NCBI GenBank assembly: GCA_019114515.1
Contig: DXFH01000025.1
Coordinates: 1-59,066, forward strand
Direction of reading: 5' to 3'
DNA: 59,066 nucleotides
Source of the DNA: Candidatus Limosilactobacillus merdigallinarum
GTDB taxonomy: Bacteria; Bacillota; Bacilli; Lactobacillales; Lactobacillaceae
In this document: piece after piece, positions 1 to 59,066 of the stretch
Numbering within the stretch: the stretch's first letter is position 1
Layout: every line of letters begins with the position of its first letter
Notes under the pieces: generated by a model
The model's input: only the letters and a program-made list of their open reading frames with translations
What the model was told of the DNA's origin: nothing
Database searches by the model: none
Program-made: the position numbers and the translations under genes

Positions 1-688
1 CCAGGTTCTTGGCGTGGTAGTCCTCTGGGAAGGTAACCTTAACGTCCACATCATCACCGGAGTTGTGACCGATCAGTTGGTCTTCGAAGCCTGGAATGAA
101 TGAGCCGGAACCTAATTCAAGGGAGTAGTTATCAGCGGAACCGCCATCAAACTTCTTGCCATCAACGCTACCTTCGTAGTCGATAACGACCGTGTCGCCC
201 TTTTCAGCTGGCTTGGCTTCCTTAAGAACCAATTCAGCTTGTTGTTGACGCTTCTTTTCAATTTCTGAGTCAACGTCGGCGTCAGAAACCGTGGTGTCTT
301 GTTCAGGAACTTCCATACCCTTGTAGTCACCAAGCTTAACTTCTGGCATAACATCAACCGTAGCAGTAAGCGTCCAAGGTTGACCCTTTTCCATGCTCTT
401 GATTTCGATTTGTGGTTGAGCAACTGGTTGGATCTTCGTTTCCTTAACCGCAGCACTGTAAGCATCTGGCAATACCTTGTTTAAAGCATCTTGGTAGAGA
501 GATTCTTCACCGTACATTTGGTTGAAGATTTGGCGTGGAACACGGCCCTTACGGAAACCTGGCACCGTGATCTTCTTCCGGGTTTCAACGAAGGCTTCGT
601 CGATTCCCTTCTTAATAGTGTCTACATCGATATCAAATGTCAATGTACCTTTGCTGGCATCGCTATCGCGTTCCCATTTTGCTGACAT
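1..688 (-). CDS. tig: Trigger factor, N-terminal part (cut by window edge)
   Basis: Ribosome-associated chaperone and peptidyl-prolyl isomerase that meets nascent chains at the exit tunnel. The visible part starts with the usual short opening [10 protein letters not shown] and contains the ribosome-binding signature ([11 protein letters not shown], about residues 44-54; the GFRxGxxP loop docks on protein L23). The FKBP-like domain follows ([22 protein letters not shown] and the [14 protein letters not shown] region), after which the gene runs off the left end of the window, so the C-terminal chaperone arms are not seen. The ATG at 686-688 follows a GGAGGAAA ribosome site. Adjacency to tuf is common in lactobacilli. 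Identification is very secure; only completeness is unknown. Confidence 0.97.
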
Positions 689-842
689 TTTATTTCCTCC
701 AATAACAAATCAATTTGACCATCGCTACATTATTAATATAGGAATATAGGTTGGTCTGTACATACTTTATTAGTTTACCCTAGCTGTCACGCAATTGCAA
801 CCAATTGCCAGACATCGCAACGGTTTTATCATTTTTTAAATC

Positions 843-874
843 AAAAAAGGAATCCGGCGAACCGAATTCCTTTT
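843..874 (-). terminator. Intrinsic terminator of tuf
   Basis: Read on the minus strand this is a stem of about 13 pairs (AAAAGGAAT-TCGG against CCGG-ATTCCTTTT, one G-U pair) closed by a TTCG tetraloop and followed by T residues, starting about 20 bases past the tuf stop. It separates tuf from tig. Confidence 0.9.
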
Positions 875-894
875 ATTAAAAGCCTAATTGAAAA

Positions 895-2085
895 CTAGTC
901 TAACACTTCTGATACCACACCGGCACCAACAGTGTGTCCACCTTCACGGATAGTGAACTTCAGACCCTTTTCAAGGGCAACTGGCTTTTGCAAGTTAACA
1001 GTGAACGTTACATTATCACCAGGCATAACCATTTCTACACCATCTGGCAATTCAATAGTACCAGTAACATCAGTAGTGTGGAAGTAGAATTGTGGACGGT
1101 AGTTGGAGAAGAATGGCGTGTGACGGCCCCCTTCTTCCTTGGTCATAACATAAACTTCACCCTTGAACTTCTTGTGAGTTTGGATGGAACCTGGTTCAGC
1201 AAGAACTTGACCACGTTCGATTTGATCGTGTGAAATACCACGAAGCAATACACCAACGTTGTCCCCAGCTTCACCAAGATCAAGAGTCTTGTGGAACATT
1301 TCCAAACCAGTAACAGTTGACTTAAGAACGTCGTCAGTCAAACCAACGATTTCAACTTCGTCACCGATCTTAACAGTACCACGGTCGATACGACCAGAAG
1401 CAACAGTACCACGACCAGTAATAGTGAAGACGTCTTCGACAGGCATCATGAATGGCTTGTCAGTAGGACGCTTTGGAGTTGGGATGTATTCATCGATAAC
1501 ATCCATCAGGTGTAAGACAACCTTTTCTTGTTCTGGGTCACCTTGAAGAGCCTTCAAAGCGGAACCACGAACAACCGGAATATCATCTCCAGGGAAGTCG
1601 TATTCGGACAGCAAGTCACGAACTTCCATTTCAACCAGGTCGATCAATTCATCATCGTCAACAAGGTCACACTTGTTAAGGAATACAACAATGTACTTAA
1701 CACCAACTTGACGTGCTAACAGGATGTGTTCACGAGTTTGTGGCATAGGACCATCATCCGCAGCAACAACCAGGATAGCACCATCCATTTGTGCAGCACC
1801 TGTGATCATGTTCTTAACGTAGTCGGCGTGGCCTGGCGCATCGATGTGTGCGTAGTGACGCTTTTCCGTTTCATATTCAACGTGGGCAGTGTTGATAGTG
1901 ATACCACGTTCCTTTTCTTCTGGCGCAGCATCGATATCTTCAAACTTTTCCTGCTTAGCCAGACCCTTTTCAGCCAATACCTTGGTGATAGCGGCCGTCA
2001 AAGTAGTCTTCCCATGGTCAACGTGGCCAATAGTACCAATGTTTACATGGGGCTTAGTACGTTCATAATGTTCTTTTTCTGCCAT
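895..2085 (-). CDS. tuf: Elongation factor Tu
   Basis: GTPase that delivers aminoacyl-tRNA to the ribosomal A site. The ATG at 2083-2085 gives 396 residues, the standard length; an in-frame upstream extension to 2226 has no ribosome site and is rejected, whereas AGGAGGG sits just before this start. The G-domain shows GHVDHGKTT (residues 20-28), the effector segment with [19 protein letters not shown] and NKCD, followed by the two beta-barrel domains ending in [10 protein letters not shown]. It has its own strong promoter and terminator and is therefore probably monocistronic or the distal member before tig. Nothing unusual. Confidence 0.99.
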
Positions 2086-2161
2086 TAATGAAACCCTCCT
2101 GAAAAAATTACAAGTATCATGTCGGTTACTACAAAGCAATAACCGGCACACCCTTGTTAAC

Positions 2162-2190
2162 ATTATACTACTTCCAGAACCTGATTCAAA
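2162..2190 (-). promoter_or_regulatory. tuf promoter
   Basis: Minus strand: -35 TTTGAA (2185-2190), 17-base spacer, perfect -10 TATAAT (2162-2167). It lies 77 bases before the tuf start. The leader between them holds a small hairpin (CGGTTA against TAACCG, 2123-2145), which may stabilise the message. Confidence 0.8.
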
Positions 2191-2292
2191 GCCTGAATCA
2201 CGGCAACCGAAAGAATTCTTAATCATAATATCAGTTCGATTTTGATTTGTAAACGTATTTGACCGACTTTTTCCGAGAAATCAGCCCGACTG

Positions 2293-3189
2293 TTACATCA
2301 GCCTTTGAATAATCCTCATTAATTTTGCCTGCCAGTCATAGGCAAGTGTTATCCGGCTAGTGTTGTCAGTACGGGAATATGCAGTTAATACCTGAAACCA
2401 TGCATCCTCATCCGTGATTGTTTCCTCAATGCGCGGATACAGCAGAATTAACTGTAAATGAAACTGCTGAACAAATGATTGATATGACATAGGATTATTT
2501 TGAGCATAATTGTCCTGTAGTCTGCGCATCATTCGTATTACTACTGGAATCTGATCCAGAGGCAGTAGTTTACCCGGATTGACCGTATGCTCCTGTTCAT
2601 CAATCCAGTAAAATGTCATTTCTTCATTTACCTTCAAGTTTGCCAGGTCTTGGATCACGCTTGAACGCAATAAGGGATGGACATATGGGTCTCGGATAAC
2701 AAATTTTGCCGCTTTTAAATAGTTTGCTAATGGTAATTTTGCCGCCTCTTCAAAACGTTCTTGCTGACCGCGAAATGGTCGATCCCCCAAGTGATAAAAA
2801 TTATTTTCTCGTGCATTAATTGTGGCTGACTCAGTTTGGGTTGCATGCTCTTCGGCCTTGCTTACTATTGCGATCAACCTATTATCCCCGAGTTGATTTG
2901 CAAACAAGCGTGCACTAATAAATAGCTGATTTTTCAACATGACATCTAGATAAAATAACTGGTGCTCCTGGTCGTTAAAATAGGCAGCACGATCATCTTC
3001 TATTAAACGCCACGCCTTCGTATATTGTTGATCCGCTACTAATGCTTGTGCGTAGATATACCGCAACTGTTGGTCATCCACCTCTTCATCTATGGGGGCT
3101 AACCGCTTAACTGCTTGGTGTGGTTGATGATTATTTATTTCTTGCTGTGCTAATTCAATTTCGTGCTGTTGCTTTTCAGTTAATTTCAT
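2293..3189 (-). CDS. Conserved helical-repeat (TPR-like) protein of unknown function
   Basis: 298 residues, almost entirely helical, starting MKLTEKQQHEIELAQQ and containing repeat-like pairs of helices (for example AVKRLAPIDEEVDDQQLRYIY and YTKAWRLIEDDRAAYF), which suggests a tetratricopeptide-type scaffold. No catalytic motif, signal peptide or membrane segment is visible. I recognise it only as the kind of uncharacterised protein found near rnj and tuf in lactobacilli. The ATG at 3187-3189 follows AGGTG; a longer frame to 3231 would run through the preceding terminator and is rejected. The start lies only about 20 bases after the rnjB terminator, leaving no room for a separate promoter, so expression probably depends on read-through. 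Function unknown. Confidence 0.75.
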   Translation of the reverse strand: MKLTEKQQHEIELAQQEINNHQPHQAVKRLAPIDEEVDDQQLRYIYAQALVADQQYTKAWRLIEDDRAAYFNDQEHQLFYLDVMLKNQLFISARLFANQLGDNRLIAIVSKAEEHATQTESATINARENNFYHLGDRPFRGQQERFEEAAKLPLANYLKAAKFVIRDPYVHPLLRSSVIQDLANLKVNEEMTFYWIDEQEHTVNPGKLLPLDQIPVVIRMMRRLQDNYAQNNPMSYQSFVQQFHLQLILLYPRIEETITDEDAWFQVLTAYSRTDNTSRITLAYDWQAKLMRIIQRLM

Positions 3190-3210
3190 TCTGCACCTCA
3201 CTGCTAACAA

Positions 3211-3253
3211 AAAGAGCGTGCTAAAAGCCATTAATGCTTCATAAACACGCTCT
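3211..3253 (-). terminator. Intrinsic terminator of rnjB
   Basis: Minus strand stem AGAGCGTG / CACGCTCT with a 25-base loop (itself able to pair AAGC/GCTT), followed by five T residues. It sits between the rnjB stop and the ribosome site of the next gene. Confidence 0.8.
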
Positions 3254-3271
3254 ACAATAAGTGTTTAATGA

Positions 3272-5047
3272 TTAATCTTCGGTCGATTTCTTTATTGCTG
3301 ACTTCTTTTTAGCAGAAGTTTCTTTGTTTTCACCCTGCTTTTTGCTTGTATGGTGATTTTTCTTAGAATGGTTCTTCCGCTTTGGGTGCTGGTTAACCTC
3401 CATTATTACCGGCAAAATAACTGGGTGCCGTTTAGTATGATTAAACAGGAACCGGTTCAGCTTTTCACGCACATTTTGCTTTAAATGGCTCCAATCGAAT
3501 TCCTTCTTATTCAGATCTTCCTGGATAGTCTTTTCAACCAGATCAGCACTTTGCTTCATCAATTGATGATTGGTTTTAACAAACACAAATCCACGGGAAG
3601 TGATTTGCGGCCGCGCAACAATTTTCTTCTTCTTCCGATCAATCGTTGCTACCACTACGAAAATACCATCTTCAGAGAGCACGCGCCGGTCTCGTAAGAC
3701 GATATTACCGATATCACCAACCCCAGTACCGTCAATCATGGTATTGCCAACTTCAACATGGTCACCAATGTGGAAAAGGCCATCTTTGTAATCAAGTACA
3801 TCACCATTCTTAGTCAAGAAAATGTGATCCTGAGGGATTCCCACTTCTTCTGCTAATTCGGCATGAGCATCTAACAGTCGGTATTCACCTTGAATCGGCA
3901 TGAAGAACTTTGGCTTCATAAAGTTCAGCATTAATTGTTCATCATTCTGGTTGGCCTGACCAGAAGGGTTAAGATCATGCGAAATAAACTTTACTTCTGC
4001 TCCTGCGTGATACAAAGAATCGGTAACTTTTTGCTCTACTGTTTCCATTGCATAGGAAGGAGTGGTAGTAACAAAAACCAAATCATTTTCATCTAAGTGA
4101 ATGTTCTTATCATCACCGTGGGCAATTGCTTGAAGAGCCTTAAGAGGTTCTCCTAAACGACCGGTTACTAAGATAACTTGTTCTTTAGGTTCCAGCTTAG
4201 CAGCCGCCTTCAACGAAATGAACATGTTCTTTGGCACGTGCAATTTATGCAAAGACATTGCTGTATCGATAACCTGCTCCAAGTCTTTACCAGACAAAGC
4301 AATTTTACGGCCCGTCGCATGGGCGGCATCGATGATTTGTTGAACACGCATAATATTGGAGGCTACACTGCCAACGACAATCCGACCATCAAAGTTGGCG
4401 AAAGCGTCCTCAATATATTCAGCAATGTCCTTTTCACGTGTGTTAGCACCAGCAATCCCAGCACCTGCTGAATCACTCAGCAAAAGCAGCACACCTTCAT
4501 CACCAACTTTTGCCAATTGTGACAAATCGGTGCGGTAACCATCCTGAGCCGTTTGGTCGAACTTAAAGTCACCGGTATAAACAATATTGCCTTCATCAGT
4601 GTGCAACACAATTCCTAATGAATTAGGGATTGTGTGCGTCGTGCTAAAGAAAGAAACAGTGACATCCTTGAAGTCGATTTCCGTATCAGGATCCACTACA
4701 TGATAGTCATTGAAACTCTTGACTTCCGAATGTTCTTCAACTGCCAGCTTTGCCAGTGCAATCGTCAACTGACTACCAAACACCGGCACCTTAAAGTCAT
4801 TTAGAAAGTACGGTAAGGAGCCAATTGCATCCGCATGACCATGGGTAAGGAAAACCCCTGCAATTTGGTTAGCGTGAGACTTAAGGTATGACCAGTCCGG
4901 AATAACCACATCAATACCCATCAACTCATTTTCAGGGTATTTCAGGCCACAGTCTAAAATAAAAATTTGGGAATTAATTTCTACTGCGTACATATTTTTC
5001 CCGTTTTCGCGAACTCCACCAAACGGGATCACTTTAATCTTACTCAA
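3272..5047 (-). CDS. rnjB: Ribonuclease J2 (probably the non-catalytic partner of RNase J1)
   Basis: Metallo-beta-lactamase / beta-CASP ribonuclease of the RNA degradosome, forming a heterocomplex with RNase J1 in Firmicutes. 591 residues. The metal motif HxHxDH reads HGHADA (residues 69-74), so the last histidine is replaced by Ala; TGDFKFDQT is retained. The later H-x-SGH region reads NPSGQANQ, so another ligand is gone. This degeneration is typical of J2 and argues for J2 rather than J1. The C-terminal 40 residues are a lysine-rich basic tail, plausibly RNA-binding. The start is TTG (5045-5047) behind GAAGGAG. It lies downstream of rpsO, with its own promoter at 5138-5166. Confidence 0.9.
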   Translation of the reverse strand: MSKIKVIPFGGVRENGKNMYAVEINSQIFILDCGLKYPENELMGIDVVIPDWSYLKSHANQIAGVFLTHGHADAIGSLPYFLNDFKVPVFGSQLTIALAKLAVEEHSEVKSFNDYHVVDPDTEIDFKDVTVSFFSTTHTIPNSLGIVLHTDEGNIVYTGDFKFDQTAQDGYRTDLSQLAKVGDEGVLLLLSDSAGAGIAGANTREKDIAEYIEDAFANFDGRIVVGSVASNIMRVQQIIDAAHATGRKIALSGKDLEQVIDTAMSLHKLHVPKNMFISLKAAAKLEPKEQVILVTGRLGEPLKALQAIAHGDDKNIHLDENDLVFVTTTPSYAMETVEQKVTDSLYHAGAEVKFISHDLNPSGQANQNDEQLMLNFMKPKFFMPIQGEYRLLDAHAELAEEVGIPQDHIFLTKNGDVLDYKDGLFHIGDHVEVGNTMIDGTGVGDIGNIVLRDRRVLSEDGIFVVVATIDRKKKKIVARPQITSRGFVFVKTNHQLMKQSADLVEKTIQEDLNKKEFDWSHLKQNVREKLNRFLFNHTKRHPVILPVIMEVNQHPKRKNHSKKNHHTSKKQGENKETSAKKKSAIKKSTED

Positions 5048-5137
5048 TAGTTTCTCCTTCGTTCTGATTAAATTTTAAATACCTCGCTAAACAGGATATT
5101 TAACGGGATTTACTTCAACACTTAAATGCTAAGAATA

Positions 5138-5166
5138 ATCATACCACAGGAAAGCATTAGAGTGAA
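5138..5166 (-). promoter_or_regulatory. rnjB promoter
   Basis: Minus strand: -35 TTCACT (5161-5166), 17-base spacer ending in TGG (extended -10), -10 TATGAT (5138-5143). Confidence 0.65.
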
Positions 5167-5180
5167 AATGATCCAAAAAC

Positions 5181-5211
5181 AAAAAGAGACAGGCAAAAAC
5201 CCATCTCTTTT
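5181..5211 (-). terminator. Terminator of rpsO
   Basis: Minus strand stem AAAAGAGA / TCTCTTTT with a 14-base loop, followed by more T residues, about 20 bases past the rpsO stop. Confidence 0.75.
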
Positions 5212-5233
5212 CATCAAAGTAAAAGTTTGAATA

Positions 5234-5503
5234 TTAACGACGCAGACCCAGACTCTTGATTAAGTCACGGTATGCTGGCAGATCAGTCCGCCGCAGGTAA
5301 GCCAAAAGGTTACGACGGTGACCAATCTTCTTCATCAGACCACGCTGTGAGTGGTAGTCGTGCTTGTGAGTACGAAGGTGATCGTTTAATTCATTGATGT
5401 CTGCAGTCAAAACAGCCACTTGAACCTGGGTAGAACCAGTGTCGCCTTCGTGAGTAGCATACTTTTTGATGATTTCGTTCTTCTTTTCCTTTGAGATAGC
5501 CAT
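5234..5503 (-). CDS. rpsO: 30S ribosomal protein S15
   Basis: Primary 16S rRNA-binding protein of the small-subunit platform. 89 residues, the normal size, with the family signature [28 protein letters not shown] and [10 protein letters not shown]. The ATG at 5501-5503 follows AAAGGTGG; the in-frame extension upstream (to 5578) would start in the leader and has no ribosome site. It is transcribed from the promoter at 5603-5631 with a structured leader of about 90 bases that could serve S15 autoregulation. Its neighbours rnjB and the divergent rpsT tie it to translation and RNA turnover. Confidence 0.98.
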
Positions 5504-5596
5504 AGCTATTATCCACCTTTCATTAAATAAAATGCCCTGCTCTAAGTAAAACGTCGGTGTGGTCGTCAAACTGAGCACAGGGTTTGGTTAAACACC
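5504..5596 (-). promoter_or_regulatory. Structured 5' leader of rpsO, possible S15 autoregulatory site
   Basis: On the minus strand the leader can fold through CCC..TGCTC (about 5570-5582) against GAGCA..GGG (about 5534-5543), enclosing about 30 bases with further pairing ACG/CGT. S15 represses its own message in several bacteria by binding such junctions. That function here is inference from position and foldability only. Confidence 0.4.
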
Positions 5597-5602
5597 TTTG
5601 TT

Positions 5603-5631
5603 AATATAACGAAAATCAGCTTTAATTGCAA
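5603..5631 (-). promoter_or_regulatory. rpsO promoter
   Basis: Minus strand: -35 TTGCAA (5626-5631), 17-base spacer, -10 TATATT (5603-5608). Confidence 0.75.
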
Positions 5632-5670
5632 GTTTTCTGAGCTTTTTTCACTGACTGCCCCTGCTTACTA

Positions 5671-5699
5671 TTGCATTGAGAACCAGGATTCTGTATAAT
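5671..5699 (+). promoter_or_regulatory. rpsT promoter
   Basis: -35 TTGCAT (5671-5676), 17-base spacer, perfect -10 TATAAT (5694-5699), about 57 bases before the rpsT start. It is divergent from the rpsO promoter. Confidence 0.8.
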
Positions 5700-5755
5700 G
5701 ACAAATGTTGAAAATTCTGGTCAACCGATACCAAATGGTACGGAGGTGAAAATCG

Positions 5756-6010
5756 ATGCCAATCATTAAATCAGCTATTGAACGTGTTCGTACTAGCGAA
5801 AAGGCTGAAGCACGCAACGCTTCACAAATGAGTGCTATGCGGACTGCTATCAAGAAGTTCAACAAAGCTAAGTTAGCCGGCGCTGACAATGTCGATGACC
5901 TTTACAAGGCTGCTTTATCAGCAATTGACCGTGCTCACTCCAAGGGCTTGATCAAAGCCAACAAAGCTGCTCGTGATAAGTCACGTTTGTCAGCACGTTA
6001 CGCTAAGTAA
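5756..6010 (+). CDS. rpsT: 30S ribosomal protein S20
   Basis: Small basic protein that binds the 5' and 3' minor domains of 16S rRNA. 84 residues, standard length, beginning [21 protein letters not shown] and ending in a lysine and alanine-rich helix ([22 protein letters not shown]). The ATG follows GGAGGTG. It is a single-gene unit on the plus strand with a near-consensus promoter and a strong terminator, placed back to back with rpsO and converging with holA. Nothing irregular. Confidence 0.98.
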
Positions 6011-6023
6011 TTAGCAAGTGAAT

Positions 6024-6060
6024 AAAAAAGCAAGCGCCAAGTTTGGTGCTTGCTTTTTTT
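6024..6060. terminator. Bidirectional terminator between rpsT and holA
   Basis: Long stem AAGCAAGCGCCAA / TTGGTGCTTGCTT flanked by A and T runs on both sides, so it can end rpsT (plus) and holA (minus). Confidence 0.9.
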
Positions 6061-7087
6061 ATACATTCTTTTTCTGCTGGTATTGCAGCATGAATAGCTG
6101 AAACAGCAATTCTGGTGAACGGCTACTCCCCTTTAAGGCTCGCTCTGTCCTAATTAAGCCTAAGTAGGCATTGATAAGGTCTAATAGCGAAAACCTCCGC
6201 ACGGTTTGCAGCCCTAATTTAACCCGGTATGGGTGGACATTCAGTTTCTTTGCCAGTGTGCCCTGTGAAAGACCACGCCCACTTAAAATCTTTAGCTGCA
6301 ACAATAAACGAAACTGACTGATTAAGACCGCATTAATCTGTAAGGGCTGATGATCACCATCTAATAATTGGCGATAAAGACTTAAAGCACGATCTTGTTC
6401 ACGCTGTAAAACGGCCGACACCAAATCAAAAATATTATTATCTAACGTTTGTGGGACTAAGCCAGACACCTGTTCTTTTGTGATTTGATGACTATCGATG
6501 GCCAATAATTCTAATTTGGTAAGGTTAGCTTTCATCAAACTATAGTCAGCGTTTGTACGCTGTACCAGCTCATCTAGTGCTTCTGGCATCAGTTGGTAAC
6601 CATCATCACTGGCCTGTTGTGCGATTAATTGCCGCGCCTGTGGTTCCTTTAATGGAGAAGTATCAACTAAAACCGCATTTTTCTTTAAAGCACGAACAAC
6701 CGATTTACGACCATCTAACTTTTCGTACGGCGCCATTAATACCAAGATCGTTGAACGTTGGGGCTTTTCTAGATAATTTTTCAAGAGGTCCGGATTCTGT
6801 TTAACCCGGGACTTCTTAGAACTGGTCGTTAGAAATGCGGGTTTATTTAATATAACCAAGCGCCTTTCACCAAAAAATGGTGCTGACATGGCATCATCCA
6901 TTGCATCGGCCAGGTTTTCTTCTTCCAGATCGTAATTACCAACGTTCATTACCCTCTGTTCTTGCGGAATCAGGTTCATAAATGTCGTCTTCACTTCATC
7001 TTGTATGACCGATTGTGTACCAAGAACGAGATAAATTGGAGCCGGTGGCGCCTGATTTAGTTGTTTTTTTAGCGTGTTTGCATCCAA
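6059..7087 (-). CDS. holA: DNA polymerase III subunit delta
   Basis: Clamp-loader subunit that opens the sliding clamp. 342 residues, with the family start PIYLVLGTQSVIQDEVK, the segment RRLVILNKPAFL, the NTDYSLMKANLTKLELL-like motif (here NADYSLMKANLTKLELLA) and the C-terminal collar ending SPELLFQLFMLQYQ. The start is TTG (7085-7087), chosen because GGTAGGAG lies ten bases upstream; it overlaps the end of comEC by 19 bases. The order comEA-comEB-comEC-holA is the normal Firmicutes arrangement, so holA probably depends on read-through from that operon even though comEC is broken here. Identification secure. Confidence 0.95.
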   Translation of the reverse strand: MDANTLKKQLNQAPPAPIYLVLGTQSVIQDEVKTTFMNLIPQEQRVMNVGNYDLEEENLADAMDDAMSAPFFGERRLVILNKPAFLTTSSKKSRVKQNPDLLKNYLEKPQRSTILVLMAPYEKLDGRKSVVRALKKNAVLVDTSPLKEPQARQLIAQQASDDGYQLMPEALDELVQRTNADYSLMKANLTKLELLAIDSHQITKEQVSGLVPQTLDNNIFDLVSAVLQREQDRALSLYRQLLDGDHQPLQINAVLISQFRLLLQLKILSGRGLSQGTLAKKLNVHPYRVKLGLQTVRRFSLLDLINAYLGLIRTERALKGSSRSPELLFQLFMLQYQQKKNV

Positions 7088-9288
7088 GAAAGTTCATCTC
7101 CTACCAATTGTGTTTTTATATGCCCATAATGTCCAAAATATACGTATGAAATCATTCCATAGCGCTGAGTTGATAAATATGGAATTTGCAAACGTCTTAA
7201 ATTATTTAATGTTACCTGATGTGGATGGCCATAACGGTTTTTCCGTCCTGCCGAAATAATAGCTAATGATGGACGCAGTTTGTTCAAAAAACGTGGATCA
7301 CTAGCAGTATGGCTGCCATGATGTCCCAATTTGATAATATCAGCTCTTAGTTGTGGATACTGTTTCAGTACTTGCAACTCTCCCTTTCGATCCAAATCAC
7401 CCATAAAAATAAAGTATGCATTACCAAACCTACCCCATAAGACTTCTGAATCCTCATTATTGCCTTGACCCTTTCGTGAAGGGTGAAGCGTGGATAAATT
7501 AGCTGGCAGTTTTTGACTCGCTACAATTCCTTGAACCTTTTGTTTACCCGGTAAATGCTTTAAAAAGCGCTTTTGTTTTTCCATTCCTTTCGGGACATAA
7601 ACACAGCTAACCTTAAACTCTTTAAGGACATCCGTCATATAGCCAATATGGTCCGTATCATGGTGACTAAGGCAAAGAGCATCAATACGGGTGATACCAC
7701 GACTTTTTAGGTAGTTGATGCTGGTCTTTTCAGCCCGGGAAAGTGGTGCAACTCCTTGCGCCCACTTTGCTTTCTTAAAGTGTAACTGGCCACCCGTGTC
7801 GATCATTACTACCCGGTGATTAAACGGCGTTCTGATAATTGCACAATCACCTTGTCCAATATCAAAGAATGTGACTTCGCCGGTCAATGGCATGTGGATC
7901 CAAAAAAAGCTTAAACAATAGATTGCAGTCATTGCGTAAATCAAACAGCGATCCAACTTATGCTGGTTAAACAACCATAATGACAAAACCACCAATATTA
8001 TTGCTATAATCCCCGGCATTTTACCGAAAACAATCATACCGGGCAAGTTGGCAAGCCACTCTAAAAAGCCATCAAAGTCCTGCAGTAGCTGATTCGTTAA
8101 ATGCACGATCAATGGTACAAATGGCCACACAACCACGCTTAAGATTACAGCCGGCAATATTGCTAAAGTAAAAAACGGCACAATAAGAATATTAGCAAAC
8201 AAACTAATCAGGTGTACCTGATAAAAAGATGTTAAGACCGCAGGCAATGCAATAGTGTTCATCGCAACAGCCTGGCGCCAGCCATTTCGCACTTTGATTG
8301 TCCGCAATGCAAATGACAATAAATAGGTTAACTGGCCACCAGCATTAACTAGCAGCCCCGGTTGAATTGCTAAATGAAGCAATAAGCCTAATGACCAACA
8401 ATCTCCACTGTAACGATTCGTCAATTTCTCAATTAGCAGCTGCAACTCGGTCATAATGATGGCTCGACTTAAACCATTGCCGGCACCACCTATGATGATT
8501 AAACAAGGTAAGACAATTATCTCAATCCACTTACGTTGCTCTCGCGTGATGGCTAAATGCACTAATAAATATCGCAAAATCGCTAATAAAACCATCACAT
8601 GTATTCCTGAAATACAGAATAAGTGTATTATTCCTAAGGTACTGGCAAATTGCAGCGTTGATTTTAATTGCGGATCATTAAATCCTAATAACAGTCGTTC
8701 TGCATAAGAACCAAGCGGCTGTGGTAATGAACGAAAGTATATTTTTAAACGTGCACGGACCTGATGAATTTTGGCGATCAAACTGTGGGCTTGCTCTACT
8801 TTTATACTCACCATCTGACCATGTAGCTGTTGAAAAATACCATTTTGGGCATAATAACGGTGCGCATCAAATTCACAACGGTTGGTTGCCATTAGAATGG
8901 GACTTACTTCACCCTTAATTGCAACCAGCTGTGAGTTGTCTACCTGCAACAGCTGCTGTTGTTGGCGACGACTTTGGAGCAAAATTTACAGCAAAACTTT
9001 ATGGCCATTTACTGTGCCAATTGCTTGAGCATAATTGCCATTCACTTGCCAGGCATCAGCATTTACTCTAACCTGCGTTTCAACTGATTGTACTTGATGA
9101 GGTGTTAAGGATGCTTGCACTCGCCTATGTACATAACAGCGTCCGCTTGCGATTAACAAGAGAATACACACACTGATCAGTGTTTTGCGCTCATTTAGAG
9201 TAATAATACGTAGCAATAGGTACACTAGAAAAACTAGCAGCCACCATTGATGATTTAAAAGCGTAGTCGACCATATAGCTACGCACAA
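7069..9288 (-). pseudogene. comEC: Competence DNA channel ComEC, interrupted by an in-frame TAA
   Basis: ComEC is the membrane channel that takes up single-stranded DNA. Two ORFs in the same frame together match it. The first (8986-9288, about 100 residues) holds the N-terminal membrane segments and the start of the DUF4131 domain. The second (7069-8985) holds the rest: the Competence domain (LLLGF, LGIIHLFCISGIHVMVLL and multiple membrane spans) and the metallo-beta-lactamase domain (GQGDCAIIRTP, SHHDTDHIG, GHHGSHTAS). They are separated only by TAA at 8986-8988; no base is gained or lost. The downstream part has no ATG or ribosome site nearby. The annotated start (TTG at 9286-9288) also lacks a good ribosome site, and the frame is open back to 9315. 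Most likely a non-functional allele. Confidence 0.88.
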
Positions 9289-9317
9289 GGTCGCTAAGAG
9301 CAGCTTAGGATTAATAG

Positions 9318-9806
9318 TTAATGCTTATCTGGATGAATATATTGATCCAGATTAACCTCATCCAAAATATTGGAATCCAGGCGAATTTGTTTTAGCTTAA
9401 CCTGCTTTAGTTTGATCAGCTTCATTGCGTATTCATCATTATGATAGTTGCGTAAGTAGTTGATCTGCTTAATCCCAGCCTGCAGTAAACTCTTTGTACA
9501 CTGCAAGCAAGGAAAATCTGTCACATAGAGAACTGCGCCATCCGTTGGCGTGCCAAATTTTGCGCACTGCAGTAAGGCATTCATTTCAGCATGAATAGTC
9601 CGGACACAGTGACCATCGCGCATGTAACAGCCAACGTCAATACAGTGGTCGTCACCCGACACTGCTCCATTGTACCCCGAGCCAATGATTCGTTTATCAC
9701 GAACCAAAACTGCCCCAACAGATAAACGCTTGCAGGTACCTCTTGAAGCCACCAATCCCGCTTGAACCATGAAATACTGATCCCAGTCGATTCTCTTCTT
9801 AGTCAC
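9318..9806 (-). CDS. comEB: Deoxycytidylate (dCMP) deaminase, ComEB
   Basis: Zinc enzyme converting dCMP to dUMP for thymidylate synthesis; it sits in the competence operon by long-standing synteny but is not needed for DNA uptake. 162 residues with the deaminase signature HAE (72-74) and PCLQC (99-103), plus the allosteric and substrate region GYNGAVSGDDHC. The start is GTG (9804-9806) behind AAGGGGG. The C-terminal tail after about residue 125 is rich in Lys, Ile and Leu. Its stop is followed by comEC with almost no gap. Confidence 0.94.
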   Translation of the reverse strand: MTKKRIDWDQYFMVQAGLVASRGTCKRLSVGAVLVRDKRIIGSGYNGAVSGDDHCIDVGCYMRDGHCVRTIHAEMNALLQCAKFGTPTDGAVLYVTDFPCLQCTKSLLQAGIKQINYLRNYHNDEYAMKLIKLKQVKLKQIRLDSNILDEVNLDQYIHPDKH

Positions 9807-9864
9807 ATTTACAACCCCCTTACTAATCGTTTTAAGTATAGCAAAAAAAGATTGACCTAACAGG

Positions 9865-10476
9865 TTAAACTGACAACTGGTCCTTCATCTTAGCGACTGT
9901 CTTTTCACCAAAGCCACTGATATTCTTCAACTCATCAACTGATTTAAACTGACCATGCTGCTGACGATACTCAAGAATCTTATCTGCCTTTTTATCGCCT
10001 ACTCCATCAATTTTTTGTAGATCCGCTTTGCTTGCAGAATTAATGTTAATTTTTTCGTTACTACCTCCCGATCCCTCAAGAGAAGCGGCACCTGTCCCAG
10101 CAGGTAACTGTTCTCCTGGAAGCGGCACGTAAACTACTTGTTGATCCTGCAATTGCTTAGCTAAATTGACTTGTTTCATGTCTGCTTCCGCCTTAATACC
10201 GCCCGCCGCGTCAATAGCCTCCTTCACACGAGCATCTTTAGGGAGGTAATAAACTCCAGGACGACTGACCGCACCTTTTACATCTACACAGATTCGGGTA
10301 GAACGTGGTTTCGTGGGTTGACGACTGATTTTTTGCTGGTGGACCGGCTGATTAGTGACTGGTTTCGTGCTCTTCAGGGTATTACGTATCCCATAAGCTC
10401 CCAGCAAGAGTAAGAAAGTGCCCAGCACAATACACTGACGACGATAAAGCTGCCATAGTTCTTTTAGTCGTTCCAT
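9865..10476 (-). CDS. comEA: Competence DNA receptor ComEA
   Basis: Membrane-anchored double-stranded DNA receptor for transformation. 203 residues: a short basic N-terminus, one membrane anchor (about 15-32), a Lys and Gln-rich linker, a SLBB domain (about 60-115, CVDVKGAVSRPGVYYLP and GGIKAEADMKQVNLA), and tandem helix-hairpin-helix motifs at the end (ININSASKADLQKIDGVGDKKADKI and NISGFGEKTVAKMK). The ATG at 10474-10476 follows GAGGAGG. It is intact although comEC two genes later is not. It starts the operon, just after the terminator of the preceding protease gene; no competence-type promoter was recognised. Confidence 0.95.
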   Translation of the reverse strand: MERLKELWQLYRRQCIVLGTFLLLLGAYGIRNTLKSTKPVTNQPVHQQKISRQPTKPRSTRICVDVKGAVSRPGVYYLPKDARVKEAIDAAGGIKAEADMKQVNLAKQLQDQQVVYVPLPGEQLPAGTGAASLEGSGGSNEKININSASKADLQKIDGVGDKKADKILEYRQQHGQFKSVDELKNISGFGEKTVAKMKDQLSV

Positions 10477-10525
10477 ATAATTACCTCCTCATAGCTTAGA
10501 GACGGTAAAAAGAGTTAAATAAATT

Positions 10526-10557
10526 AAAAAATCTCTCAGCTTTTACTGAGAGATTTT
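10526..10557 (-). terminator. Terminator of the PDZ-Lon protease gene
   Basis: Minus strand stem AATCTCTCAG / CTGAGAGATT with a 6-base loop and a T-rich tail, immediately past the stop at 10563. Confidence 0.9.
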
Positions 10558-10562
10558 GTGAT

Positions 10563-11612
10563 CTATTCGTGCGTTTGAAGGTAATGCAAAGCATCATTGA
10601 AGCTCTTTACCGGCACCACCTTCATTTTTGGGGCGTATTTTTTAGCCGTGTCTCTTGCCATCTGATAGTTAGTCTTATGGCCTTCTTCATACTTCAAAAC
10701 CAGTTTAGTGGGTTTAATGTATGGTGCCAAAAACACTTGAGCACCGGCCTTTTTAGCAGCAATAACTTTCTTATCAATACCGCCAATTTCTCCCACTGAA
10801 CCATCAGGGTTAATGGTACCAGTACCGGCAATCTTCTTACCATGTCGCAGATCCTGTCCCGTGATTTGCTGATAGATCTGCAAACTAAACATCAAGCCGC
10901 CAGACGGGCCACCAAGTTGACCCGGATCAACCTTAACTGGAATTTTAGTATTAACTTTCGTATTGTCTGTTAACAAAATACCAATACCAGCACGCTGAGT
11001 AGTTAACTTAACCAACTTGCGAGTCACCTGATGACTTTTACCATCATGCAGGTAAGTGACCGTTAACGGCGTACCGACCTTTTGCTTACCAATATATTTC
11101 TGGTAGCCATGAGCAGTGTCAAAATGATGACCATTAACCTTAGTAATCGTATCACCAGTGTGAATGGCACCCTTAAATTTGGAGTTTGATTGTACCTGCA
11201 AAACGTATATACCCAGATACTTCTTGGTATATGGCTGATGAGCGGCCTTAAAAGCAACCGCGATTGCCTCATTAATGGCTGACTTCATATAGAAATCCTG
11301 AACCTTCTCATAGGTCTTACCATTTTGTCCCCCTGTTACTTCATCAGCATTTTCAATAGTTGCATGGGGTGATACTAATGCCCATAAGTATGATGCTGGT
11401 CGCGCCTGCTGCAGGTAAACAGACGTGATCATAAAGCTTCCCTTATGTTTGTCTGGATAACCAGGGATCTTAACATACGTTTTTAAGTCATCCGCAGTCC
11501 CTGGACTCTCAATGTATTTATTAAGGGGCCAGAACATGAACCATCCTAAAAAAAGGACGATTAACACTGCGATGAGAATTCGTCGCAGAATCTTGCGATC
11601 ATTGTTCTTCAT
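10563..11612 (-). CDS. SepM-family PDZ-domain Lon-like serine protease
   Basis: Membrane-anchored extracellular protease of the SepM / YlbL family; in streptococci SepM trims a competence pheromone, but the substrate here is unknown. 349 residues: one N-terminal membrane anchor (12-30), a PDZ domain (about 130-200, GAIHTGDTITKVNG) and a Lon-type catalytic domain with Ser237 in GGPSGG and the general-base Lys282 in GGIDKK. The ATG at 11612 overlaps coaD by 14 bases, so it is translationally coupled. It is the last gene of the ftsW-ylbG-rsmD-coaD unit, an arrangement conserved in Firmicutes. Confidence 0.92.
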   Translation of the reverse strand: MKNNDRKILRRILIAVLIVLFLGWFMFWPLNKYIESPGTADDLKTYVKIPGYPDKHKGSFMITSVYLQQARPASYLWALVSPHATIENADEVTGGQNGKTYEKVQDFYMKSAINEAIAVAFKAAHQPYTKKYLGIYVLQVQSNSKFKGAIHTGDTITKVNGHHFDTAHGYQKYIGKQKVGTPLTVTYLHDGKSHQVTRKLVKLTTQRAGIGILLTDNTKVNTKIPVKVDPGQLGGPSGGLMFSLQIYQQITGQDLRHGKKIAGTGTINPDGSVGEIGGIDKKVIAAKKAGAQVFLAPYIKPTKLVLKYEEGHKTNYQMARDTAKKYAPKMKVVPVKSFNDALHYLQTHE

Positions 11613-12117
11613 TAGTCCGGGTCACCCGCCTTAACTTCAAGTCATCTAACTTTTTTTGCAAGTCAGCATTGATGTTTGCTGGCAAGTATGCCGATATATC
11701 GCCACCTGTCATGGCAACTTCCTTTAATAAACTGCTTGATAAGTGCTGGTACTTGGGATCAGCTAACAAGAAGACCGTGTCCACTTGGTCATCTAGAAAC
11801 TGATTCATAGCAGCAATATCCTTTTCATATTCGAAGTCGCGACTGTTACGCAGTCCCCTTAACAGGTAATCAGCGCCAATTTGGTTCATTAAGTCGACCG
11901 TTAATCCCTGACTAGTAATAACGGACACGTTACTCAAGCCAGCAACTGCTTCTTTAACTTGCGCAACGCGTTCATCAATACTGAATAAAGGCTGCTTGCT
12001 GGTGTTTGTCATTACCGCTACCGCAAGTTGATCAAACAATGCACTACCCCGCTTAATTAAATCGAGGTGACCTAAAGTGAGCGGGTCAAAACTTCCTGGA
12101 AATAAAGCGACTTTCAT
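11599..12117 (-). CDS. coaD: Phosphopantetheine adenylyltransferase
   Basis: Fourth step of coenzyme A synthesis: 4'-phosphopantetheine + ATP to dephospho-CoA. 172 residues, close to the family norm. The nucleotidyltransferase start MKVALFPGSFDPLTLGH carries the TxGH motif (residues 15-18). The substrate loop LLRGLRNSRDFEYEKDIAAMN is clear, and the SSSLLKEVA segment corresponds to the second ATP motif. Overlaps rsmD by four bases (ATGA), which indicates coupling. Confidence 0.97.
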   Translation of the reverse strand: MKVALFPGSFDPLTLGHLDLIKRGSALFDQLAVAVMTNTSKQPLFSIDERVAQVKEAVAGLSNVSVITSQGLTVDLMNQIGADYLLRGLRNSRDFEYEKDIAAMNQFLDDQVDTVFLLADPKYQHLSSSLLKEVAMTGGDISAYLPANINADLQKKLDDLKLRRVTRTNEEQ

Positions 12118-12680
12118 GATTCATTGCCTCCGTTATAACGATAAATTCTGATTACTGTAATGCCATAATCTTGGCGCCTTTGCAACTTAAAGGCTGACCA
12201 CCCATCAGGCAATTGTGCTTCTTGGTTCGTCTCAGCAACAATAATTGCTCCGTCACTGAGCAAATTCAGCTTTCGTAATTCATCCATATCGGACTGAATA
12301 TGTTGTTTAGCATATGGCGGGTCTAAGAACACCAAATCAAACCGATCTTGATGGGATTGCATAATTTTCATTGCCCGCCGCGCATCGGCCTTAATAACGG
12401 TAAAGGCACTGTCATGATGCGTTTTATTAATATTTAAGCGGATCGTCTTAATGGCTGGAAACACCCGATCAACAACTACCGCATGGTCCATCCCACGCGA
12501 AATACTTTCAATCGCCAGGCCGCCACTACCGCCATACAGGTCTAGACAGGTACCAGCATCAAAATAAGGGCCGATCATGTTAAAAAGGGCTTCTTTTACT
12601 TTGTCAGTGGTTGGCCGGGTCGACATTCCTGGTACTGCAGATAGCTTAAGTCCCCTAAAATCACCGGATACTACTCTCAT
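12114..12680 (-). CDS. rsmD: 16S rRNA (guanine966-N2)-methyltransferase
   Basis: SAM-dependent methyltransferase acting on the assembled small subunit. 188 residues with the family opening MRVVSGDFRGLKL, the PTTDKVKEALFNMI segment, SAM motif I (DLYGGSGGLAIES, about 62-74) and the catalytic DPPY (about 119-122). It overlaps ylbG by four bases and coaD by four bases. The rsmD-coaD pair is strongly conserved in Firmicutes. Confidence 0.96.
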   Translation of the reverse strand: MRVVSGDFRGLKLSAVPGMSTRPTTDKVKEALFNMIGPYFDAGTCLDLYGGSGGLAIESISRGMDHAVVVDRVFPAIKTIRLNINKTHHDSAFTVIKADARRAMKIMQSHQDRFDLVFLDPPYAKQHIQSDMDELRKLNLLSDGAIIVAETNQEAQLPDGWSAFKLQRRQDYGITVIRIYRYNGGNES

Positions 12681-12967
12681 TTATTTTCATCCTCATCATG
12701 TTTCTTATAAATTCCTGTTGACTCCAGGTCACTGACCGTGGGATCAAGATCAGCTAATCGTGAATCAACTACCTTCCGCACTGCCTTCATCGCCAAAATT
12801 TTTTGACGAACTTCCTGAGCATCTCGCTCATTGACATACAGTACCAAATAGTGGTCATGTTGGGAAACGTAAAGCAGATGGCCTAAATGAGCAATCGTCC
12901 GTGCAACGCGACGACTACGAAAATAAACAATCAATCCCTTGCGTTTGGTAATTGCAAAATCACCCAT
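12677..12967 (-). CDS. ylbG: YlbG family protein (DUF2129)
   Basis: 96-residue protein of the YlbG / UPF0298 family, recognised by its opening KRKGLIVYFRSRRVARTIAHLGHLLYVS and by its position between ftsW and rsmD. The family is a small ferredoxin-like fold of unknown function; nothing catalytic can be seen. The C-terminus is an acidic tail. One-base overlap with the ftsW stop (TAATG) and four-base overlap with rsmD. Confidence 0.9.
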   Translation of the reverse strand: MGDFAITKRKGLIVYFRSRRVARTIAHLGHLLYVSQHDHYLVLYVNERDAQEVRQKILAMKAVRKVVDSRLADLDPTVSDLESTGIYKKHDEDENK

Positions 12968-14136
12968 TAATTTCTTCCTTTCTCACGAGCACGTAAGCGA
13001 CGGCTAACGTTTAATACCAGTCCAATTGCTGCGCTTAGGATCATCATACTGGAACCACCATAAGAAATAAATGGCAACGTTACCCCAGTGATTGGCAGCA
13101 AACCACAAACGCCACCAACATTAAAGAAGGTTTCAACCGCAATAAATGTAGCAACACCATAGCAAAGTAAGGTCATGTACATCGAGTGAGCATACATTCC
13201 GAGACGAATACAGCGACAGACGATTATACACAATAAAATTAAAATGATCGCTACCATTACGAAGCCTAGTTCTTCAGCAATAACGGCAAGGATGAAGTCA
13301 GTGTTTGGTTCCGGTAGGTAGCCCATTTTCTGGACACTATTTCCTAAACCAACACCAAAAAAGCCACCATTAGAAATCGCGTAATAAGAATTAACCAGTT
13401 GATTACCAACCCCACTCGTAGTGCCAAAAGGATCCAAATATGCCACAAAACGATTGGCCTGGTAATTATGTAAATGAGTAGCAATGAAGCGAGCAATTGT
13501 CGGCAGAAATAGCATCAAACCACCAACACCAAAAACAATCACGTAAGAACCCGTCTTCCAATCAATTTCGGAACCTAAAAAAAGGACCATCGCAATCGTA
13601 AAGTTAATTGCCACCCCACCAACATCTGGCTGGATTAAGATTAAAAGCAACATGAATCCCGTTAATCCAAGAGGCCAGGCAGCCTGTTTCAAACCATACT
13701 TTCCTGGAACAGCATTGTAGTGCGCAAATTGGCGGGATAAGTATAGGATTAAAAACAATTTAACAATTTCGGCTGGTTGGACGCTAAAAAAACCAAGGTT
13801 GATCCAACCGGCAGCACCATTAATTCTTGCTCCCAAGAAGCGGACATAAAAAAGCGCTAACACCAATAACCCCGCAAAGCCAGCTAAGAAACGAGTATTT
13901 TGCAGCTTTGTTAGGTTTATTGCCGATACAAAAGCAGCCACAATGAAACCTAAAATCACAAAAATTGTTTGGCGAATTAAGTATGATTTTGGTGAGCCCC
14001 CAGTTTGCATACTGACGGCAGCACTTGACGAGAACACCATGATAATGCCAATTACACACAAGGTCACATATGGCAGCACAATCCATGGATCAATATTGCG
14101 AAACCTTTTTGCTCTCAGTGAATGTGTTTTACCCAT
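12967..14136 (-). CDS. ftsW: Peptidoglycan glycosyltransferase FtsW (SEDS family)
   Basis: Membrane glycosyltransferase that polymerises lipid II at the septum. 389 residues with about ten membrane spans; the SEDS signatures are visible in GGSPKSYLIRQ, GAAGWINLGFFSVQPAE, the periplasmic stretch DPFGTTSGVGNQLVNSYYAISNGGFFGVGLGNS and the end GVTLPFISYGGSSM. The phrase NTDFILAVIAEELG is diagnostic. It lies outside the dcw cluster, next to ylbG, as in many lactobacilli. The ATG at 14136 is preceded by GGATGGAG at a long spacing of about 14 bases. Could be RodA, but position and the NSYYAISNG segment favour FtsW. Confidence 0.92.
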   Translation of the reverse strand: MGKTHSLRAKRFRNIDPWIVLPYVTLCVIGIIMVFSSSAAVSMQTGGSPKSYLIRQTIFVILGFIVAAFVSAINLTKLQNTRFLAGFAGLLVLALFYVRFLGARINGAAGWINLGFFSVQPAEIVKLFLILYLSRQFAHYNAVPGKYGLKQAAWPLGLTGFMLLLILIQPDVGGVAINFTIAMVLFLGSEIDWKTGSYVIVFGVGGLMLFLPTIARFIATHLHNYQANRFVAYLDPFGTTSGVGNQLVNSYYAISNGGFFGVGLGNSVQKMGYLPEPNTDFILAVIAEELGFVMVAIILILLCIIVCRCIRLGMYAHSMYMTLLCYGVATFIAVETFFNVGGVCGLLPITGVTLPFISYGGSSMMILSAAIGLVLNVSRRLRAREKGRN

Positions 14137-14176
14137 AACAGTCTAATAGTCTCCATCCTCTAAAAATACATGTGAT

Positions 14177-14204
14177 ATTATACACCAATTTCATTTTAGC
14201 CCAA
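14177..14204 (-). promoter_or_regulatory. ftsW operon promoter
   Basis: Minus strand: -35 TTGGGC (14199-14204), 16-base spacer, perfect -10 TATAAT (14177-14182), about 40 bases before the ftsW start. Confidence 0.7.
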
Positions 14205-14211
14205 TTATGGT

Positions 14212-14256
14212 AAAAGCCTGCAGCAACTGCTAATTACAGCTGCTTGCAGGCTTTTT
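14212..14256 (-). terminator. Terminator of typA
   Basis: Minus strand stem AAAGCCTGCA-AGCAGCTG / CAGTTGCTGCAGGCTTTT (minor mismatches), 7-base loop, T-rich 3' side, 25 bases past the typA stop. Confidence 0.85.
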
Positions 14257-14279
14257 AAGAATTTTTAATGATCACAGAA

Positions 14280-16121
14280 TTAGTTAGTACCACGCTTACG
14301 ATGCTTAGCAGCCTTTTCACGGGCATTGGTATTCAAGATTTGCTTACGCAGACGAATGTGCTTTGGCGTAATTTCACAATATTCATCTTCGTTCAAGAAT
14401 TCCAATGATTCTTCCAGTGTCAGGTGAGCTGGCGTCTTAATCCGCGCAGCTTCATCGGAACCGGCGGCACGCACGTTGGTCAGGTTCTTCCCCTTCGTGA
14501 TGTTAACCGTAATGTCATTTTCACGAGAGTTTTCACCAACGATCATCCCTTCGTACACTTCCGTACCTGGGTCAATCATCAGCGTACCACGTGATTCGAT
14601 ACCCATCATTGCATAGATGGTAGCCTTACCAGCATTCATCGAAACAAGGGCACCCTTTTGCCGACCAGGGTTCCAGTTCTTGATAACCGGAGCATACTTT
14701 TCGAAGGTATGACTCATAATACCGTATCCCCGAGTCATGGACATGAATTCAGTGGAATAACCAATCAAACCACGTGATGGCACTAAGTATTCCAACCGGG
14801 TTTGACCATTGTTATCTGGCTTCATGTCCTTCATCTGACCATGACGCTGGTTCAAGCTATCAATGATTGCACCAGCATATTCGGATGGTGTATCAACTTG
14901 AACCTCTTCAAATGGTTCACAACGGGTACCATCAACATCGCGGAAGATAACTTGTGGCCGCGAAACAGACATTTCGTAACCTTCACGCCGCATTGTTTCA
15001 ATCAGGACAGACAGATGTAATTCACCACGGCCGGATACAATCCATGCACCAGGATCATCAGTGTCATCAACCCGCAGGGAAACATCCGTGTGCAATTCAC
15101 GGAGCAAACGGTCATGTACTTGGCGAGCAGTGACAAATTCACCATCTTTACCAGCAAATGGAGAATCATTAGTCCGGAAAGTCATTTGCAAGGTCGGTGG
15201 GTCAATTCGCAATGGTGGTAATGCATCAGGATGCTGCGGATCAACAATTGTTTCACCAACGTTGATGTCTTCCATTCCGGAAACAGCAATCAAGTCACCG
15301 GCTTCGGCTTCTTGAATTTCCAGACGCTTCAAGCCGAAGAAACCAAACAACTTAGTAACCCGGAAGTTCTTCTTCGAACCATCCAGCTTCATTACAGTAA
15401 CTTGGTCGCCCACCTTGATCTTACCACGGAAAATCCGGCCGATACCGATACGACCAACATAGTCGTTGTAGTCCAGGATAGCAACTTGGAACTGCAGCGG
15501 TTCATCGGAGTTATCTACTGGAGCTGGGATCGTCTTAACAATCGTGTCAAACAGTGGCTTCATAGTATGCTTCTGCGTAGACAGGTCAGAATCATAGCTA
15601 GAAGTACCATTCATGGCAGAAGTATAGATAACTGGGAAGTCCAGTTGGTCTTCATCAGCACCTAATTCAATGAACAAGTCCAGAACTTCATCAACAACTT
15701 CTTCCGGACGAGCACCCTTCCGGTCAACCTTGTTAATAACGACGATTGGGGTTAGGTGTTGTTCCAAAGCCTTTTTCAGCACGAAACGGGTCTGAGGCAT
15801 GGTGCCTTCAAAAGCGTCCACAACCAGCAGAACACCATCAACCATCTTCATAACCCGTTCAACTTCACCACCGAAGTCGGCGTGACCTGGGGTATCCAAG
15901 ATGTTGAATTGGTACTTACCATACTTAACGGCCGTGTTCTTTGAAAGAATAGTAATACCACGTTCACGTTCAATGGCGTTAGTATCCATGGCCCGATCTT
16001 GAATTTGAAAGTGTTCAGGCAGAGTATCAGACTGCTTCAACATTTCGTTTAACAGCGTCGTCTTACCATGGTCAACGTGAGCAATGATCGCGATATTCCG
16101 AATATCTTCACGTGATTTCAA
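14280..16121 (-). CDS. typA: Ribosome-associated GTPase TypA/BipA
   Basis: Translational GTPase related to EF-G that helps 50S assembly and growth under cold and stress. 613 residues: G-domain with [13 protein letters not shown] (about 12-24), RGITI, DTPGHADFGGEVER and NKVDRKGARPEEV; then the EF-G-like domains and the BipA-specific C-terminal domain (SRGTLMIDPGTEVYEGMIVGE, IKTPAHLTLEESLEFLNEDEYCEITP). The start is TTG (16119-16121) with AGGGAG six bases upstream. It stands behind the terminator of the phosphatase gene; no convincing promoter was found in the 50-base gap. Confidence 0.97.
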   Translation of the reverse strand: MKSREDIRNIAIIAHVDHGKTTLLNEMLKQSDTLPEHFQIQDRAMDTNAIERERGITILSKNTAVKYGKYQFNILDTPGHADFGGEVERVMKMVDGVLLVVDAFEGTMPQTRFVLKKALEQHLTPIVVINKVDRKGARPEEVVDEVLDLFIELGADEDQLDFPVIYTSAMNGTSSYDSDLSTQKHTMKPLFDTIVKTIPAPVDNSDEPLQFQVAILDYNDYVGRIGIGRIFRGKIKVGDQVTVMKLDGSKKNFRVTKLFGFFGLKRLEIQEAEAGDLIAVSGMEDINVGETIVDPQHPDALPPLRIDPPTLQMTFRTNDSPFAGKDGEFVTARQVHDRLLRELHTDVSLRVDDTDDPGAWIVSGRGELHLSVLIETMRREGYEMSVSRPQVIFRDVDGTRCEPFEEVQVDTPSEYAGAIIDSLNQRHGQMKDMKPDNNGQTRLEYLVPSRGLIGYSTEFMSMTRGYGIMSHTFEKYAPVIKNWNPGRQKGALVSMNAGKATIYAMMGIESRGTLMIDPGTEVYEGMIVGENSRENDITVNITKGKNLTNVRAAGSDEAARIKTPAHLTLEESLEFLNEDEYCEITPKHIRLRKQILNTNAREKAAKHRKRGTN

Positions 16122-16171
16122 AATAATCTCCCTCTCAATTTAGATTGCTAGCGTTTGTTTGGTGTCGTCAT

Positions 16172-16198
16172 AAAAAAACTGTGACCTAAGCCACAGTA
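16172..16198 (-). terminator. Terminator of the inositol-monophosphatase-family gene
   Basis: Minus strand stem ACTGTG / CACAGT with an 8-base loop and seven T residues, directly past the stop at 16207. Confidence 0.85.
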
Positions 16199-16206
16199 TC
16201 GCAACA

Positions 16207-16971
16207 TTAGTTAATCAGTTCTGAGATGTCTCGAGAAACTTGCTTTGTTGCTACCAATACAAGGTTAGATGATAGCACATCCAGTTCTTTTTCGTCAATT
16301 GCTTTCACACTTAATCCTAATTCTTTTGCCATTGCCATTCCGGCAGCCAAATCCCAAGGGTGCAAATACGACAGATAACCACCCACACGACCAGTAATTA
16401 CCGCAATCATTTCAATTCCAGCGCTGCCATACATCCGCACACCGCGTGCTTGGAGCCCGATTTCACGGAAGTTATGGCCACCATTTAAGGTGATACCAGA
16501 GTTCAGCACCACTAAGCTATCATGCAAGACATTGTCAGCAGGTGCGTGTAAACGTTGGTCATTACAGAAAACACCCTTATTTGGTCCTCCATGGTAAAGA
16601 GTTCCCTCAATGACATCCATGATATAGCCATACACCGGTTTACCATCGACATAGAAACCAATCATGATCGCAAAATTACGGTGCTGCATCACAAAATTCA
16701 TGGTGCCATCAATGGGATCCACAATGAATACGGGTCCTTTCAGATCCGTAACTTTATCACCCAATCCCTCTTCACTCACAATCCGTGCTTCAGAATTAAT
16801 CTTGCGTAAACGATCATCAATAAATCGCTCATTTTCCTTGTCAACGGTGGTCACTAAGTCTTTATAGCTGGTTTTCATGGAGACATCATAAGCACTTTTC
16901 ATTCGCTTTAAGGTACGCGACCTTACATCCCACATTAATTGTTGAATTGACTGATCAAGCTGCTCGTACAT
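16207..16971 (-). CDS. Inositol-monophosphatase family protein
   Basis: Mg-dependent phosphomonoesterase of the SuhB / CysQ superfamily; the true substrate in lactobacilli is not known. 254 residues from the ATG at 16969-16971. That ATG is preferred over an upstream GTG because AGGAG sits eight bases before it. Metal and phosphate motifs are present: VSEEG (about 65-69), DPIDGTMNF and, near the end, WDLAAGMAMAKELG. The gene follows UPF0223 with five bases between, and both form one unit ended by the hairpin at 16172-16198. Confidence 0.92.
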   Translation of the reverse strand: MYEQLDQSIQQLMWDVRSRTLKRMKSAYDVSMKTSYKDLVTTVDKENERFIDDRLRKINSEARIVSEEGLGDKVTDLKGPVFIVDPIDGTMNFVMQHRNFAIMIGFYVDGKPVYGYIMDVIEGTLYHGGPNKGVFCNDQRLHAPADNVLHDSLVVLNSGITLNGGHNFREIGLQARGVRMYGSAGIEMIAVITGRVGGYLSYLHPWDLAAGMAMAKELGLSVKAIDEKELDVLSSNLVLVATKQVSRDISELIN

Positions 16972-16976
16972 TCTTC

Positions 16977-17258
16977 TCACTCCTGCTTTAACTTTAACCG
17001 TTTTTGATTGCTTGAACGGGTTGCTTTGACAACATCATAGAGCTGATAGCCACTTTGTTGGAAAAATTCGCGGCCTAACTGTTTTTCTTGCGCCTTTGTG
17101 GGCACTACTTCCTTAAATTCATGATAAGCCTGTTGAAATTTAGCAGGATTAATGCCCACCTCATAAGCATCCGCTACCAGGTTAAACAATGCCGCCACTT
17201 TCTCAATTTCTCCTACCGACCAACTATGATCAATCGGGTAGTTTATATTTTGTTCCAT
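16977..17258 (-). CDS. UPF0223 family protein
   Basis: 93-residue helical protein of the UPF0223 (YktA) family, recognised from NYPIDHSWSVGEIEKVAALFNLVADAYEVGI and the spacing of its helices. No function is established. The second ATG (17256-17258) is chosen because AGGAG is eight bases upstream; the ATG at 17264 would touch the ribosome site. It forms a short operon with the phosphatase gene, an association seen in other Firmicutes. Confidence 0.88.
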   Translation of the reverse strand: MEQNINYPIDHSWSVGEIEKVAALFNLVADAYEVGINPAKFQQAYHEFKEVVPTKAQEKQLGREFFQQSGYQLYDVVKATRSSNQKRLKLKQE

Positions 17259-17384
17259 CGTCATCGCTCCTATTCTGTGCCTATTTTATCATCATCAAGT
17301 CTAATGCGGGAGTGGCCCAATGATTTTAAGTCGATTAATGTGATAGACTAAGATAAATAGTCTAAACAACTGGAGGTTACCAAT

Positions 17385-17963
17385 TTGTATTTAATGAAAG
17401 ATATTGTTCGCGATGGCGATCCAGTATTGCGTGAGCGGGCCAAAAAAGTGGAATTTCCTTTGTCAAAAAAGGATCAGCAATTAGCACACGACATGATGGA
17501 ATACTTGGTAGTTAGCCAGGATCCAAAACTTTGTAAACAATACGGCTTACGCGCAGGAGTTGGTTTGGCAGCTCCACAAGTTGGCGTTTCTGAACAAATG
17601 GCGGCCGTTTTAGTGCCAGCCGATGACCCAGACCACGATGGCAAACCCAATGGCGATCCACAGTTTAAGGATGTCATCATCAACCCCGTAATTGTCAGTG
17701 AATCTGTCCAGTATGGTGCTTTGACTGAAGGCGAAGGATGCCTGTCAGTGGACAAAGATATTCCTGGATATGTACCACGGCATGACCGGATCACCTTACG
17801 TTACCAAGATACGGAAGGTAAAGAGCATAAAATTCGCTTGAAGCACTACCCAGCGATCGTTTGTCAACATGAGATTGATCACTTACATGGTGTGCTCTTC
17901 TACGACCACATTAATAAAAAAGATCCATTCGAAGCACCAGAAGATACCGTCTTATTCAGCTAG
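17385..17963 (+). CDS. def: Peptide deformylase
   Basis: Removes the N-formyl group from nascent proteins. 192 residues, the long Gram-positive (type 2) class, with all three active-site motifs: [16 protein letters not shown] (zinc Cys) and HEIDHLHG (zinc His pair and catalytic Glu). The start is TTG at 17385-17387, eight bases after GGAGG; the internal ATG four codons later is too far from the ribosome site. It is a single plus-strand gene, divergent from UPF0223 and ending before the terminator at 18012-18041. Confidence 0.97.
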
Positions 17964-17997
17964 AATGGACGAAAATGACATCCTCGTTTCATCAAGT

Positions 17998-18009
17998 CAG
18001 GGTGGAACC
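17998..18009 (+). other. T-box-like sequence motif downstream of def
   Basis: AGGGGTGGAACC, close to the conserved T-box core, lies 35 bases past the def stop and directly before an intrinsic terminator. No specifier stem-loop fits in the remaining space and no synthetase or amino-acid gene follows on this strand. Probably chance or a relic. Confidence 0.25.
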
Positions 18010-18011
18010 TA

Positions 18012-18041
18012 AAAAAGCTGCCTATATTGGCAGCTCTTTTT
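18012..18041. terminator. Bidirectional terminator between def and 18040-18519
   Basis: Stem AGCTGCC / GGCAGCT with loop TATATT, A run before and T run after. It converges on def (plus) and the unknown membrane protein gene (minus). Confidence 0.85.
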
Positions 18042-18519
18042 ATTTGCTTTCGGCATCTAATTTATGCAGGTCATGAACATATTCGGCCGTCGCTTCATTC
18101 ATAATGTAAGTAACATCCACGTGCAATACATTTTCAAAGACCCACCAGTCAGTAATCAAGAATGGTTGCTTGGCACCATGGAAACCCAAAATGCCTTGTT
18201 TGTGAGCACACTGATTGAGTGCTTGTTGAAACGCCTGTTTTTGCATTTCTTCTTGAGTTTCGCTAGGCATTTTCTGAAGATCCAGTTCATATTCAAACGA
18301 CATGACACCTTTACCCCAGATATCAGCAACTAATTTAGAATCTGCAAATCGATTCTCCCCTAATAAATTTTGGCTTGCTGCGGTGACAACTCGATCTGTT
18401 TGTACTTGTGCCTGGTGTTGAACCATCCTAATTGCCCTTTTAATCATGAAACGGTGGATCATCTCATAGATGCCCAGCACGATTAAAATCGCAATGATGA
18501 CAATGATGCTTAATCTCAT
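18040..18519 (-). CDS. Unknown protein with one N-terminal membrane anchor
   Basis: 159 residues from the ATG at 18517-18519, chosen because GGAG is eight bases before it; the upstream GTG overlaps that site. The first 20 residues form a single hydrophobic anchor (LSIIVIIAILIVLGIYEMIH), with no lipobox or signal peptidase site obvious, followed by a soluble domain of about 135 residues. That part has a helical segment rich in Gln and Glu and ends WWVFENVLHVDVTYIMNEATAEYVHDLHKL. I do not recognise the family. It stands alone between def and rpoY with its own convergent terminator, and its topology suggests a surface-exposed domain. Function unknown. Confidence 0.7.
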   Translation of the reverse strand: MRLSIIVIIAILIVLGIYEMIHRFMIKRAIRMVQHQAQVQTDRVVTAASQNLLGENRFADSKLVADIWGKGVMSFEYELDLQKMPSETQEEMQKQAFQQALNQCAHKQGILGFHGAKQPFLITDWWVFENVLHVDVTYIMNEATAEYVHDLHKLDAESK

Positions 18520-18646
18520 CTTTTTCACTCCGTTCTGTTGTCTGTGATAAGAATACCACAGTTGTAATATGCGCGACAGTCACCGCGAAGTGTGCTAAAC
18601 TAGATTAGTATTTATACGAATCAAAATTATGTAAGAGGAGACCTTT

Positions 18647-18859
18647 ATGACTTTCAAAGTTTACTATCAACCTGACAAGACCATGACCCCTCGTCGTGAA
18701 AACACCCAATCCTTATACTTGGAAGCTTCGTCTGAAGCAGAAGCTCGTCAATTGGTCGAAAACAACACCGAATACAACATTGAATACATCGAACTGTTAG
18801 ATGAAAAATCTTTGGCTTACGAAAAAGAAAACGCTGATTTTAAGCTTACCAAGTTTTAG
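18647..18859 (+). CDS. rpoY: RNA polymerase epsilon subunit
   Basis: 70-residue small RNA polymerase accessory subunit of Firmicutes (formerly YkzG / DUF1447), which binds near the secondary channel. Recognised by the opening [21 protein letters not shown], by [30 protein letters not shown] and by its length. The ATG follows AGAGGAGA. In Bacillus it precedes rnjA; here no RNase J1 gene follows and a terminator at 18881-18906 ends the unit, so it is monocistronic or was separated from rnjA. Confidence 0.92.
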
Positions 18860-18880
18860 AGGCAGAACAGTCAATGACTA

Positions 18881-18906
18881 CGGGGCGTTTTAGCGGCCCG
18901 TTTTTT
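18881..18906 (+). terminator. Terminator of rpoY
   Basis: Short GC-rich stem CGGG-GC / GC-CCCG (two-base bulge) followed by six T residues. Confidence 0.7.
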
Positions 18907-18931
18907 CGTAGCTAAGATTAGGAGATAGACT

Positions 18932-19882
18932 ATGCGTTACTCATTTATCGTTAATCCCGTTGCGGGTGGCGGTAACGCCAAAAAAGCTTGGACTCATCTC
19001 GAAAATTATTTAAAACAAGCACAAGTGGACTATGACGTTAAAATCACCCACTATGCCGGTCATGCTGAATACCTTGCTCAAAAAATGACCGAAAATGAAG
19101 ATAGTGGTCAGCGTGTTGTAATCGCTGTTGGCGGAGATGGTACATTAAATGAAGTATTAAACGGCTTAGCTAAAGTTGGCAACCCAGCTAACTTGCCATT
19201 AGCTGATATTCCGTGTGGCTCCGGCAAAGATTTTGCTCGTTCGTATGGAATTAGTACTGACCCAATCAAAGCTTTTCAACAAATTCAGACAGCAAAGCAC
19301 CCAAATAATATTTTTGTTGGTCATTACCAGGAAGCTATAAAAAATACCGAATGGTACTTCGTGAATAACGTTGGTATTGGCTTCGATGCTGCCATTGTTA
19401 GCCGCGCTAACAACTCTAATGTCAAAAAACGGCTAAATCATGCTCACATGGGTACCTTTTCATACCTGTCACAAGCACTCCGAGTGCTTTATGACCAGCA
19501 GCCTTTCAGTTTAAGCGTTGAAGACAGTCGTCATCATGACGTCCTCTCGCGTGCCTTCTTGTGTATTGCAAATAATGGTGCTTATATTGGTGGCGGCTTT
19601 CAGGTAGATCCTTCTGCCTCGATTCATAATAGTGACATTTCTTTAGTTGTTGCCGAACGTAAAAATTGGCTGCAAACTTTATACTTGATGTGGCAACTGG
19701 TAAGGGGGAAACTCCCTCAATCACGCTTCGCCCACTATTACCATGGCAAACGGATCCACTATAGTACCAATTCTCTAGAATTCATGCAAATTGATGGCAA
19801 TGATGGTGGCAACCGTTTTGCGGACCTCACCATTGATTGTCAGCCGTTTCCATTTTGGCAAACGCCATTAAACAACGGCTAG
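18932..19882 (+). CDS. Diacylglycerol kinase-family lipid kinase
   Basis: Cytosolic ATP-dependent lipid kinase of the DagK / YegS / BmrU family; it probably recycles diacylglycerol released by lipoteichoic acid synthesis. 316 residues. NPVAGGG near the start and the nucleotide loop VVIAVGGDGTLNEVLNGL (about 62-79) are diagnostic, followed by IPCGSGKDFARS and VNNVGIGFDAAIV. The ATG follows AGGAG. It lies after rpoY with a terminator between; no downstream partner. The substrate assignment is by family only. Confidence 0.9.
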   Translation: MRYSFIVNPVAGGGNAKKAWTHLENYLKQAQVDYDVKITHYAGHAEYLAQKMTENEDSGQRVVIAVGGDGTLNEVLNGLAKVGNPANLPLADIPCGSGKDFARSYGISTDPIKAFQQIQTAKHPNNIFVGHYQEAIKNTEWYFVNNVGIGFDAAIVSRANNSNVKKRLNHAHMGTFSYLSQALRVLYDQQPFSLSVEDSRHHDVLSRAFLCIANNGAYIGGGFQVDPSASIHNSDISLVVAERKNWLQTLYLMWQLVRGKLPQSRFAHYYHGKRIHYSTNSLEFMQIDGNDGGNRFADLTIDCQPFPFWQTPLNNG

Positions 19883-20029
19883 AAGATTCTATGACGATGC
19901 AGTCATGAAATTTAATCGTCACGATCCGTCACATTCTTATAAAATTTTATTAAGCACAGTACGAAAAAGACTTTTCTGAACTATAACTTGCTAAGATATA
20001 ACTAAATCGTTAAGCGAGGTGAAATTCAG

Positions 20030-20452
20030 ATGGTCTTTCTTTTTTTCCATACTAATGACCCTTCCAAACGTAAAGCGGTCAGGTGGCTAACCCAGCATGG
20101 AATCTCGATTCAACAAAGGAATATCGAAAAAGACCCCCTTTCCCCCGTTGAAATACGCAGATTGCTTAGTCTGTCAATTAATGGTACTGATGATCTGATA
20201 TCAAAGAGATCTCGTGACACCAAAATGCTCAAAATGGATCGCCCTTCCGTAACCATTAATCAGTTAACTGATGCCATTACCAAAAGTCCACGGATCTTAA
20301 AAAATCCAATTATCTTTGATGAAGCTAAGCTTGTCACTGGCTTCGACCAGGAGAAAATGGGGATTTTCATTCCAAAGAAACAACGTCGTCTCGAACTTTC
20401 AGAGATGTTGGCCAAGTTTACACAAAACAATCACCATATTAAATTAGCTTAA
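20030..20452 (+). CDS. Spx/ArsC-family regulator paralogue lacking the redox cysteines
   Basis: 140 residues, aligning without gaps to the canonical Spx of this window (56913-57314). The fold and RNAP-contact region are kept, including Gly52 and GTDDLISKRS. However, the CxxC switch is Asp10 and Lys13, and Arg92 of the RPI motif, needed for redox control in Bacillus Spx, is Asn (NPI). There are no cysteines at all. It may bind the RNA polymerase alpha C-terminal domain without redox control, or interfere with Spx. The ATG follows GAGGTGA. Monocistronic, ended by the strong hairpin at 20456-20492. The family is secure; the role is inference. Confidence 0.85.
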   Translation: MVFLFFHTNDPSKRKAVRWLTQHGISIQQRNIEKDPLSPVEIRRLLSLSINGTDDLISKRSRDTKMLKMDRPSVTINQLTDAITKSPRILKNPIIFDEAKLVTGFDQEKMGIFIPKKQRRLELSEMLAKFTQNNHHIKLA

Positions 20453-20455
20453 AGC

Positions 20456-20492
20456 AAAAAATCTAGCGCCCATACTGAGCGCTAGATTTTTT
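20456..20492. terminator. Bidirectional terminator between the Spx paralogue and prs
   Basis: Fourteen-base perfect stem, AAAAAATCTAGCGC against its complement, with a 9-base loop. It serves the plus-strand gene and prs, which ends at 20504. Confidence 0.9.
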
Positions 20493-20503
20493 ATGATCAT
20501 TTT

Positions 20504-21478
20504 TTATTTAAATAATGGTTGCAGCGATTGGTGACTATGGATTCTCGCAATGGCGTCACCTAACAGACTGGCAACTGACAGCTGCACAATCTTAGCTGAT
20601 TGTTTTTCTTTAGGCAGAACAATGGAGTCCGTAACGACCAGCTTTTCAATCGGTGAATCTTCGATACGACTAACTGCTCCCTTGGATAATACAGGATGCG
20701 TGGCTGCTGCGTAAATGTGGTCTGCCCCACACTTCTTCAGCAGTTTTGCGGAATTAGCCATCCGTGCACCGGTATCCACAATGTCGTCAACGATGACTGC
20801 TGTCTTGTGACTGACATCACCAATCAGCGTTTCTGGTACCTTCTCATGTTCACGCTCACGGTTGGTCTGGTCACGCTTATCAACAATGGCGATTGGAACC
20901 CCACCAATCTTTTCCGCAAATTGCCGCACCAGACTCACTCCGGCATGGTCGGGAGCAACAATTACCAGGTCATCCACCGTTAGGCCCTTGTCCAGGAAGT
21001 AATTAATCAATACCCTTGCGGCTCGCAAGTGGTCCACTGGAATGTCGAAAAACCCTTGCACTTGTGGAGCATGCAGGTCAATTGTAATCAAACGGTTAAT
21101 CCGGTCATCTTCCAGCAAGTTGGCAACCAGCTTGGCCGTGATTGGTTCCCGTGAACGAGCTTTGCGGTCTTGACGAGCATATCCATAGTAAGGCATGACA
21201 ACGTTAATTTTCGCTGCACTGGCCCGTCGCAAAGCATCGACCATAATTAATAATTCCATCAAATTAGTGTTAACGGGTTCCGAAACGGATTGCACCACAT
21301 AAACTTCGCATCCCCGCACGCTTTCATTGATTTCGATTGAAATTTCCCCATCAGCAAAATGGCTGATCGTACAATCACCCAAAGACATTCCTAAGTTATC
21401 TGCGACTTTCTGAGCCAGCGGGTGGTTAGAATTTAAAGCAAATAACTTGACGTTTTGGGCATCTTTAATTTTACTCAT
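20504..21478 (-). CDS. prs: Ribose-phosphate pyrophosphokinase
   Basis: Makes PRPP from ribose-5-phosphate and ATP for purine, pyrimidine, His, Trp and NAD synthesis. 324 residues from the ATG at 21476-21478, with AGGA nine bases upstream; a TTG-initiated extension to 21505 has no ribosome site. Motifs: NVKLFALNSNHPLAQKV, ARQDRKARSREPITAK (ATP loop), IDLHAPQVQGFFDIPVDHL and the PRPP-binding loop VIVDDIVDTGARM. Its promoter lies in the 77-base gap after recD2. Confidence 0.98.
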   Translation of the reverse strand: MSKIKDAQNVKLFALNSNHPLAQKVADNLGMSLGDCTISHFADGEISIEINESVRGCEVYVVQSVSEPVNTNLMELLIMVDALRRASAAKINVVMPYYGYARQDRKARSREPITAKLVANLLEDDRINRLITIDLHAPQVQGFFDIPVDHLRAARVLINYFLDKGLTVDDLVIVAPDHAGVSLVRQFAEKIGGVPIAIVDKRDQTNREREHEKVPETLIGDVSHKTAVIVDDIVDTGARMANSAKLLKKCGADHIYAAATHPVLSKGAVSRIEDSPIEKLVVTDSIVLPKEKQSAKIVQLSVASLLGDAIARIHSHQSLQPLFK

Positions 21479-21520
21479 TCTTCGGCGTCCTTCCATTTTA
21501 AGCAACCTGAAACAATCACA

Positions 21521-21548
21521 TTATTACAAGAAAAATCAACATTTGCAA
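21521..21548 (-). promoter_or_regulatory. prs promoter
   Basis: Minus strand: -35 TTGCAA (21543-21548), 16-base spacer, -10 TAATAA (21521-21526). Confidence 0.6.
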
Positions 21549-21555
21549 GCTGCTT

Positions 21556-24162
21556 TTAAAAATCGCACGGACTTATTCCATCCATGCCAATCATGGGATC
21601 AATCAAATTTTCACTGATGGCGTCAGCTGTTAGGTGACCAGGATTTTTTTGCGCATCATTTGTACTTGATGGTGGGGTGAGTGCCGCCGATGATAAATGA
21701 TGCAACTCTGGATCAACTGGTGAAAATGTTAGGGTATCTCCCGTGGTAAGGTTCGGGTCATCATGATTAGCTGTATCCGTTGCTAGATCATTTGCTTTTG
21801 TATGAGTAGCCTTTCCTGCAGACTTTGATCCCACTGCCATCGTTAATTCAATAGCGCGAGACAAAGAAGTTTGCCGGTATTCAGTTGGCGTTTGAGCACA
21901 ACGGACAAATGCATTCGGGTCACCAATCATCAGTAGCGCCTGGGAAGAACGCGTCACTGCCGTATACAGCAAATTACGGTGCATGATCGTCGGTGCATTC
22001 AGCAAGCGCGGAAAGTACTCTGGCACCATCGGTAAAATGACCACCTTTGACTGGCTACCTTGTGACTTATGAATGGTCATACAGTAAGCAAGCTGTAGTG
22101 CATTGATTTCATTAGGACGTGTGTATTCGACTTCTGTACCGTCGAAATTAACGACAATTTTGCGTTTGGCACGTGCCTTGCTCGATCCGTGGATCACATT
22201 CTGGCCTTCAATGACCTCTATAATCCCCAAATCGCCGTTAAAAACATCCCTATCCGGGTCATTTACTGTCTGCATGACCTTATCACCCACACGGAAGGTA
22301 GTATCACCATGGACCAGTGCTGGCTTTTCACCATCATCGGGATTAAGCTGGTTTTGCAAAAACTGGTTTAAGTAGCGTGTGCCTGCCAATCCAGCATGGA
22401 TGGGTGACAAGATCTGAATATCCATCAACGACAGCTTAAAACGATCCCGGTAGAGTTTCACTGCTTGACTGATAACCGGTCCCACCGTATCAATTTGTGC
22501 AGCATAAAACGCCCGGTGCGAATAAGTCTGCGGATCTTTGGGGGCAAAGGTATCCCGGTCAACTTCACCTTTATTAATTGCACGTGCGAGTGGAATAATT
22601 GACGAGTTTTTTGCCTGACGATAAATATGTTCCAGGCGAATTTGTGGCAAATTATTAACCTCCAACAGGTCATGAAAAACTTGTCCAGGACCGACTGATG
22701 GCAATTGATCACAGTCACCCACCAAAATAATGTGCATTTTTGTCGTCACAGCAGAAATCAAAGCAGCAAACAAAGCAGCACTGGTCATCGACATTTCATC
22801 AATAATGAGTAGATCACAGTCTAAACTGTCAAAATGCATATTTACTAACTGTTGATCATTTACATCAGCCGTTAAACCTAACAACCGGTGAATCGTACTA
22901 GCCTCGATCCCTGTGACACCATTAATTTGCTTGGCTGCCCGGCCAGTGGGCGCCACTAAAATCACATCATCCGCATTTTTTCCGGGGTGCATATTCAGGT
23001 AGGTATTAACAATGCCGTTAACAATGGTTGTTTTACCAGTGCCCGGTCCCCCAGTTAACAAGAGCAACGGTTTAGTAAGCGCCATTTTAATTGCCTGCTC
23101 TTGGATCCGGTCATATTGGGTACTAGCCTCGTTTTCTGCTTCATGCAAAGCATCCTTAAATTTTTTCTCATCTAGCTTGACTGGCTGCGCACTCATTAAT
23201 TCATTTAGTTTAGCTGCAGTCGACCATTCTGATTGATAAAGCGCCTGCGGATAGATTCCTGTGGATTGATCTTCTGCCGCTAAATGTTGCTTAATCAATT
23301 GATCTAGTTCGCTCCGGATATGAACGCTGTCGACCGCTCCCTTAAGCAAGTGGGCAACTGTTACTGATAAAAGCGACCATTTCACATAAGTACAGCCATC
23401 GCGATTGGTGATGGCTACCAGGCTGTAGAGGATTGACCCACGAATACGACGACTATCGGTTAGCTGTACATGGTAACGAACTTGTGCAAGCTGATCAATT
23501 TGTGCAAAACGAATTCCTGCCTGCTGTAAGTCCACTGCCAATTGATAAGGATTATCATGAATTATGCTTAACGTTTTGACCCCATACTGGTCAAAAATCA
23601 AATTCACTTGCCGCTCATTAAAGCCGTCTTCTTTCAATGACTGAATAATTTTACCAGTCGTGTTACCAAAATCGAGTTGGTCAAAGAAGGCAATTAGTTT
23701 TTCTCGATCATGCGCATCAAGCTGGTCAACATCAGCTAAACATTGCGGATTATCAACTACTTTGCGCATTGCATCATCACCCAAACTAGCAAAGATCAGT
23801 TGGGGACTTTTTTTCGGATGCTTTAATTTAATATTGTGGAGGCGTAGGTAACTGGTAAGTTGCGAACCGCTCTGGGGCAATACCACGTGACAGCCGGTAG
23901 ACGCAAACTGCAAGCCATAACGTTGGTCGTCAACCACCCGTCCTTCAAACTCATAACGGTCGCCTTCCACCACATCACCTAATTGACCTTTGACGGTAAT
24001 TTCATCCGTATCCCACTCAAACTTTGTATCTTCAACTTCAACAGCTAAAATCCGAAATAATCCGCGTTCAAAGATCACTACAGATACTTTACCAATCAAA
24101 GACGTCGGGCCCGTCGTCGTGACTGCCTCACTATGTTGCACTGGTTGATTAAAGTCTGACAT
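21556..24162 (-). CDS. recD2: SF1B DNA helicase RecD2
   Basis: 5'-3' DNA helicase of the stand-alone RecD2 (YrrC) type, involved in replication-fork and mismatch-repair processes. 868 residues: an OB-like N-terminal domain (about 20-95), a helix-hairpin region, Walker A GGPGTGKTT (371-379), Walker B LLIIDEMSM, the Q and SH3-like segments, and motif VI region QLAYCMTIHKSQGSQ...LLYTAVTRSSQ. After about residue 780 comes a low-complexity tail ending DPMIGMDGISPCDF. The usual first helix-hairpin phrase FPGIGxxTA is not recognisable at residues 105-130. The ATG follows AGGAGG; that site overlaps the stop of the preceding OB ORF, which is in the same frame. Confidence 0.93.
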   Translation of the reverse strand: MSDFNQPVQHSEAVTTTGPTSLIGKVSVVIFERGLFRILAVEVEDTKFEWDTDEITVKGQLGDVVEGDRYEFEGRVVDDQRYGLQFASTGCHVVLPQSGSQLTSYLRLHNIKLKHPKKSPQLIFASLGDDAMRKVVDNPQCLADVDQLDAHDREKLIAFFDQLDFGNTTGKIIQSLKEDGFNERQVNLIFDQYGVKTLSIIHDNPYQLAVDLQQAGIRFAQIDQLAQVRYHVQLTDSRRIRGSILYSLVAITNRDGCTYVKWSLLSVTVAHLLKGAVDSVHIRSELDQLIKQHLAAEDQSTGIYPQALYQSEWSTAAKLNELMSAQPVKLDEKKFKDALHEAENEASTQYDRIQEQAIKMALTKPLLLLTGGPGTGKTTIVNGIVNTYLNMHPGKNADDVILVAPTGRAAKQINGVTGIEASTIHRLLGLTADVNDQQLVNMHFDSLDCDLLIIDEMSMTSAALFAALISAVTTKMHIILVGDCDQLPSVGPGQVFHDLLEVNNLPQIRLEHIYRQAKNSSIIPLARAINKGEVDRDTFAPKDPQTYSHRAFYAAQIDTVGPVISQAVKLYRDRFKLSLMDIQILSPIHAGLAGTRYLNQFLQNQLNPDDGEKPALVHGDTTFRVGDKVMQTVNDPDRDVFNGDLGIIEVIEGQNVIHGSSKARAKRKIVVNFDGTEVEYTRPNEINALQLAYCMTIHKSQGSQSKVVILPMVPEYFPRLLNAPTIMHRNLLYTAVTRSSQALLMIGDPNAFVRCAQTPTEYRQTSLSRAIELTMAVGSKSAGKATHTKANDLATDTANHDDPNLTTGDTLTFSPVDPELHHLSSAALTPPSSTNDAQKNPGHLTADAISENLIDPMIGMDGISPCDF

Positions 24163-24171
24163 CTGTGCCTC

Positions 24172-24432
24172 CTAATCCAAATGCTGGTACTCTTTGGCCA
24201 CAAATTGGGTACCATGGCGATAATTATGTTGCAATTGCCCCTTAAATCGGTAAGCTTTTCCCACTTGCAAACGACCAAAGTGACCAACGACCGTTATTTC
24301 ACCCTGATCATAATTAAAGCTACTATTGGTAATCTGCACAACATTGATACTAAAAAAGCCATTGACGAAGGTCACCCTTTCGACGACTCCCTCCAATGAC
24401 TCTAATGACGAATCAAACTCGTGATTAGTCAT
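24172..24432 (-). CDS. Small stand-alone OB-domain ORF homologous to the RecD2 N-terminus
   Basis: 86 residues from the ATG at 24430-24432. Its body (LEGVVERVTFVNGFF, EITVVGHFG, YRFKGQLQ, RHGTQF) aligns position by position with residues about 20-90 of the RecD2 next to it (SLIGKVSVVIFERGLF, EITVKGQLG, YEFEGRVV, RYGLQF), so it is a duplicated YrrC-type N-terminal OB domain. It overlaps the TPR gene stop by eight bases and has no ribosome site of its own, suggesting translational coupling. It ends in TAG, followed by only nine bases in the same frame before the recD2 ATG. It may be a real coupled subunit, or the first OB of a tandem-OB RecD2 split by a stop. I cannot decide which. Confidence 0.65.
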   Translation of the reverse strand: MTNHEFDSSLESLEGVVERVTFVNGFFSINVVQITNSSFNYDQGEITVVGHFGRLQVGKAYRFKGQLQHNYRHGTQFVAKEYQHLD

Positions 24433-25096
24433 TTTTTTGCAATTTGCGCAGCGCATGTTCAATATCTGAGATACGCTTCTCACTCTTTTGATAGTAATCC
24501 AAATCAAGCTGCTTAGCAGAAGCAAGGTACTTCTTGTAAGGCTGACCTAAAGCCATAGCAACTAGTCCCCGATTAAACTGCGTGTCGGCTCTGCCTGGAT
24601 GATGCAACAAAATTTGATCATAGTATTGCCCTGCCTGCTTGAACTCGCCCAGTGCTAACAAAGAATCACCCAAGACCTGATTAATTTCCGGATCTTCTGA
24701 GCGTAACTCATAAGCAGTCAATCCATATGCGACCGCCTGCTTATACTGTTTCTTCTTCATGTAGCTCTGAGCCAGCATCAGATAAGAATCAGCCTTTAGC
24801 CGATCGTCATCAATCTGGTTGTAGTATTTAATGGCTTCATCCACCTTGCCTACCGAGTAGTAAACATTGCCTAAGCCATACTTTAAAAGGTTAATGGCTT
24901 TTTGGTCACCCTTCTTCTCGAAGATGCCTAATGCCTTTTGGAAGAGTTCTTCCGCTTGTACATAGTCGTGCAGCCGCGTTAATAAAGAACCTAAATCATA
25001 GTAATTATGAAACTTGTCAGGGTCGGCATCAATGGCCTTCACCAAACGATGGACTAAATGTTCACTTTGCTTTTTCTTTGCTTCTTCGTTATCCAT
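24425..25096 (-). CDS. Tetratricopeptide-repeat protein
   Basis: 223 residues, soluble, built of about five TPR units: NYYDLGSLLTRLHDYVQAEELFQKAL, LLKYGLGNVYYSVGKVDEAIKYYNQI, DSYLMLAQSYMKKKQYKQAVAYGLTAYEL, INQVLGDSLLALGEFKQAGQYYDQIL and TQFNRGLVAMALGQPYKKYL. This is a protein-interaction scaffold with no catalytic site. The ATG follows GAGAGGGG. It sits between the histidine phosphatase and recD2, the same neighbourhood as the TPR gene (YrrB type) before recD2 in Bacillus, so a conserved link to RecD2 is likely. The partner is unknown. Confidence 0.88.
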   Translation of the reverse strand: MDNEEAKKKQSEHLVHRLVKAIDADPDKFHNYYDLGSLLTRLHDYVQAEELFQKALGIFEKKGDQKAINLLKYGLGNVYYSVGKVDEAIKYYNQIDDDRLKADSYLMLAQSYMKKKQYKQAVAYGLTAYELRSEDPEINQVLGDSLLALGEFKQAGQYYDQILLHHPGRADTQFNRGLVAMALGQPYKKYLASAKQLDLDYYQKSEKRISDIEHALRKLQKND

Positions 25097-25111
25097 TAAT
25101 CTTCGCCCCTC

Positions 25112-25768
25112 TCAAATCGTGTCTGTTGGGTCAACATGGTCTTTATGAAGGTAACTGGTGTCATTCCACTTTACCAGCTTGAACTGCTGACCATCATTAG
25201 TCGCCAAAATTGTCGTGGAAGTGTTGCTTAAGCCACCACGGTCTTTTAAGTGTGCAAGTGGCGCACCTAACAAACCATTAATAGAGGCGTTCAAGGCAGC
25301 CCCATGAGAGACAACCACCACATTACCTGTTGGGTATTGCTCAGCATAATCGCGGACAGCGTTACCCATCCGCTTAATAACGGACTGAAAACTCTCACTA
25401 TCGACAACTTTAGGATCATAGCGGTCAGGATGATGACGAAAAGCATCTAAGACTGCCGGCCACCGTTTAGCAACCTCGGCAAATTTCATACCTTCCATTT
25501 TACCTAAGTTAAACTCAGCCAAACGATCATCAATGGTCAGCGGAATATCCTCATTTAAAGCAGCCTTCAATTTTTCGGCAGTCGTCTTTGCACGGGGCAA
25601 AGGTGAGGAAAAAATATGGTCAATGTTGACTCCCTTTAGCGACTTAGCTAACAGTTTAATCTCCTGGTAGCTTTGTGGCAAAAGCGGGGAATCCCCATTA
25701 GTTCCTTGATAACGAGACTGTAAATTCCACTGTGTTTTTCCGTGTCGAATAAAATAAAACTTCGTCAT
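25112..25768 (-). CDS. Histidine phosphatase superfamily protein (phosphoglycerate-mutase-like)
   Basis: 218 residues. The catalytic RHG motif is at the N-terminus (FYFIRHGKTQWNLQSRYQG, His8), with the distal acid and second His regions LAEFNLGKMEGM and VVVSHGAALNASI. The family includes broad-specificity phosphatases as well as cofactor-dependent mutases; the short length and loops favour a phosphatase, but the substrate cannot be read from sequence. The ATG follows GGTGG. First gene of the unit phosphatase-TPR-OB-recD2. Confidence 0.9.
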   Translation of the reverse strand: MTKFYFIRHGKTQWNLQSRYQGTNGDSPLLPQSYQEIKLLAKSLKGVNIDHIFSSPLPRAKTTAEKLKAALNEDIPLTIDDRLAEFNLGKMEGMKFAEVAKRWPAVLDAFRHHPDRYDPKVVDSESFQSVIKRMGNAVRDYAEQYPTGNVVVVSHGAALNASINGLLGAPLAHLKDRGGLSNTSTTILATNDGQQFKLVKWNDTSYLHKDHVDPTDTI

Positions 25769-25857
25769 TATCCCACCATGTATTCAATATATAGAATCAC
25801 GTCTATCATACCAGAGTTTTGTGCAAAAATGTGTTTGATTGGTAAAGAAATAGCAAA

Positions 25858-25884
25858 AGCGGGGTGGAGAGTCCCCACTCCGCT
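25858..25884 (-). terminator. Terminator of mnmA
   Basis: GC-rich hairpin, minus strand AGCGG-AGTGG.. against ..CCACC-CCGCT, followed by TTTT. The U tract is short. It lies 40 bases past the mnmA stop. Confidence 0.65.
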
Positions 25885-25924
25885 CATAAAATACTGAATT
25901 AATTGGGGAAAAAAGACCCACCCA

Positions 25925-27506
<1,582 letters not shown>

Positions 27507-27507
<1 letters not shown>

Positions 27508-28205
27508 TATGCTTCCTCCAGATTGTGAAACAATTGCAAAAGCATCTTAGCTGACCGTTGTCCTGCCTGAATAATAAACTCGTCGAAGCTGTCGCCAGCA
27601 TCCTCGTCACCAACATCCGACATTGCCCGTACAACGACATATGGAACATTATGGTCACAGGCTACTTGACCGACCGCCGCACCTTCCATTTCAGCAGATA
27701 ATGCTTCCGGGAAGTAATGTTTGATTTTACTAATGACCTCTTTGCTGGAAACAAACTGGTCGCCAGACACAATCAATCCCTTTTCGATATTTAAGCCCGT
27801 CTCTTGACCAGCTGTCGCTAAAGCATCTATCCATTTTGGTGAAGCCTTAAAACGGGCCGGTTGACCAGGCAACTGACCATATTCATAATCAAATGCCCGC
27901 ACATCAACGTCGTGGTAAGCCGTTTCTGTCGAAATAACCACATCACCGACACGCTGGTTCTGCCCGATACCCCCAGCTGACCCAGAATTAATCACTACAT
28001 CAGCTGCAAAATCGGTAATTAAATGCTCAGTGGTAATTCCAGCTTCCACTTTTCCAATGCCCGATTCAACCAGCACAACGGAAACACTGTCAATGCTGCC
28101 ACTATAATAGATTTTGCCCCCAACATCCGTTTGGCTGTCTTGATCTAAATGTTCTAATAGCGTCTTTAACTCTTCCTGCATTGCGCAGATAACACCAAAT
28201 TTCAT
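27507..28205 (-). CDS. mtnN: 5'-methylthioadenosine / S-adenosylhomocysteine nucleosidase
   Basis: Hydrolyses MTA and SAH in the activated methyl cycle and feeds autoinducer-2 synthesis through S-ribosylhomocysteine. 232 residues with family motifs GVICAMQEELKTLLE, VINSGSAGGIGQN, SGDQFVSS, the catalytic EMEGAAVGQVA and the base Asp in MSDVGDEDAGD. The ATG follows GGAGGAAA. Part of the unit csp-NUDIX-tail-anchored protein-mtnN-DUF1831-(mnmA). Confidence 0.97.
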
Positions 28206-28214
28206 AATTTCCTC

Positions 28215-28523
28215 CTAACCAACAAAAAACAAGATTAAGTATACAATCACGATAGCCACTAACAGACTGGCAATCACTATATTCAATTTCCGCTTCAAAC
28301 GATCTGTTTTAACAGCCTGTTCTTCTTCCTGATCGACCGTGAACTGTTCTTCCCTGCTCATTTCGTCTTTAGCAGGCTGATCTAGGTCGTCATATTTTGC
28401 GCCATCATTATCATGATCGTCTTGTAATCCTGAATTACGTTCTACTTGTGTCTGCTTTTGGCTTTGCTGTTCTTGTTGTTCACGGTACTCACGCCGCGTC
28501 ATTCGTTTTTCTTGGTCGTCCAT
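28215..28523 (-). CDS. Small tail-anchored hydrophilic protein, unknown function
   Basis: 102 residues. The first 80 are highly charged and rich in Gln, Glu, Asp and Arg (MDDQEKRMTRREYREQQEQQ), probably disordered or coiled. The last 22 form a single hydrophobic segment (LNIVIASLLVAIVIVYLILFFVG) followed by no charges, a tail-anchor topology with the bulk in the cytoplasm. The ATG follows AAGGA inside the end of the NUDIX gene, so the two are coupled. This type of protein recurs between nudF and mtnN in lactobacilli; no function is known to me. Confidence 0.8.
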   Translation of the reverse strand: MDDQEKRMTRREYREQQEQQSQKQTQVERNSGLQDDHDNDGAKYDDLDQPAKDEMSREEQFTVDQEEEQAVKTDRLKRKLNIVIASLLVAIVIVYLILFFVG

Positions 28524-28526
28524 TAA

Positions 28527-29075
28527 CTAATCCTTCTTCAATGATGCCCAGTAAAAAATGGCTAAAACAGTCTTCATATCATTAATCCGACCGTCTTTAA
28601 TCATTTGCAGCGCCTCATCTTGACTAACCGAAAAACGTTTTATCTGCTCATCTGCATCTTGCGGTAATGGATCATCTACCGGGTGCAAACCAGTTGCCAT
28701 GTAAATAGTCATGTATTCATCGCAGAAACCAATTGAACTATATGCACCCGTGATTTTCTCAATATGATCAGCCCGTAAACGTGTTTCTTCGTTCATCTCG
28801 CGCACTGCTGCATCAAGTGAGTCCCCATTATCACGATCATCCAGCTTCCCCGCCGGAATCTCAATCGAAACGGCCGCGATTGGTGCACGCCACTGCTTCT
28901 CTAAGATTATTTGGTCGTCATCGTTAATCATTAGCAAACCAATTGACGGTTGGTGACGCACTATTTCACGTTTAGCCAGTTGTCCTTTAGGAGTAACAAC
29001 ATCTTGCACCTCCACTTGAATTAAATGACCATCAAATACCTGCTTGGTATCTTGCACCTTTTCTTCAAATTCCAT
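28527..29075 (-). CDS. NUDIX hydrolase, ADP-ribose pyrophosphatase type
   Basis: 182 residues, resembling the NudF / ADP-ribose pyrophosphatase branch (VRHQPSIGLLMINDDDQIILEKQWRAPI, EIPAGKLD). The NUDIX box is recognisable as GKLDD...AAVREMNEETRLRA. It has two extra residues before the REUxEE core, and the usual Gly after the EE-T pair is Arg, so catalytic identity should be treated with some care. The core REMNEE is intact. ATG after AGAGGATG. Likely role: hydrolysis of ADP-ribose or related nucleotides. Confidence 0.88.
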   Translation of the reverse strand: MEFEEKVQDTKQVFDGHLIQVEVQDVVTPKGQLAKREIVRHQPSIGLLMINDDDQIILEKQWRAPIAAVSIEIPAGKLDDRDNGDSLDAAVREMNEETRLRADHIEKITGAYSSIGFCDEYMTIYMATGLHPVDDPLPQDADEQIKRFSVSQDEALQMIKDGRINDMKTVLAIFYWASLKKD

Positions 29076-29088
29076 TTTTAAACATCCT

Positions 29089-29289
29089 CTACTGAATCAC
29101 TCTGACGTGAGCCGCTTGTTTGCTCCGTACACCAGGAACCACTACCAACTGCACTTTAGCACCAGGACGCATAAAGCGGCGGGAACTCTTTTCAATGCCA
29201 CGTGAGTGGACAAATACATCCCCCTCATTTTCGATGGTGATGAATCCCCATCCTTTGGCCTGATCATAGTTTTTGACTGTTCCAATCAT
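29089..29289 (-). CDS. Cold-shock domain protein
   Basis: 66 residues, exactly the classic CspA length, from the ATG at 29287-29289 (MIGTVKNYDQAKGWGFITIE). The RNP1 motif is KGWGFI and the RNP2-like motif is VFVHSRGI. An upstream GTG at 29304 would lengthen the protein unusually and overlaps the ribosome-site-like AAGTGGA. RNA chaperone or antiterminator role by family. It begins only 28 bases after the T tract of the ileS terminator, so it has no room for a promoter of its own. The C-terminus VRSKQAAHVRVIQ is more basic than usual. Confidence 0.85.
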   Translation of the reverse strand: MIGTVKNYDQAKGWGFITIENEGDVFVHSRGIEKSSRRFMRPGAKVQLVVVPGVRSKQAAHVRVIQ

Positions 29290-29316
29290 TGTCTGATCAT
29301 CCACTTTCTATTTTTG

Positions 29317-29351
29317 TAAAAAAAAGGACTGTGGCTTTATTGCCGCAGTCC
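29317..29351 (-). terminator. Terminator of ileS
   Basis: Minus strand stem GGACTGCGGC / GCCACAGTCC (one mismatch), 6-base loop and nine T residues. Confidence 0.92.
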
Positions 29352-29426
29352 CATTATTGAAGGGCCACTATAAAGCTAAGCCCCATTTTACACCATCAGT
29401 CAGCGAATTTCACAATTGACTAATGG

Positions 29427-32222
29427 TTACTTTTCAAATCCTTCACTAACTGTTTCGGGAAAGTTCTCCCGAACAATCTTGGCACAACGAGCACAAAGAG
29501 TTGGGTAAGCGGAATCAGTACCAACATCTTCCTTGGTCATCCGACAACGCTGGCATACTTCACCAGCGGCCTTGCTAATCTTTACTGCAGAGCCATCATT
29601 AAAGCTCTCCGCATCGTCATCGACATCCTTTACATCTAATAAGTTCAGACTAGAAACCCCTAGCAGTAGTGCCGGATCATAGTTCAGGCTGTCCACAACT
29701 TTGCGTTGGTTAGGTGTCAAGTACAAGTCGGCATGTGCTTCCAGTGAACGACCAATCATCTTAGCATTCCGTGCCTCCTCCAGACTCTTCAGGACGTTAG
29801 AACGCAGGCTCATAAATTGATCCCATTGTTCTAACAACTGGTCTTCTCCAGCAAAGGTCTGTGCCTCTGGAATATCAGTCAGTTGAACGAATTCTTCTGG
29901 TTCGTCCATGTATTCCCAAACCTCTTCCGTCGTGTGTGGCAGAATTGGCGTTAATAACTTAACTAAGCCAACCAAAATGTCATAGAAGACCGTCTGCATT
30001 GAACGCCGTGCGTGTGAATCCTTATCCTCAATGTAGAGGATATCCTTAGCAACATTCATGTAGAAGGCTGACAAGTCATTGTTAACAAAATTGATCAATA
30101 GCTTGTAGGCATCAAGGAAATCATATTGATCAAAGTCAGCACGCATTTCTTTCAAGAAGTGATTGAACTTAACCAGAATGTACTGGTCAACACTGGTAAG
30201 CTTCTCGTAAGAAACAGTATTCTCATCAGCGTCAAAGTCAGCGGTGTTAGCCAACAAGAAGCGGAAAGTATTACGGATCTTTCGGTAGGCCTCAGAAATC
30301 TGCTGGAAGGTCCCCATGGAAACCCGAACATCGGCAGACGTATCGGCACTCATTACCCATAAACGCACGATTTCGGCACCCATCTGCTTAACTACTTTGG
30401 CAGGTGAAATGGTGTTGCCTAATGACTTCGACATCTTTTTGCCATGCTTATCCAGGGTAAAGCCTTGTGACACGATCTCTTTGTAAGGTGCATGACCTGA
30501 GACAACAACACTCGTAATCATACTGGAGTTAAACCAGCCACGGTATTGATCGGAGCCTTCCAAATAAAGGTCCGCTGGGTAAGTCAAGTAGTCGCGTTCC
30601 GCTAAGACGCCTTGGTGTGAAGAACCTGAATCAAACCAGACATCCATGATATCCGTTTCCTTGGTGAACTTGCCATTTGGTGAGTGTTCACTGGTAAAGC
30701 CTTCTGGCAATAAGTCCTTGGAGTCACGTTCAAACCAAACGTTGGAACCATACTTGGCAAACAGGTCGGCCACATGGTTGATGGTTTCTTCCGTCATAAT
30801 TGGCGTACCATCTTCAGCATAGAAGATTGGCAATGGCACACCCCAGACACGTTGCCGGGAAATTACCCAGTCGCCACGGTCCTTCAACATGTTGTACAGA
30901 CGAACCTTCCCCCAAGATGGGTGATACTTAACTTCATCGACCGCCTTCAGGATTTGGTCACGCATCTTATCGATGGACACAAACCACTGGTCAGTAGCTC
31001 GGAAGACAATTGGCTTCTTCGTCCGCCAGTCAAATGGATAACTGTGCTTCAGTGGTTCTTCCAGCAGCAGGGCGTCATTTTTCTCCAAGAGTTTCAGAGA
31101 AATATCATCCGCCTTTTGGTAGAAAACCCCATCGAACTCAGAACCATTTTCCTTCGTTAAGACCCCCTGGTCGTTCATTGGTGCCAGAATTGGCAAGCCG
31201 TATTTCAGACCGAAGTGGTAGTCATCATCACCATAACCAGGTGCCGTGTGAACCAGTCCAGTACCGGTATCATCGGTAACATAGTCAGCTAACCCTACCA
31301 GTAATTCACGATCCATGTATGGGTGCTTAGTGGTCATCTTTTCCATATTCTGACCCTTAAAAGTCTTCAAGACATCATAGTGTTCCCAGCCCAGTTTTTC
31401 AGCCACGTTATCTAATAAACTAGTAGCGACAACGAATTTACGACTGCTACCTTCTGGTTGTACCTGCGCGTAGTCGAAGTCGGGATTGACCGCTACCGCT
31501 TCAGAAGCTGGAATCGTCCATGGCGTCGTCGTCCAAACTGCTAAGTAGGTATCCTGGTCTAATAAGCCCTTGCCATCGACAATTTGTTCCGCAAAGAAGG
31601 CCGTCTTGGCAACGACATCATGATATTCGACTTCTGCTTCTGCTAATGCCGATTCTGAAGACCATGACCAGTAAACAGGCTTCTTAGCTTGGTAGAGGAG
31701 CCCTTTCTTGGCAAAGTCACCAAAGACCCGAATTTGTGCGGCTTCGAATTCCTTAGCCAGCGTTAAGTATGGGTGGTCCCAATCGCCACTAACACCGAGC
31801 CGTTTAAAGCCCTTCATCTGACCCTGTACCTGTTCCAAAGCGTACTTGCGACACAGGTCACGGAATTCGGTGGTAGACATCTTCTTACGATCATAACCGG
31901 ACTTAGTCAGTTGGTGTTCAATTGGCAAACCATGAGTATCCCAACCTGGAACGTATGGCGAACGGAAACCAGTCATTGACTTGTAACGAACAATGAAGTC
32001 CTTACTGATCTTGTTCATGGCATGACCAATGTGAATATCACCGTTGGCATATGGCGGACCATCATGCAAGATGAAGGTTGGCTTTCCTTCGTTTAGTTTT
32101 TGCCGTTGTTCATAGACTTTATTTTCTTCCCAAATTTGTTCGCGTTTGCGTTCCGTTTCTGGCAAGTGACCACGCATTGGGAACTTGGTTTTACCCAAAT
32201 TGAGCGTATCTTTAACTCTCAT
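29427..32222 (-). CDS. ileS: Isoleucyl-tRNA synthetase
   Basis: Charges tRNA-Ile. 931 residues, class I synthetase: HIGH in [11 protein letters not shown] (near residue 60), the CP1 editing domain ([28 protein letters not shown]), KMSKS in [14 protein letters not shown], and the C-terminal zinc module [12 protein letters not shown] / CARCAKI typical of bacterial IleRS. ATG after AGGAGGAG. It is controlled by the isoleucine T-box at 32266-32480 and follows divIVA, the usual dcw end in lactobacilli. Confidence 0.99.
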
Positions 32223-32265
32223 GGCGTCTCCTCCTATTCTTGATGCTTCATTGCTAAATTAAAAT

Positions 32266-32480
32266 AAAAAAGCCTCGTCCTGAAGGGACGAAGCTTTTTC
32301 GTGGTACCACCCTTGTTCGAAACAAAATGTTTCCTTAGGCATTTAATAACGGTAATGAACCGGCCACCCCTACACATCAGGATGACTTTCCAGACTGATA
32401 AGCTATTAGTGCTTCCACTGGTCTTCCACCAATCACCAGCTCGCTATCTGCCACAACTAATAGTCGCCGTGTCTGTCATC
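32266..32480 (-). promoter_or_regulatory. Isoleucine T-box riboswitch of ileS
   Basis: Minus strand leader. Stem I closes with GATGAC (32475-32480) against GTCATC, then AGAC/GTCT and CTATTAGT/ACTAATAG. The specifier loop between them carries ATC, an Ile codon, at 32397-32399. The T-box core GGGTGGTACCAC is at 32301-32312. The terminator stem is at 32266-32299 (AAAAAGCTTCGTCC / GGACGAGGCTTTTTT). Uncharged tRNA-Ile is expected to stabilise the antiterminator and allow ileS transcription. Stem I begins 16 bases after the divIVA stop. Confidence 0.95.
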
Positions 32481-32495
32481 AATTTAGCAAATGAA

Positions 32496-33236
32496 TTATT
32501 TAGCAGCAGATTCGCTATCAGGAAAAATAACGACCGTCTGGACACCCTGTTGATCGCTATCAGCAGAATTCTCAGCAGAAGCTGGTTCTACCGGTGCAGG
32601 CTGAACCGAGGCAGCAGGTTGATCGCTAACAGCGGGTTGATCTACTACACTTGTTGCGTCAGATTGTACACTGGCAGATTGGTCATTGTCAACCTTGTTT
32701 CCCAATGCCTTCTGAATTTCTTCGTACTTGTCTGTATCATCGTTAGCCAGTAATTGATCCCAGTCACTACTCTTAACTACTTCCAGCTGTGACTCCAGCA
32801 TTACTTGCAAACGTTGACGGAAAATCCGTGTCTGCTTCTTTAAATCATTAGTCTCAGTAACTAATTTCCGCGTTGAGTTAGCACTGTCTTCTACCACTGC
32901 GTTTGCTTTGTCATTGGCTTCAGACACAATGTCAGTAGCTTGCTTCTGGGCCTCACGAACCATAATTTCAGCTTCTTTTTTGGCGTTGTTCTTAACTTTG
33001 TCAGCGGCCTCTTGTGCTACCAAGATCGACTTGTTTAATGAGTCTTTCAAGTCAGTAAAGTAGCGGAGCTTCTCTTTATCGCCCTTAACGATTTCTTGCA
33101 ATTCGCGGTTTTTATCAGTCAGTTCGCGAACAGTATCTGCTACTTCTTTGAGAAAAGATTGTACTTCTTTCGGATTATAGCCGCGCATCTTGTTGTCAAA
33201 ACTCTTGTTGCTAATTTCATCTGCTGAGACTGTCAT
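32496..33236 (-). CDS. divIVA: Cell division protein DivIVA
   Basis: Coiled-coil protein that marks curved membrane at septum and poles. 246 residues. The N-terminal lipid-binding domain reads MTVSADEISNKSFDNKMRGYNPKEVQSFL, followed by a long coiled coil (about 35-165, repeated Lys/Glu/Ala heptads). The C-terminal 80 residues are low complexity, rich in Ser, Gln, Ala, Pro and Val with repeated DQPA / VQPA units, ending ESAAK. ATG after GGAGG. The low-complexity tail is longer than in Bacillus and probably disordered. Downstream of ylmH in the dcw operon. Confidence 0.95.
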   Translation of the reverse strand: MTVSADEISNKSFDNKMRGYNPKEVQSFLKEVADTVRELTDKNRELQEIVKGDKEKLRYFTDLKDSLNKSILVAQEAADKVKNNAKKEAEIMVREAQKQATDIVSEANDKANAVVEDSANSTRKLVTETNDLKKQTRIFRQRLQVMLESQLEVVKSSDWDQLLANDDTDKYEEIQKALGNKVDNDQSASVQSDATSVVDQPAVSDQPAASVQPAPVEPASAENSADSDQQGVQTVVIFPDSESAAK

Positions 33237-33255
33237 TTACTTAATCCTCCAAATA

Positions 33256-34041
33256 CTATGCGTTGATCACCATTAATGTGATCCGCAATTTTTGCTTTTT
33301 ATTTTTACCTTGCAGTGCGTTCAATTTAATGCGTCCGGCGTGGCGTACTGATACCTGATCGTGAATGGCCAGCTCATAATCTGGACGATCTAATTCTTCC
33401 CAGTTGACCCGCACCATCCCATGCTCAATCAACTCCTTGGACCGGTTACGGGAGTAATTAAAGGCACTGGAAATAATCACATCAAGCCTTAAAGATGAGA
33501 CCGTTGTTTCGAAAGTCTCCCAATCATCACTGGGGTGCACTATTTGATCCCAATTAACGGTCATTAATTGGACATGAGTTCGCCCAATACGGTCAACTTG
33601 CGCACCGATATAATCAGTCAGTTCAATCTTGACGAAAAACTGCCAATGATCATCTTCGTTTAAAATATCGCCAAAAGTTTCTCGCTTAATTCCCGAACCC
33701 AATAAGGACCCCATAATCTGGCGATGGTGCAACCCCACAAATTTAACGGGATAATTAATTTCAATCAACTGCAGCTTAAAGTCGGCAATCGTCGGTTGAA
33801 AATAATCCGGATAAATTAGGCTCCGCTGCATTTCGGCTCCTGCATAACCACCAGAACTTTGCATCTTTAACTGGTCATGTTGATTAACCAGCGTCTGCAA
33901 AATATATAACTGCCGGGGATTCAAAAAATCGGTTAAGACGGGACGATACTGACTGCTGGCCGCGCTAATTAACCCCATCATCTGGTCAATAAACGGCGCT
34001 TCATCGGGACGAAAATGCTGTGCAATGTTCTCGTTCACCAT
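33256..34041 (-). CDS. ylmH: S4-domain RNA-binding protein YlmH
   Basis: 261 residues, YlmH family, a ribosome-associated factor that acts on stalled 50S-peptidyl-tRNA complexes in Bacillus. N-terminal domain with FLNPRQLYILQTLVNQ and IYPDYFQP; C-terminal S4 domain (SSLRLDVIISSAFNYSRNRSKELIEHGMVRVNWEELDRPDYELAIHDQVSVRHAGRIKL). The ATG at 34039-34041 is preferred to the GTG at 34050, which is part of the AGGTG ribosome site. Conserved position between yggT and divIVA. Confidence 0.93.
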   Translation of the reverse strand: MVNENIAQHFRPDEAPFIDQMMGLISAASSQYRPVLTDFLNPRQLYILQTLVNQHDQLKMQSSGGYAGAEMQRSLIYPDYFQPTIADFKLQLIEINYPVKFVGLHHRQIMGSLLGSGIKRETFGDILNEDDHWQFFVKIELTDYIGAQVDRIGRTHVQLMTVNWDQIVHPSDDWETFETTVSSLRLDVIISSAFNYSRNRSKELIEHGMVRVNWEELDRPDYELAIHDQVSVRHAGRIKLNALQGKNKKQKLRITLMVINA

Positions 34042-34050
34042 GATGATCAC

Positions 34051-34314
34051 CTAAAGCCAACTAGCTAGACCGGTGACACCCATCTGAACAAACCATAACA
34101 CCATTAATGCCACGACCGGCGCAAAACTGATGCCACCAAGCGGTGGAATCACGCGCTCAAAAAAGTCCAGATAAGGTGAGACTAGTCGGGTGATGAACTC
34201 ACCAAGCCGGGTTTGCAAAGCGCCCGGGAACCAAGTGAGTAAACACCACACCACGATTAAAAAGCCATATAAATTTAGCAATCTTGTAATTACCCACACA
34301 ATAAAACTGATCAC
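34051..34314 (-). CDS. YggT family membrane protein
   Basis: 87 residues with two membrane segments (about 3-25 and 60-85) around a short loop containing ITRLVSPYLDFFERVIPP, the YggT signature. Proposed roles in osmotic tolerance or septum assembly are not settled. The start is GTG (34312-34314) behind GAGGTGG. It lies between sepF and ylmH, the standard order. Confidence 0.9.
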   Translation of the reverse strand: MISFIVWVITRLLNLYGFLIVVWCLLTWFPGALQTRLGEFITRLVSPYLDFFERVIPPLGGISFAPVVALMVLWFVQMGVTGLASWL

Positions 34315-34345
34315 GTGTCCACCTCTTCTCCCTTTAATCCATTAT

Positions 34346-34762
34346 CTAAAAGTTTTCACTTTCACGATCATGAGTCATATCTTCAGCAGCTTTGCCACTA
34401 ACTTCCACGTTGCGCGGCGTGCACAAGAAGATTTGTTCACCAATCCGTTTGATTTCGCCATCGATTGCAAAGACGGCACCATTTAAAAAGTCCACCGTCT
34501 TCAAGGCAATCTTGGGATCCATTTGACTGAAATTAATAATGGCTGCCTGTCCTTCTAAGAGACGGTTAGTAATTTCGCGGGCATCACCATAAATCCGTGG
34601 TTCAAATAGAGCAATTTTGCCATTGTTTGATTGCAAAGCCTTACCGCGACTAAAGGATACTACCTTCCGATTATTGGCAGCTACCGGAACCTGTGACTCC
34701 TCATTGTAATCGGCATTGATTGTGTCTTCATTATCAAAAAAGTTATGAAATAGTTTCATCAT
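34346..34762 (-). CDS. sepF: Cell division protein SepF
   Basis: Membrane-tethering partner of FtsZ. 138 residues: an amphipathic N-terminal helix (MMKLFHNFF), an acidic linker and a C-terminal SepF domain with FEPRIYGDAREITNRLLEGQAAIINFSQMDPKIALKTVDFLNGAVFAIDGEIKRIGEQIFLCTP, the classic core. The start is ATG at 34760-34762, ten bases after GGAG; a second ATG follows immediately. A strong hairpin separates it from ftsZ. Confidence 0.96.
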   Translation of the reverse strand: MMKLFHNFFDNEDTINADYNEESQVPVAANNRKVVSFSRGKALQSNNGKIALFEPRIYGDAREITNRLLEGQAAIINFSQMDPKIALKTVDFLNGAVFAIDGEIKRIGEQIFLCTPRNVEVSGKAAEDMTHDRESENF

Positions 34763-34797
34763 ATTCGCACAACTCCATTCTTTTTGGCTAATTACAC

Positions 34798-34826
34798 AAA
34801 GGGAGAAGCCGGTGGCTCCTCCCTTT
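34798..34826 (-). promoter_or_regulatory. Strong hairpin between ftsZ and sepF
   Basis: Minus strand stem AAAGGGAG-AGCC / GGCT-CTCCCTTT with a 3-base loop and one unpaired base on each side, beginning 15 bases past the ftsZ stop. Only three T residues follow, so it may be a partial terminator or a 3' stabiliser that sets ftsZ above sepF rather than a full stop. Confidence 0.7.
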
Positions 34827-34840
34827 TAATCTGACAAATA

Positions 34841-36103
34841 TTATTTGCGACGATTCTTAAAGAAGGCTGGCGTTGACAAGTCTTCGCCACCATCGTCAAC
34901 ATTGCCTAAATCATCATCCTGGACGCTAAAGTCTGGTTTTTTAATGTCATCAAAGTTTTGCTGACGACGAGGATTGTCATCTTCACTAGCACCTGGGTCG
35001 TTCCAGCCACTGAATGGATCTTGGCTGTCATTATTAGCAGGTTGCTGAGCAGCACTAGCTGGTGCAGCAACCTGCAATGGGGCTGGTTGTTCATTCTCGT
35101 TTTCGTTGACTGCCCGACGAGGACGTGCAATTTGCTGCTTGTCTTTGTCAATACCAGTTGCGATAACTGTGACCCGCACTTCGTCACCCAGCTTTTCGTC
35201 CAATGCCATACCAAAGGTGATATCAACATTAGTATTGGCAGCATCACGGATAACACTAGATGCTTCTTGTGCTTCAAACATTGACAAGTTCTTGCCACCA
35301 GTAACGTTAACCAAGACGTGTTCTGCACCATCAATGGAAACTTCCAGCAATGGCGAAGAGATGGCCTTCTTGGTAGCTTCCGTAGCCCGGTTTTCGCCCG
35401 TGGAAGAACCAATTCCCATTAAAGCAGATCCTTGGTTGGTCATCGTATGCCGAATATCAGCGAAGTCAAGGTTGATGTAACCTGGGTTCGTGATCAAATC
35501 AGAAATCCCTTCAACACCTTGACGAAGAACATCATCGGCTTCCTTGAAGGCTTCCATCATTGGCGTCTTCTTGTCAATCATCTGCAGCAGACGGTCATTG
35601 GCTACGACAATTAATGTATCAACATTCTTCTTCAGCTTTTCCAAGCCTTCAGCAGCCAATTTTGAACGCCGTGAGCCTTCAAAACTAAATGGCCGGGTAA
35701 CAACCCCCACAGTCAAGTAGCCGGCATCTTTTGAAATTTTGGCAATTACTGGAGCAGCACCAGTTCCAGTACCGCCACCCATTCCGGCAGTGACAAATAC
35801 CATGTCGGCACCGTCTAATACTTTAGTAATTTCTGATTCACTCTCTTGAGCAGCCTTAGCACCAACTTCCGGATTCGATCCTGCACCTAATCCACGAGTT
35901 AATTTAGGTCCTAATTGAATCTTAGTCTTGGCTTGTGAACCATCTAAGGCTTGTAAATCAGTGTTGGCAACAATAAAGTCAACCCCCGTGACCTTTTCTT
36001 TGATCATTTGATTGACGGCGTTACCACCACCGCCACCAACACCAATAACCTTGATGCGGGCACCTTTCATTTCATCTGGTTGATTCGTGTTTGCATTATC
36101 CAT
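34841..36103 (-). CDS. ftsZ: Cell division protein FtsZ
   Basis: Tubulin-like GTPase forming the division ring. 420 residues: [18 protein letters not shown], the tubulin signature [21 protein letters not shown] and [12 protein letters not shown] are all clear. After about residue 320 comes a disordered linker rich in Gln, Asn, Asp and Ala, then the C-terminal peptide [12 protein letters not shown], which binds SepF and FtsA. ATG after GGAGGGA. Directly after ftsA (20 bases). Confidence 0.99.
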
Positions 36104-36123
36104 TGAAGTCCCTCCGTGAATTA

Positions 36124-37515
36124 TTAATCAAAGAAGTTGCTAAAGAAGCTCTTAATCCGACCCTTACTGCTCTGCTTATGATCGTCATCTGAACTTTCTT
36201 CATGGTTACGAGCAGGTTCAGCAGCTGGTGTTGGTTGAGCGGGCTCTGCACTTTCCGGCTTATGGTTGAAGAAACGTGATTTACGTGGAGCAGGTGCTGT
36301 ATGAACTGTATTTTCCTGCTCTTCGTGTCGGCTCATGATGACATCACCATCATGCACGGTTTCTTTCAGCAGCTGGTCGACATCACTTAAGCTACTTTCA
36401 TACATGCATAAGGAAAGCACATTGGCAAATGATGGCCGGCGGATCCCCATTTGATCAGGGATGAATACCCGGACATTGCCATCAAAGTAATCAGCGGCGA
36501 TTTGCTTAATACCAGGTAAACCAGCAACCCCACCATAGAGTACAACGCCACCAGGTAAGTGCGGCGTGTTAATGGAATCAAGCTTGTCCTTGGCCCGTCG
36601 CATGATCTGACGAACCCGCGCTTCAATAACTTCCGCCAAGTACTGTTCAGTATAATTTACTGGCTGAGTTTTGCCCACGACATCCACTGCCAGTTGAACA
36701 TTTTCATCTGCTTGCGGACTATCAGCGTAGCCATGATCAAGCTTTAATTTCTCGGCATTCTTCAATGAAGTGTTAAGTACAGTTGAAATATCCTTGGTGA
36801 TGAAATTCCCACCTTCAGGATCCACATAAGCAAACTTTAACTGCCGATCATGAATAATACTGGTCGTCGTCTGGCCAGCACCCAAATCCATAATCACCGT
36901 ACCGAAGTCCTGTTCACCATCACTCAAAATATTGAAGCCGGTTGCAATTGGACCTACTACCAGATCTTCAAGTTGCAGGTTAGCCTGTTCAACCGCCTTC
37001 TTGGCATTATGAACAATCGTCTTTGGGCCGCTATAAACGGTTGCCCACAGTTCCAAGCGAACACCAGACATACCACGTGGGTCTTTGATTCCTCGGAATT
37101 GGTCAACGGCAAAATCTCGTGGAACCAAATCAATGACTTCCCGTTCTGCCGGTAAGCTCTGTGACAGGGTTGAATGAGCAACATCAATTACATCTTGATT
37201 AACGATTTCCCGCGGTTGACCCTGATCAGCAACCGTAATCATTCCGTGAACTTGGTTCATTTGCAGGTAGTTAGCTGGTAAACCAACAATCACCTTCCGG
37301 ATAGATGTTCCTGATTTGGCTGTTGCCTGTGCAACTGCCTTTGAGATGGAATGAGCAGTCTTATCGATATCAACAATCACACCACGATTAAGACCGCCAG
37401 AAGGCTGCTCGCCCACACCAATCACTTTCAGTCTGCCTTTAACGTCTTCACAGACTAGAACTTTAACCGAGGTGGTTCCTATATCTAAACCGACGTAGAT
37501 TTGTGAATCACTCAT
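36124..37515 (-). CDS. ftsA: Cell division protein FtsA
   Basis: Actin-like membrane anchor for FtsZ. 463 residues with the start [15 protein letters not shown] (phosphate 1), [14 protein letters not shown] (phosphate 2) and [15 protein letters not shown] (adenosine motif). The C-terminus is a charged, Pro-rich linker followed by an amphipathic helix ending [13 protein letters not shown], the membrane-targeting sequence. ATG after TTAGGAGG. Its extended -10 promoter is at 37567-37575. Confidence 0.98.
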
Positions 37516-37566
37516 TTGATCCGGAACCTCCTAAAATTTTCTTTTTATTTTTTAATACACGCTTTG

Positions 37567-37575
37567 ATTTTACCA
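37567..37575 (-). promoter_or_regulatory. Extended -10 promoter before ftsA-ftsZ
   Basis: Minus strand TGGTAAAAT, a TGn extension plus -10 TAAAAT, in the 112-base gap between divIB and ftsA. No good -35 is seen. It would give ftsA-ftsZ extra transcription inside the cluster. Confidence 0.4.
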
Positions 37576-37627
37576 CAGTTGCTATGTTAGTTAGGAACAA
37601 ATCAACAAAAAGAATGTGAAAAGTCTG

Positions 37628-38467
37628 TTATTTGTTCTTGTCACCATAACCGTATGAATATGCACCATACTGCAGGTCAATTACACCATTTCCTTGCATC
37701 TTAGTGACGATCTGTGGATAGTACTTCATCTTTTTACCAAGTTGGTCTGCAGTTACATAGACCGTATTGCCATCGTTCATCAACAAGCGAATGCGGTCGG
37801 GATTCAGCTTAGTTGGTGCAAAACTGGCATCCGAAATACTATGATGAATGGCCGCCGGCAGTGTACCAATTTCTTGAGCAGTGATTTTCAAATGAACAGG
37901 TGCGTTGCCAAAGTTGCTATAAGTCACGAAATTAGTTAACGAGCCATTCGGCCCCCGATACTTCCCGTTGCTTAATAACACCTGCTGCTTACCATTCCGA
38001 TTAATCACGCCAATCACCGGATACTCGCTGATGGTTAGTTTTACTGATCGCAAGCCAGTTCGTTGTACCTTTAGGCTTTTGAGCTGTGGATTTTTCTTCT
38101 GGCCAGCCTTCAAAGCTGCATTTGGACTTTTGACAACATTGTTGATATAACGGCCAGGTTTGATATTGGTAATCTTCTGTACTTCAGAACTACTAAGGTC
38201 ATGGTTGCCAACAACAGTAACCGTTTTGATCTTACTCAATGGCGAAATGGTGTATAAGGCAATTAGTACAATCACTGCAAAGGGAATAATGACACTAAAA
38301 TATCGCCGGCGGTTACCTTGCATCTGCTTAGCAGTTAGTTTTGGCAAGGTCTGCTGCAGTGCATCTTCACGTTGGACATCATTTTCACTTGGCTGTGGCT
38401 GCTCAAGTTGATGCAGACGTTGTGAATAACGCTCGTGTTCCTTATGACCGCTGCGATCATTTACCAT
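37628..38467 (-). CDS. divIB: Cell division protein DivIB/FtsQ
   Basis: Bitopic divisome protein that stabilises FtsL. 279 residues from the ATG at 38465-38467 (nine bases after GAGGG; an upstream TTG abuts the site). A charged cytoplasmic N-terminus of about 60 residues is followed by one membrane span (YFSVIIPFAVIVLIALYTI), the POTRA domain (IKTVTVVGNHDLSSSEVQKITNIKPG) and the beta domain ending in DGNTVYVTADQLGKKMKYYPQI. Standard position between murG and ftsA. Confidence 0.93.
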   Translation of the reverse strand: MVNDRSGHKEHERYSQRLHQLEQPQPSENDVQREDALQQTLPKLTAKQMQGNRRRYFSVIIPFAVIVLIALYTISPLSKIKTVTVVGNHDLSSSEVQKITNIKPGRYINNVVKSPNAALKAGQKKNPQLKSLKVQRTGLRSVKLTISEYPVIGVINRNGKQQVLLSNGKYRGPNGSLTNFVTYSNFGNAPVHLKITAQEIGTLPAAIHHSISDASFAPTKLNPDRIRLLMNDGNTVYVTADQLGKKMKYYPQIVTKMQGNGVIDLQYGAYSYGYGDKNK

Positions 38468-38502
38468 GTCATCCAACCCTCGTTTCTTCTACTCAGCAAT
38501 TA

Positions 38503-39609
38503 CTATTGGTTATGATCTGCCATTGCACGGTGCATAACCTTAATCAGCCGGTCAGCCGCATCCGGCCGTCCCATTTTCTTAGAAGCACTAGACATTTGAT
38601 CTCGTAGCGTTTTGCTCTTCATCAACCGATCAGCTTGCACAAGCAGTGAACGTCCATCCAGTTGGTATTCTAGAATCATTGCCGCAGCCCCATTCTTGAC
38701 CAATGCTTGTGCGTTCTTCACTTGGTGGTTAGCGGTGACATATGGACTAGGAATCAAAATTGCTGGTACTCCTAAAGCAGTGATTTCAGCAATCGTGGTT
38801 GCTCCGGCACGTGATACCAATAGGTCAACTTTGGGCATCTTCGCTGGCATATTAGGAATATATGGCACTACCTTAATGTTGTCGCCAATGTTGACATTGA
38901 CCAATTCCTCTTTAACCTTGTCAAAGCGTTTCTGACCGGTAGCGAAAATTACTTGGTAGTCACGATGGTTAAATTCTGGAATGGCTTCAACGACACTTTG
39001 ATTAATCTTTGGTGCCCCTTGTGACCCACCAAAAATCATCATCGTTGGCTTATCATCACGCAAACCATCCTCAGTCCATGAATAAGTTGACTGTGCATTA
39101 GCCGCAACCTGCTGTGCTCGTGGGTTACCAGTCATTGTTACCTTTTCTTCCGGGAACTGTGAACGGGCCGCCTCAAATGCAATCGCAATTTCATCCACAA
39201 AATGACTTAAGAACTTGTTAGTGATTCCCACCACGCTGTTTTGTTCGTGAATCACTGTTGGAATGTGCATTCGCGCCGCCGCATAGAGAACAGCACCACT
39301 GACATAGCCACCTGTTCCCAAAACCACGTCCGGCCTGAAGTCACGAATGATCTTTTTAGCGTCATGAACCGACTTTAAGAATAGGTACATGGTCTTAAAG
39401 TTTTCCAGTGATAATGAACGCTTAAAGCCTTGTGTATGCAGCGTAATTAGTTTTAGTCCCGCCGCAGGGACAATTTTATTTTCCAAGCCCCGAGTTGTTC
39501 CCACATATAGAACTTCCGTATCCGGTTCAACTTGTTTTAAACGTTCAATCAGGGCGAGTGCTGGGTAGATATGGCCACCTGTACCCCCGCCGGAAACCAT
39601 TAATCGCAT
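38503..39609 (-). CDS. murG: UDP-GlcNAc:undecaprenyl-PP-MurNAc-pentapeptide GlcNAc transferase
   Basis: Makes lipid II from lipid I at the inner membrane face. 368 residues, GT-B fold; the opening [20 protein letters not shown] and the loops [31 protein letters not shown] and [34 protein letters not shown] are diagnostic. ATG at 39609 shares one base with the murD stop; AAGGAG lies before it. Confidence 0.99.
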
Positions 39610-40985
39610 TACTTTTGCTCCTTTTGTCCTGTTAATTTTTCCACTGCTGCAATAAATTTATCACCACGGACTTCAAAACTCGGGAATTGATCCCAACTGG
39701 CATTGGCCGGTGATAAGAGAATAACATCTCCTGGCTCACTAAGTTTCCAAGCCTCTGGCACCGCAGTAATTGCATTTTCGCTTTCAATGATCGTTGACAA
39801 ACCAGCTTGTTCACCGGCAGCCTTCATCTTATCTTTGCATTGACCAAAGACGATTAGTGCCTTCACATGCTTTTTAAAGTATGGTACCAGCCGTTCAAAT
39901 GTGTATCCACGATCCAAACCACCAGCCAACAGAATTACTGGGGCGCTGAAGCCTTGTAAAGCAACCTCAGTGGCCTCAATATCCGTTGACTTAGAGTCAT
40001 TGTAGAAACGACGACCCTTGTATTCCATTACATATTGAAGACGGTGACGCACGCCACTAAACGTAGTCAAAACCTTAACAATCGCCGCATTATCAACGCC
40101 GCTCAATTTTGCGGCTGCAATAGCGGCTAAAGCATTTTCAATGTTTTGTGGTCCAATCAGGCGAATGTCTTTAGCAGCCATGATTTTTTCACCCTGCCAG
40201 TAAATATCGCCGTCCTTTTCGTATGCGCCTTTTTCGCTCCGATCAAGCCGAGAGAATGGAATGACCGTCGCGTTCGTTCGCTGAGCGATTTGTTGCCATT
40301 CATCACGATCCCAATTCATAATCAGGTAATCGTCTTTTGTTTGGTTACGGGTGATGTTTAACTTCGCGTTAATGTAGTTCTCCCGTGTCTTGTGGTAATC
40401 CAAGTGGTTAGCAAAGATATTCGTAATGACCGCAATATGCGGGTGAATTTCAGGTGCACCTAGTAGTTGGAAGCTTGAAAGCTCCGTTACCAAAGTGTCA
40501 TCCTTGCTCATTATAGCAGCCACCTTGCTAAAGGAAACACCGATATTACCCGCGTACTTGCTTTCATGAGCCAAGCCTTCTGCACACATCTGCTGGATTA
40601 AAGTCGTCGTGGTCGTCTTACCATTGGAACCGGTGACGCTGATCAAATGACCAGGGAAGATTTCATAGCCTAATTCAGCTTCCGTAATGACCGGAATTCC
40701 TTTTTTAACGAAGGCAGCCACTAGCGGCACATCATATGGAATACCAGGATTCTTAACCATGTAGTCAAAGCCTTCATCAGCCAAGCTAACAGGGTTAGAC
40801 CCCGTAATCACTTTAATGCCGTCCTTTTCCAGGTCAGCAACCACTGTGGAATCCTTTGGTGTCTTTTGGTCGTTTGCAACCACTTGTGCACCCAGTTTCA
40901 CCAATAAATGAGCTGCATTGATGCCGCTAATGCCAAAGCCCATCACTAACACTTTTTTATTCTGATACTTTGTAACTTGCTTCAT
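39609..40985 (-). CDS. murD: UDP-N-acetylmuramoylalanine-D-glutamate ligase
   Basis: ATP-dependent ligase adding D-Glu to UDP-MurNAc-L-Ala. 458 residues. N-terminal Rossmann domain ([17 protein letters not shown]), ATP loop [27 protein letters not shown] and the C-terminal [17 protein letters not shown] and [12 protein letters not shown] motifs. The ATG at 40983-40985 is six bases after GAGGTG; the GTG inside that site is rejected as the start. Confidence 0.98.
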
Positions 40986-41003
40986 TATTTTCACCTCGCC
41001 TGA

Positions 41004-41972
41004 TTAGCCGACTAACAAAATAAACAACAATGAAATAACCGATGCAACTGCGGTAACTGCCCAGAAAACACCATCAATCTTCCATTCACTCCAGCCCATC
41101 AGTTCAAAAGTATGGTGAATTGGTGTCATCTTAAAGATCCGCTTGCCAGTAGTCTTAAAAGAAATGACCTGCAGCATCACACTTGCCGTTTCGACGACAT
41201 AAACAATACCAATTACTAACAAGGACCATTCGTGATGCAATAGTAACGATACGGCAGCTAAGCTAGCACCTAAAGCCAAAGACCCCATGTCACCCATAAA
41301 GATCTGTGCGGGCTTGTGGTTATATGGGAAGAAACCAATGAGGGCGCCAATTAATGCCATGCAGAATAAGGCCACTTCCATCTGTCCTTGAACCAAAGCG
41401 ATAATTAAATAAGCTAAGAAGGAAATGGTTGCACAGCCAGTAACCAGACCATCCAATCCATCGGTTAAATTAACGGCATTAGAAAAGCCTACCATCCAAA
41501 AGATAATAAATAGACCGTATAACCACCCCATCTGACTGTTACCAAAACCCATTTGGAAGCCTTCGTGCTGGTAGATCACGGTAAAGACCATCGCTGCAAT
41601 CACTTGGCAGAGAAATTTCTGCCATGCCTTAAAGCCTTCATTTTGATGATGGAAGATCTTAATACTATCGTCCCACATCCCAATCAGGCCAAAAACAACT
41701 AATGTGAACAAAAGTGCCCACATAGTATTACTTAAAAGGCCGTTAAACGGGGCAACGATTAAGATTGCAATCACGGTTGCAATGATATACAGCAAACCAC
41801 CCATTGTAGGTGTGCCAGCCTTTTTCTTATGCCAAGTTGGACCAACCTTGCGAATCTGCTGACCTTCCTTCTTCGCACGGAAATACTTGATCAAGTGCGG
41901 CATAAGGAAATAAGTAATTAAACCGGCAATCAACAATGCGACTAATCCACTAATAAGATATTGGGGTGACAT
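41004..41972 (-). CDS. mraY: Phospho-N-acetylmuramoyl-pentapeptide transferase
   Basis: Membrane enzyme that makes lipid I from UDP-MurNAc-pentapeptide and undecaprenyl phosphate. 322 residues, ten predicted spans. Signature segments: GTPTMGGLLYI, the aspartates in NLTDGLDGL, FMGDMGSLALGASLAA, and MTPIHHTFELMGWSEWKI (HHH-like motif). ATG after GAGAGGAAG. Between pbp2B and murD as usual. Confidence 0.98.
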   Translation of the reverse strand: MSPQYLISGLVALLIAGLITYFLMPHLIKYFRAKKEGQQIRKVGPTWHKKKAGTPTMGGLLYIIATVIAILIVAPFNGLLSNTMWALLFTLVVFGLIGMWDDSIKIFHHQNEGFKAWQKFLCQVIAAMVFTVIYQHEGFQMGFGNSQMGWLYGLFIIFWMVGFSNAVNLTDGLDGLVTGCATISFLAYLIIALVQGQMEVALFCMALIGALIGFFPYNHKPAQIFMGDMGSLALGASLAAVSLLLHHEWSLLVIGIVYVVETASVMLQVISFKTTGKRIFKMTPIHHTFELMGWSEWKIDGVFWAVTAVASVISLLFILLVG

Positions 41973-42073
41973 CGAAAAATTCTTCCTCTCTAAGATTTAT
42001 ACTTGATGCTTAAAAATTGAAATAAATTAAAAGATGACCATTGATTTTGCTTATCTAGTACATTTGATTGCAA

Positions 42074-44230
42074 TTAGTGCTGGACAAACTTAACTTCTAG
42101 GGTTTGACCATTCTTCAAAACAGTATCCTTCGTGATACTTTGTTCATTCACAAAACCACTGCCAGACGAACGCAAGTGTAAATTCAATGCTTGTGCAAGT
42201 GCACTTACATCTGCTTGTGACCAATTAGTAATATCAGGCATCTTAACTTGTCCACTGGTTAACAACAAAATGCGGTTGTTATAGACAATTGAACTGCCTG
42301 CCGGCAATGATTGCCAGGTGACTTTGTTGCCACTGCCTAAGACAGTTACCTGTAAGTGCTCTTTACTCAGTGCATCTTGAGCTTTGTTCTTATTTAAACC
42401 TTTAACTGAAGGCACTTGACTGATACCGTCACTCTTTTTATGGCTGGAACTATGATTGTCCATTAAAGATTTGATTAAAGACGACGTAATTGTCGCCATA
42501 GATTTTTCCGGAACGTCATGTAAGGTAGTTGGCTGTTTCATGGTTAAATAGATAATGTAACGAGGCTTATTTGCCGGGAACATGCCCACAAATGAATAGA
42601 TATAGTTACTAGAACCTTGCTGGTATCCGTGAGCACTACCAATTTGCGCAGTGCCCGTTTTGCCTGCTAGACGGACACCATCAACTTGGTAAACCTGACC
42701 AGTGCCCTTTTTATCATAAATAACTCCTTCCATTAATTTTCGAACCTGCTTAGCCGTACTTGCACTTATTGGGTGTCCTACTTCTACAGGTTTAACCTTT
42801 TTAACGGTCTTGCCACTCGGACTGGTTACCTTATCAATCCAGTAAGGTCGCATCATTTTACCATTATTAGCCACAGCTGAAAAGGCCTGCATCATCTGCA
42901 TTGTATTGACAGTCAATCCTTGACCAAAAGCGGTGTTCGATTGCTGCAGTGCACCTTTAAAACTGCTGTAGCCTGAGAACTCATCAGACATGCCATATAC
43001 ATGTACTGGCTTGAAAAAACCAAAGCGATTCAGGTAACTCTTCCAAGTGTTAGCCCCCATGTTTTGTTCAATGTGAGCAAAACCGACGTTACTAGAACGA
43101 TAAAAGGCCTCACGATAAGTAATATCACCCCAGCCAGCTTGATCCCAGTCCGTGACTTTTCCGCCGCCTAACTCCCAGGTACCAGAATGGTAGGTGGCAT
43201 CCGGATTAAAATGTCCCGAATCAATAGCTGCGCTTAAAGCGATTACTTTCATCGTTGATCCGGGTTCATAGGTGTCCTGAGTTAGAGCGTTCGTCCAAAC
43301 AGGCTTCTTGGACTTTAGATTAGGCCTCTGGGTAGCGGCAATAATTTTGCCCGTCTTGGCTTCCATTAAAACTGCACTCATGGCAGATGGTTTAGCTTGA
43401 TCGTAGACATTATCAATGCGATTTTCCAATTGTTGTTGAATTCGGTTATCAAGCGTCGTTTTAACGCTATCACCGTTCTCGACAGCAGACGTCTTACCCT
43501 TACTGCCACGCAGTTGTGAGCCATATAAAGCAGTTGAGGACTTCTTAATACCATTGCGGCCACTCAACTCTTTATTTAGGTCTTTTTCTAGCCCCAAGCG
43601 GCCAACTAAAGTTACCTGCATCGTCTTTTTGTTAGTCACTGGGCTGGCTAAACCTATCAATTGTCGTGCAAAGTTGCCCTCAGGATATTGACGAGCTGGA
43701 TTTTTGATGAATTTAATTCCTGGCAAGTTGCGACTCTTGATTTCTTCCATCTTATTAACGGAAAGATTGCTGCCATTCGGACCGAATTGTACCTGAAAAA
43801 CACCTTTTTTGGATGGGTTTAAGTCTTTATAAATTTTGTCTTCTGACATATCCAGGTAACCAGACAAGATACGCGCTGTTTTGCGCTTATTAGCAACATA
43901 TTTAGGCTTTCCATCTTTGTCCTTTTGTTGATGGTCCAAAACTGCATACACAGTATAGGTGTTGCTATCTTCGGCTAAAATATTACCCTGCGCATCAGTG
44001 ATTTTTCCCCGCCGTGCACGCACAAACTGGGATTGAGTATAACGCTGCTGCGCCGCACTTTTTAAATCGTGATTTTTAACATCCTTAAAAATTGCAATAG
44101 AACCAAAACGAACGATAAATAAGAGAAAGACAATGATGGCTACTATGCGCAGCCATTGGCCGAAGCCACGTTCGTTGTGCTTATATCCCTTGTTTATCGT
44201 TCGTTGAGAATGACGTTTAAATTTCATCAC
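42074..44230 (-). CDS. pbp2B: Division-specific transpeptidase, penicillin-binding protein 2B type
   Basis: Class B PBP that cross-links septal peptidoglycan with FtsW. 718 residues: a short cytoplasmic N-terminus, one membrane anchor (about 27-48), the dimerisation domain (RRGKITDAQGNILAEDSNTYTVYA), then the transpeptidase with STMK (PGSTMKVIALSAA), SSN (YRSSNVGFAH) and KTG (LAGKTGTAQIG). Two C-terminal PASTA repeats follow (VPSVKGLNKNKAQDAL and MPDITNWSQADVSALAQAL). The start is GTG at 44228-44230, ten bases after AAGGA, overlapping the ftsL stop; an ATG follows immediately. Confidence 0.95.
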   Translation of the reverse strand: MMKFKRHSQRTINKGYKHNERGFGQWLRIVAIIVFLLFIVRFGSIAIFKDVKNHDLKSAAQQRYTQSQFVRARRGKITDAQGNILAEDSNTYTVYAVLDHQQKDKDGKPKYVANKRKTARILSGYLDMSEDKIYKDLNPSKKGVFQVQFGPNGSNLSVNKMEEIKSRNLPGIKFIKNPARQYPEGNFARQLIGLASPVTNKKTMQVTLVGRLGLEKDLNKELSGRNGIKKSSTALYGSQLRGSKGKTSAVENGDSVKTTLDNRIQQQLENRIDNVYDQAKPSAMSAVLMEAKTGKIIAATQRPNLKSKKPVWTNALTQDTYEPGSTMKVIALSAAIDSGHFNPDATYHSGTWELGGGKVTDWDQAGWGDITYREAFYRSSNVGFAHIEQNMGANTWKSYLNRFGFFKPVHVYGMSDEFSGYSSFKGALQQSNTAFGQGLTVNTMQMMQAFSAVANNGKMMRPYWIDKVTSPSGKTVKKVKPVEVGHPISASTAKQVRKLMEGVIYDKKGTGQVYQVDGVRLAGKTGTAQIGSAHGYQQGSSNYIYSFVGMFPANKPRYIIYLTMKQPTTLHDVPEKSMATITSSLIKSLMDNHSSSHKKSDGISQVPSVKGLNKNKAQDALSKEHLQVTVLGSGNKVTWQSLPAGSSIVYNNRILLLTSGQVKMPDITNWSQADVSALAQALNLHLRSSGSGFVNEQSITKDTVLKNGQTLEVKFVQH

Positions 44231-44601
44231 TGGTTAACGTTCCTTACATCAGAATTTGCATCTTTAAAGTTATATTGTACCGCAGTTTTATTTAAATGTG
44301 ATTGACTTGTCAAATCACTGATTTCTTCACGTTGACTGATATTGGAATTATTAACCGCACTGATTTTGGTTTGCACACTTTGCAATTGCCGTTGCGCATT
44401 ACCGATACTGATTTTAGTAGCAACCAATGTAATCATCATTACGACAACGATCGCTGCACAAACAGTCGTTAATAAACATTCAAACTTGGAGAAAGGTACC
44501 GTTTGATTAACCGGTGCAGCCAAACTTTGTGGCCGCAGTTGTCTTTCAGGTTGTACATTTTGTTTCAGTTTTCTTGCGGTATTAGTATTCCAATCCATCA
44601 T
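44227..44601 (-). CDS. ftsL: Cell division protein FtsL
   Basis: Small bitopic divisome protein. 124 residues: a cytoplasmic part of about 47 residues, a membrane span (LLTTVCAAIVVVMMITLVATKI) and an external coiled coil (NAQRQLQSVQTKISAVNNSNISQREEISDLTSQ). Assigned by topology and by its place between rsmH and pbp2B, since FtsL sequences diverge strongly. The ATG at 44599-44601 is nine bases after AAGGA. Confidence 0.93.
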   Translation of the reverse strand: MMDWNTNTARKLKQNVQPERQLRPQSLAAPVNQTVPFSKFECLLTTVCAAIVVVMMITLVATKISIGNAQRQLQSVQTKISAVNNSNISQREEISDLTSQSHLNKTAVQYNFKDANSDVRNVNQ

Positions 44602-44617
44602 CCAACACGATCCTTAA

Positions 44618-45562
44618 TTAACTATCTAATTTTTCAATAACTCTGAGTTTTGCGCTATGTGCACGGTGATTAGCCATTAATTCTGACTGAGTTGGTTCAA
44701 TTGGCTTGCGATTAACCAATCGAAAATCAGGCTTCTTGTCATCGGGAATAATTGGCAGGCCCGGTGGTAATTCAGGCAATGAACTCTTTTCTTTAAACAT
44801 TGTTTTCACCAGCCGATCTTCCAATGATTGGAAGGTGATCACACTGATGCATCCACCAGGATTTAATAAATCAAAGGCCTGTTCTAGCGATTCCTCTAAC
44901 GCACCCAATTCATCATTCACCGCAATCCGAATTGCTTGAAAGCTCTTCTTCGCAGGGTGGCCACCATGGCGACGAGCCCGGGCTGGAATAGCCTCTTTGA
45001 TGACATCCACTAGCTGAAACGTGCTATTAATTGGCTGATGATGACGTGTTTTTTCAATGTTTCTAGCAATAGACTTAGCAAACTTTTCTTCTCCATAGCG
45101 GTAAAGGATACGCACGAGATCTTCATACGGCCATTCATTAACGATGGTCTTCGCTGTTAGCTCCTGTTCCTGATTCATCCGCATATCTAGCTCAGCATCG
45201 TGCTGATAAGAAAAGCCACGCTGACTATCATCAAATTGTGGTGATGAGACACCTAAATCATAGACAATCCCATCAATTTTAGATATTCCTTTAGCTGCTA
45301 ATGCTTGTTTTAAATGGCGAAAATTATCGCGAATCAAGGTTAATTTGCCTGACGCAATTGCTTCTTTTAGGTGCTGCTGATTATATGCAATTGCTTCTTC
45401 GTCCTGGTCAAAGGAAAATAAATGACCAGCTTGCAAGCGTGACAAGATCAAGCAGGTATGGCCACCACCACCAAGAGTGGCATCCACATAAATGCCATCT
45501 GGCTGGATATTTAAATTGTCGACTGCTTCATTGAGAAGAACAGTAACATGTTTAAATTCCAT
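44618..45562 (-). CDS. rsmH: 16S rRNA (cytosine1402-N4)-methyltransferase
   Basis: Methylates N4 of C1402 in the ribosomal P site. 314 residues: [34 protein letters not shown] (SAM motif), [46 protein letters not shown] and [15 protein letters not shown], all characteristic. ATG after GAGGAGAG. Second gene of the dcw cluster. Confidence 0.99.
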
Positions 45563-45574
45563 TGATACTCTCCT

Positions 45575-46003
45575 CTAAAAATCAAAGTCAATTTGTTCAG
45601 CAACATCATCAAAGTCTGCTGCAGCATCCTCGCTGTATTTCTTCCAAGCTGCTTCATCCCAAATTTCAAAATGAGATGATACGCCAACAATCATGCATTT
45701 CTTTTGGATATCGGCATAGTCAATCAGGGTTTGTGAAAGGTTAACCCTGCCTTGCCGATCAAATTCACATTCAATTGCCGCTGAATAAATCAGTCGGACA
45801 AACTGCCGCACATTCTTTTTGGTCATGGGCAACTTATTAAGCTGATCCTTCAGCTGTTCCCATTCCTTCATTGAATAGCCAGACAAGCATTTGTCCATGC
45901 CACGAGTAATCACAAAACGCTCCCCTAATTGGGAACGAAACTTAGCAGGAATGATCAGCCGGCCCTTATTATCAATCGTGTGATTAAATTCACCCATGAA
46001 CAC
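45575..46003 (-). CDS. mraZ: Transcriptional regulator MraZ
   Basis: AbrB-fold ring-forming regulator, first gene of the dcw cluster, known to bind repeats in its own promoter. 142 residues with duplicated DxxGR motifs: FNHTIDNKGRLIIPAKFR and CEFDRQGRVNLSQTLIDYA. The start is GTG at 46001-46003 (VFMGEF, read as MFMGEF as in relatives), nine bases after AGGGG; the ATG two codons later is farther from the site. Three GTGG decamers at 46041-46070 cover its promoter. Confidence 0.97.
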   Translation of the reverse strand: MFMGEFNHTIDNKGRLIIPAKFRSQLGERFVITRGMDKCLSGYSMKEWEQLKDQLNKLPMTKKNVRQFVRLIYSAAIECEFDRQGRVNLSQTLIDYADIQKKCMIVGVSSHFEIWDEAAWKKYSEDAAADFDDVAEQIDFDF

Positions 46004-46040
46004 GACTGCTCACCCCTTCCTATCTATGATCACAAGGTTA

Positions 46041-46070
46041 ATTCTACCACAATACCCCACTTCCCACCAC
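46041..46070 (-). promoter_or_regulatory. mraZ promoter with three 10-bp GTGG repeats (MraZ boxes)
   Basis: Minus strand: GTGGTGGGAA, GTGGGGTATT and GTGGTAGAAT stand head to tail with an exact 10-base period. The last includes an extended -10 (TGG-TAGAAT, 46041-46049); no good -35 is present. MraZ of other bacteria binds 10-bp-periodic GTGG/TGGG repeats upstream of mraZ and represses. Here binding would cover the -10. Confidence 0.7.
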
Positions 46071-46101
46071 ACAGTTTCACCATTTACCATAAAAAGCCAC
46101 A

Positions 46102-46133
46102 AAAAAAGATCCCCTCATTTGAGGAGATCTTTT
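46102..46133. terminator. Terminator downstream of the DUF3397 gene
   Basis: Stem AAAGATC-CCTC / GAGG-GATCTTT with loop AAAT and a run of seven T residues on the minus strand, separating DUF3397 from the mraZ promoter. Confidence 0.85.
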
Positions 46134-46154
46134 CATCATTGACTTATCAGTGTT

Positions 46155-46511
46155 TTAAGCAGTGGGTAATGGTGGTAGAAGATTGGCAAAAACCAATGCG
46201 GCAACTGAAAGCAGGCAGGTTATTCGCCAGTAGGAACGCCAAAATCGCGAGTACAAAAATTCATCATTTTGCAGACGCTGGGAAGTGGCCAAAAGTAGTC
46301 CTAAAGCAGCTAAAATCGCCGCTGGATAAGAAAAATAATAAGTCCCCACTTTCCACCAGGTCAAAAACAGCAGCAAAATTGACCACCCCAGTGGATAATG
46401 TACCCGTCGATGCCCCGGATTATTAAAAGAACGGATCTTTGCCCATAATTTTTCTAACAACCAATAAGCGGCTAATATCAGTATTTGAATGATCAGCTGA
46501 CGAATATGCAT
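46155..46511 (-). CDS. DUF3397 family membrane protein
   Basis: 118 residues from the ATG at 46509-46511 (GGGG six bases upstream). Four hydrophobic segments (LIIQILILAAYWLLEKLW, GWSILLLFLTWW, YPAAILAALGLLLA, ITCLLSVAALVFANLL) match the small DUF3397 membrane family that stands upstream of mraZ in lactobacilli. No function is known. It has its own terminator before the dcw promoter. Confidence 0.82.
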   Translation of the reverse strand: MHIRQLIIQILILAAYWLLEKLWAKIRSFNNPGHRRVHYPLGWSILLLFLTWWKVGTYYFSYPAAILAALGLLLATSQRLQNDEFLYSRFWRSYWRITCLLSVAALVFANLLPPLPTA

Positions 46512-46567
46512 TGCAAACCCCACTCTTTTTTGTATTTAAAGTTTATCTTATCATTACTTAACGAAAT

Positions 46568-46596
46568 TTGAAATTACAGCGGCAATTGTTTAAACT
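46568..46596 (+). promoter_or_regulatory. Promoter of the DUF4044 gene
   Basis: -35 TTGAAA (46568-46573), 17-base spacer, -10 TAAACT (46591-46596), 33 bases before the ATG. Confidence 0.7.
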
Positions 46597-46629
46597 ATGT
46601 GCAGTTAATAAATAAAGGATGAATCACTA

Positions 46630-46749
46630 ATGCAGAAAAAGAAGAAATCCACTTTTCAAAAAATCACAATGGTGGCCGTTTGGTTAATGCTGATTGCCAT
46701 GCTGGGATCACTAATCTTAGGTGCCATCTCATCATTAGGCATGTTCTAA
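46630..46749 (+). CDS. DUF4044 family micro-membrane protein
   Basis: 39 residues. A basic start (MQKKKKSTFQK) is followed by a single hydrophobic helix (TMVAVWLMLIAMLGSLILGAI) and a short end, the layout of the DUF4044 family found in lactobacilli and streptococci. The ATG at 46630-46632 follows AAGGATG at eight bases, with its own promoter and the strong hairpin at 46766-46809. It is a real gene in a space that would otherwise look empty. Function unknown; the topology suggests a small membrane or divisome accessory. Confidence 0.85.
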   Translation: MQKKKKSTFQKITMVAVWLMLIAMLGSLILGAISSLGMF

Positions 46750-46765
46750 TATAAATTAGAAATTC

Positions 46766-46809
46766 AAAAAGTCGCGAGTGCTTGTTAACAAACATTCGCG
46801 ACTTTTTTG
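46766..46809. terminator. Bidirectional terminator between DUF4044 and ftsK
   Basis: Stem AAAAAGTCGCGA / TCGCGACTTTTT (12 pairs), 18-base loop; A and T runs on both sides. Confidence 0.9.
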
Positions 46810-46815
46810 TTGTTC

Positions 46816-49119
46816 TTACTGTTGTGACGGCGGATTTTTATAAACTTCTCGCGGCTTAGAACCGTTTGCAGGACCAATATATCCCTGCTGCTCCATGTCA
46901 TCGATGATTCTGGCAGCACGATTATAACCAATCCGAAAACGCCGTTGAATTAATGAAGTGGAAGCTTTTTGCTCCTGCACGACAAATTTAACCGCCTCAG
47001 GGAATAATGAATCTTGCTCTTCTTGGTTCTCTGCTTGCTTGATTTCCGCATCGCTCACTACCATCTTTTCATCGTAATGAGCCGGTGCCTCTTTCTTAAT
47101 ATAATCCACAATCGCTTCTACATCATGATCTGAGATAAATGCTCCTTGGACTCGCGTAGGCTTGTTCTGGTCAATTGGCTGGAAAAGCATATCCCCACGT
47201 CCTAAAAGCTTTTCAGCACCATTAGTACCCAAAATGGTTCGCGAATCAACGCCACTAGATACCGCAAATGCGATCCGTGATGGAACATTTGCCTTAATCA
47301 AGCCAGTAATAACGTCAACTGATGGCCGTTGCGTAGCCAAAATCATATGAATCCCGGCTGCTCGACCCATTTGGGCAATACGGACAATTGCATCTTCGAC
47401 ATCCTTAGACACCGTCATCATTAAATCAGATAATTCATCGACAATCACTAGGATCAGTGGCAAGTAATGATGATTTTCATCTTCCGGATGAGCTTTAACC
47501 TGGGCGTTATAACCCTTAATGTTACGAATGCCAAAATGGGCAAACAATTCATAACGTCGCTCCATTTCAGCAACTACCTTGCCTAATGACCGTGCCGCCT
47601 TTTTTGGATCTGAGACAACAGGTGATAGCAAATGAGGAATGCCGTTATACACACTTAATTCCACTTTCTTGGGGTCAATCATCAAGAATTTAACTTGGTG
47701 TGGTTTAGCATTCAAAAGAATACTCGTAATAATTACGTTGATAGCGACCGATTTACCACTACCAGTAGCCCCGGCAATTAGCAAGTGTGGCATCTTCGTC
47801 AAATCGGCGGTCATCACTTCACCGGTCACCGTCCGTCCTAACGCAACCTCTAAAGGTTTATCGTGATGGGCAAGGACTGCTTCGACCATATCGCGAAAGC
47901 CCACCGTTGCGATTCTCCTATTTGGTACTTCGATTCCAATCAATGATTTGCCAGGAATGGGCGCTTCAATCCGAATGTCTTTTGCGGCCAATGCTAACGC
48001 TAAATCATCCGCTAAGTGCGTAATCCGACTAACTTTAACGCCTACTGCAGGTCGCAGCTCATATTTAGTAACAGACGGGCCTAAATTAACATTTTCTACA
48101 GTGGCATCCACGCCGAATGACTTCAAAGTAGACTGTAGCTTCTTAGTGTTAGATTTAATAGATTTCAAGTCGTCACTTTGATCCGTGCTCCCTACCTTGG
48201 TAAGCAGGCTAACTGGCGGTAGCTTGTAATCAGCATCATCTTGCTCACCGTCACCCACATTAAAGTCATCGTCTGTGACTGCCATTTCATTAGCTGAATC
48301 CGGTGCCTGACTTACTGTTTTTTGATCATTAACAGGTTTCTCTTCTGGCTGGGAAGCAACCGTAATTGTCGGCTCAGTACTACTGAGCGGTAACTTTGTC
48401 TGTGAAGATGAGCTAGCAGCTGCTTTTTCATGTGAAGCAGTCGTGCTATCAGCCAGTGGCGAATTAATCACCGGTTCCTTTTTGGCTTCACGTTGCTGGT
48501 GATTATTTACTTTTTGACGAACCAATTGCCATCCTTCAACAACGGTCTGACCACCATGTGCCAGGATCTGCTGCCAAGGAACATCAAAGAATATTATGGC
48601 TCCCACAATCATTAACAGCCATGCAAGAGCAGGTGCTCCCTTAATACTCAACAGTGTGACGGCCAGTGTAAATAATAAGCCACCGATCAAACCACCACCA
48701 ATTGGTACTGCATTATCATTCATGAATGACTGTTCCAGATGGTTAATAGTGATCGTCATAAAATGCGTATGTTGATTCAAACTGTCAAACATCTGCGCAT
48801 GTAACAGGATCAATAAGCCTGCATAGAATATCAAAAAGCCTACTACCCAGCGCGTACGAAAACGGGCCAGCCGATTATACACAATCAATGAGATTGCATA
48901 CAGACAAACTATGAGCATCAACAGTAATTCACTTTGACCTACTAGAAATTGATAGAAGCCCTTTACTAATTTGCCAATTAAGCCTAGATTAAACAGCCCC
49001 GTCAATGTGAGCAGGATCACTAATACGCCCGTAAGACTGCCTGTCAATCGTGAACAATGCCCTTTAGTACCGCTCTTCGATTGCTGCTTCGTGCGCCGCC
49101 TTCTTCTCTTAACTGCCAT
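46816..49119 (-). CDS. ftsK: DNA translocase FtsK/SpoIIIE
   Basis: ATP-driven septal DNA pump that clears chromosome ends and aids dimer resolution. 767 residues. A basic N-terminus is followed by four membrane spans (about 25-190), a low-complexity linker rich in Ser, Thr and Gln, the alpha/beta RecA-like motor with Walker A GATGSGKS, Walker [14 protein letters not shown] and [29 protein letters not shown], and the C-terminal winged-helix gamma domain ([42 protein letters not shown]). ATG after AAGGAG. Downstream of trmL. Confidence 0.97.
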
Positions 49120-49131
49120 AGTTCATACTCC

Positions 49132-49641
49132 TTATTTCAGCTTATCAAACGGATAGCGATGTACCCGGGCTAAATGAGGGAACTGCTGCTGGCGTAATGC
49201 TTCATAAATAACGATAGCAACACTGTTCGACAGATTAAGCGCCCGGATGTGTGAGTCATCTTGTGGAATACGAATTGCTTGTTCAGAATATTGACGCATG
49301 AATGGTTCTGGCAGGCCCGTTGTCTCCTTACCAAATAAGAAGTAATGGTCACCCGGCAAGGTATAATCTACCTCTGTGTAATCCCGAGTAGCAAATTTTG
49401 ATACCAAATATAATTTACTGATATCGGGCACTGTCGCCATGAACGACTGTAAATCATCATGGTAGACTACTTTCACTGAGTTCCAATAGTCTAAGCCTGC
49501 TCTTTTCATGTGCTTATCATCAGTTGAAAAACCCAGTGGCTTGATTAAATGGAGGACCGTGTCAGTCCCCGCACAGGTTCGAGCGATATTTCCTGTATTA
49601 GCTGGAAAAAGGGGTTCAAATAAAACAATATGGTTAGTCAA
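49132..49641 (-). CDS. trmL: tRNA (cytidine/uridine-34-2'-O)-methyltransferase
   Basis: SPOUT-class enzyme methylating the wobble ribose of Leu tRNAs. 169 residues, the normal length, from the TTG at 49639-49641 (nine bases after GGAG). Knot motifs: VLFEPLFPANTGNIARTCAG, HLIKPLGFSTDDKHMKRAGLDYW, FLFGKETTGLP and IRALNLSNSVAIVIYEALRQ. The longer frame to 49731 would run through a terminator and is rejected. The gene begins 27 bases after that terminator, in a leader with two hairpins, so it may be controlled by attenuation or read-through. Confidence 0.95.
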   Translation of the reverse strand: MTNHIVLFEPLFPANTGNIARTCAGTDTVLHLIKPLGFSTDDKHMKRAGLDYWNSVKVVYHDDLQSFMATVPDISKLYLVSKFATRDYTEVDYTLPGDHYFLFGKETTGLPEPFMRQYSEQAIRIPQDDSHIRALNLSNSVAIVIYEALRQQQFPHLARVHRYPFDKLK

Positions 49642-49667
49642 AACACGGATCTCCTTTTTAGACAAAT

Positions 49668-49777
49668 AAAAAAAGCAGGGTCTCGGTGTGGGCACGGCGA
49701 AACGCTGCTTTGATGAAGTACTCCTTAGCAAGTACCAACGATGCAGATCGATGTCGCTTGCTAAACGATTTCTGAAA
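49668..49777 (-). ncRNA. Structured leader or small RNA upstream of trmL, ended by an intrinsic terminator
   Basis: Between rlmA and trmL a promoter (49784-49812) is followed on the minus strand by hairpin 1, TTAGCAAG (49757-49764) against CTTGCTAA (49725-49732) with inner CGAT-CTGC-ATCG. A compact terminator follows: AAAGCAG (49705-49711), GTTTCG, GTG / CAC, CGAGAC, CTGCTTT (49672-49678), then T residues. The transcript would be about 110 bases. Part of hairpin 1 can refold (GTACT / AGTAC), as in switches. I do not recognise a known riboswitch. It could be a stand-alone sRNA or an attenuator for trmL. Confidence 0.6.
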
Positions 49778-49783
49778 AATATA

Positions 49784-49812
49784 ATAACACAATCTTAAAA
49801 AAATACCAGCAA
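49784..49812 (-). promoter_or_regulatory. Promoter of the trmL leader RNA
   Basis: Minus strand: -35 TTGCTG (49807-49812), 17-base spacer, -10 TGTTAT (49784-49789); an alternative -10 TATATT is a few bases further on. Confidence 0.55.
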
Positions 49813-49827
49813 AAATTACCAGATTTT

Positions 49828-50679
49828 TTACTTTTTTGCGACCAGCAAATTCACATTCACCGTTACTTGGTTAAAACCTTGGTAATCAGTAGCTGACAGA
49901 TGACGAACCCCTTCTCCCCAATGTAGTGGCGACATTAAAACCATTGCCTTTCGAAGCTCAGCGGGTAGCTTAAATTGATAACGAAGCGGCTTAACCTGCG
50001 TGTTTTGATAATGACTTAAGAATAGCTGTCTGACCGCATGATTATCGTAATGACGATGGGGATCATCTTGATCATACAAAAGTTCGCGCAGTTCAGGCAG
50101 GTAGTCATTATCGGGAATCACCTTAAATAACCGTCCACCAGGTTTCAATACGCGATCAAATTCCTGATAATCTGATGGCGAAAACAAGTCGATGATCGTA
50201 TCAAACGACTCATCGCTGAATGGTAATGCTCGTAAATCAGCTAAGCAGAAAAAGAGCTGTGGATTCAATTGGGTGGCTAATTGAATTCCCGCGCGTGAAA
50301 TATCAAAACCGACATACGCATTTTGTGGCTGATTTAAGGATGTCGCCATTTGGTTTAGCGGCGTTCCTTCTCCACAGCCAACATCCAAAATATTCTGCGG
50401 CTTATGACCTAATTGGCTAGCAATCTCTTGAATAATAGGTAAAAAAAGTCCCGCAGTGAGCAACTGACGGCGGGCGCTCAGCATTTCATGGTCATATTCA
50501 GAACTTTCCCCATGATTTAAGAGATACAGGTAACCATGTTTGTTAAAGTTCGTGCGGTGGTGGTTTTTACAAATCATCTGATGTTGATCAATGGCAACAA
50601 TTTTCTGTCCACATACCGGGCAGACAAAGAGTGCCATGTGATTTGTAACCCACTGTTCTGCAATTTCAATCTTCTTCAT
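49828..50679 (-). CDS. 23S rRNA (guanine-N1)-methyltransferase RlmA type
   Basis: 283 residues. An N-terminal zinc cluster (CPVCGQ at 20-25, then CKNHH near 37-41) precedes a SAM-binding domain with ILDVGCGEG, GFDISRAGIQLA and FSDESFDTIIDLFSP. This is the RlmA(I/II) pattern, methylating G745 or G748 of 23S rRNA; the RlmA(II) subtype of Gram-positives (tylosin-related) is the more likely but not proven. ATG at 50677-50679, with only a weak ribosome site upstream. Alone between the divergent lactonase gene and the trmL leader. Confidence 0.9.
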   Translation of the reverse strand: MKKIEIAEQWVTNHMALFVCPVCGQKIVAIDQHQMICKNHHRTNFNKHGYLYLLNHGESSEYDHEMLSARRQLLTAGLFLPIIQEIASQLGHKPQNILDVGCGEGTPLNQMATSLNQPQNAYVGFDISRAGIQLATQLNPQLFFCLADLRALPFSDESFDTIIDLFSPSDYQEFDRVLKPGGRLFKVIPDNDYLPELRELLYDQDDPHRHYDNHAVRQLFLSHYQNTQVKPLRYQFKLPAELRKAMVLMSPLHWGEGVRHLSATDYQGFNQVTVNVNLLVAKK

Positions 50680-50773
50680 TTAAATCACCAAGTCATAGTT
50701 TAGCATAAATTCACATCAGTCAGTTTCTGTAATAACTGATATGATAAGGGTAACCACTAAGGAGGGAAAATTT

Positions 50774-51802
50774 ATGACAGAAAACTTTCTGATCGGTACA
50801 TACACGCTAAGAACCAGTAAGGGCTTGTACGCAGTTACCTTAGACACTGACCAGGAGAAACTGACCAATGTCCGTTTAATTGCACACCAAGAAAAGCCTG
50901 CTTACCTCGCACTAGGTCCTGATCACCTGCTTTTCGTGTTAAAGCAGGATGGTAAAGATGGTGGTGTTTCTAGTTATCAGCTTGATGGCGAACACGCAAA
51001 AGAATTAGATGAAGACTTATCTGCTGGTGCCCCGCCTGCTCATGTCAGCTGGGATGGCAGCCGTCATATGATTTACACCGCCAATTATCATAAGGGCGAA
51101 ATAAGAGCGTACAAGTTTACTTCTAATGGTAAATTGCAGTTAACTGACTGGGTCGTTCATCAAGGACAATGTGGTCCTAAGCCAGAACAAGATGCACCCC
51201 ATGCTCATTACGCTCAAATTACTCCTGACGGTCGTTTAGCTGTCTGTGATTTAGGGATGGACTTATTGGTTACCTATGATGTATCTGAAGATGGCAAATT
51301 GACAATGGCCAGTCGTCTTCAATGTGAATCTGGTTTTGGTACCCGACACCTCACCTTCCACCCTAATGGTCAGTATGCTTACTTGTTGGGTGAATTGTCT
51401 AGCAAGTTAACAGTTCTCAAATATAATTCATCCGATGGTTCTTTCAAGCACCTACAAACCATCAAGACCATTCCAGAAGATTGGCAGGCTCATAATGGTG
51501 CAGCAGCCATTCACTTAAGCCAAGATGGTAAATATATCTATACTTCCAACCGTGGTCAAAACACCATTGCAGTATTTGGAATCCAGCCTGACTTTACTGT
51601 GAAGCACATTCAATCCATTTCCACGGCGGGTGATTTCCCACGTGATTTTGAACTTAGCCATGATGACCGCTACCTAGTTGCTTCCAACCAGCAATCAGAT
51701 AATTTAACCCTGTACCGGCGTGATGCTGAAACAGGACTCTTAACCGCCATTCAAAGTGGGGTTTCCTGTCCAGAACCGGTTTGTGTTAAAAAATGGTATT
51801 AA
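50774..51802 (+). CDS. pgl: Lactonase-family seven-bladed beta-propeller (6-phosphogluconolactonase YkgB/Pgl type)
   Basis: 342 residues from the ATG at 50774-50776, seven bases after AGGAGGG; a longer frame to 50741 lacks a ribosome site. Family phrases: IGTYTLRTSKGLYAVTLD, KPAYLALGPDHLLFVL, PPAHVSWDGSRHMIYTANYHKGEI, CGPKPEQDAPHAHYAQITPDGRLAVCDLGMDLL and YIYTSNRGQNTIAVF. Likely hydrolyses 6-phosphogluconolactone in the phosphoketolase / pentose-phosphate route, which would suit a heterofermentative lactobacillus. The symbol is by homology class. Confidence 0.85.
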   Translation: MTENFLIGTYTLRTSKGLYAVTLDTDQEKLTNVRLIAHQEKPAYLALGPDHLLFVLKQDGKDGGVSSYQLDGEHAKELDEDLSAGAPPAHVSWDGSRHMIYTANYHKGEIRAYKFTSNGKLQLTDWVVHQGQCGPKPEQDAPHAHYAQITPDGRLAVCDLGMDLLVTYDVSEDGKLTMASRLQCESGFGTRHLTFHPNGQYAYLLGELSSKLTVLKYNSSDGSFKHLQTIKTIPEDWQAHNGAAAIHLSQDGKYIYTSNRGQNTIAVFGIQPDFTVKHIQSISTAGDFPRDFELSHDDRYLVASNQQSDNLTLYRRDAETGLLTAIQSGVSCPEPVCVKKWY

Positions 51803-51819
51803 TTAATTTAAATGATTAA

Positions 51820-51855
51820 GAAAACCTCTTGTCCCTAATTAGAACAAGAGGTTTT
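51820..51855. terminator. Bidirectional terminator between the lactonase gene and rluD
   Basis: Stem AAAACCTCTTGT / ACAAGAGGTTTT, 11-base loop, T residues beyond; it ends both convergent genes. Confidence 0.9.
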
Positions 51856-52739
51856 TAGTTATGAATTAACTTTTGAATATCGGCTGGAATGGCGGCTTTT
51901 ACATTAATTCGGTTGTGTTTAAACGGGCTCCAGAAGCTAAGTTGAAAACAATGCAGCCCCTGGCGACCAATCAAAGCTTCCGGGCCGCCATACATACTAT
52001 CGCCTAACAGAGGGTGGCCAAGATAAGCCATGTGAACCCGGATCTGGTGTGTTCGGCCGGTGTGCAATCTAATCCGCACGACTGTTCTATTTTCTAAACG
52101 TTGCAGCACCCAATATTCAGTAACTGAAACTTTACCATTGGGATCCACTTTTCTTTTCACAAAAGATTCTGGGTCACGTTGAATGGCTGCATCAATATAG
52201 CCATGGTCAGGTTTCACTATTCCCTTTACTAACGCTAAGTAATCTTTTCTGACTTGATGTTTTTTTAACTGACGATCCAAAATAGCATGAGCAAAACGAT
52301 GTTTGGGAAATACGACCAGGCCGCTGGTATCACGATCAAGCCTCGTTGCCACATGTGTTACCTGATTAGGATAATTTTTTTCTTGATAGTAAGCCTTGAC
52401 TTGATTCACCAAACTATCTTGCACAGATACATGGTGTGCCGGAACAGTCGCTACCCCTGCATCCTTATTGATGATTAAATAATCACGATCTTCATATGCA
52501 ATTTTGAATTCTGGCGGATATGGATCAATCGTCGGGTTGCCGCCTTCATTAGGAACCTCTAGACCGACCACCTGTCCAGGCTGCACTTCATCAACTGCCC
52601 ACGCCTGTTGATCATTAATGTACATTGCTCCTCCGTGGTAGATACTAACTTTAATTAATGAATTAGTAACACCGTTTTCCCGCAGAACGGATCTTAACTT
52701 ACGGGGAAAATCGCCAGTATATCGCCATTCAAATCTCAT
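51855..52739 (-). CDS. RluA/RluD-family pseudouridine synthase
   Basis: 294 residues. An S4-like N-terminal region ([34 protein letters not shown]) is followed by the catalytic domain with the catalytic Asp in [21 protein letters not shown], and the C-terminal [28 protein letters not shown]. The target uridine (23S rRNA or tRNA) cannot be read from the sequence. It starts four bases inside nadK and is the last of relQ-nadK-rluD, the conserved Firmicutes trio. Confidence 0.93.
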
Positions 52740-53542
52740 CCCATATCTCCAATAAAGGAATCGCGAACACGCTGCCAGAAGTTCATGTGACGGTAACGTG
52801 CAAACTGGATTTTCTTGCTTGCCACTTTGTAATCAACCTGGACCAGCTGTTTAGGCGCTTCCACTAGGCTCTGCAGACGATCACAAGTCAAGACCTGACC
52901 AGAACCCTTGTTTAGGCGAACCGTCAACTTGTTATCCGAGCCTAAAATCACCGGAGAACCAAGTGTTCGGTAAACCCGGTTATTTAAAGATGCCATTTCA
53001 GCTAGTTGAAAGCCTACAATTTGCGGGTCCATGACTGCACCGCCAACGGCTTTATTATAGGCGGTTGAGCCGGTTGGGGTAGAGATACATAGGCCATCGC
53101 CTCGGAAGCGTTCAAACAATTCATGGTTAATATAGAGGTCACAAACCATCGTTTTGGAAATGTTTTTGATGGTAGACTCATTCAGCGCAATATCGTGAAT
53201 GACATGGCCATCCGCAAAACGCGCCCGCATGTCTAACAACGGATAAGAAACTGACTGAGCGCCTTCATTAGTTAAACTGTCAATCAAATCCATAACTTCA
53301 AAATTACGCCAGTCAGTATAAAAACCTAAGTGACCAGTGTGAATGCCCACAAAGCGAACATGGTTTAATTGGTCACTATAGTGATGGAAGGCCGATAACA
53401 ATGTGCCATCACCGCCGATAGTGATTACGATGTCTGGCTCATCTTCATCATAATCAATCTGGCTCTTTTTCAGTCCTTCCATGATCATAGAACGCAAGCG
53501 CGTAGAGTCCGGTGATGGATAAGTATAAATGGCTACTTTCAT
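52736..53542 (-). CDS. nadK: NAD kinase
   Basis: Makes NADP from NAD and ATP (or polyphosphate). 268 residues with the catalytic [11 protein letters not shown] (about 43-53), [41 protein letters not shown] and the C-terminal [10 protein letters not shown]. Overlaps relQ and rluD by four bases on either side, indicating a coupled operon. Confidence 0.97.
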
Positions 53543-54228
53543 TCCGATGACCCCCCTGTCTGATCTGATTGTCCATTATCACTTTCCTGGTCGTTTCCTA
53601 ACTGATTGGGCTTACGACTATATGAAAATAGGTTTTGTGCTTCTTGAATTTCTTCACGAATGTCGGACATTTCTTCGTCTAGTTTAAATGCCGCCTCAGC
53701 AGCGCGCTGAAGACGAGCCGACAAGTCTTCTGGAAAGACTCCTTGGTACTTATAGTTTAATGAATGTTCAATGGTTGCCCAAAAATTCATTGCCAGTGTA
53801 CGTACTTGAATTTCAGCAAGAATTTTCTTCTCACCAGTAACCAATTGAACTGGGTATTCAATGACAATGTGATAAGACCGGTAGCCACTAGGCTTAACAT
53901 TAGTTACATAGTCCCGTTCTTCAAGAATATTCATATCAGTACGCTGCCGCAAAAGATCGACCACCTGGTAGATATCCTCGACAAACTGACACATGATCCG
54001 CAGCCCAGCAATATCTTGCATATCCTGCTCCAGCCGATCTTCTTCTACATGGCGCCGCACCATCTTTTCTTTGATACTGTCGACGGGTTTAACCCGTCCC
54101 GTAACAAATTCAATCGGTGAATGCTTAGCTTGGTCTTGAAATTGTTTCCGCATACCACGCAGTTTAACCTTGAGTTCATTTACGGCTTGTTGATATGGTA
54201 AAAGAAAATGCTGCCAGTCTTCTATCAT
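53539..54228 (-). CDS. relQ: Small alarmone synthetase RelQ
   Basis: Single-domain (p)ppGpp synthetase (SAS1 type). 229 residues from the ATG at 54226-54228 (GGGGGA upstream; the longer frame to 54249 is rejected). The synthetase core is [59 protein letters not shown] and [24 protein letters not shown]. No hydrolase domain. The acidic, Gln- and Ser-rich last 25 residues are species-specific. First gene of the operon with nadK and rluD. Confidence 0.96.
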
Positions 54229-54305
54229 TTCTGTTCCCCCTTTAACCAATTATTATTTTAGCATAAGTCATCAATTGAGGTATTAACGACTCCAAGTCAG
54301 TTTAC

Positions 54306-54331
54306 TTTACAAGAAAGAATTTCTTTGTAAA
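54306..54331. promoter_or_regulatory. Palindrome in the relQ-spxH intergenic region
   Basis: TTTACAAGAAA, three bases, then TTTCTTTGTAAA: an imperfect inverted repeat differing by one inserted base, 57 bases before spxH and about 80 before relQ. It has the look of a dimeric regulator site. No known consensus matched. Confidence 0.4.
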
Positions 54332-54387
54332 AATAAATGCGTATTAAGTAATTGGTAGCCTAATGAAATAATGATGGAGGGGCAAAT

Positions 54388-54984
54388 GTGCTAGAGATTC
54401 ACTTATTCATTAACCCACTAGGAACACGTTGTTTAAACAGTGAACGGGATGTCTTAGCCGTTGAAAGGCAATTGCAAACTAAAGTCTCATACCAATTTAT
54501 CCCGTTAATCAACATGAACACCATCCAGCAAACAATTAGTTTCTACAATTTACGGCATTGTCGGCTAAAAGAACGGCAATGTATATCCTGCATGCTCTAC
54601 CAAGCGGCCTTAGACGTAAAAGCTGCCAGTTTCCAAGGTGGACAGCACGGGCGTAAATACTTAGTTAACGTGCAGAAAATCATGTCGGATCGGTCTGTTT
54701 CCTATTCGGAACAAGTAGTGCAGACAATTGCCAGCTTGGCCAATCTTGACTGGGAAACCTTTAATGAAGATCGTAAATCTAAAATGGTTCGCCAATCGTT
54801 GCAAAAAGACCAGGCAATGGCAGATGATTTGGGCGTCACAGTCACCCCTACCGCAATTGTCTTAGATACTAATGATCCTGAATACTCATTGCTCATCCAT
54901 GATTTCACCTACCAATCATTAATTGATTGCGCTCGTCACGGCCAATTGTATATCAGCCAAGATCATCGTTTAATGCACAAATAA
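54388..54984 (+). CDS. spxH: SpxH/YjbH-type ClpXP adaptor (DsbA-fold)
   Basis: 198 residues, thioredoxin/DsbA-like, homologous to Bacillus YjbH, which presents Spx to ClpXP. Opening EIHLFINPLGTRCLNSE; the Bacillus active-site-like CxxC region is reduced to a single Cys15 (Gly12 at the first position). Further cysteines occur at CRLKERQCISC, and the substrate-side loop VTPTAIVL is retained. The start is GTG (54388-54390) behind GGAGGGG. It lies between relQ and coiA-mecA-spx, the conserved neighbourhood that supports the assignment. Confidence 0.85.
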   Translation: MLEIHLFINPLGTRCLNSERDVLAVERQLQTKVSYQFIPLINMNTIQQTISFYNLRHCRLKERQCISCMLYQAALDVKAASFQGGQHGRKYLVNVQKIMSDRSVSYSEQVVQTIASLANLDWETFNEDRKSKMVRQSLQKDQAMADDLGVTVTPTAIVLDTNDPEYSLLIHDFTYQSLIDCARHGQLYISQDHRLMHK

Positions 54985-55003
54985 TCCTATCAATTATAAA
55001 GAA

Positions 55004-55043
55004 TCAACTGTCAGCATCCGCTAAAAATGCTGGCAGTTTTTTT
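55004..55043. terminator. Terminator between spxH and coiA
   Basis: Stem ACTG-CAGCAT / ATGCTG-CAGT (one mismatch) with a 9-base loop and seven T residues on the plus strand; convergent with coiA. Confidence 0.88.
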
Positions 55044-56058
55044 ATTCGCTTAATTTAGCAATAACCGTCACTTTTTCCCCTACATCTGCAAACCAATTTG
55101 GTCTTTGTCGCAAAAAGTAACCAAATGATGTGCTTCCGATAATTTGTGCCCCCACTAAATCTTGTGTGAACTTAATCAGATGCCGTTTTTGCAGTTCTTC
55201 AAGAGCGGACGTTGTCAGGCAAGGACAAGTCTGCCATAAAGTACGCTGATCAAGAGCACGAAGCCATTCTTCAGGGGTCCATGAATAATGGAGCGGCATT
55301 TTACCCAACCATAACAATAGCTGCACTCGCCATTCAAAATCGCTATGCTGCAACAAAAAAGTATTTATTTCATTACAGTGGCCCACTAAAGGGCATAAAT
55401 TGAGCAAGTGACCTGTTTGATAGACCTGCGCACGCAATTTTAAATAGGAACGTGGATAGCGCTGTAATTGATAAAGCTGTTTTAATAATTGTACCTTGTT
55501 TGCAAGACTCGTTAACCGTAATGGTTGATATACTGGCCCATGCCGATTTATATCCCACCAAAACAATGCCGGAGTATCTTTGTATTTCTGCACAAATTGC
55601 GCGCGTTTAGCCTTACCTAAATGACGATGGTAAGCAGGTCCTAAATACCAAACAAATCCCAAGCCTAACTTGCGATAACCATTATTACGTTCAATCAGTC
55701 GTTCACACGACAATGGACTGCACTGAAACTCCATTGCTATTCGCTGATGAAAATAAGTTAACAGCAAGTCTGGTCGTTGCTGAATGGTTGGCAAATAAAC
55801 TTCCAAACTTGGTCGCCAGCCTTGGTGATTTGCCCACTGCCACATTTGCTGCTTGCCAAGTAAATGTAAATTACTCTCACCGACATCATTAATGCAAGTG
55901 CTTTGCCGATGATGGGCAAAATACGCTTCTTTATAACGTCCTGACCTTAATCCGACTGTTTCACCACATTCGGGGCAGAAATAATTTTCAGCATCGCATG
56001 CCTGCCAAGCCAAAACTAACTTTCCTTGTTCATTTTTCGCGATCAACAACTTCTTCAC
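55042..56058 (-). CDS. coiA: Competence protein CoiA
   Basis: Nuclease-like protein needed for recombination of taken-up DNA in streptococci. 338 residues: an N-terminal zinc finger-like CPECGETV (28-35), FAHH (47-50), a restriction-like core with RPDLLL (Asp97) and IAMEFQCS (Glu110, Gln112), the PD-(D/E)xK pattern, then a helical C-terminal half. ATG at 56058, close after an AGGAAGGTG-like site. It is intact, in contrast to comEC. Conserved beside mecA. Confidence 0.92.
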   Translation of the reverse strand: MKKLLIAKNEQGKLVLAWQACDAENYFCPECGETVGLRSGRYKEAYFAHHRQSTCINDVGESNLHLLGKQQMWQWANHQGWRPSLEVYLPTIQQRPDLLLTYFHQRIAMEFQCSPLSCERLIERNNGYRKLGLGFVWYLGPAYHRHLGKAKRAQFVQKYKDTPALFWWDINRHGPVYQPLRLTSLANKVQLLKQLYQLQRYPRSYLKLRAQVYQTGHLLNLCPLVGHCNEINTFLLQHSDFEWRVQLLLWLGKMPLHYSWTPEEWLRALDQRTLWQTCPCLTTSALEELQKRHLIKFTQDLVGAQIIGSTSFGYFLRQRPNWFADVGEKVTVIAKLSE

Positions 56059-56086
56059 CTTCCTGTATATAAGGACGGCAAAAAAG

Positions 56087-56116
56087 AAAAAAGCTACCCG
56101 CTTGGGTAACTTTTTT
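56087..56116 (-). terminator. Terminator of mecA
   Basis: Minus strand stem AAAAAAGTTACCC / GGGTAGCTTTTTT with loop AAGC, 24 bases past the mecA stop. Confidence 0.88.
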
Positions 56117-56139
56117 ATGGTTAATCTTTAATGAAAAAG

Positions 56140-56805
56140 CTAATTCTTAAAATAGTACTGAGCAGTTTCTAACGCTGACTGGCGCATCAATCGCTTACCA
56201 TGTTCGCTTAAGACCGTTGCCGCCATTTTGCTTTCGTCAGCAAATTCATTAACTATTGCCAGCATATCCTTCACTTCATCACTCGGAACACCACTGCCTG
56301 CCACATTTTGCAACAGTAAGTAGTATTTACCATGATAGAGATACAAATCTGATTGATAATCATCAGGGCTAATGGACTGCGCTAGTTCGACAAAGTCTTC
56401 AAAATCCTTAAACTTAAACACAAATTGCTTGGCAGGATCAAAATTTTGCACATTTTTCATTCCCGCCGGCCGTGCACTGCTCTGACTCCTATTACGAGAT
56501 GAATCATGCCCGCGCAGTTCTTGTGAAATCATCTTTGAAACATGTTGCTTATTTTCCGTCATATGAGGGGCGCTCTTAGTAATTAATAGCTCCAACCCCT
56601 TCTTTGTTGGCAAAGCCTGGAAAGTCACCGAGTCATTTTTGTGGAACAAGTGCTCAGTATCTACTTCTTCTAAAATGCTGTAAAAGAAATCCTCGATCTG
56701 GTTTTGATTACCCAGCAGATCCAGCATTGTAATCCCGCGAGCATCAAGATCATCTTGATCAATTAAGACGCGGATCGTGTTGGCATCAATTCTTTTCATT
56801 TCCAT
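56140..56805 (-). CDS. mecA: Adaptor protein MecA
   Basis: Adaptor that targets proteins such as ComK or ComX to ClpCP. 221 residues from the ATG at 56803-56805 (MEMKRIDANTIRVLIDQDDLDARGITMLDLLG), seven bases after GAGGTG; a frame to 56835 is rejected. The N-terminal substrate-binding domain (1-82) is followed by a basic linker and the C-terminal ClpC-binding domain (FKFKDFEDFVELAQSI, LYLYHGKYYLLLQ, EFADESKMAATVLSEHGKRLM). Between spx and coiA. Confidence 0.96.
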   Translation of the reverse strand: MEMKRIDANTIRVLIDQDDLDARGITMLDLLGNQNQIEDFFYSILEEVDTEHLFHKNDSVTFQALPTKKGLELLITKSAPHMTENKQHVSKMISQELRGHDSSRNRSQSSARPAGMKNVQNFDPAKQFVFKFKDFEDFVELAQSISPDDYQSDLYLYHGKYYLLLQNVAGSGVPSDEVKDMLAIVNEFADESKMAATVLSEHGKRLMRQSALETAQYYFKN

Positions 56806-56883
56806 ATGCCGACACCTCTCAATCTTCGTGTACAACCAATCTAAAGTAATTGTAACGTTTTAGGCTTAAAAGTAAAGCTAACA

Positions 56884-56908
56884 AAAAAGCTGGGCCAGCA
56901 CCCAGCTC
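56884..56908 (-). terminator. Terminator of spx
   Basis: Minus strand stem AGCTGGG / CCCAGCT, 6-base loop, six T residues; adjoins the spx stop. Confidence 0.88.
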
Positions 56909-56912
56909 TTAT

Positions 56913-57314
56913 TTAGATCAGATCAGCTTTGCGTTGTGCTTCAGCCAACTCCATTTTCCGGATCTTCCGCGGAAGGAAACGACGAATTTCATCTTCATTG
57001 TAACCAACCTGCATCCGCCGGTCATCGATGATAATTGGCCGCCTAAGCAAGCCTGGCTCTTCTTGCAACAACTTGTAGAGCTGATTCATTGGTAATTCAT
57101 CTAAGTCAACCTTTAATTGAGCATAAGCCTTGGACCGTTTGGAAATGATATCTTCGGTTCCATGAACGGTCATTTTTAGAATATTTTTGATTTCATTTTT
57201 GCTTAGAGGCTCAGAGAAAATGTTCCGTTCTTTAAATGGAATACCGTGTTCTTGCAGCCAAGCACGTGCCTTCCTGCAGGATGTACAACTTGGTGATGTA
57301 TATAATGTAACCAT
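56913..57314 (-). CDS. spx: Redox-sensing regulator Spx
   Basis: ArsC-like regulator that binds RNA polymerase alpha under thiol stress. 133 residues, with the intact switch Cys10-x-x-Cys13 (SPSCTSC), Gly52 (alpha contact) and Arg92 in RRPI. ATG at 57314 with AAGGGGG upstream. It has its own promoter and is followed by mecA, then coiA; spxH nearby encodes its likely degradation adaptor. Compare the cysteine-less paralogue at 20030-20452. Confidence 0.97.
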
Positions 57315-57355
57315 TAAAGAAGCCCCCTTATCGATTCATAATTACTTTTGTAGTC

Positions 57356-57384
57356 ATTATACCCAATGAAATTACAAAAATAAA
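57356..57384 (-). promoter_or_regulatory. spx promoter
   Basis: Minus strand: perfect -10 TATAAT (57356-57361), 17-base spacer, weak -35 TTTATT (57379-57384). The weak -35 suggests activator or stress control, but no operator was identified. Confidence 0.6.
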
Positions 57385-57402
57385 TGCTTTTAAACAATTT
57401 TC

Positions 57403-57431
57403 TTGACTTTTTGTAAGTAAATTCATAGATG
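57403..57431 (+). promoter_or_regulatory. Possible promoter before the 57451-57546 hairpin
   Basis: Plus strand: good -35 TTGACT (57403-57408), 17-base spacer, poor -10 TAGATG (57426-57431). A better -10 (TATAAT, 57573-57578, no clear -35) lies closer to the gene at 57601. Confidence 0.35.
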
Positions 57432-57450
57432 TGGTTTCTATGTGAGTATA

Positions 57451-57546
57451 TTAATAAGAGATTATTATACACACAATACTGATTGTTGATAAATGAAATT
57501 AGCCTAATCCAAAGAGCAACCGATAATTGGCTATCTCTCTTATTAA
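57451..57546. other. Nested inverted repeats in the spx-57601 intergenic region
   Basis: TTAATAAGAGA (57451-57461) is repeated as its perfect inverse (57536-57546). Inside, AGCC-AAT (about 57500-57507) pairs with ATT-GGCT near 57525-57532. The arrangement could form a branched RNA of about 95 bases or be a binding region. No T run follows, so it is not a terminator. Confidence 0.45.
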
Positions 57547-57600
57547 CGCGGTCCAGAGTTTTGCTAGTAGTGTATAATATAGCTGAAGGAGTGAAAGCTT

Positions 57601-58092
57601 ATGATCAGTCAAATTCACTACGCTGCCGGCTCAAAAGCTTACATTGATGGTGAAATCAGCAAATACGCTGACCGTCGTTTGCAACCGGTTGAAAGCATAG
57701 ATACTGCTGACAAGTATGAAATTTATGATTTATCTGACAAAAATAATGTTTTAGGCGATTCTATCGATTTAATCATTGACTATGCAGTTGGCAATGATGA
57801 ATTCAAGGGTGTTGTTCATTACCAGGCATTTGATCTATCAAAGAAACGTGATCAATCAGTAGCAAAAGCAATTAGGGATGCTTTAGACAATGCCTATAAT
57901 GATCCTGATAGCGGTTTTGTTAATGGCTACCTTGCACATCGGAAGGATCACCCATTAACCATTATTATGCTGAGTATTTGGCAAAGCGAAGAAGCCCTGG
58001 ATAAATGGCTTCAAAGTGACGCTTACACAACGCTGAAGCAATTTACTAATCAGCGCATCCGTAATTTTACAGAGACATTCAAAACTATCTAA
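57601..58092 (+). CDS. ABM-like (antibiotic biosynthesis monooxygenase fold) protein
   Basis: 163 residues, soluble. The second half (FKGVVHYQAFDL..., then YLAHRKDHPLTIIMLSIWQSEEALDKWLQSDAY) matches the dimeric ferredoxin-like ABM fold, where the WxSEEAxxxWxxS pattern is typical; the first 65 residues are less recognisable. Related Firmicutes proteins include haem-degrading HmoB-like enzymes and the TRAP family, but no haem ligand can be assigned here. ATG after GAAGGAG. It stands alone, with its own terminator at 58118-58155. Confidence 0.75.
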   Translation: MISQIHYAAGSKAYIDGEISKYADRRLQPVESIDTADKYEIYDLSDKNNVLGDSIDLIIDYAVGNDEFKGVVHYQAFDLSKKRDQSVAKAIRDALDNAYNDPDSGFVNGYLAHRKDHPLTIIMLSIWQSEEALDKWLQSDAYTTLKQFTNQRIRNFTETFKTI

Positions 58093-58117
58093 ACTAACAA
58101 ACTTATGTCATATCAAT

Positions 58118-58155
58118 AAGCCCCATTACGTGAGAATACGTGATGGAGCTTTTTC
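58118..58155 (+). terminator. Terminator of the ABM-like gene
   Basis: Stem AAGC-CCAT-ACGT / ACGT-ATGG-GCTT with a mismatch and a wobble pair, loop GAGAAT, T residues after. Confidence 0.8.
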
Positions 58156-58168
58156 AATATATAATAAA

Positions 58169-58194
58169 TAAAAAAGCCTGTCATCTAGACAGAC
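58169..58194 (-). terminator. Terminator of the Glu-fMet-Asp tRNA unit
   Basis: Minus strand stem GTCTGTC / GACAGGC (one G-U pair), loop of 5, then six T residues, ten bases past tRNA-Asp. Confidence 0.88.
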
Positions 58195-58203
58195 AATTAG
58201 AAG

Positions 58204-58278
58204 CGGTCCATACGCGACTCGAACGCGTGATCTCATCCGTGACAGGGATGCGTCCTAAACCAACTAGACCAATGGACC
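58204..58278 (-). tRNA. tRNA-Asp (GTC)
   Basis: Seven-pair acceptor GGTCCAT / ATGGACC, anticodon stem CATCC / GGATG with loop CTGTCAC (anticodon GTC), T arm with GTTCGAGTC. Discriminator G. CCA is not encoded. Last of the downstream tRNA unit. Confidence 0.96.
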
Positions 58279-58283
58279 ATGAA

Positions 58284-58357
<74 letters not shown>

Positions 58358-58366
58358 ATAATGAAG

Positions 58367-58439
58367 TGACCCGTGCGGGATTCGAACCCACGTTACCAGC
58401 GTGAAAGGCTGGTGTCTTAACCAACTTGACCAACGGGTC
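58367..58439 (-). tRNA. tRNA-Glu (TTC)
   Basis: Acceptor GACCCGT / ACGGGTC, anticodon stem CCAGC / GCTGG with loop CTTTCAC (anticodon TTC), T loop TTCGAAT. A substrate of the MnmA enzyme encoded at 25925-27058. No CCA encoded. Confidence 0.97.
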
Positions 58440-58489
58440 ATCAAAAGACGACTGATTGTTTGAAATATACCAATCAAACAACAATAAAT

Positions 58490-58518
58490 ACTATAACAAA
58501 GAAAGAAAGATTATGCAA
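58490..58518 (-). promoter_or_regulatory. Promoter of the Glu-fMet-Asp tRNA unit
   Basis: Minus strand: -35 TTGCAT (58513-58518), 17-base spacer, -10 TATAGT (58490-58495), about 50 bases before tRNA-Glu. The rest of the 58519-58670 gap shows no gene. Confidence 0.75.
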
Positions 58519-58671
58519 GACATAATCAATAAAAATTTGATCATCAGACTTATCTTTTTAGAATCCGGCCTTTTACCTAACATTGATACTGTCTATCACG
58601 TTTTAAGAAAAGGATTAGCTATTTGCTGAGCAAAAGCTTCATAAACATGAGCCGTAAAATAGTAGTTTAAT

Positions 58672-58712
58672 GACTAAAAAAGAAAACCACAGTCCAATCA
58701 GAACTGCAGTTA
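58672..58712 (-). terminator. Terminator of the upstream tRNA unit (Phe-Gly-Ile-Ser)
   Basis: Minus strand stem AACTGCAGT / ACTGTGGTT (two G-U pairs), 9-base loop, then TTTTC and six T residues. Confidence 0.78.
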
Positions 58713-58720
58713 ACATATAG

Positions 58721-58809
58721 CGGAGACTGAGGGATTCGAACCCTCGCGCCGTTTTACCGACCTACACCCTTAGCAGGGGCGCCTCTTCAGCCAACTTGAG
58801 TAAGTCTCC
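58721..58809 (-). tRNA. tRNA-Ser (GCT)
   Basis: 89 bases, with the long variable arm expected of serine tRNAs. Acceptor GGAGACT / AGTCTCC, anticodon loop CTGCTAA (anticodon GCT), T loop TTCGAAT, discriminator G. Confidence 0.97.
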
Positions 58810-58819
58810 ATATTAAAGA

Positions 58820-58894
<75 letters not shown>

Positions 58895-58910
58895 ATTATC
58901 CACACGGGAA

Positions 58911-58981
58911 AGCGGGTAACGAGAATCGAACTCGCGACAACAGCTTGGAAGGCTGTGGTTTTACCACTAAACTATACCCGC
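58911..58981 (-). tRNA. tRNA-Gly (TCC)
   Basis: 71 bases. Acceptor GCGGGTA / TACCCGC, anticodon loop CTTCCAA (anticodon TCC), T loop TTCGATT, discriminator T. Confidence 0.96.
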
Positions 58982-58992
58982 ATAGATTTAAA

Positions 58993-59065
58993 TGGCGCGG
59001 GACGGAATCGAACCGCCGACACACGGAGCTTCAATCCGTTGCTCTACCAACTGAGCTACCGAGCC
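58993..59065 (-). tRNA. tRNA-Phe (GAA) with an acceptor-stem mismatch
   Basis: Anticodon stem ACGGA / TCCGT with loop TTGAAGC (anticodon GAA), T arm GGCGG-TTCGATT-CCGTC. The acceptor strands are GGCTCGG and CCGCGCC, so position 4-69 is a T-C mismatch while the other six pairs are good. The cluster continues beyond the window edge. Confidence 0.92.
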
Positions 59066-59066
59066 A

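Follow-up and report, generated by a model that had tools for sequence, protein, structure and literature searches.

RecD2 switches strands at forks, and one study proposes its N-terminal OB-like region as the mediator of switching and also proposes modulation by other proteins (PMC12143592). In B. subtilis, YrrC has been placed among the members of the SSB interactome (PMC3000357). PriB, a stimulator of PriA, goes back to a duplication of SSB (PMC8509808). In this phylum the ribosomes are believed to lag behind RNA polymerase (PMC13323073).

The gene described here, OB1, shares its fold and sequence family with the OB_YrrC domain of RecD2 (YrrC), scoring above the curated cut-off, and derives from it by duplication, but it is free-standing, basic, and has no helicase attached. 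Its proposed role in trans on a helicase makes it analogous to PriB in mode, not in kinship: PriB comes from SSB and acts on PriA, whereas OB1 comes from RecD2 itself and has RecD2 as a putative partner. Among the titles listed in a literature search with most subscription papers outside its scope, none concerned a stand-alone RecD2 OB domain or a recD2 terminator.

An OB_YrrC gene between the TPR gene and recD2

The window, by which we mean the whole 59,066-nt stretch of DNA analyzed, carries a presumed operon on its minus strand in the order mutase-like gene, TPR gene, OB1, and recD2. The first gene (25112..25768) is one that we take, from the appearance of its sequence and without a family search, to be histidine-phosphatase or phosphoglycerate-mutase-like, and the TPR protein gene that follows upstream of OB1 (24425..25096) is presumably in a yrrB-like position. 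OB1 (24172..24432; 86 aa) begins with the ATG at 24432 and ends with the TAG at 24174-24172. Its start overlaps the TPR stop by 8 nt, ATGACTAA (24425..24432), in which the ATG opens OB1 and the TAA closes the TPR frame. The list of open reading frames gives a longer, 117-aa OB1 frame from a TTG inside the TPR gene; we preferred the ATG at the TPR stop, since an ATG that overlaps this stop is present in each of the eight genomes that carry OB1. Downstream, the recD2 gene (21556..24162, minus strand) encodes an 868-aa SF1B helicase (TIGR01448, 634.8 bits) that contains its own Pfam OB_YrrC domain, OB2 (23875..24102). The OB1 TAG lies inside the recD2 Shine-Dalgarno sequence, TTAGGAGG (24168..24175), and the three codons GAG GCA CAG (24163..24171) run from the OB1 stop to the recD2 ATG, such that TAG GAG GCA CAG ATG forms one frame. 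The first-pass annotation of this DNA had described the RecD2-N-terminus-like frame at 24172-24432, its eight-base overlap with the TPR gene, the stop within the recD2 ribosome site, and the in-frame three-codon spacing, and our analysis bears out all of these.

Residues 11-84 of OB1 match Pfam OB_YrrC (PF23139) with 59.8 bits, and residues 21-96 of RecD2 match it with 53.6 bits, against a curated cut-off of 27. Residues 11-79 of OB1 align with the RecD2 N-terminus of the window's genome at 38% identity (E 5e-10), and this homology is far above chance. The protein conforms to a five-stranded OB barrel, and Pfam assigned it OB_YrrC alone, with no homology to SSB or PriB. Against the RecD2 helicase model TIGR01448 it scored 29.1 bits (cut-off 500), matching positions 1-66 of 713, which leaves it outside that family. 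A phmmer search against the PDB gave a best E of 0.076, and no Foldseek match reached E 0.001. The top Foldseek row was a complement C3 fragment complex, not a DNA-binding protein.

Occurrence, duplication, and loss of OB1

An OB_YrrC match was found in 48/50 genomes of the genus. Eight of the 50 have a second one, which lies upstream of recD2 in a short frame (87-124 aa): the window's genome (G000), G415, G130, G215, G314, G420, G400, and G402. A search of the genus with OB1 as the query recovered the same eight, and OB1 is open in its own short frame in every one of them. Within a family sample of 397 genomes, two PF23139 matches were detected outside the genus in G208 and G271 only; we rejected both as stand-alone OBs, the second match being a long RecD2-like ORF (764 and 771 aa). 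A sample of 395 genomes from the order, which included five genomes of the genus but none of the seven other OB1 carriers, contained two matches in the window's genome only, and OB1 as an order-wide feature was rejected on that count. In the phylum sample, 86 of 149 genomes had a PF23139 match and seven of these had two; in six of the seven the frames were at least 712 aa long, and the window's genome alone had a short one. All other PF23139 matches in the phylum sample, among those listed, lay in frames of at least 437 aa. Short OB frames elsewhere, among the matches listed, were those of G626, G638, G630, and G610 in the order sample (194-319 aa), with one further frame in G007 (128 aa); all five were rejected as stand-alone OBs, recD2 being broken by frameshifts and the OB frame running into the next RecD2 part. 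A plasmid search returned, among the matches listed (8 of 10), only RecD-like helicases, one of them in a record without annotation. A related-locus search of genome contigs returned two distant loci. Within the samples searched, a stand-alone OB of the OB1 type thus appears solely in one sub-clade of the genus.

To place these genomes, a tree of the TPR protein and RecD2 body was built from 48 genus rows and nine outgroup rows (quick method, LG). All eight OB1 genomes fall within one sub-clade of 17. Two lineages in it, seven genomes in all, have no OB1: G302, G334, G386, and G399, which are sister to G000 and G415 (SH-aLRT 96), and G154, G344, and G398, which are also nested in the sub-clade. 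At its base stand G247 and G408, a placement that is weakly supported (69). The OB-domain tree (65 rows), weakly resolved because it has 78 columns, places the eight OB1s in one clade (96/86), and the OB1s together with the 15 RecD2 OBs of the sub-clade form a clade apart from the canonical RecD2 OBs (99/99). Homology, tree, and restricted occurrence together show OB1 to be a real small gene that arose when the 5′ end of recD2 was duplicated in tandem, once, in the sub-clade ancestor. The simplest account is this single duplication followed by at least two losses, and since OB1 was lost in two lineages it is dispensable. The first-pass annotation had named the lack of homologous sequence in relatives, or a broken frame in sister strains, as evidence against a gene; the nearest sister clade (four genomes) goes half way toward this, having deleted OB1 but retained the hairpin of its 5′ end. 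The overlap between OB1 start and TPR stop measures 4-20 nt in the eight genomes. In G247 and G408 it is canonical recD2 whose start shares the 8-nt ATGACTAA with the TPR stop, just as OB1 does in the window, and OB1 thus retains the ancestral kind of start. As the sequences show, the upstream duplicate kept this type of start and became a free OB protein, and the downstream duplicate remained fused to the helicase and carries its own Shine-Dalgarno sequence.

The arrangement of a single in-frame stop and three codons before recD2 is found in 3/8 genomes (G000, G415, and G400), and it is the one observation that speaks for suppression of the TAG to produce a two-OB RecD2, the tandem-OB helicase that the first-pass annotation had offered as an alternative. 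We regard this as highly improbable: the OB1 and recD2 frames differ in G402, G130, G215, and G314, OB1 extending beyond the recD2 ATG in the last three, and about 390 extra bases separate OB1 from recD2 in G420. The stop also sits in the recD2 ribosome site, a position that would be pointless if it were read through, and a fused ORF in relatives, the form that would have favored a split helicase, did not appear: among the matches listed from the genus, family, order, and phylum samples, no frame held two whole OB matches. The in-frame stop is better read as a trace of the duplication, a stop that at the same time belongs to the recD2 ribosome site. The probability that a sequencing or assembly artefact split a longer RecD2 is negligible. 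The window's genome is admittedly a draft (32 contigs, 92% complete), and frameshifted recD2 does occur in draft genomes elsewhere, but the relatives contradict an artefact, the same architecture being present in eight genomes including the one-contig G314, and RecD2 carries its own complete OB besides OB1.

The hairpin at the TPR-recD2 junction

A terminator-like RNA hairpin is predicted within the OB1 codons (24355..24403, minus strand), closed by a T6 tract at 24352..24357 (TTT TTT, the FF of NGFFSI), and the element has the stable stem-loop and following U tract of an intrinsic terminator. Over 60 nt, the fold (24403-24352) has a minimum free energy of -19.6 kcal/mol (z -3.15), with 0/200 shuffles as good, and a second predicted stem-loop in the window spans the OB1 start. 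The hairpin could be scored in 47 of the 48 genus recD2 loci, those with the TPR gene in the locus (G411 was left out), and in each of the 47 a hairpin with a T-rich tail, folding at -12 kcal/mol or lower, is found about 150 nt or less past the TPR stop. It lies inside OB1 in eight genomes and in the short gap left by OB1 deletion in four, and in the remaining 35 it spans the 5′ end of recD2 or sits within it. In the rest of the family it was detected in 8/30 loci of a set that favored high OB scores (the eight belong to a single genus) and in 4/26 loci of a mostly one-per-genus sample (32 loci, six of them without the TPR gene); it is uncommon in the family outside the genus. The element is like operon-internal or premature intrinsic terminators and attenuators in having a stable hairpin and T-rich tract between two presumed-operon genes, but unlike them it shares bases with coding sequence in 43/47 genomes (with OB1 or with the 5′ end of recD2), is kept genus-wide, and had no match to the Rfam covariance models over 23900-24700 at E up to 5.

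Synonymous recoding was as strong as the native hairpin in 0-11 of 300 recodings in the eight OB1 genomes and in at most 5/100 for 32 of the 35 other genus genomes, with more than 5/100 for three. For canonical recD2, 15.5% of synonymous recodings reach -12 kcal/mol, and 32/381 control genes bear one of this strength close to their start, so that strength by itself does not decide the matter. A comparison of nine homologous hairpins from related genomes that are not independent, five carrying OB1 and four lacking it, had 94.2% of cells paired versus 31-63% when slid, and six double-changed cells versus 2.6 expected (5/500 shuffles as high). Two of five covariation measures were unremarkable, namely pairs changed on both sides (192/500 shuffles) and the covariation score (70/500). 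The U tract is weaker, being interrupted, in G400, G402, and G420. Because the related genomes are not independent and control genes also have such hairpins, we consider selection on the hairpin likely and its action as a terminator plausible. Where OB1 was deleted (four genomes), the hairpin is followed after some 25-40 nt by the recD2 start. This is too short to hold a promoter, and recD2 in these genomes is therefore probably transcribed by read-through. A fixed partial terminator is favored over ribosome-controlled attenuation because in this phylum RNA polymerase is believed to move ahead of the ribosomes (PMC13323073).

These features also bear on a reading in which the OB1 ORF matters in cis: it carries the hairpin and a coupled start, translation of its 5′ end would set the amount of transcription or translation that arrives at recD2, and the peptide is secondary. 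The presence of the hairpin in every genus genome scored, its persistence after OB1 deletion, and the second stem-loop over the OB1 start in the window would all suit such a role. We nonetheless think it unlikely: most of the genus has the hairpin without OB1, which is therefore not needed for it, there is amino-acid-level constraint along OB1, and the presumed lead of RNA polymerase over the ribosomes weakens ribosome-controlled attenuation (PMC13323073).

Selection on OB1 and its proposed role

In the closest OB1 pair all six differences are synonymous, and OB1 is under purifying selection. It also evolves much faster than its neighbors, with an identity between G000 and G415 of 64.5% for OB1 versus 98.7% for OB2, and identity to the window's OB1 falls to 37% among the eight copies. 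Mean net charge is +3.4 for OB1 versus -4.9 for the OBs within RecD2 in the same clade; at a net charge of 0, the window's own copy is less basic than the other seven. Both the charge and the selection are consistent with a protein that binds nucleic acid, but neither points to RecD2 as its partner. The first-pass annotation had suggested that a conserved separate ORF with low dN/dS would support a gene, and such an ORF is present in 8/50 genus genomes under purifying selection. Its idea of a separate mini-gene survives in the RecD2-type OB, the start overlapping the upstream stop, the presence in relatives, and the selection; the tandem-OB helicase does not. Fast divergence, together with the losses in the G302/G334/G386/G399 and G154/G344/G398 lineages, could also mark OB1 as a passenger, a duplicate briefly or never useful that is still open but decaying. 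This is possible but doubtful, given a frame open in 8/8 genomes across deep divergence, the purifying selection, and the consistent shift to basic charge.

The best account, to which we give about an even chance, is that OB1 is a duplication-born gene whose product acts in trans on RecD2 as a nucleic-acid-binding accessory, and that the hairpin is a partial terminator limiting recD2. OB1 translation would be coupled to TPR termination, as suggested by the overlap in 8/8 genomes and by the lack of a clear Shine-Dalgarno sequence in G000 and G415, and the product would be made together with RecD2. Having kept the OB fold and passed from acidic to basic, OB1 may bind ssDNA or RNA on its own. At forks it could then compete with or add to the RecD2 N-terminal OB, acting on the second DNA contact of RecD2 and altering strand switching. 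The junction hairpin would pass only part of the transcripts into recD2 by putative termination, so that recD2 would be transcribed less than TPR. A more speculative combination, which we consider improbable, is that the hairpin is a true recD2 control element and OB1 its diffusible ligand, feeding back on the helicase mRNA and perhaps also competing at forks. If this were true, the helicase would have copied its own nucleic-acid-binding domain, and the OB1 gene would overlap the RNA site that OB1 reads.

The N-terminal domain of RecD2 is described as uncharacterized and as the proposed driver of strand switching (PMC12143592). The genomes analyzed here are a natural set of species in which this RecD2 domain also occurs as a free, mostly basic protein, together with near relatives that have lost the free copy, and they make the action of the domain in trans testable. 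As a trans-acting accessory, OB1 would be another PriB-like case of a helicase accessory born by OB-domain copying. Across the genus, the hairpin points to an operon-internal terminator that keeps recD2 low, a regulatory feature that is itself testable.

Interrupted, partial, and additional recD2 genes

Five draft genomes from other genera carry a RecD2 helicase gene, recD2, whose reading frame is broken by at least one frameshift: G007 (locus L147), G626, G638, G630, and G610 (L175, L176, L177, and L178, respectively). A TPR gene was looked for between the mutase-like gene and recD2 of G007 and was not found there. The recD2 of genome G398 is in three pieces (L100, L170, and L173), the middle one containing three in-frame TGA codons, and this breakage represents either decay or a sequencing problem; G398 belongs to a lineage that has also lost OB1, the stand-alone OB-domain ORF. 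Within the window's genus, G005, which is 99% complete, gave no recD2 match, and G422 has only a C-terminal part of recD2, within a 355-aa frame; one species may have lost the gene.

Second, shorter RecD2-like ORFs of 755 to 771 aa, each with its own OB domain, were detected apart from the standard recD2 locus in G402 (L112), G411 (L113), and G271 and G208 (L117 and L118), and are possibly mobile.

Spacing in G420 and other RNAs in the window

Approximately 390 extra bases, absent in relatives, separate the OB1 stop from the recD2 start in G420 (L103) and look like an insertion. The window contains the Rfam 23S-methyl RNA motif (RF01065; 49667-49768, minus strand), and six tRNAs lie at its end (58284-59065).

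Hairpins over start codons

A second stem-loop (AAUGAC/GUCAUU) is predicted over the OB1 start codon (24404-24433, minus strand). GUCAUU is repeated, which would allow alternative pairing of the OB1 start region with the terminator arm and might act as a switch. In G415, this repeated element is almost identical. In g4, another genus of the same family, a similar hairpin and T tract enclose the recD2 start codon itself (L006, L008, L020-L024, and L028) and could hide the ribosome site.
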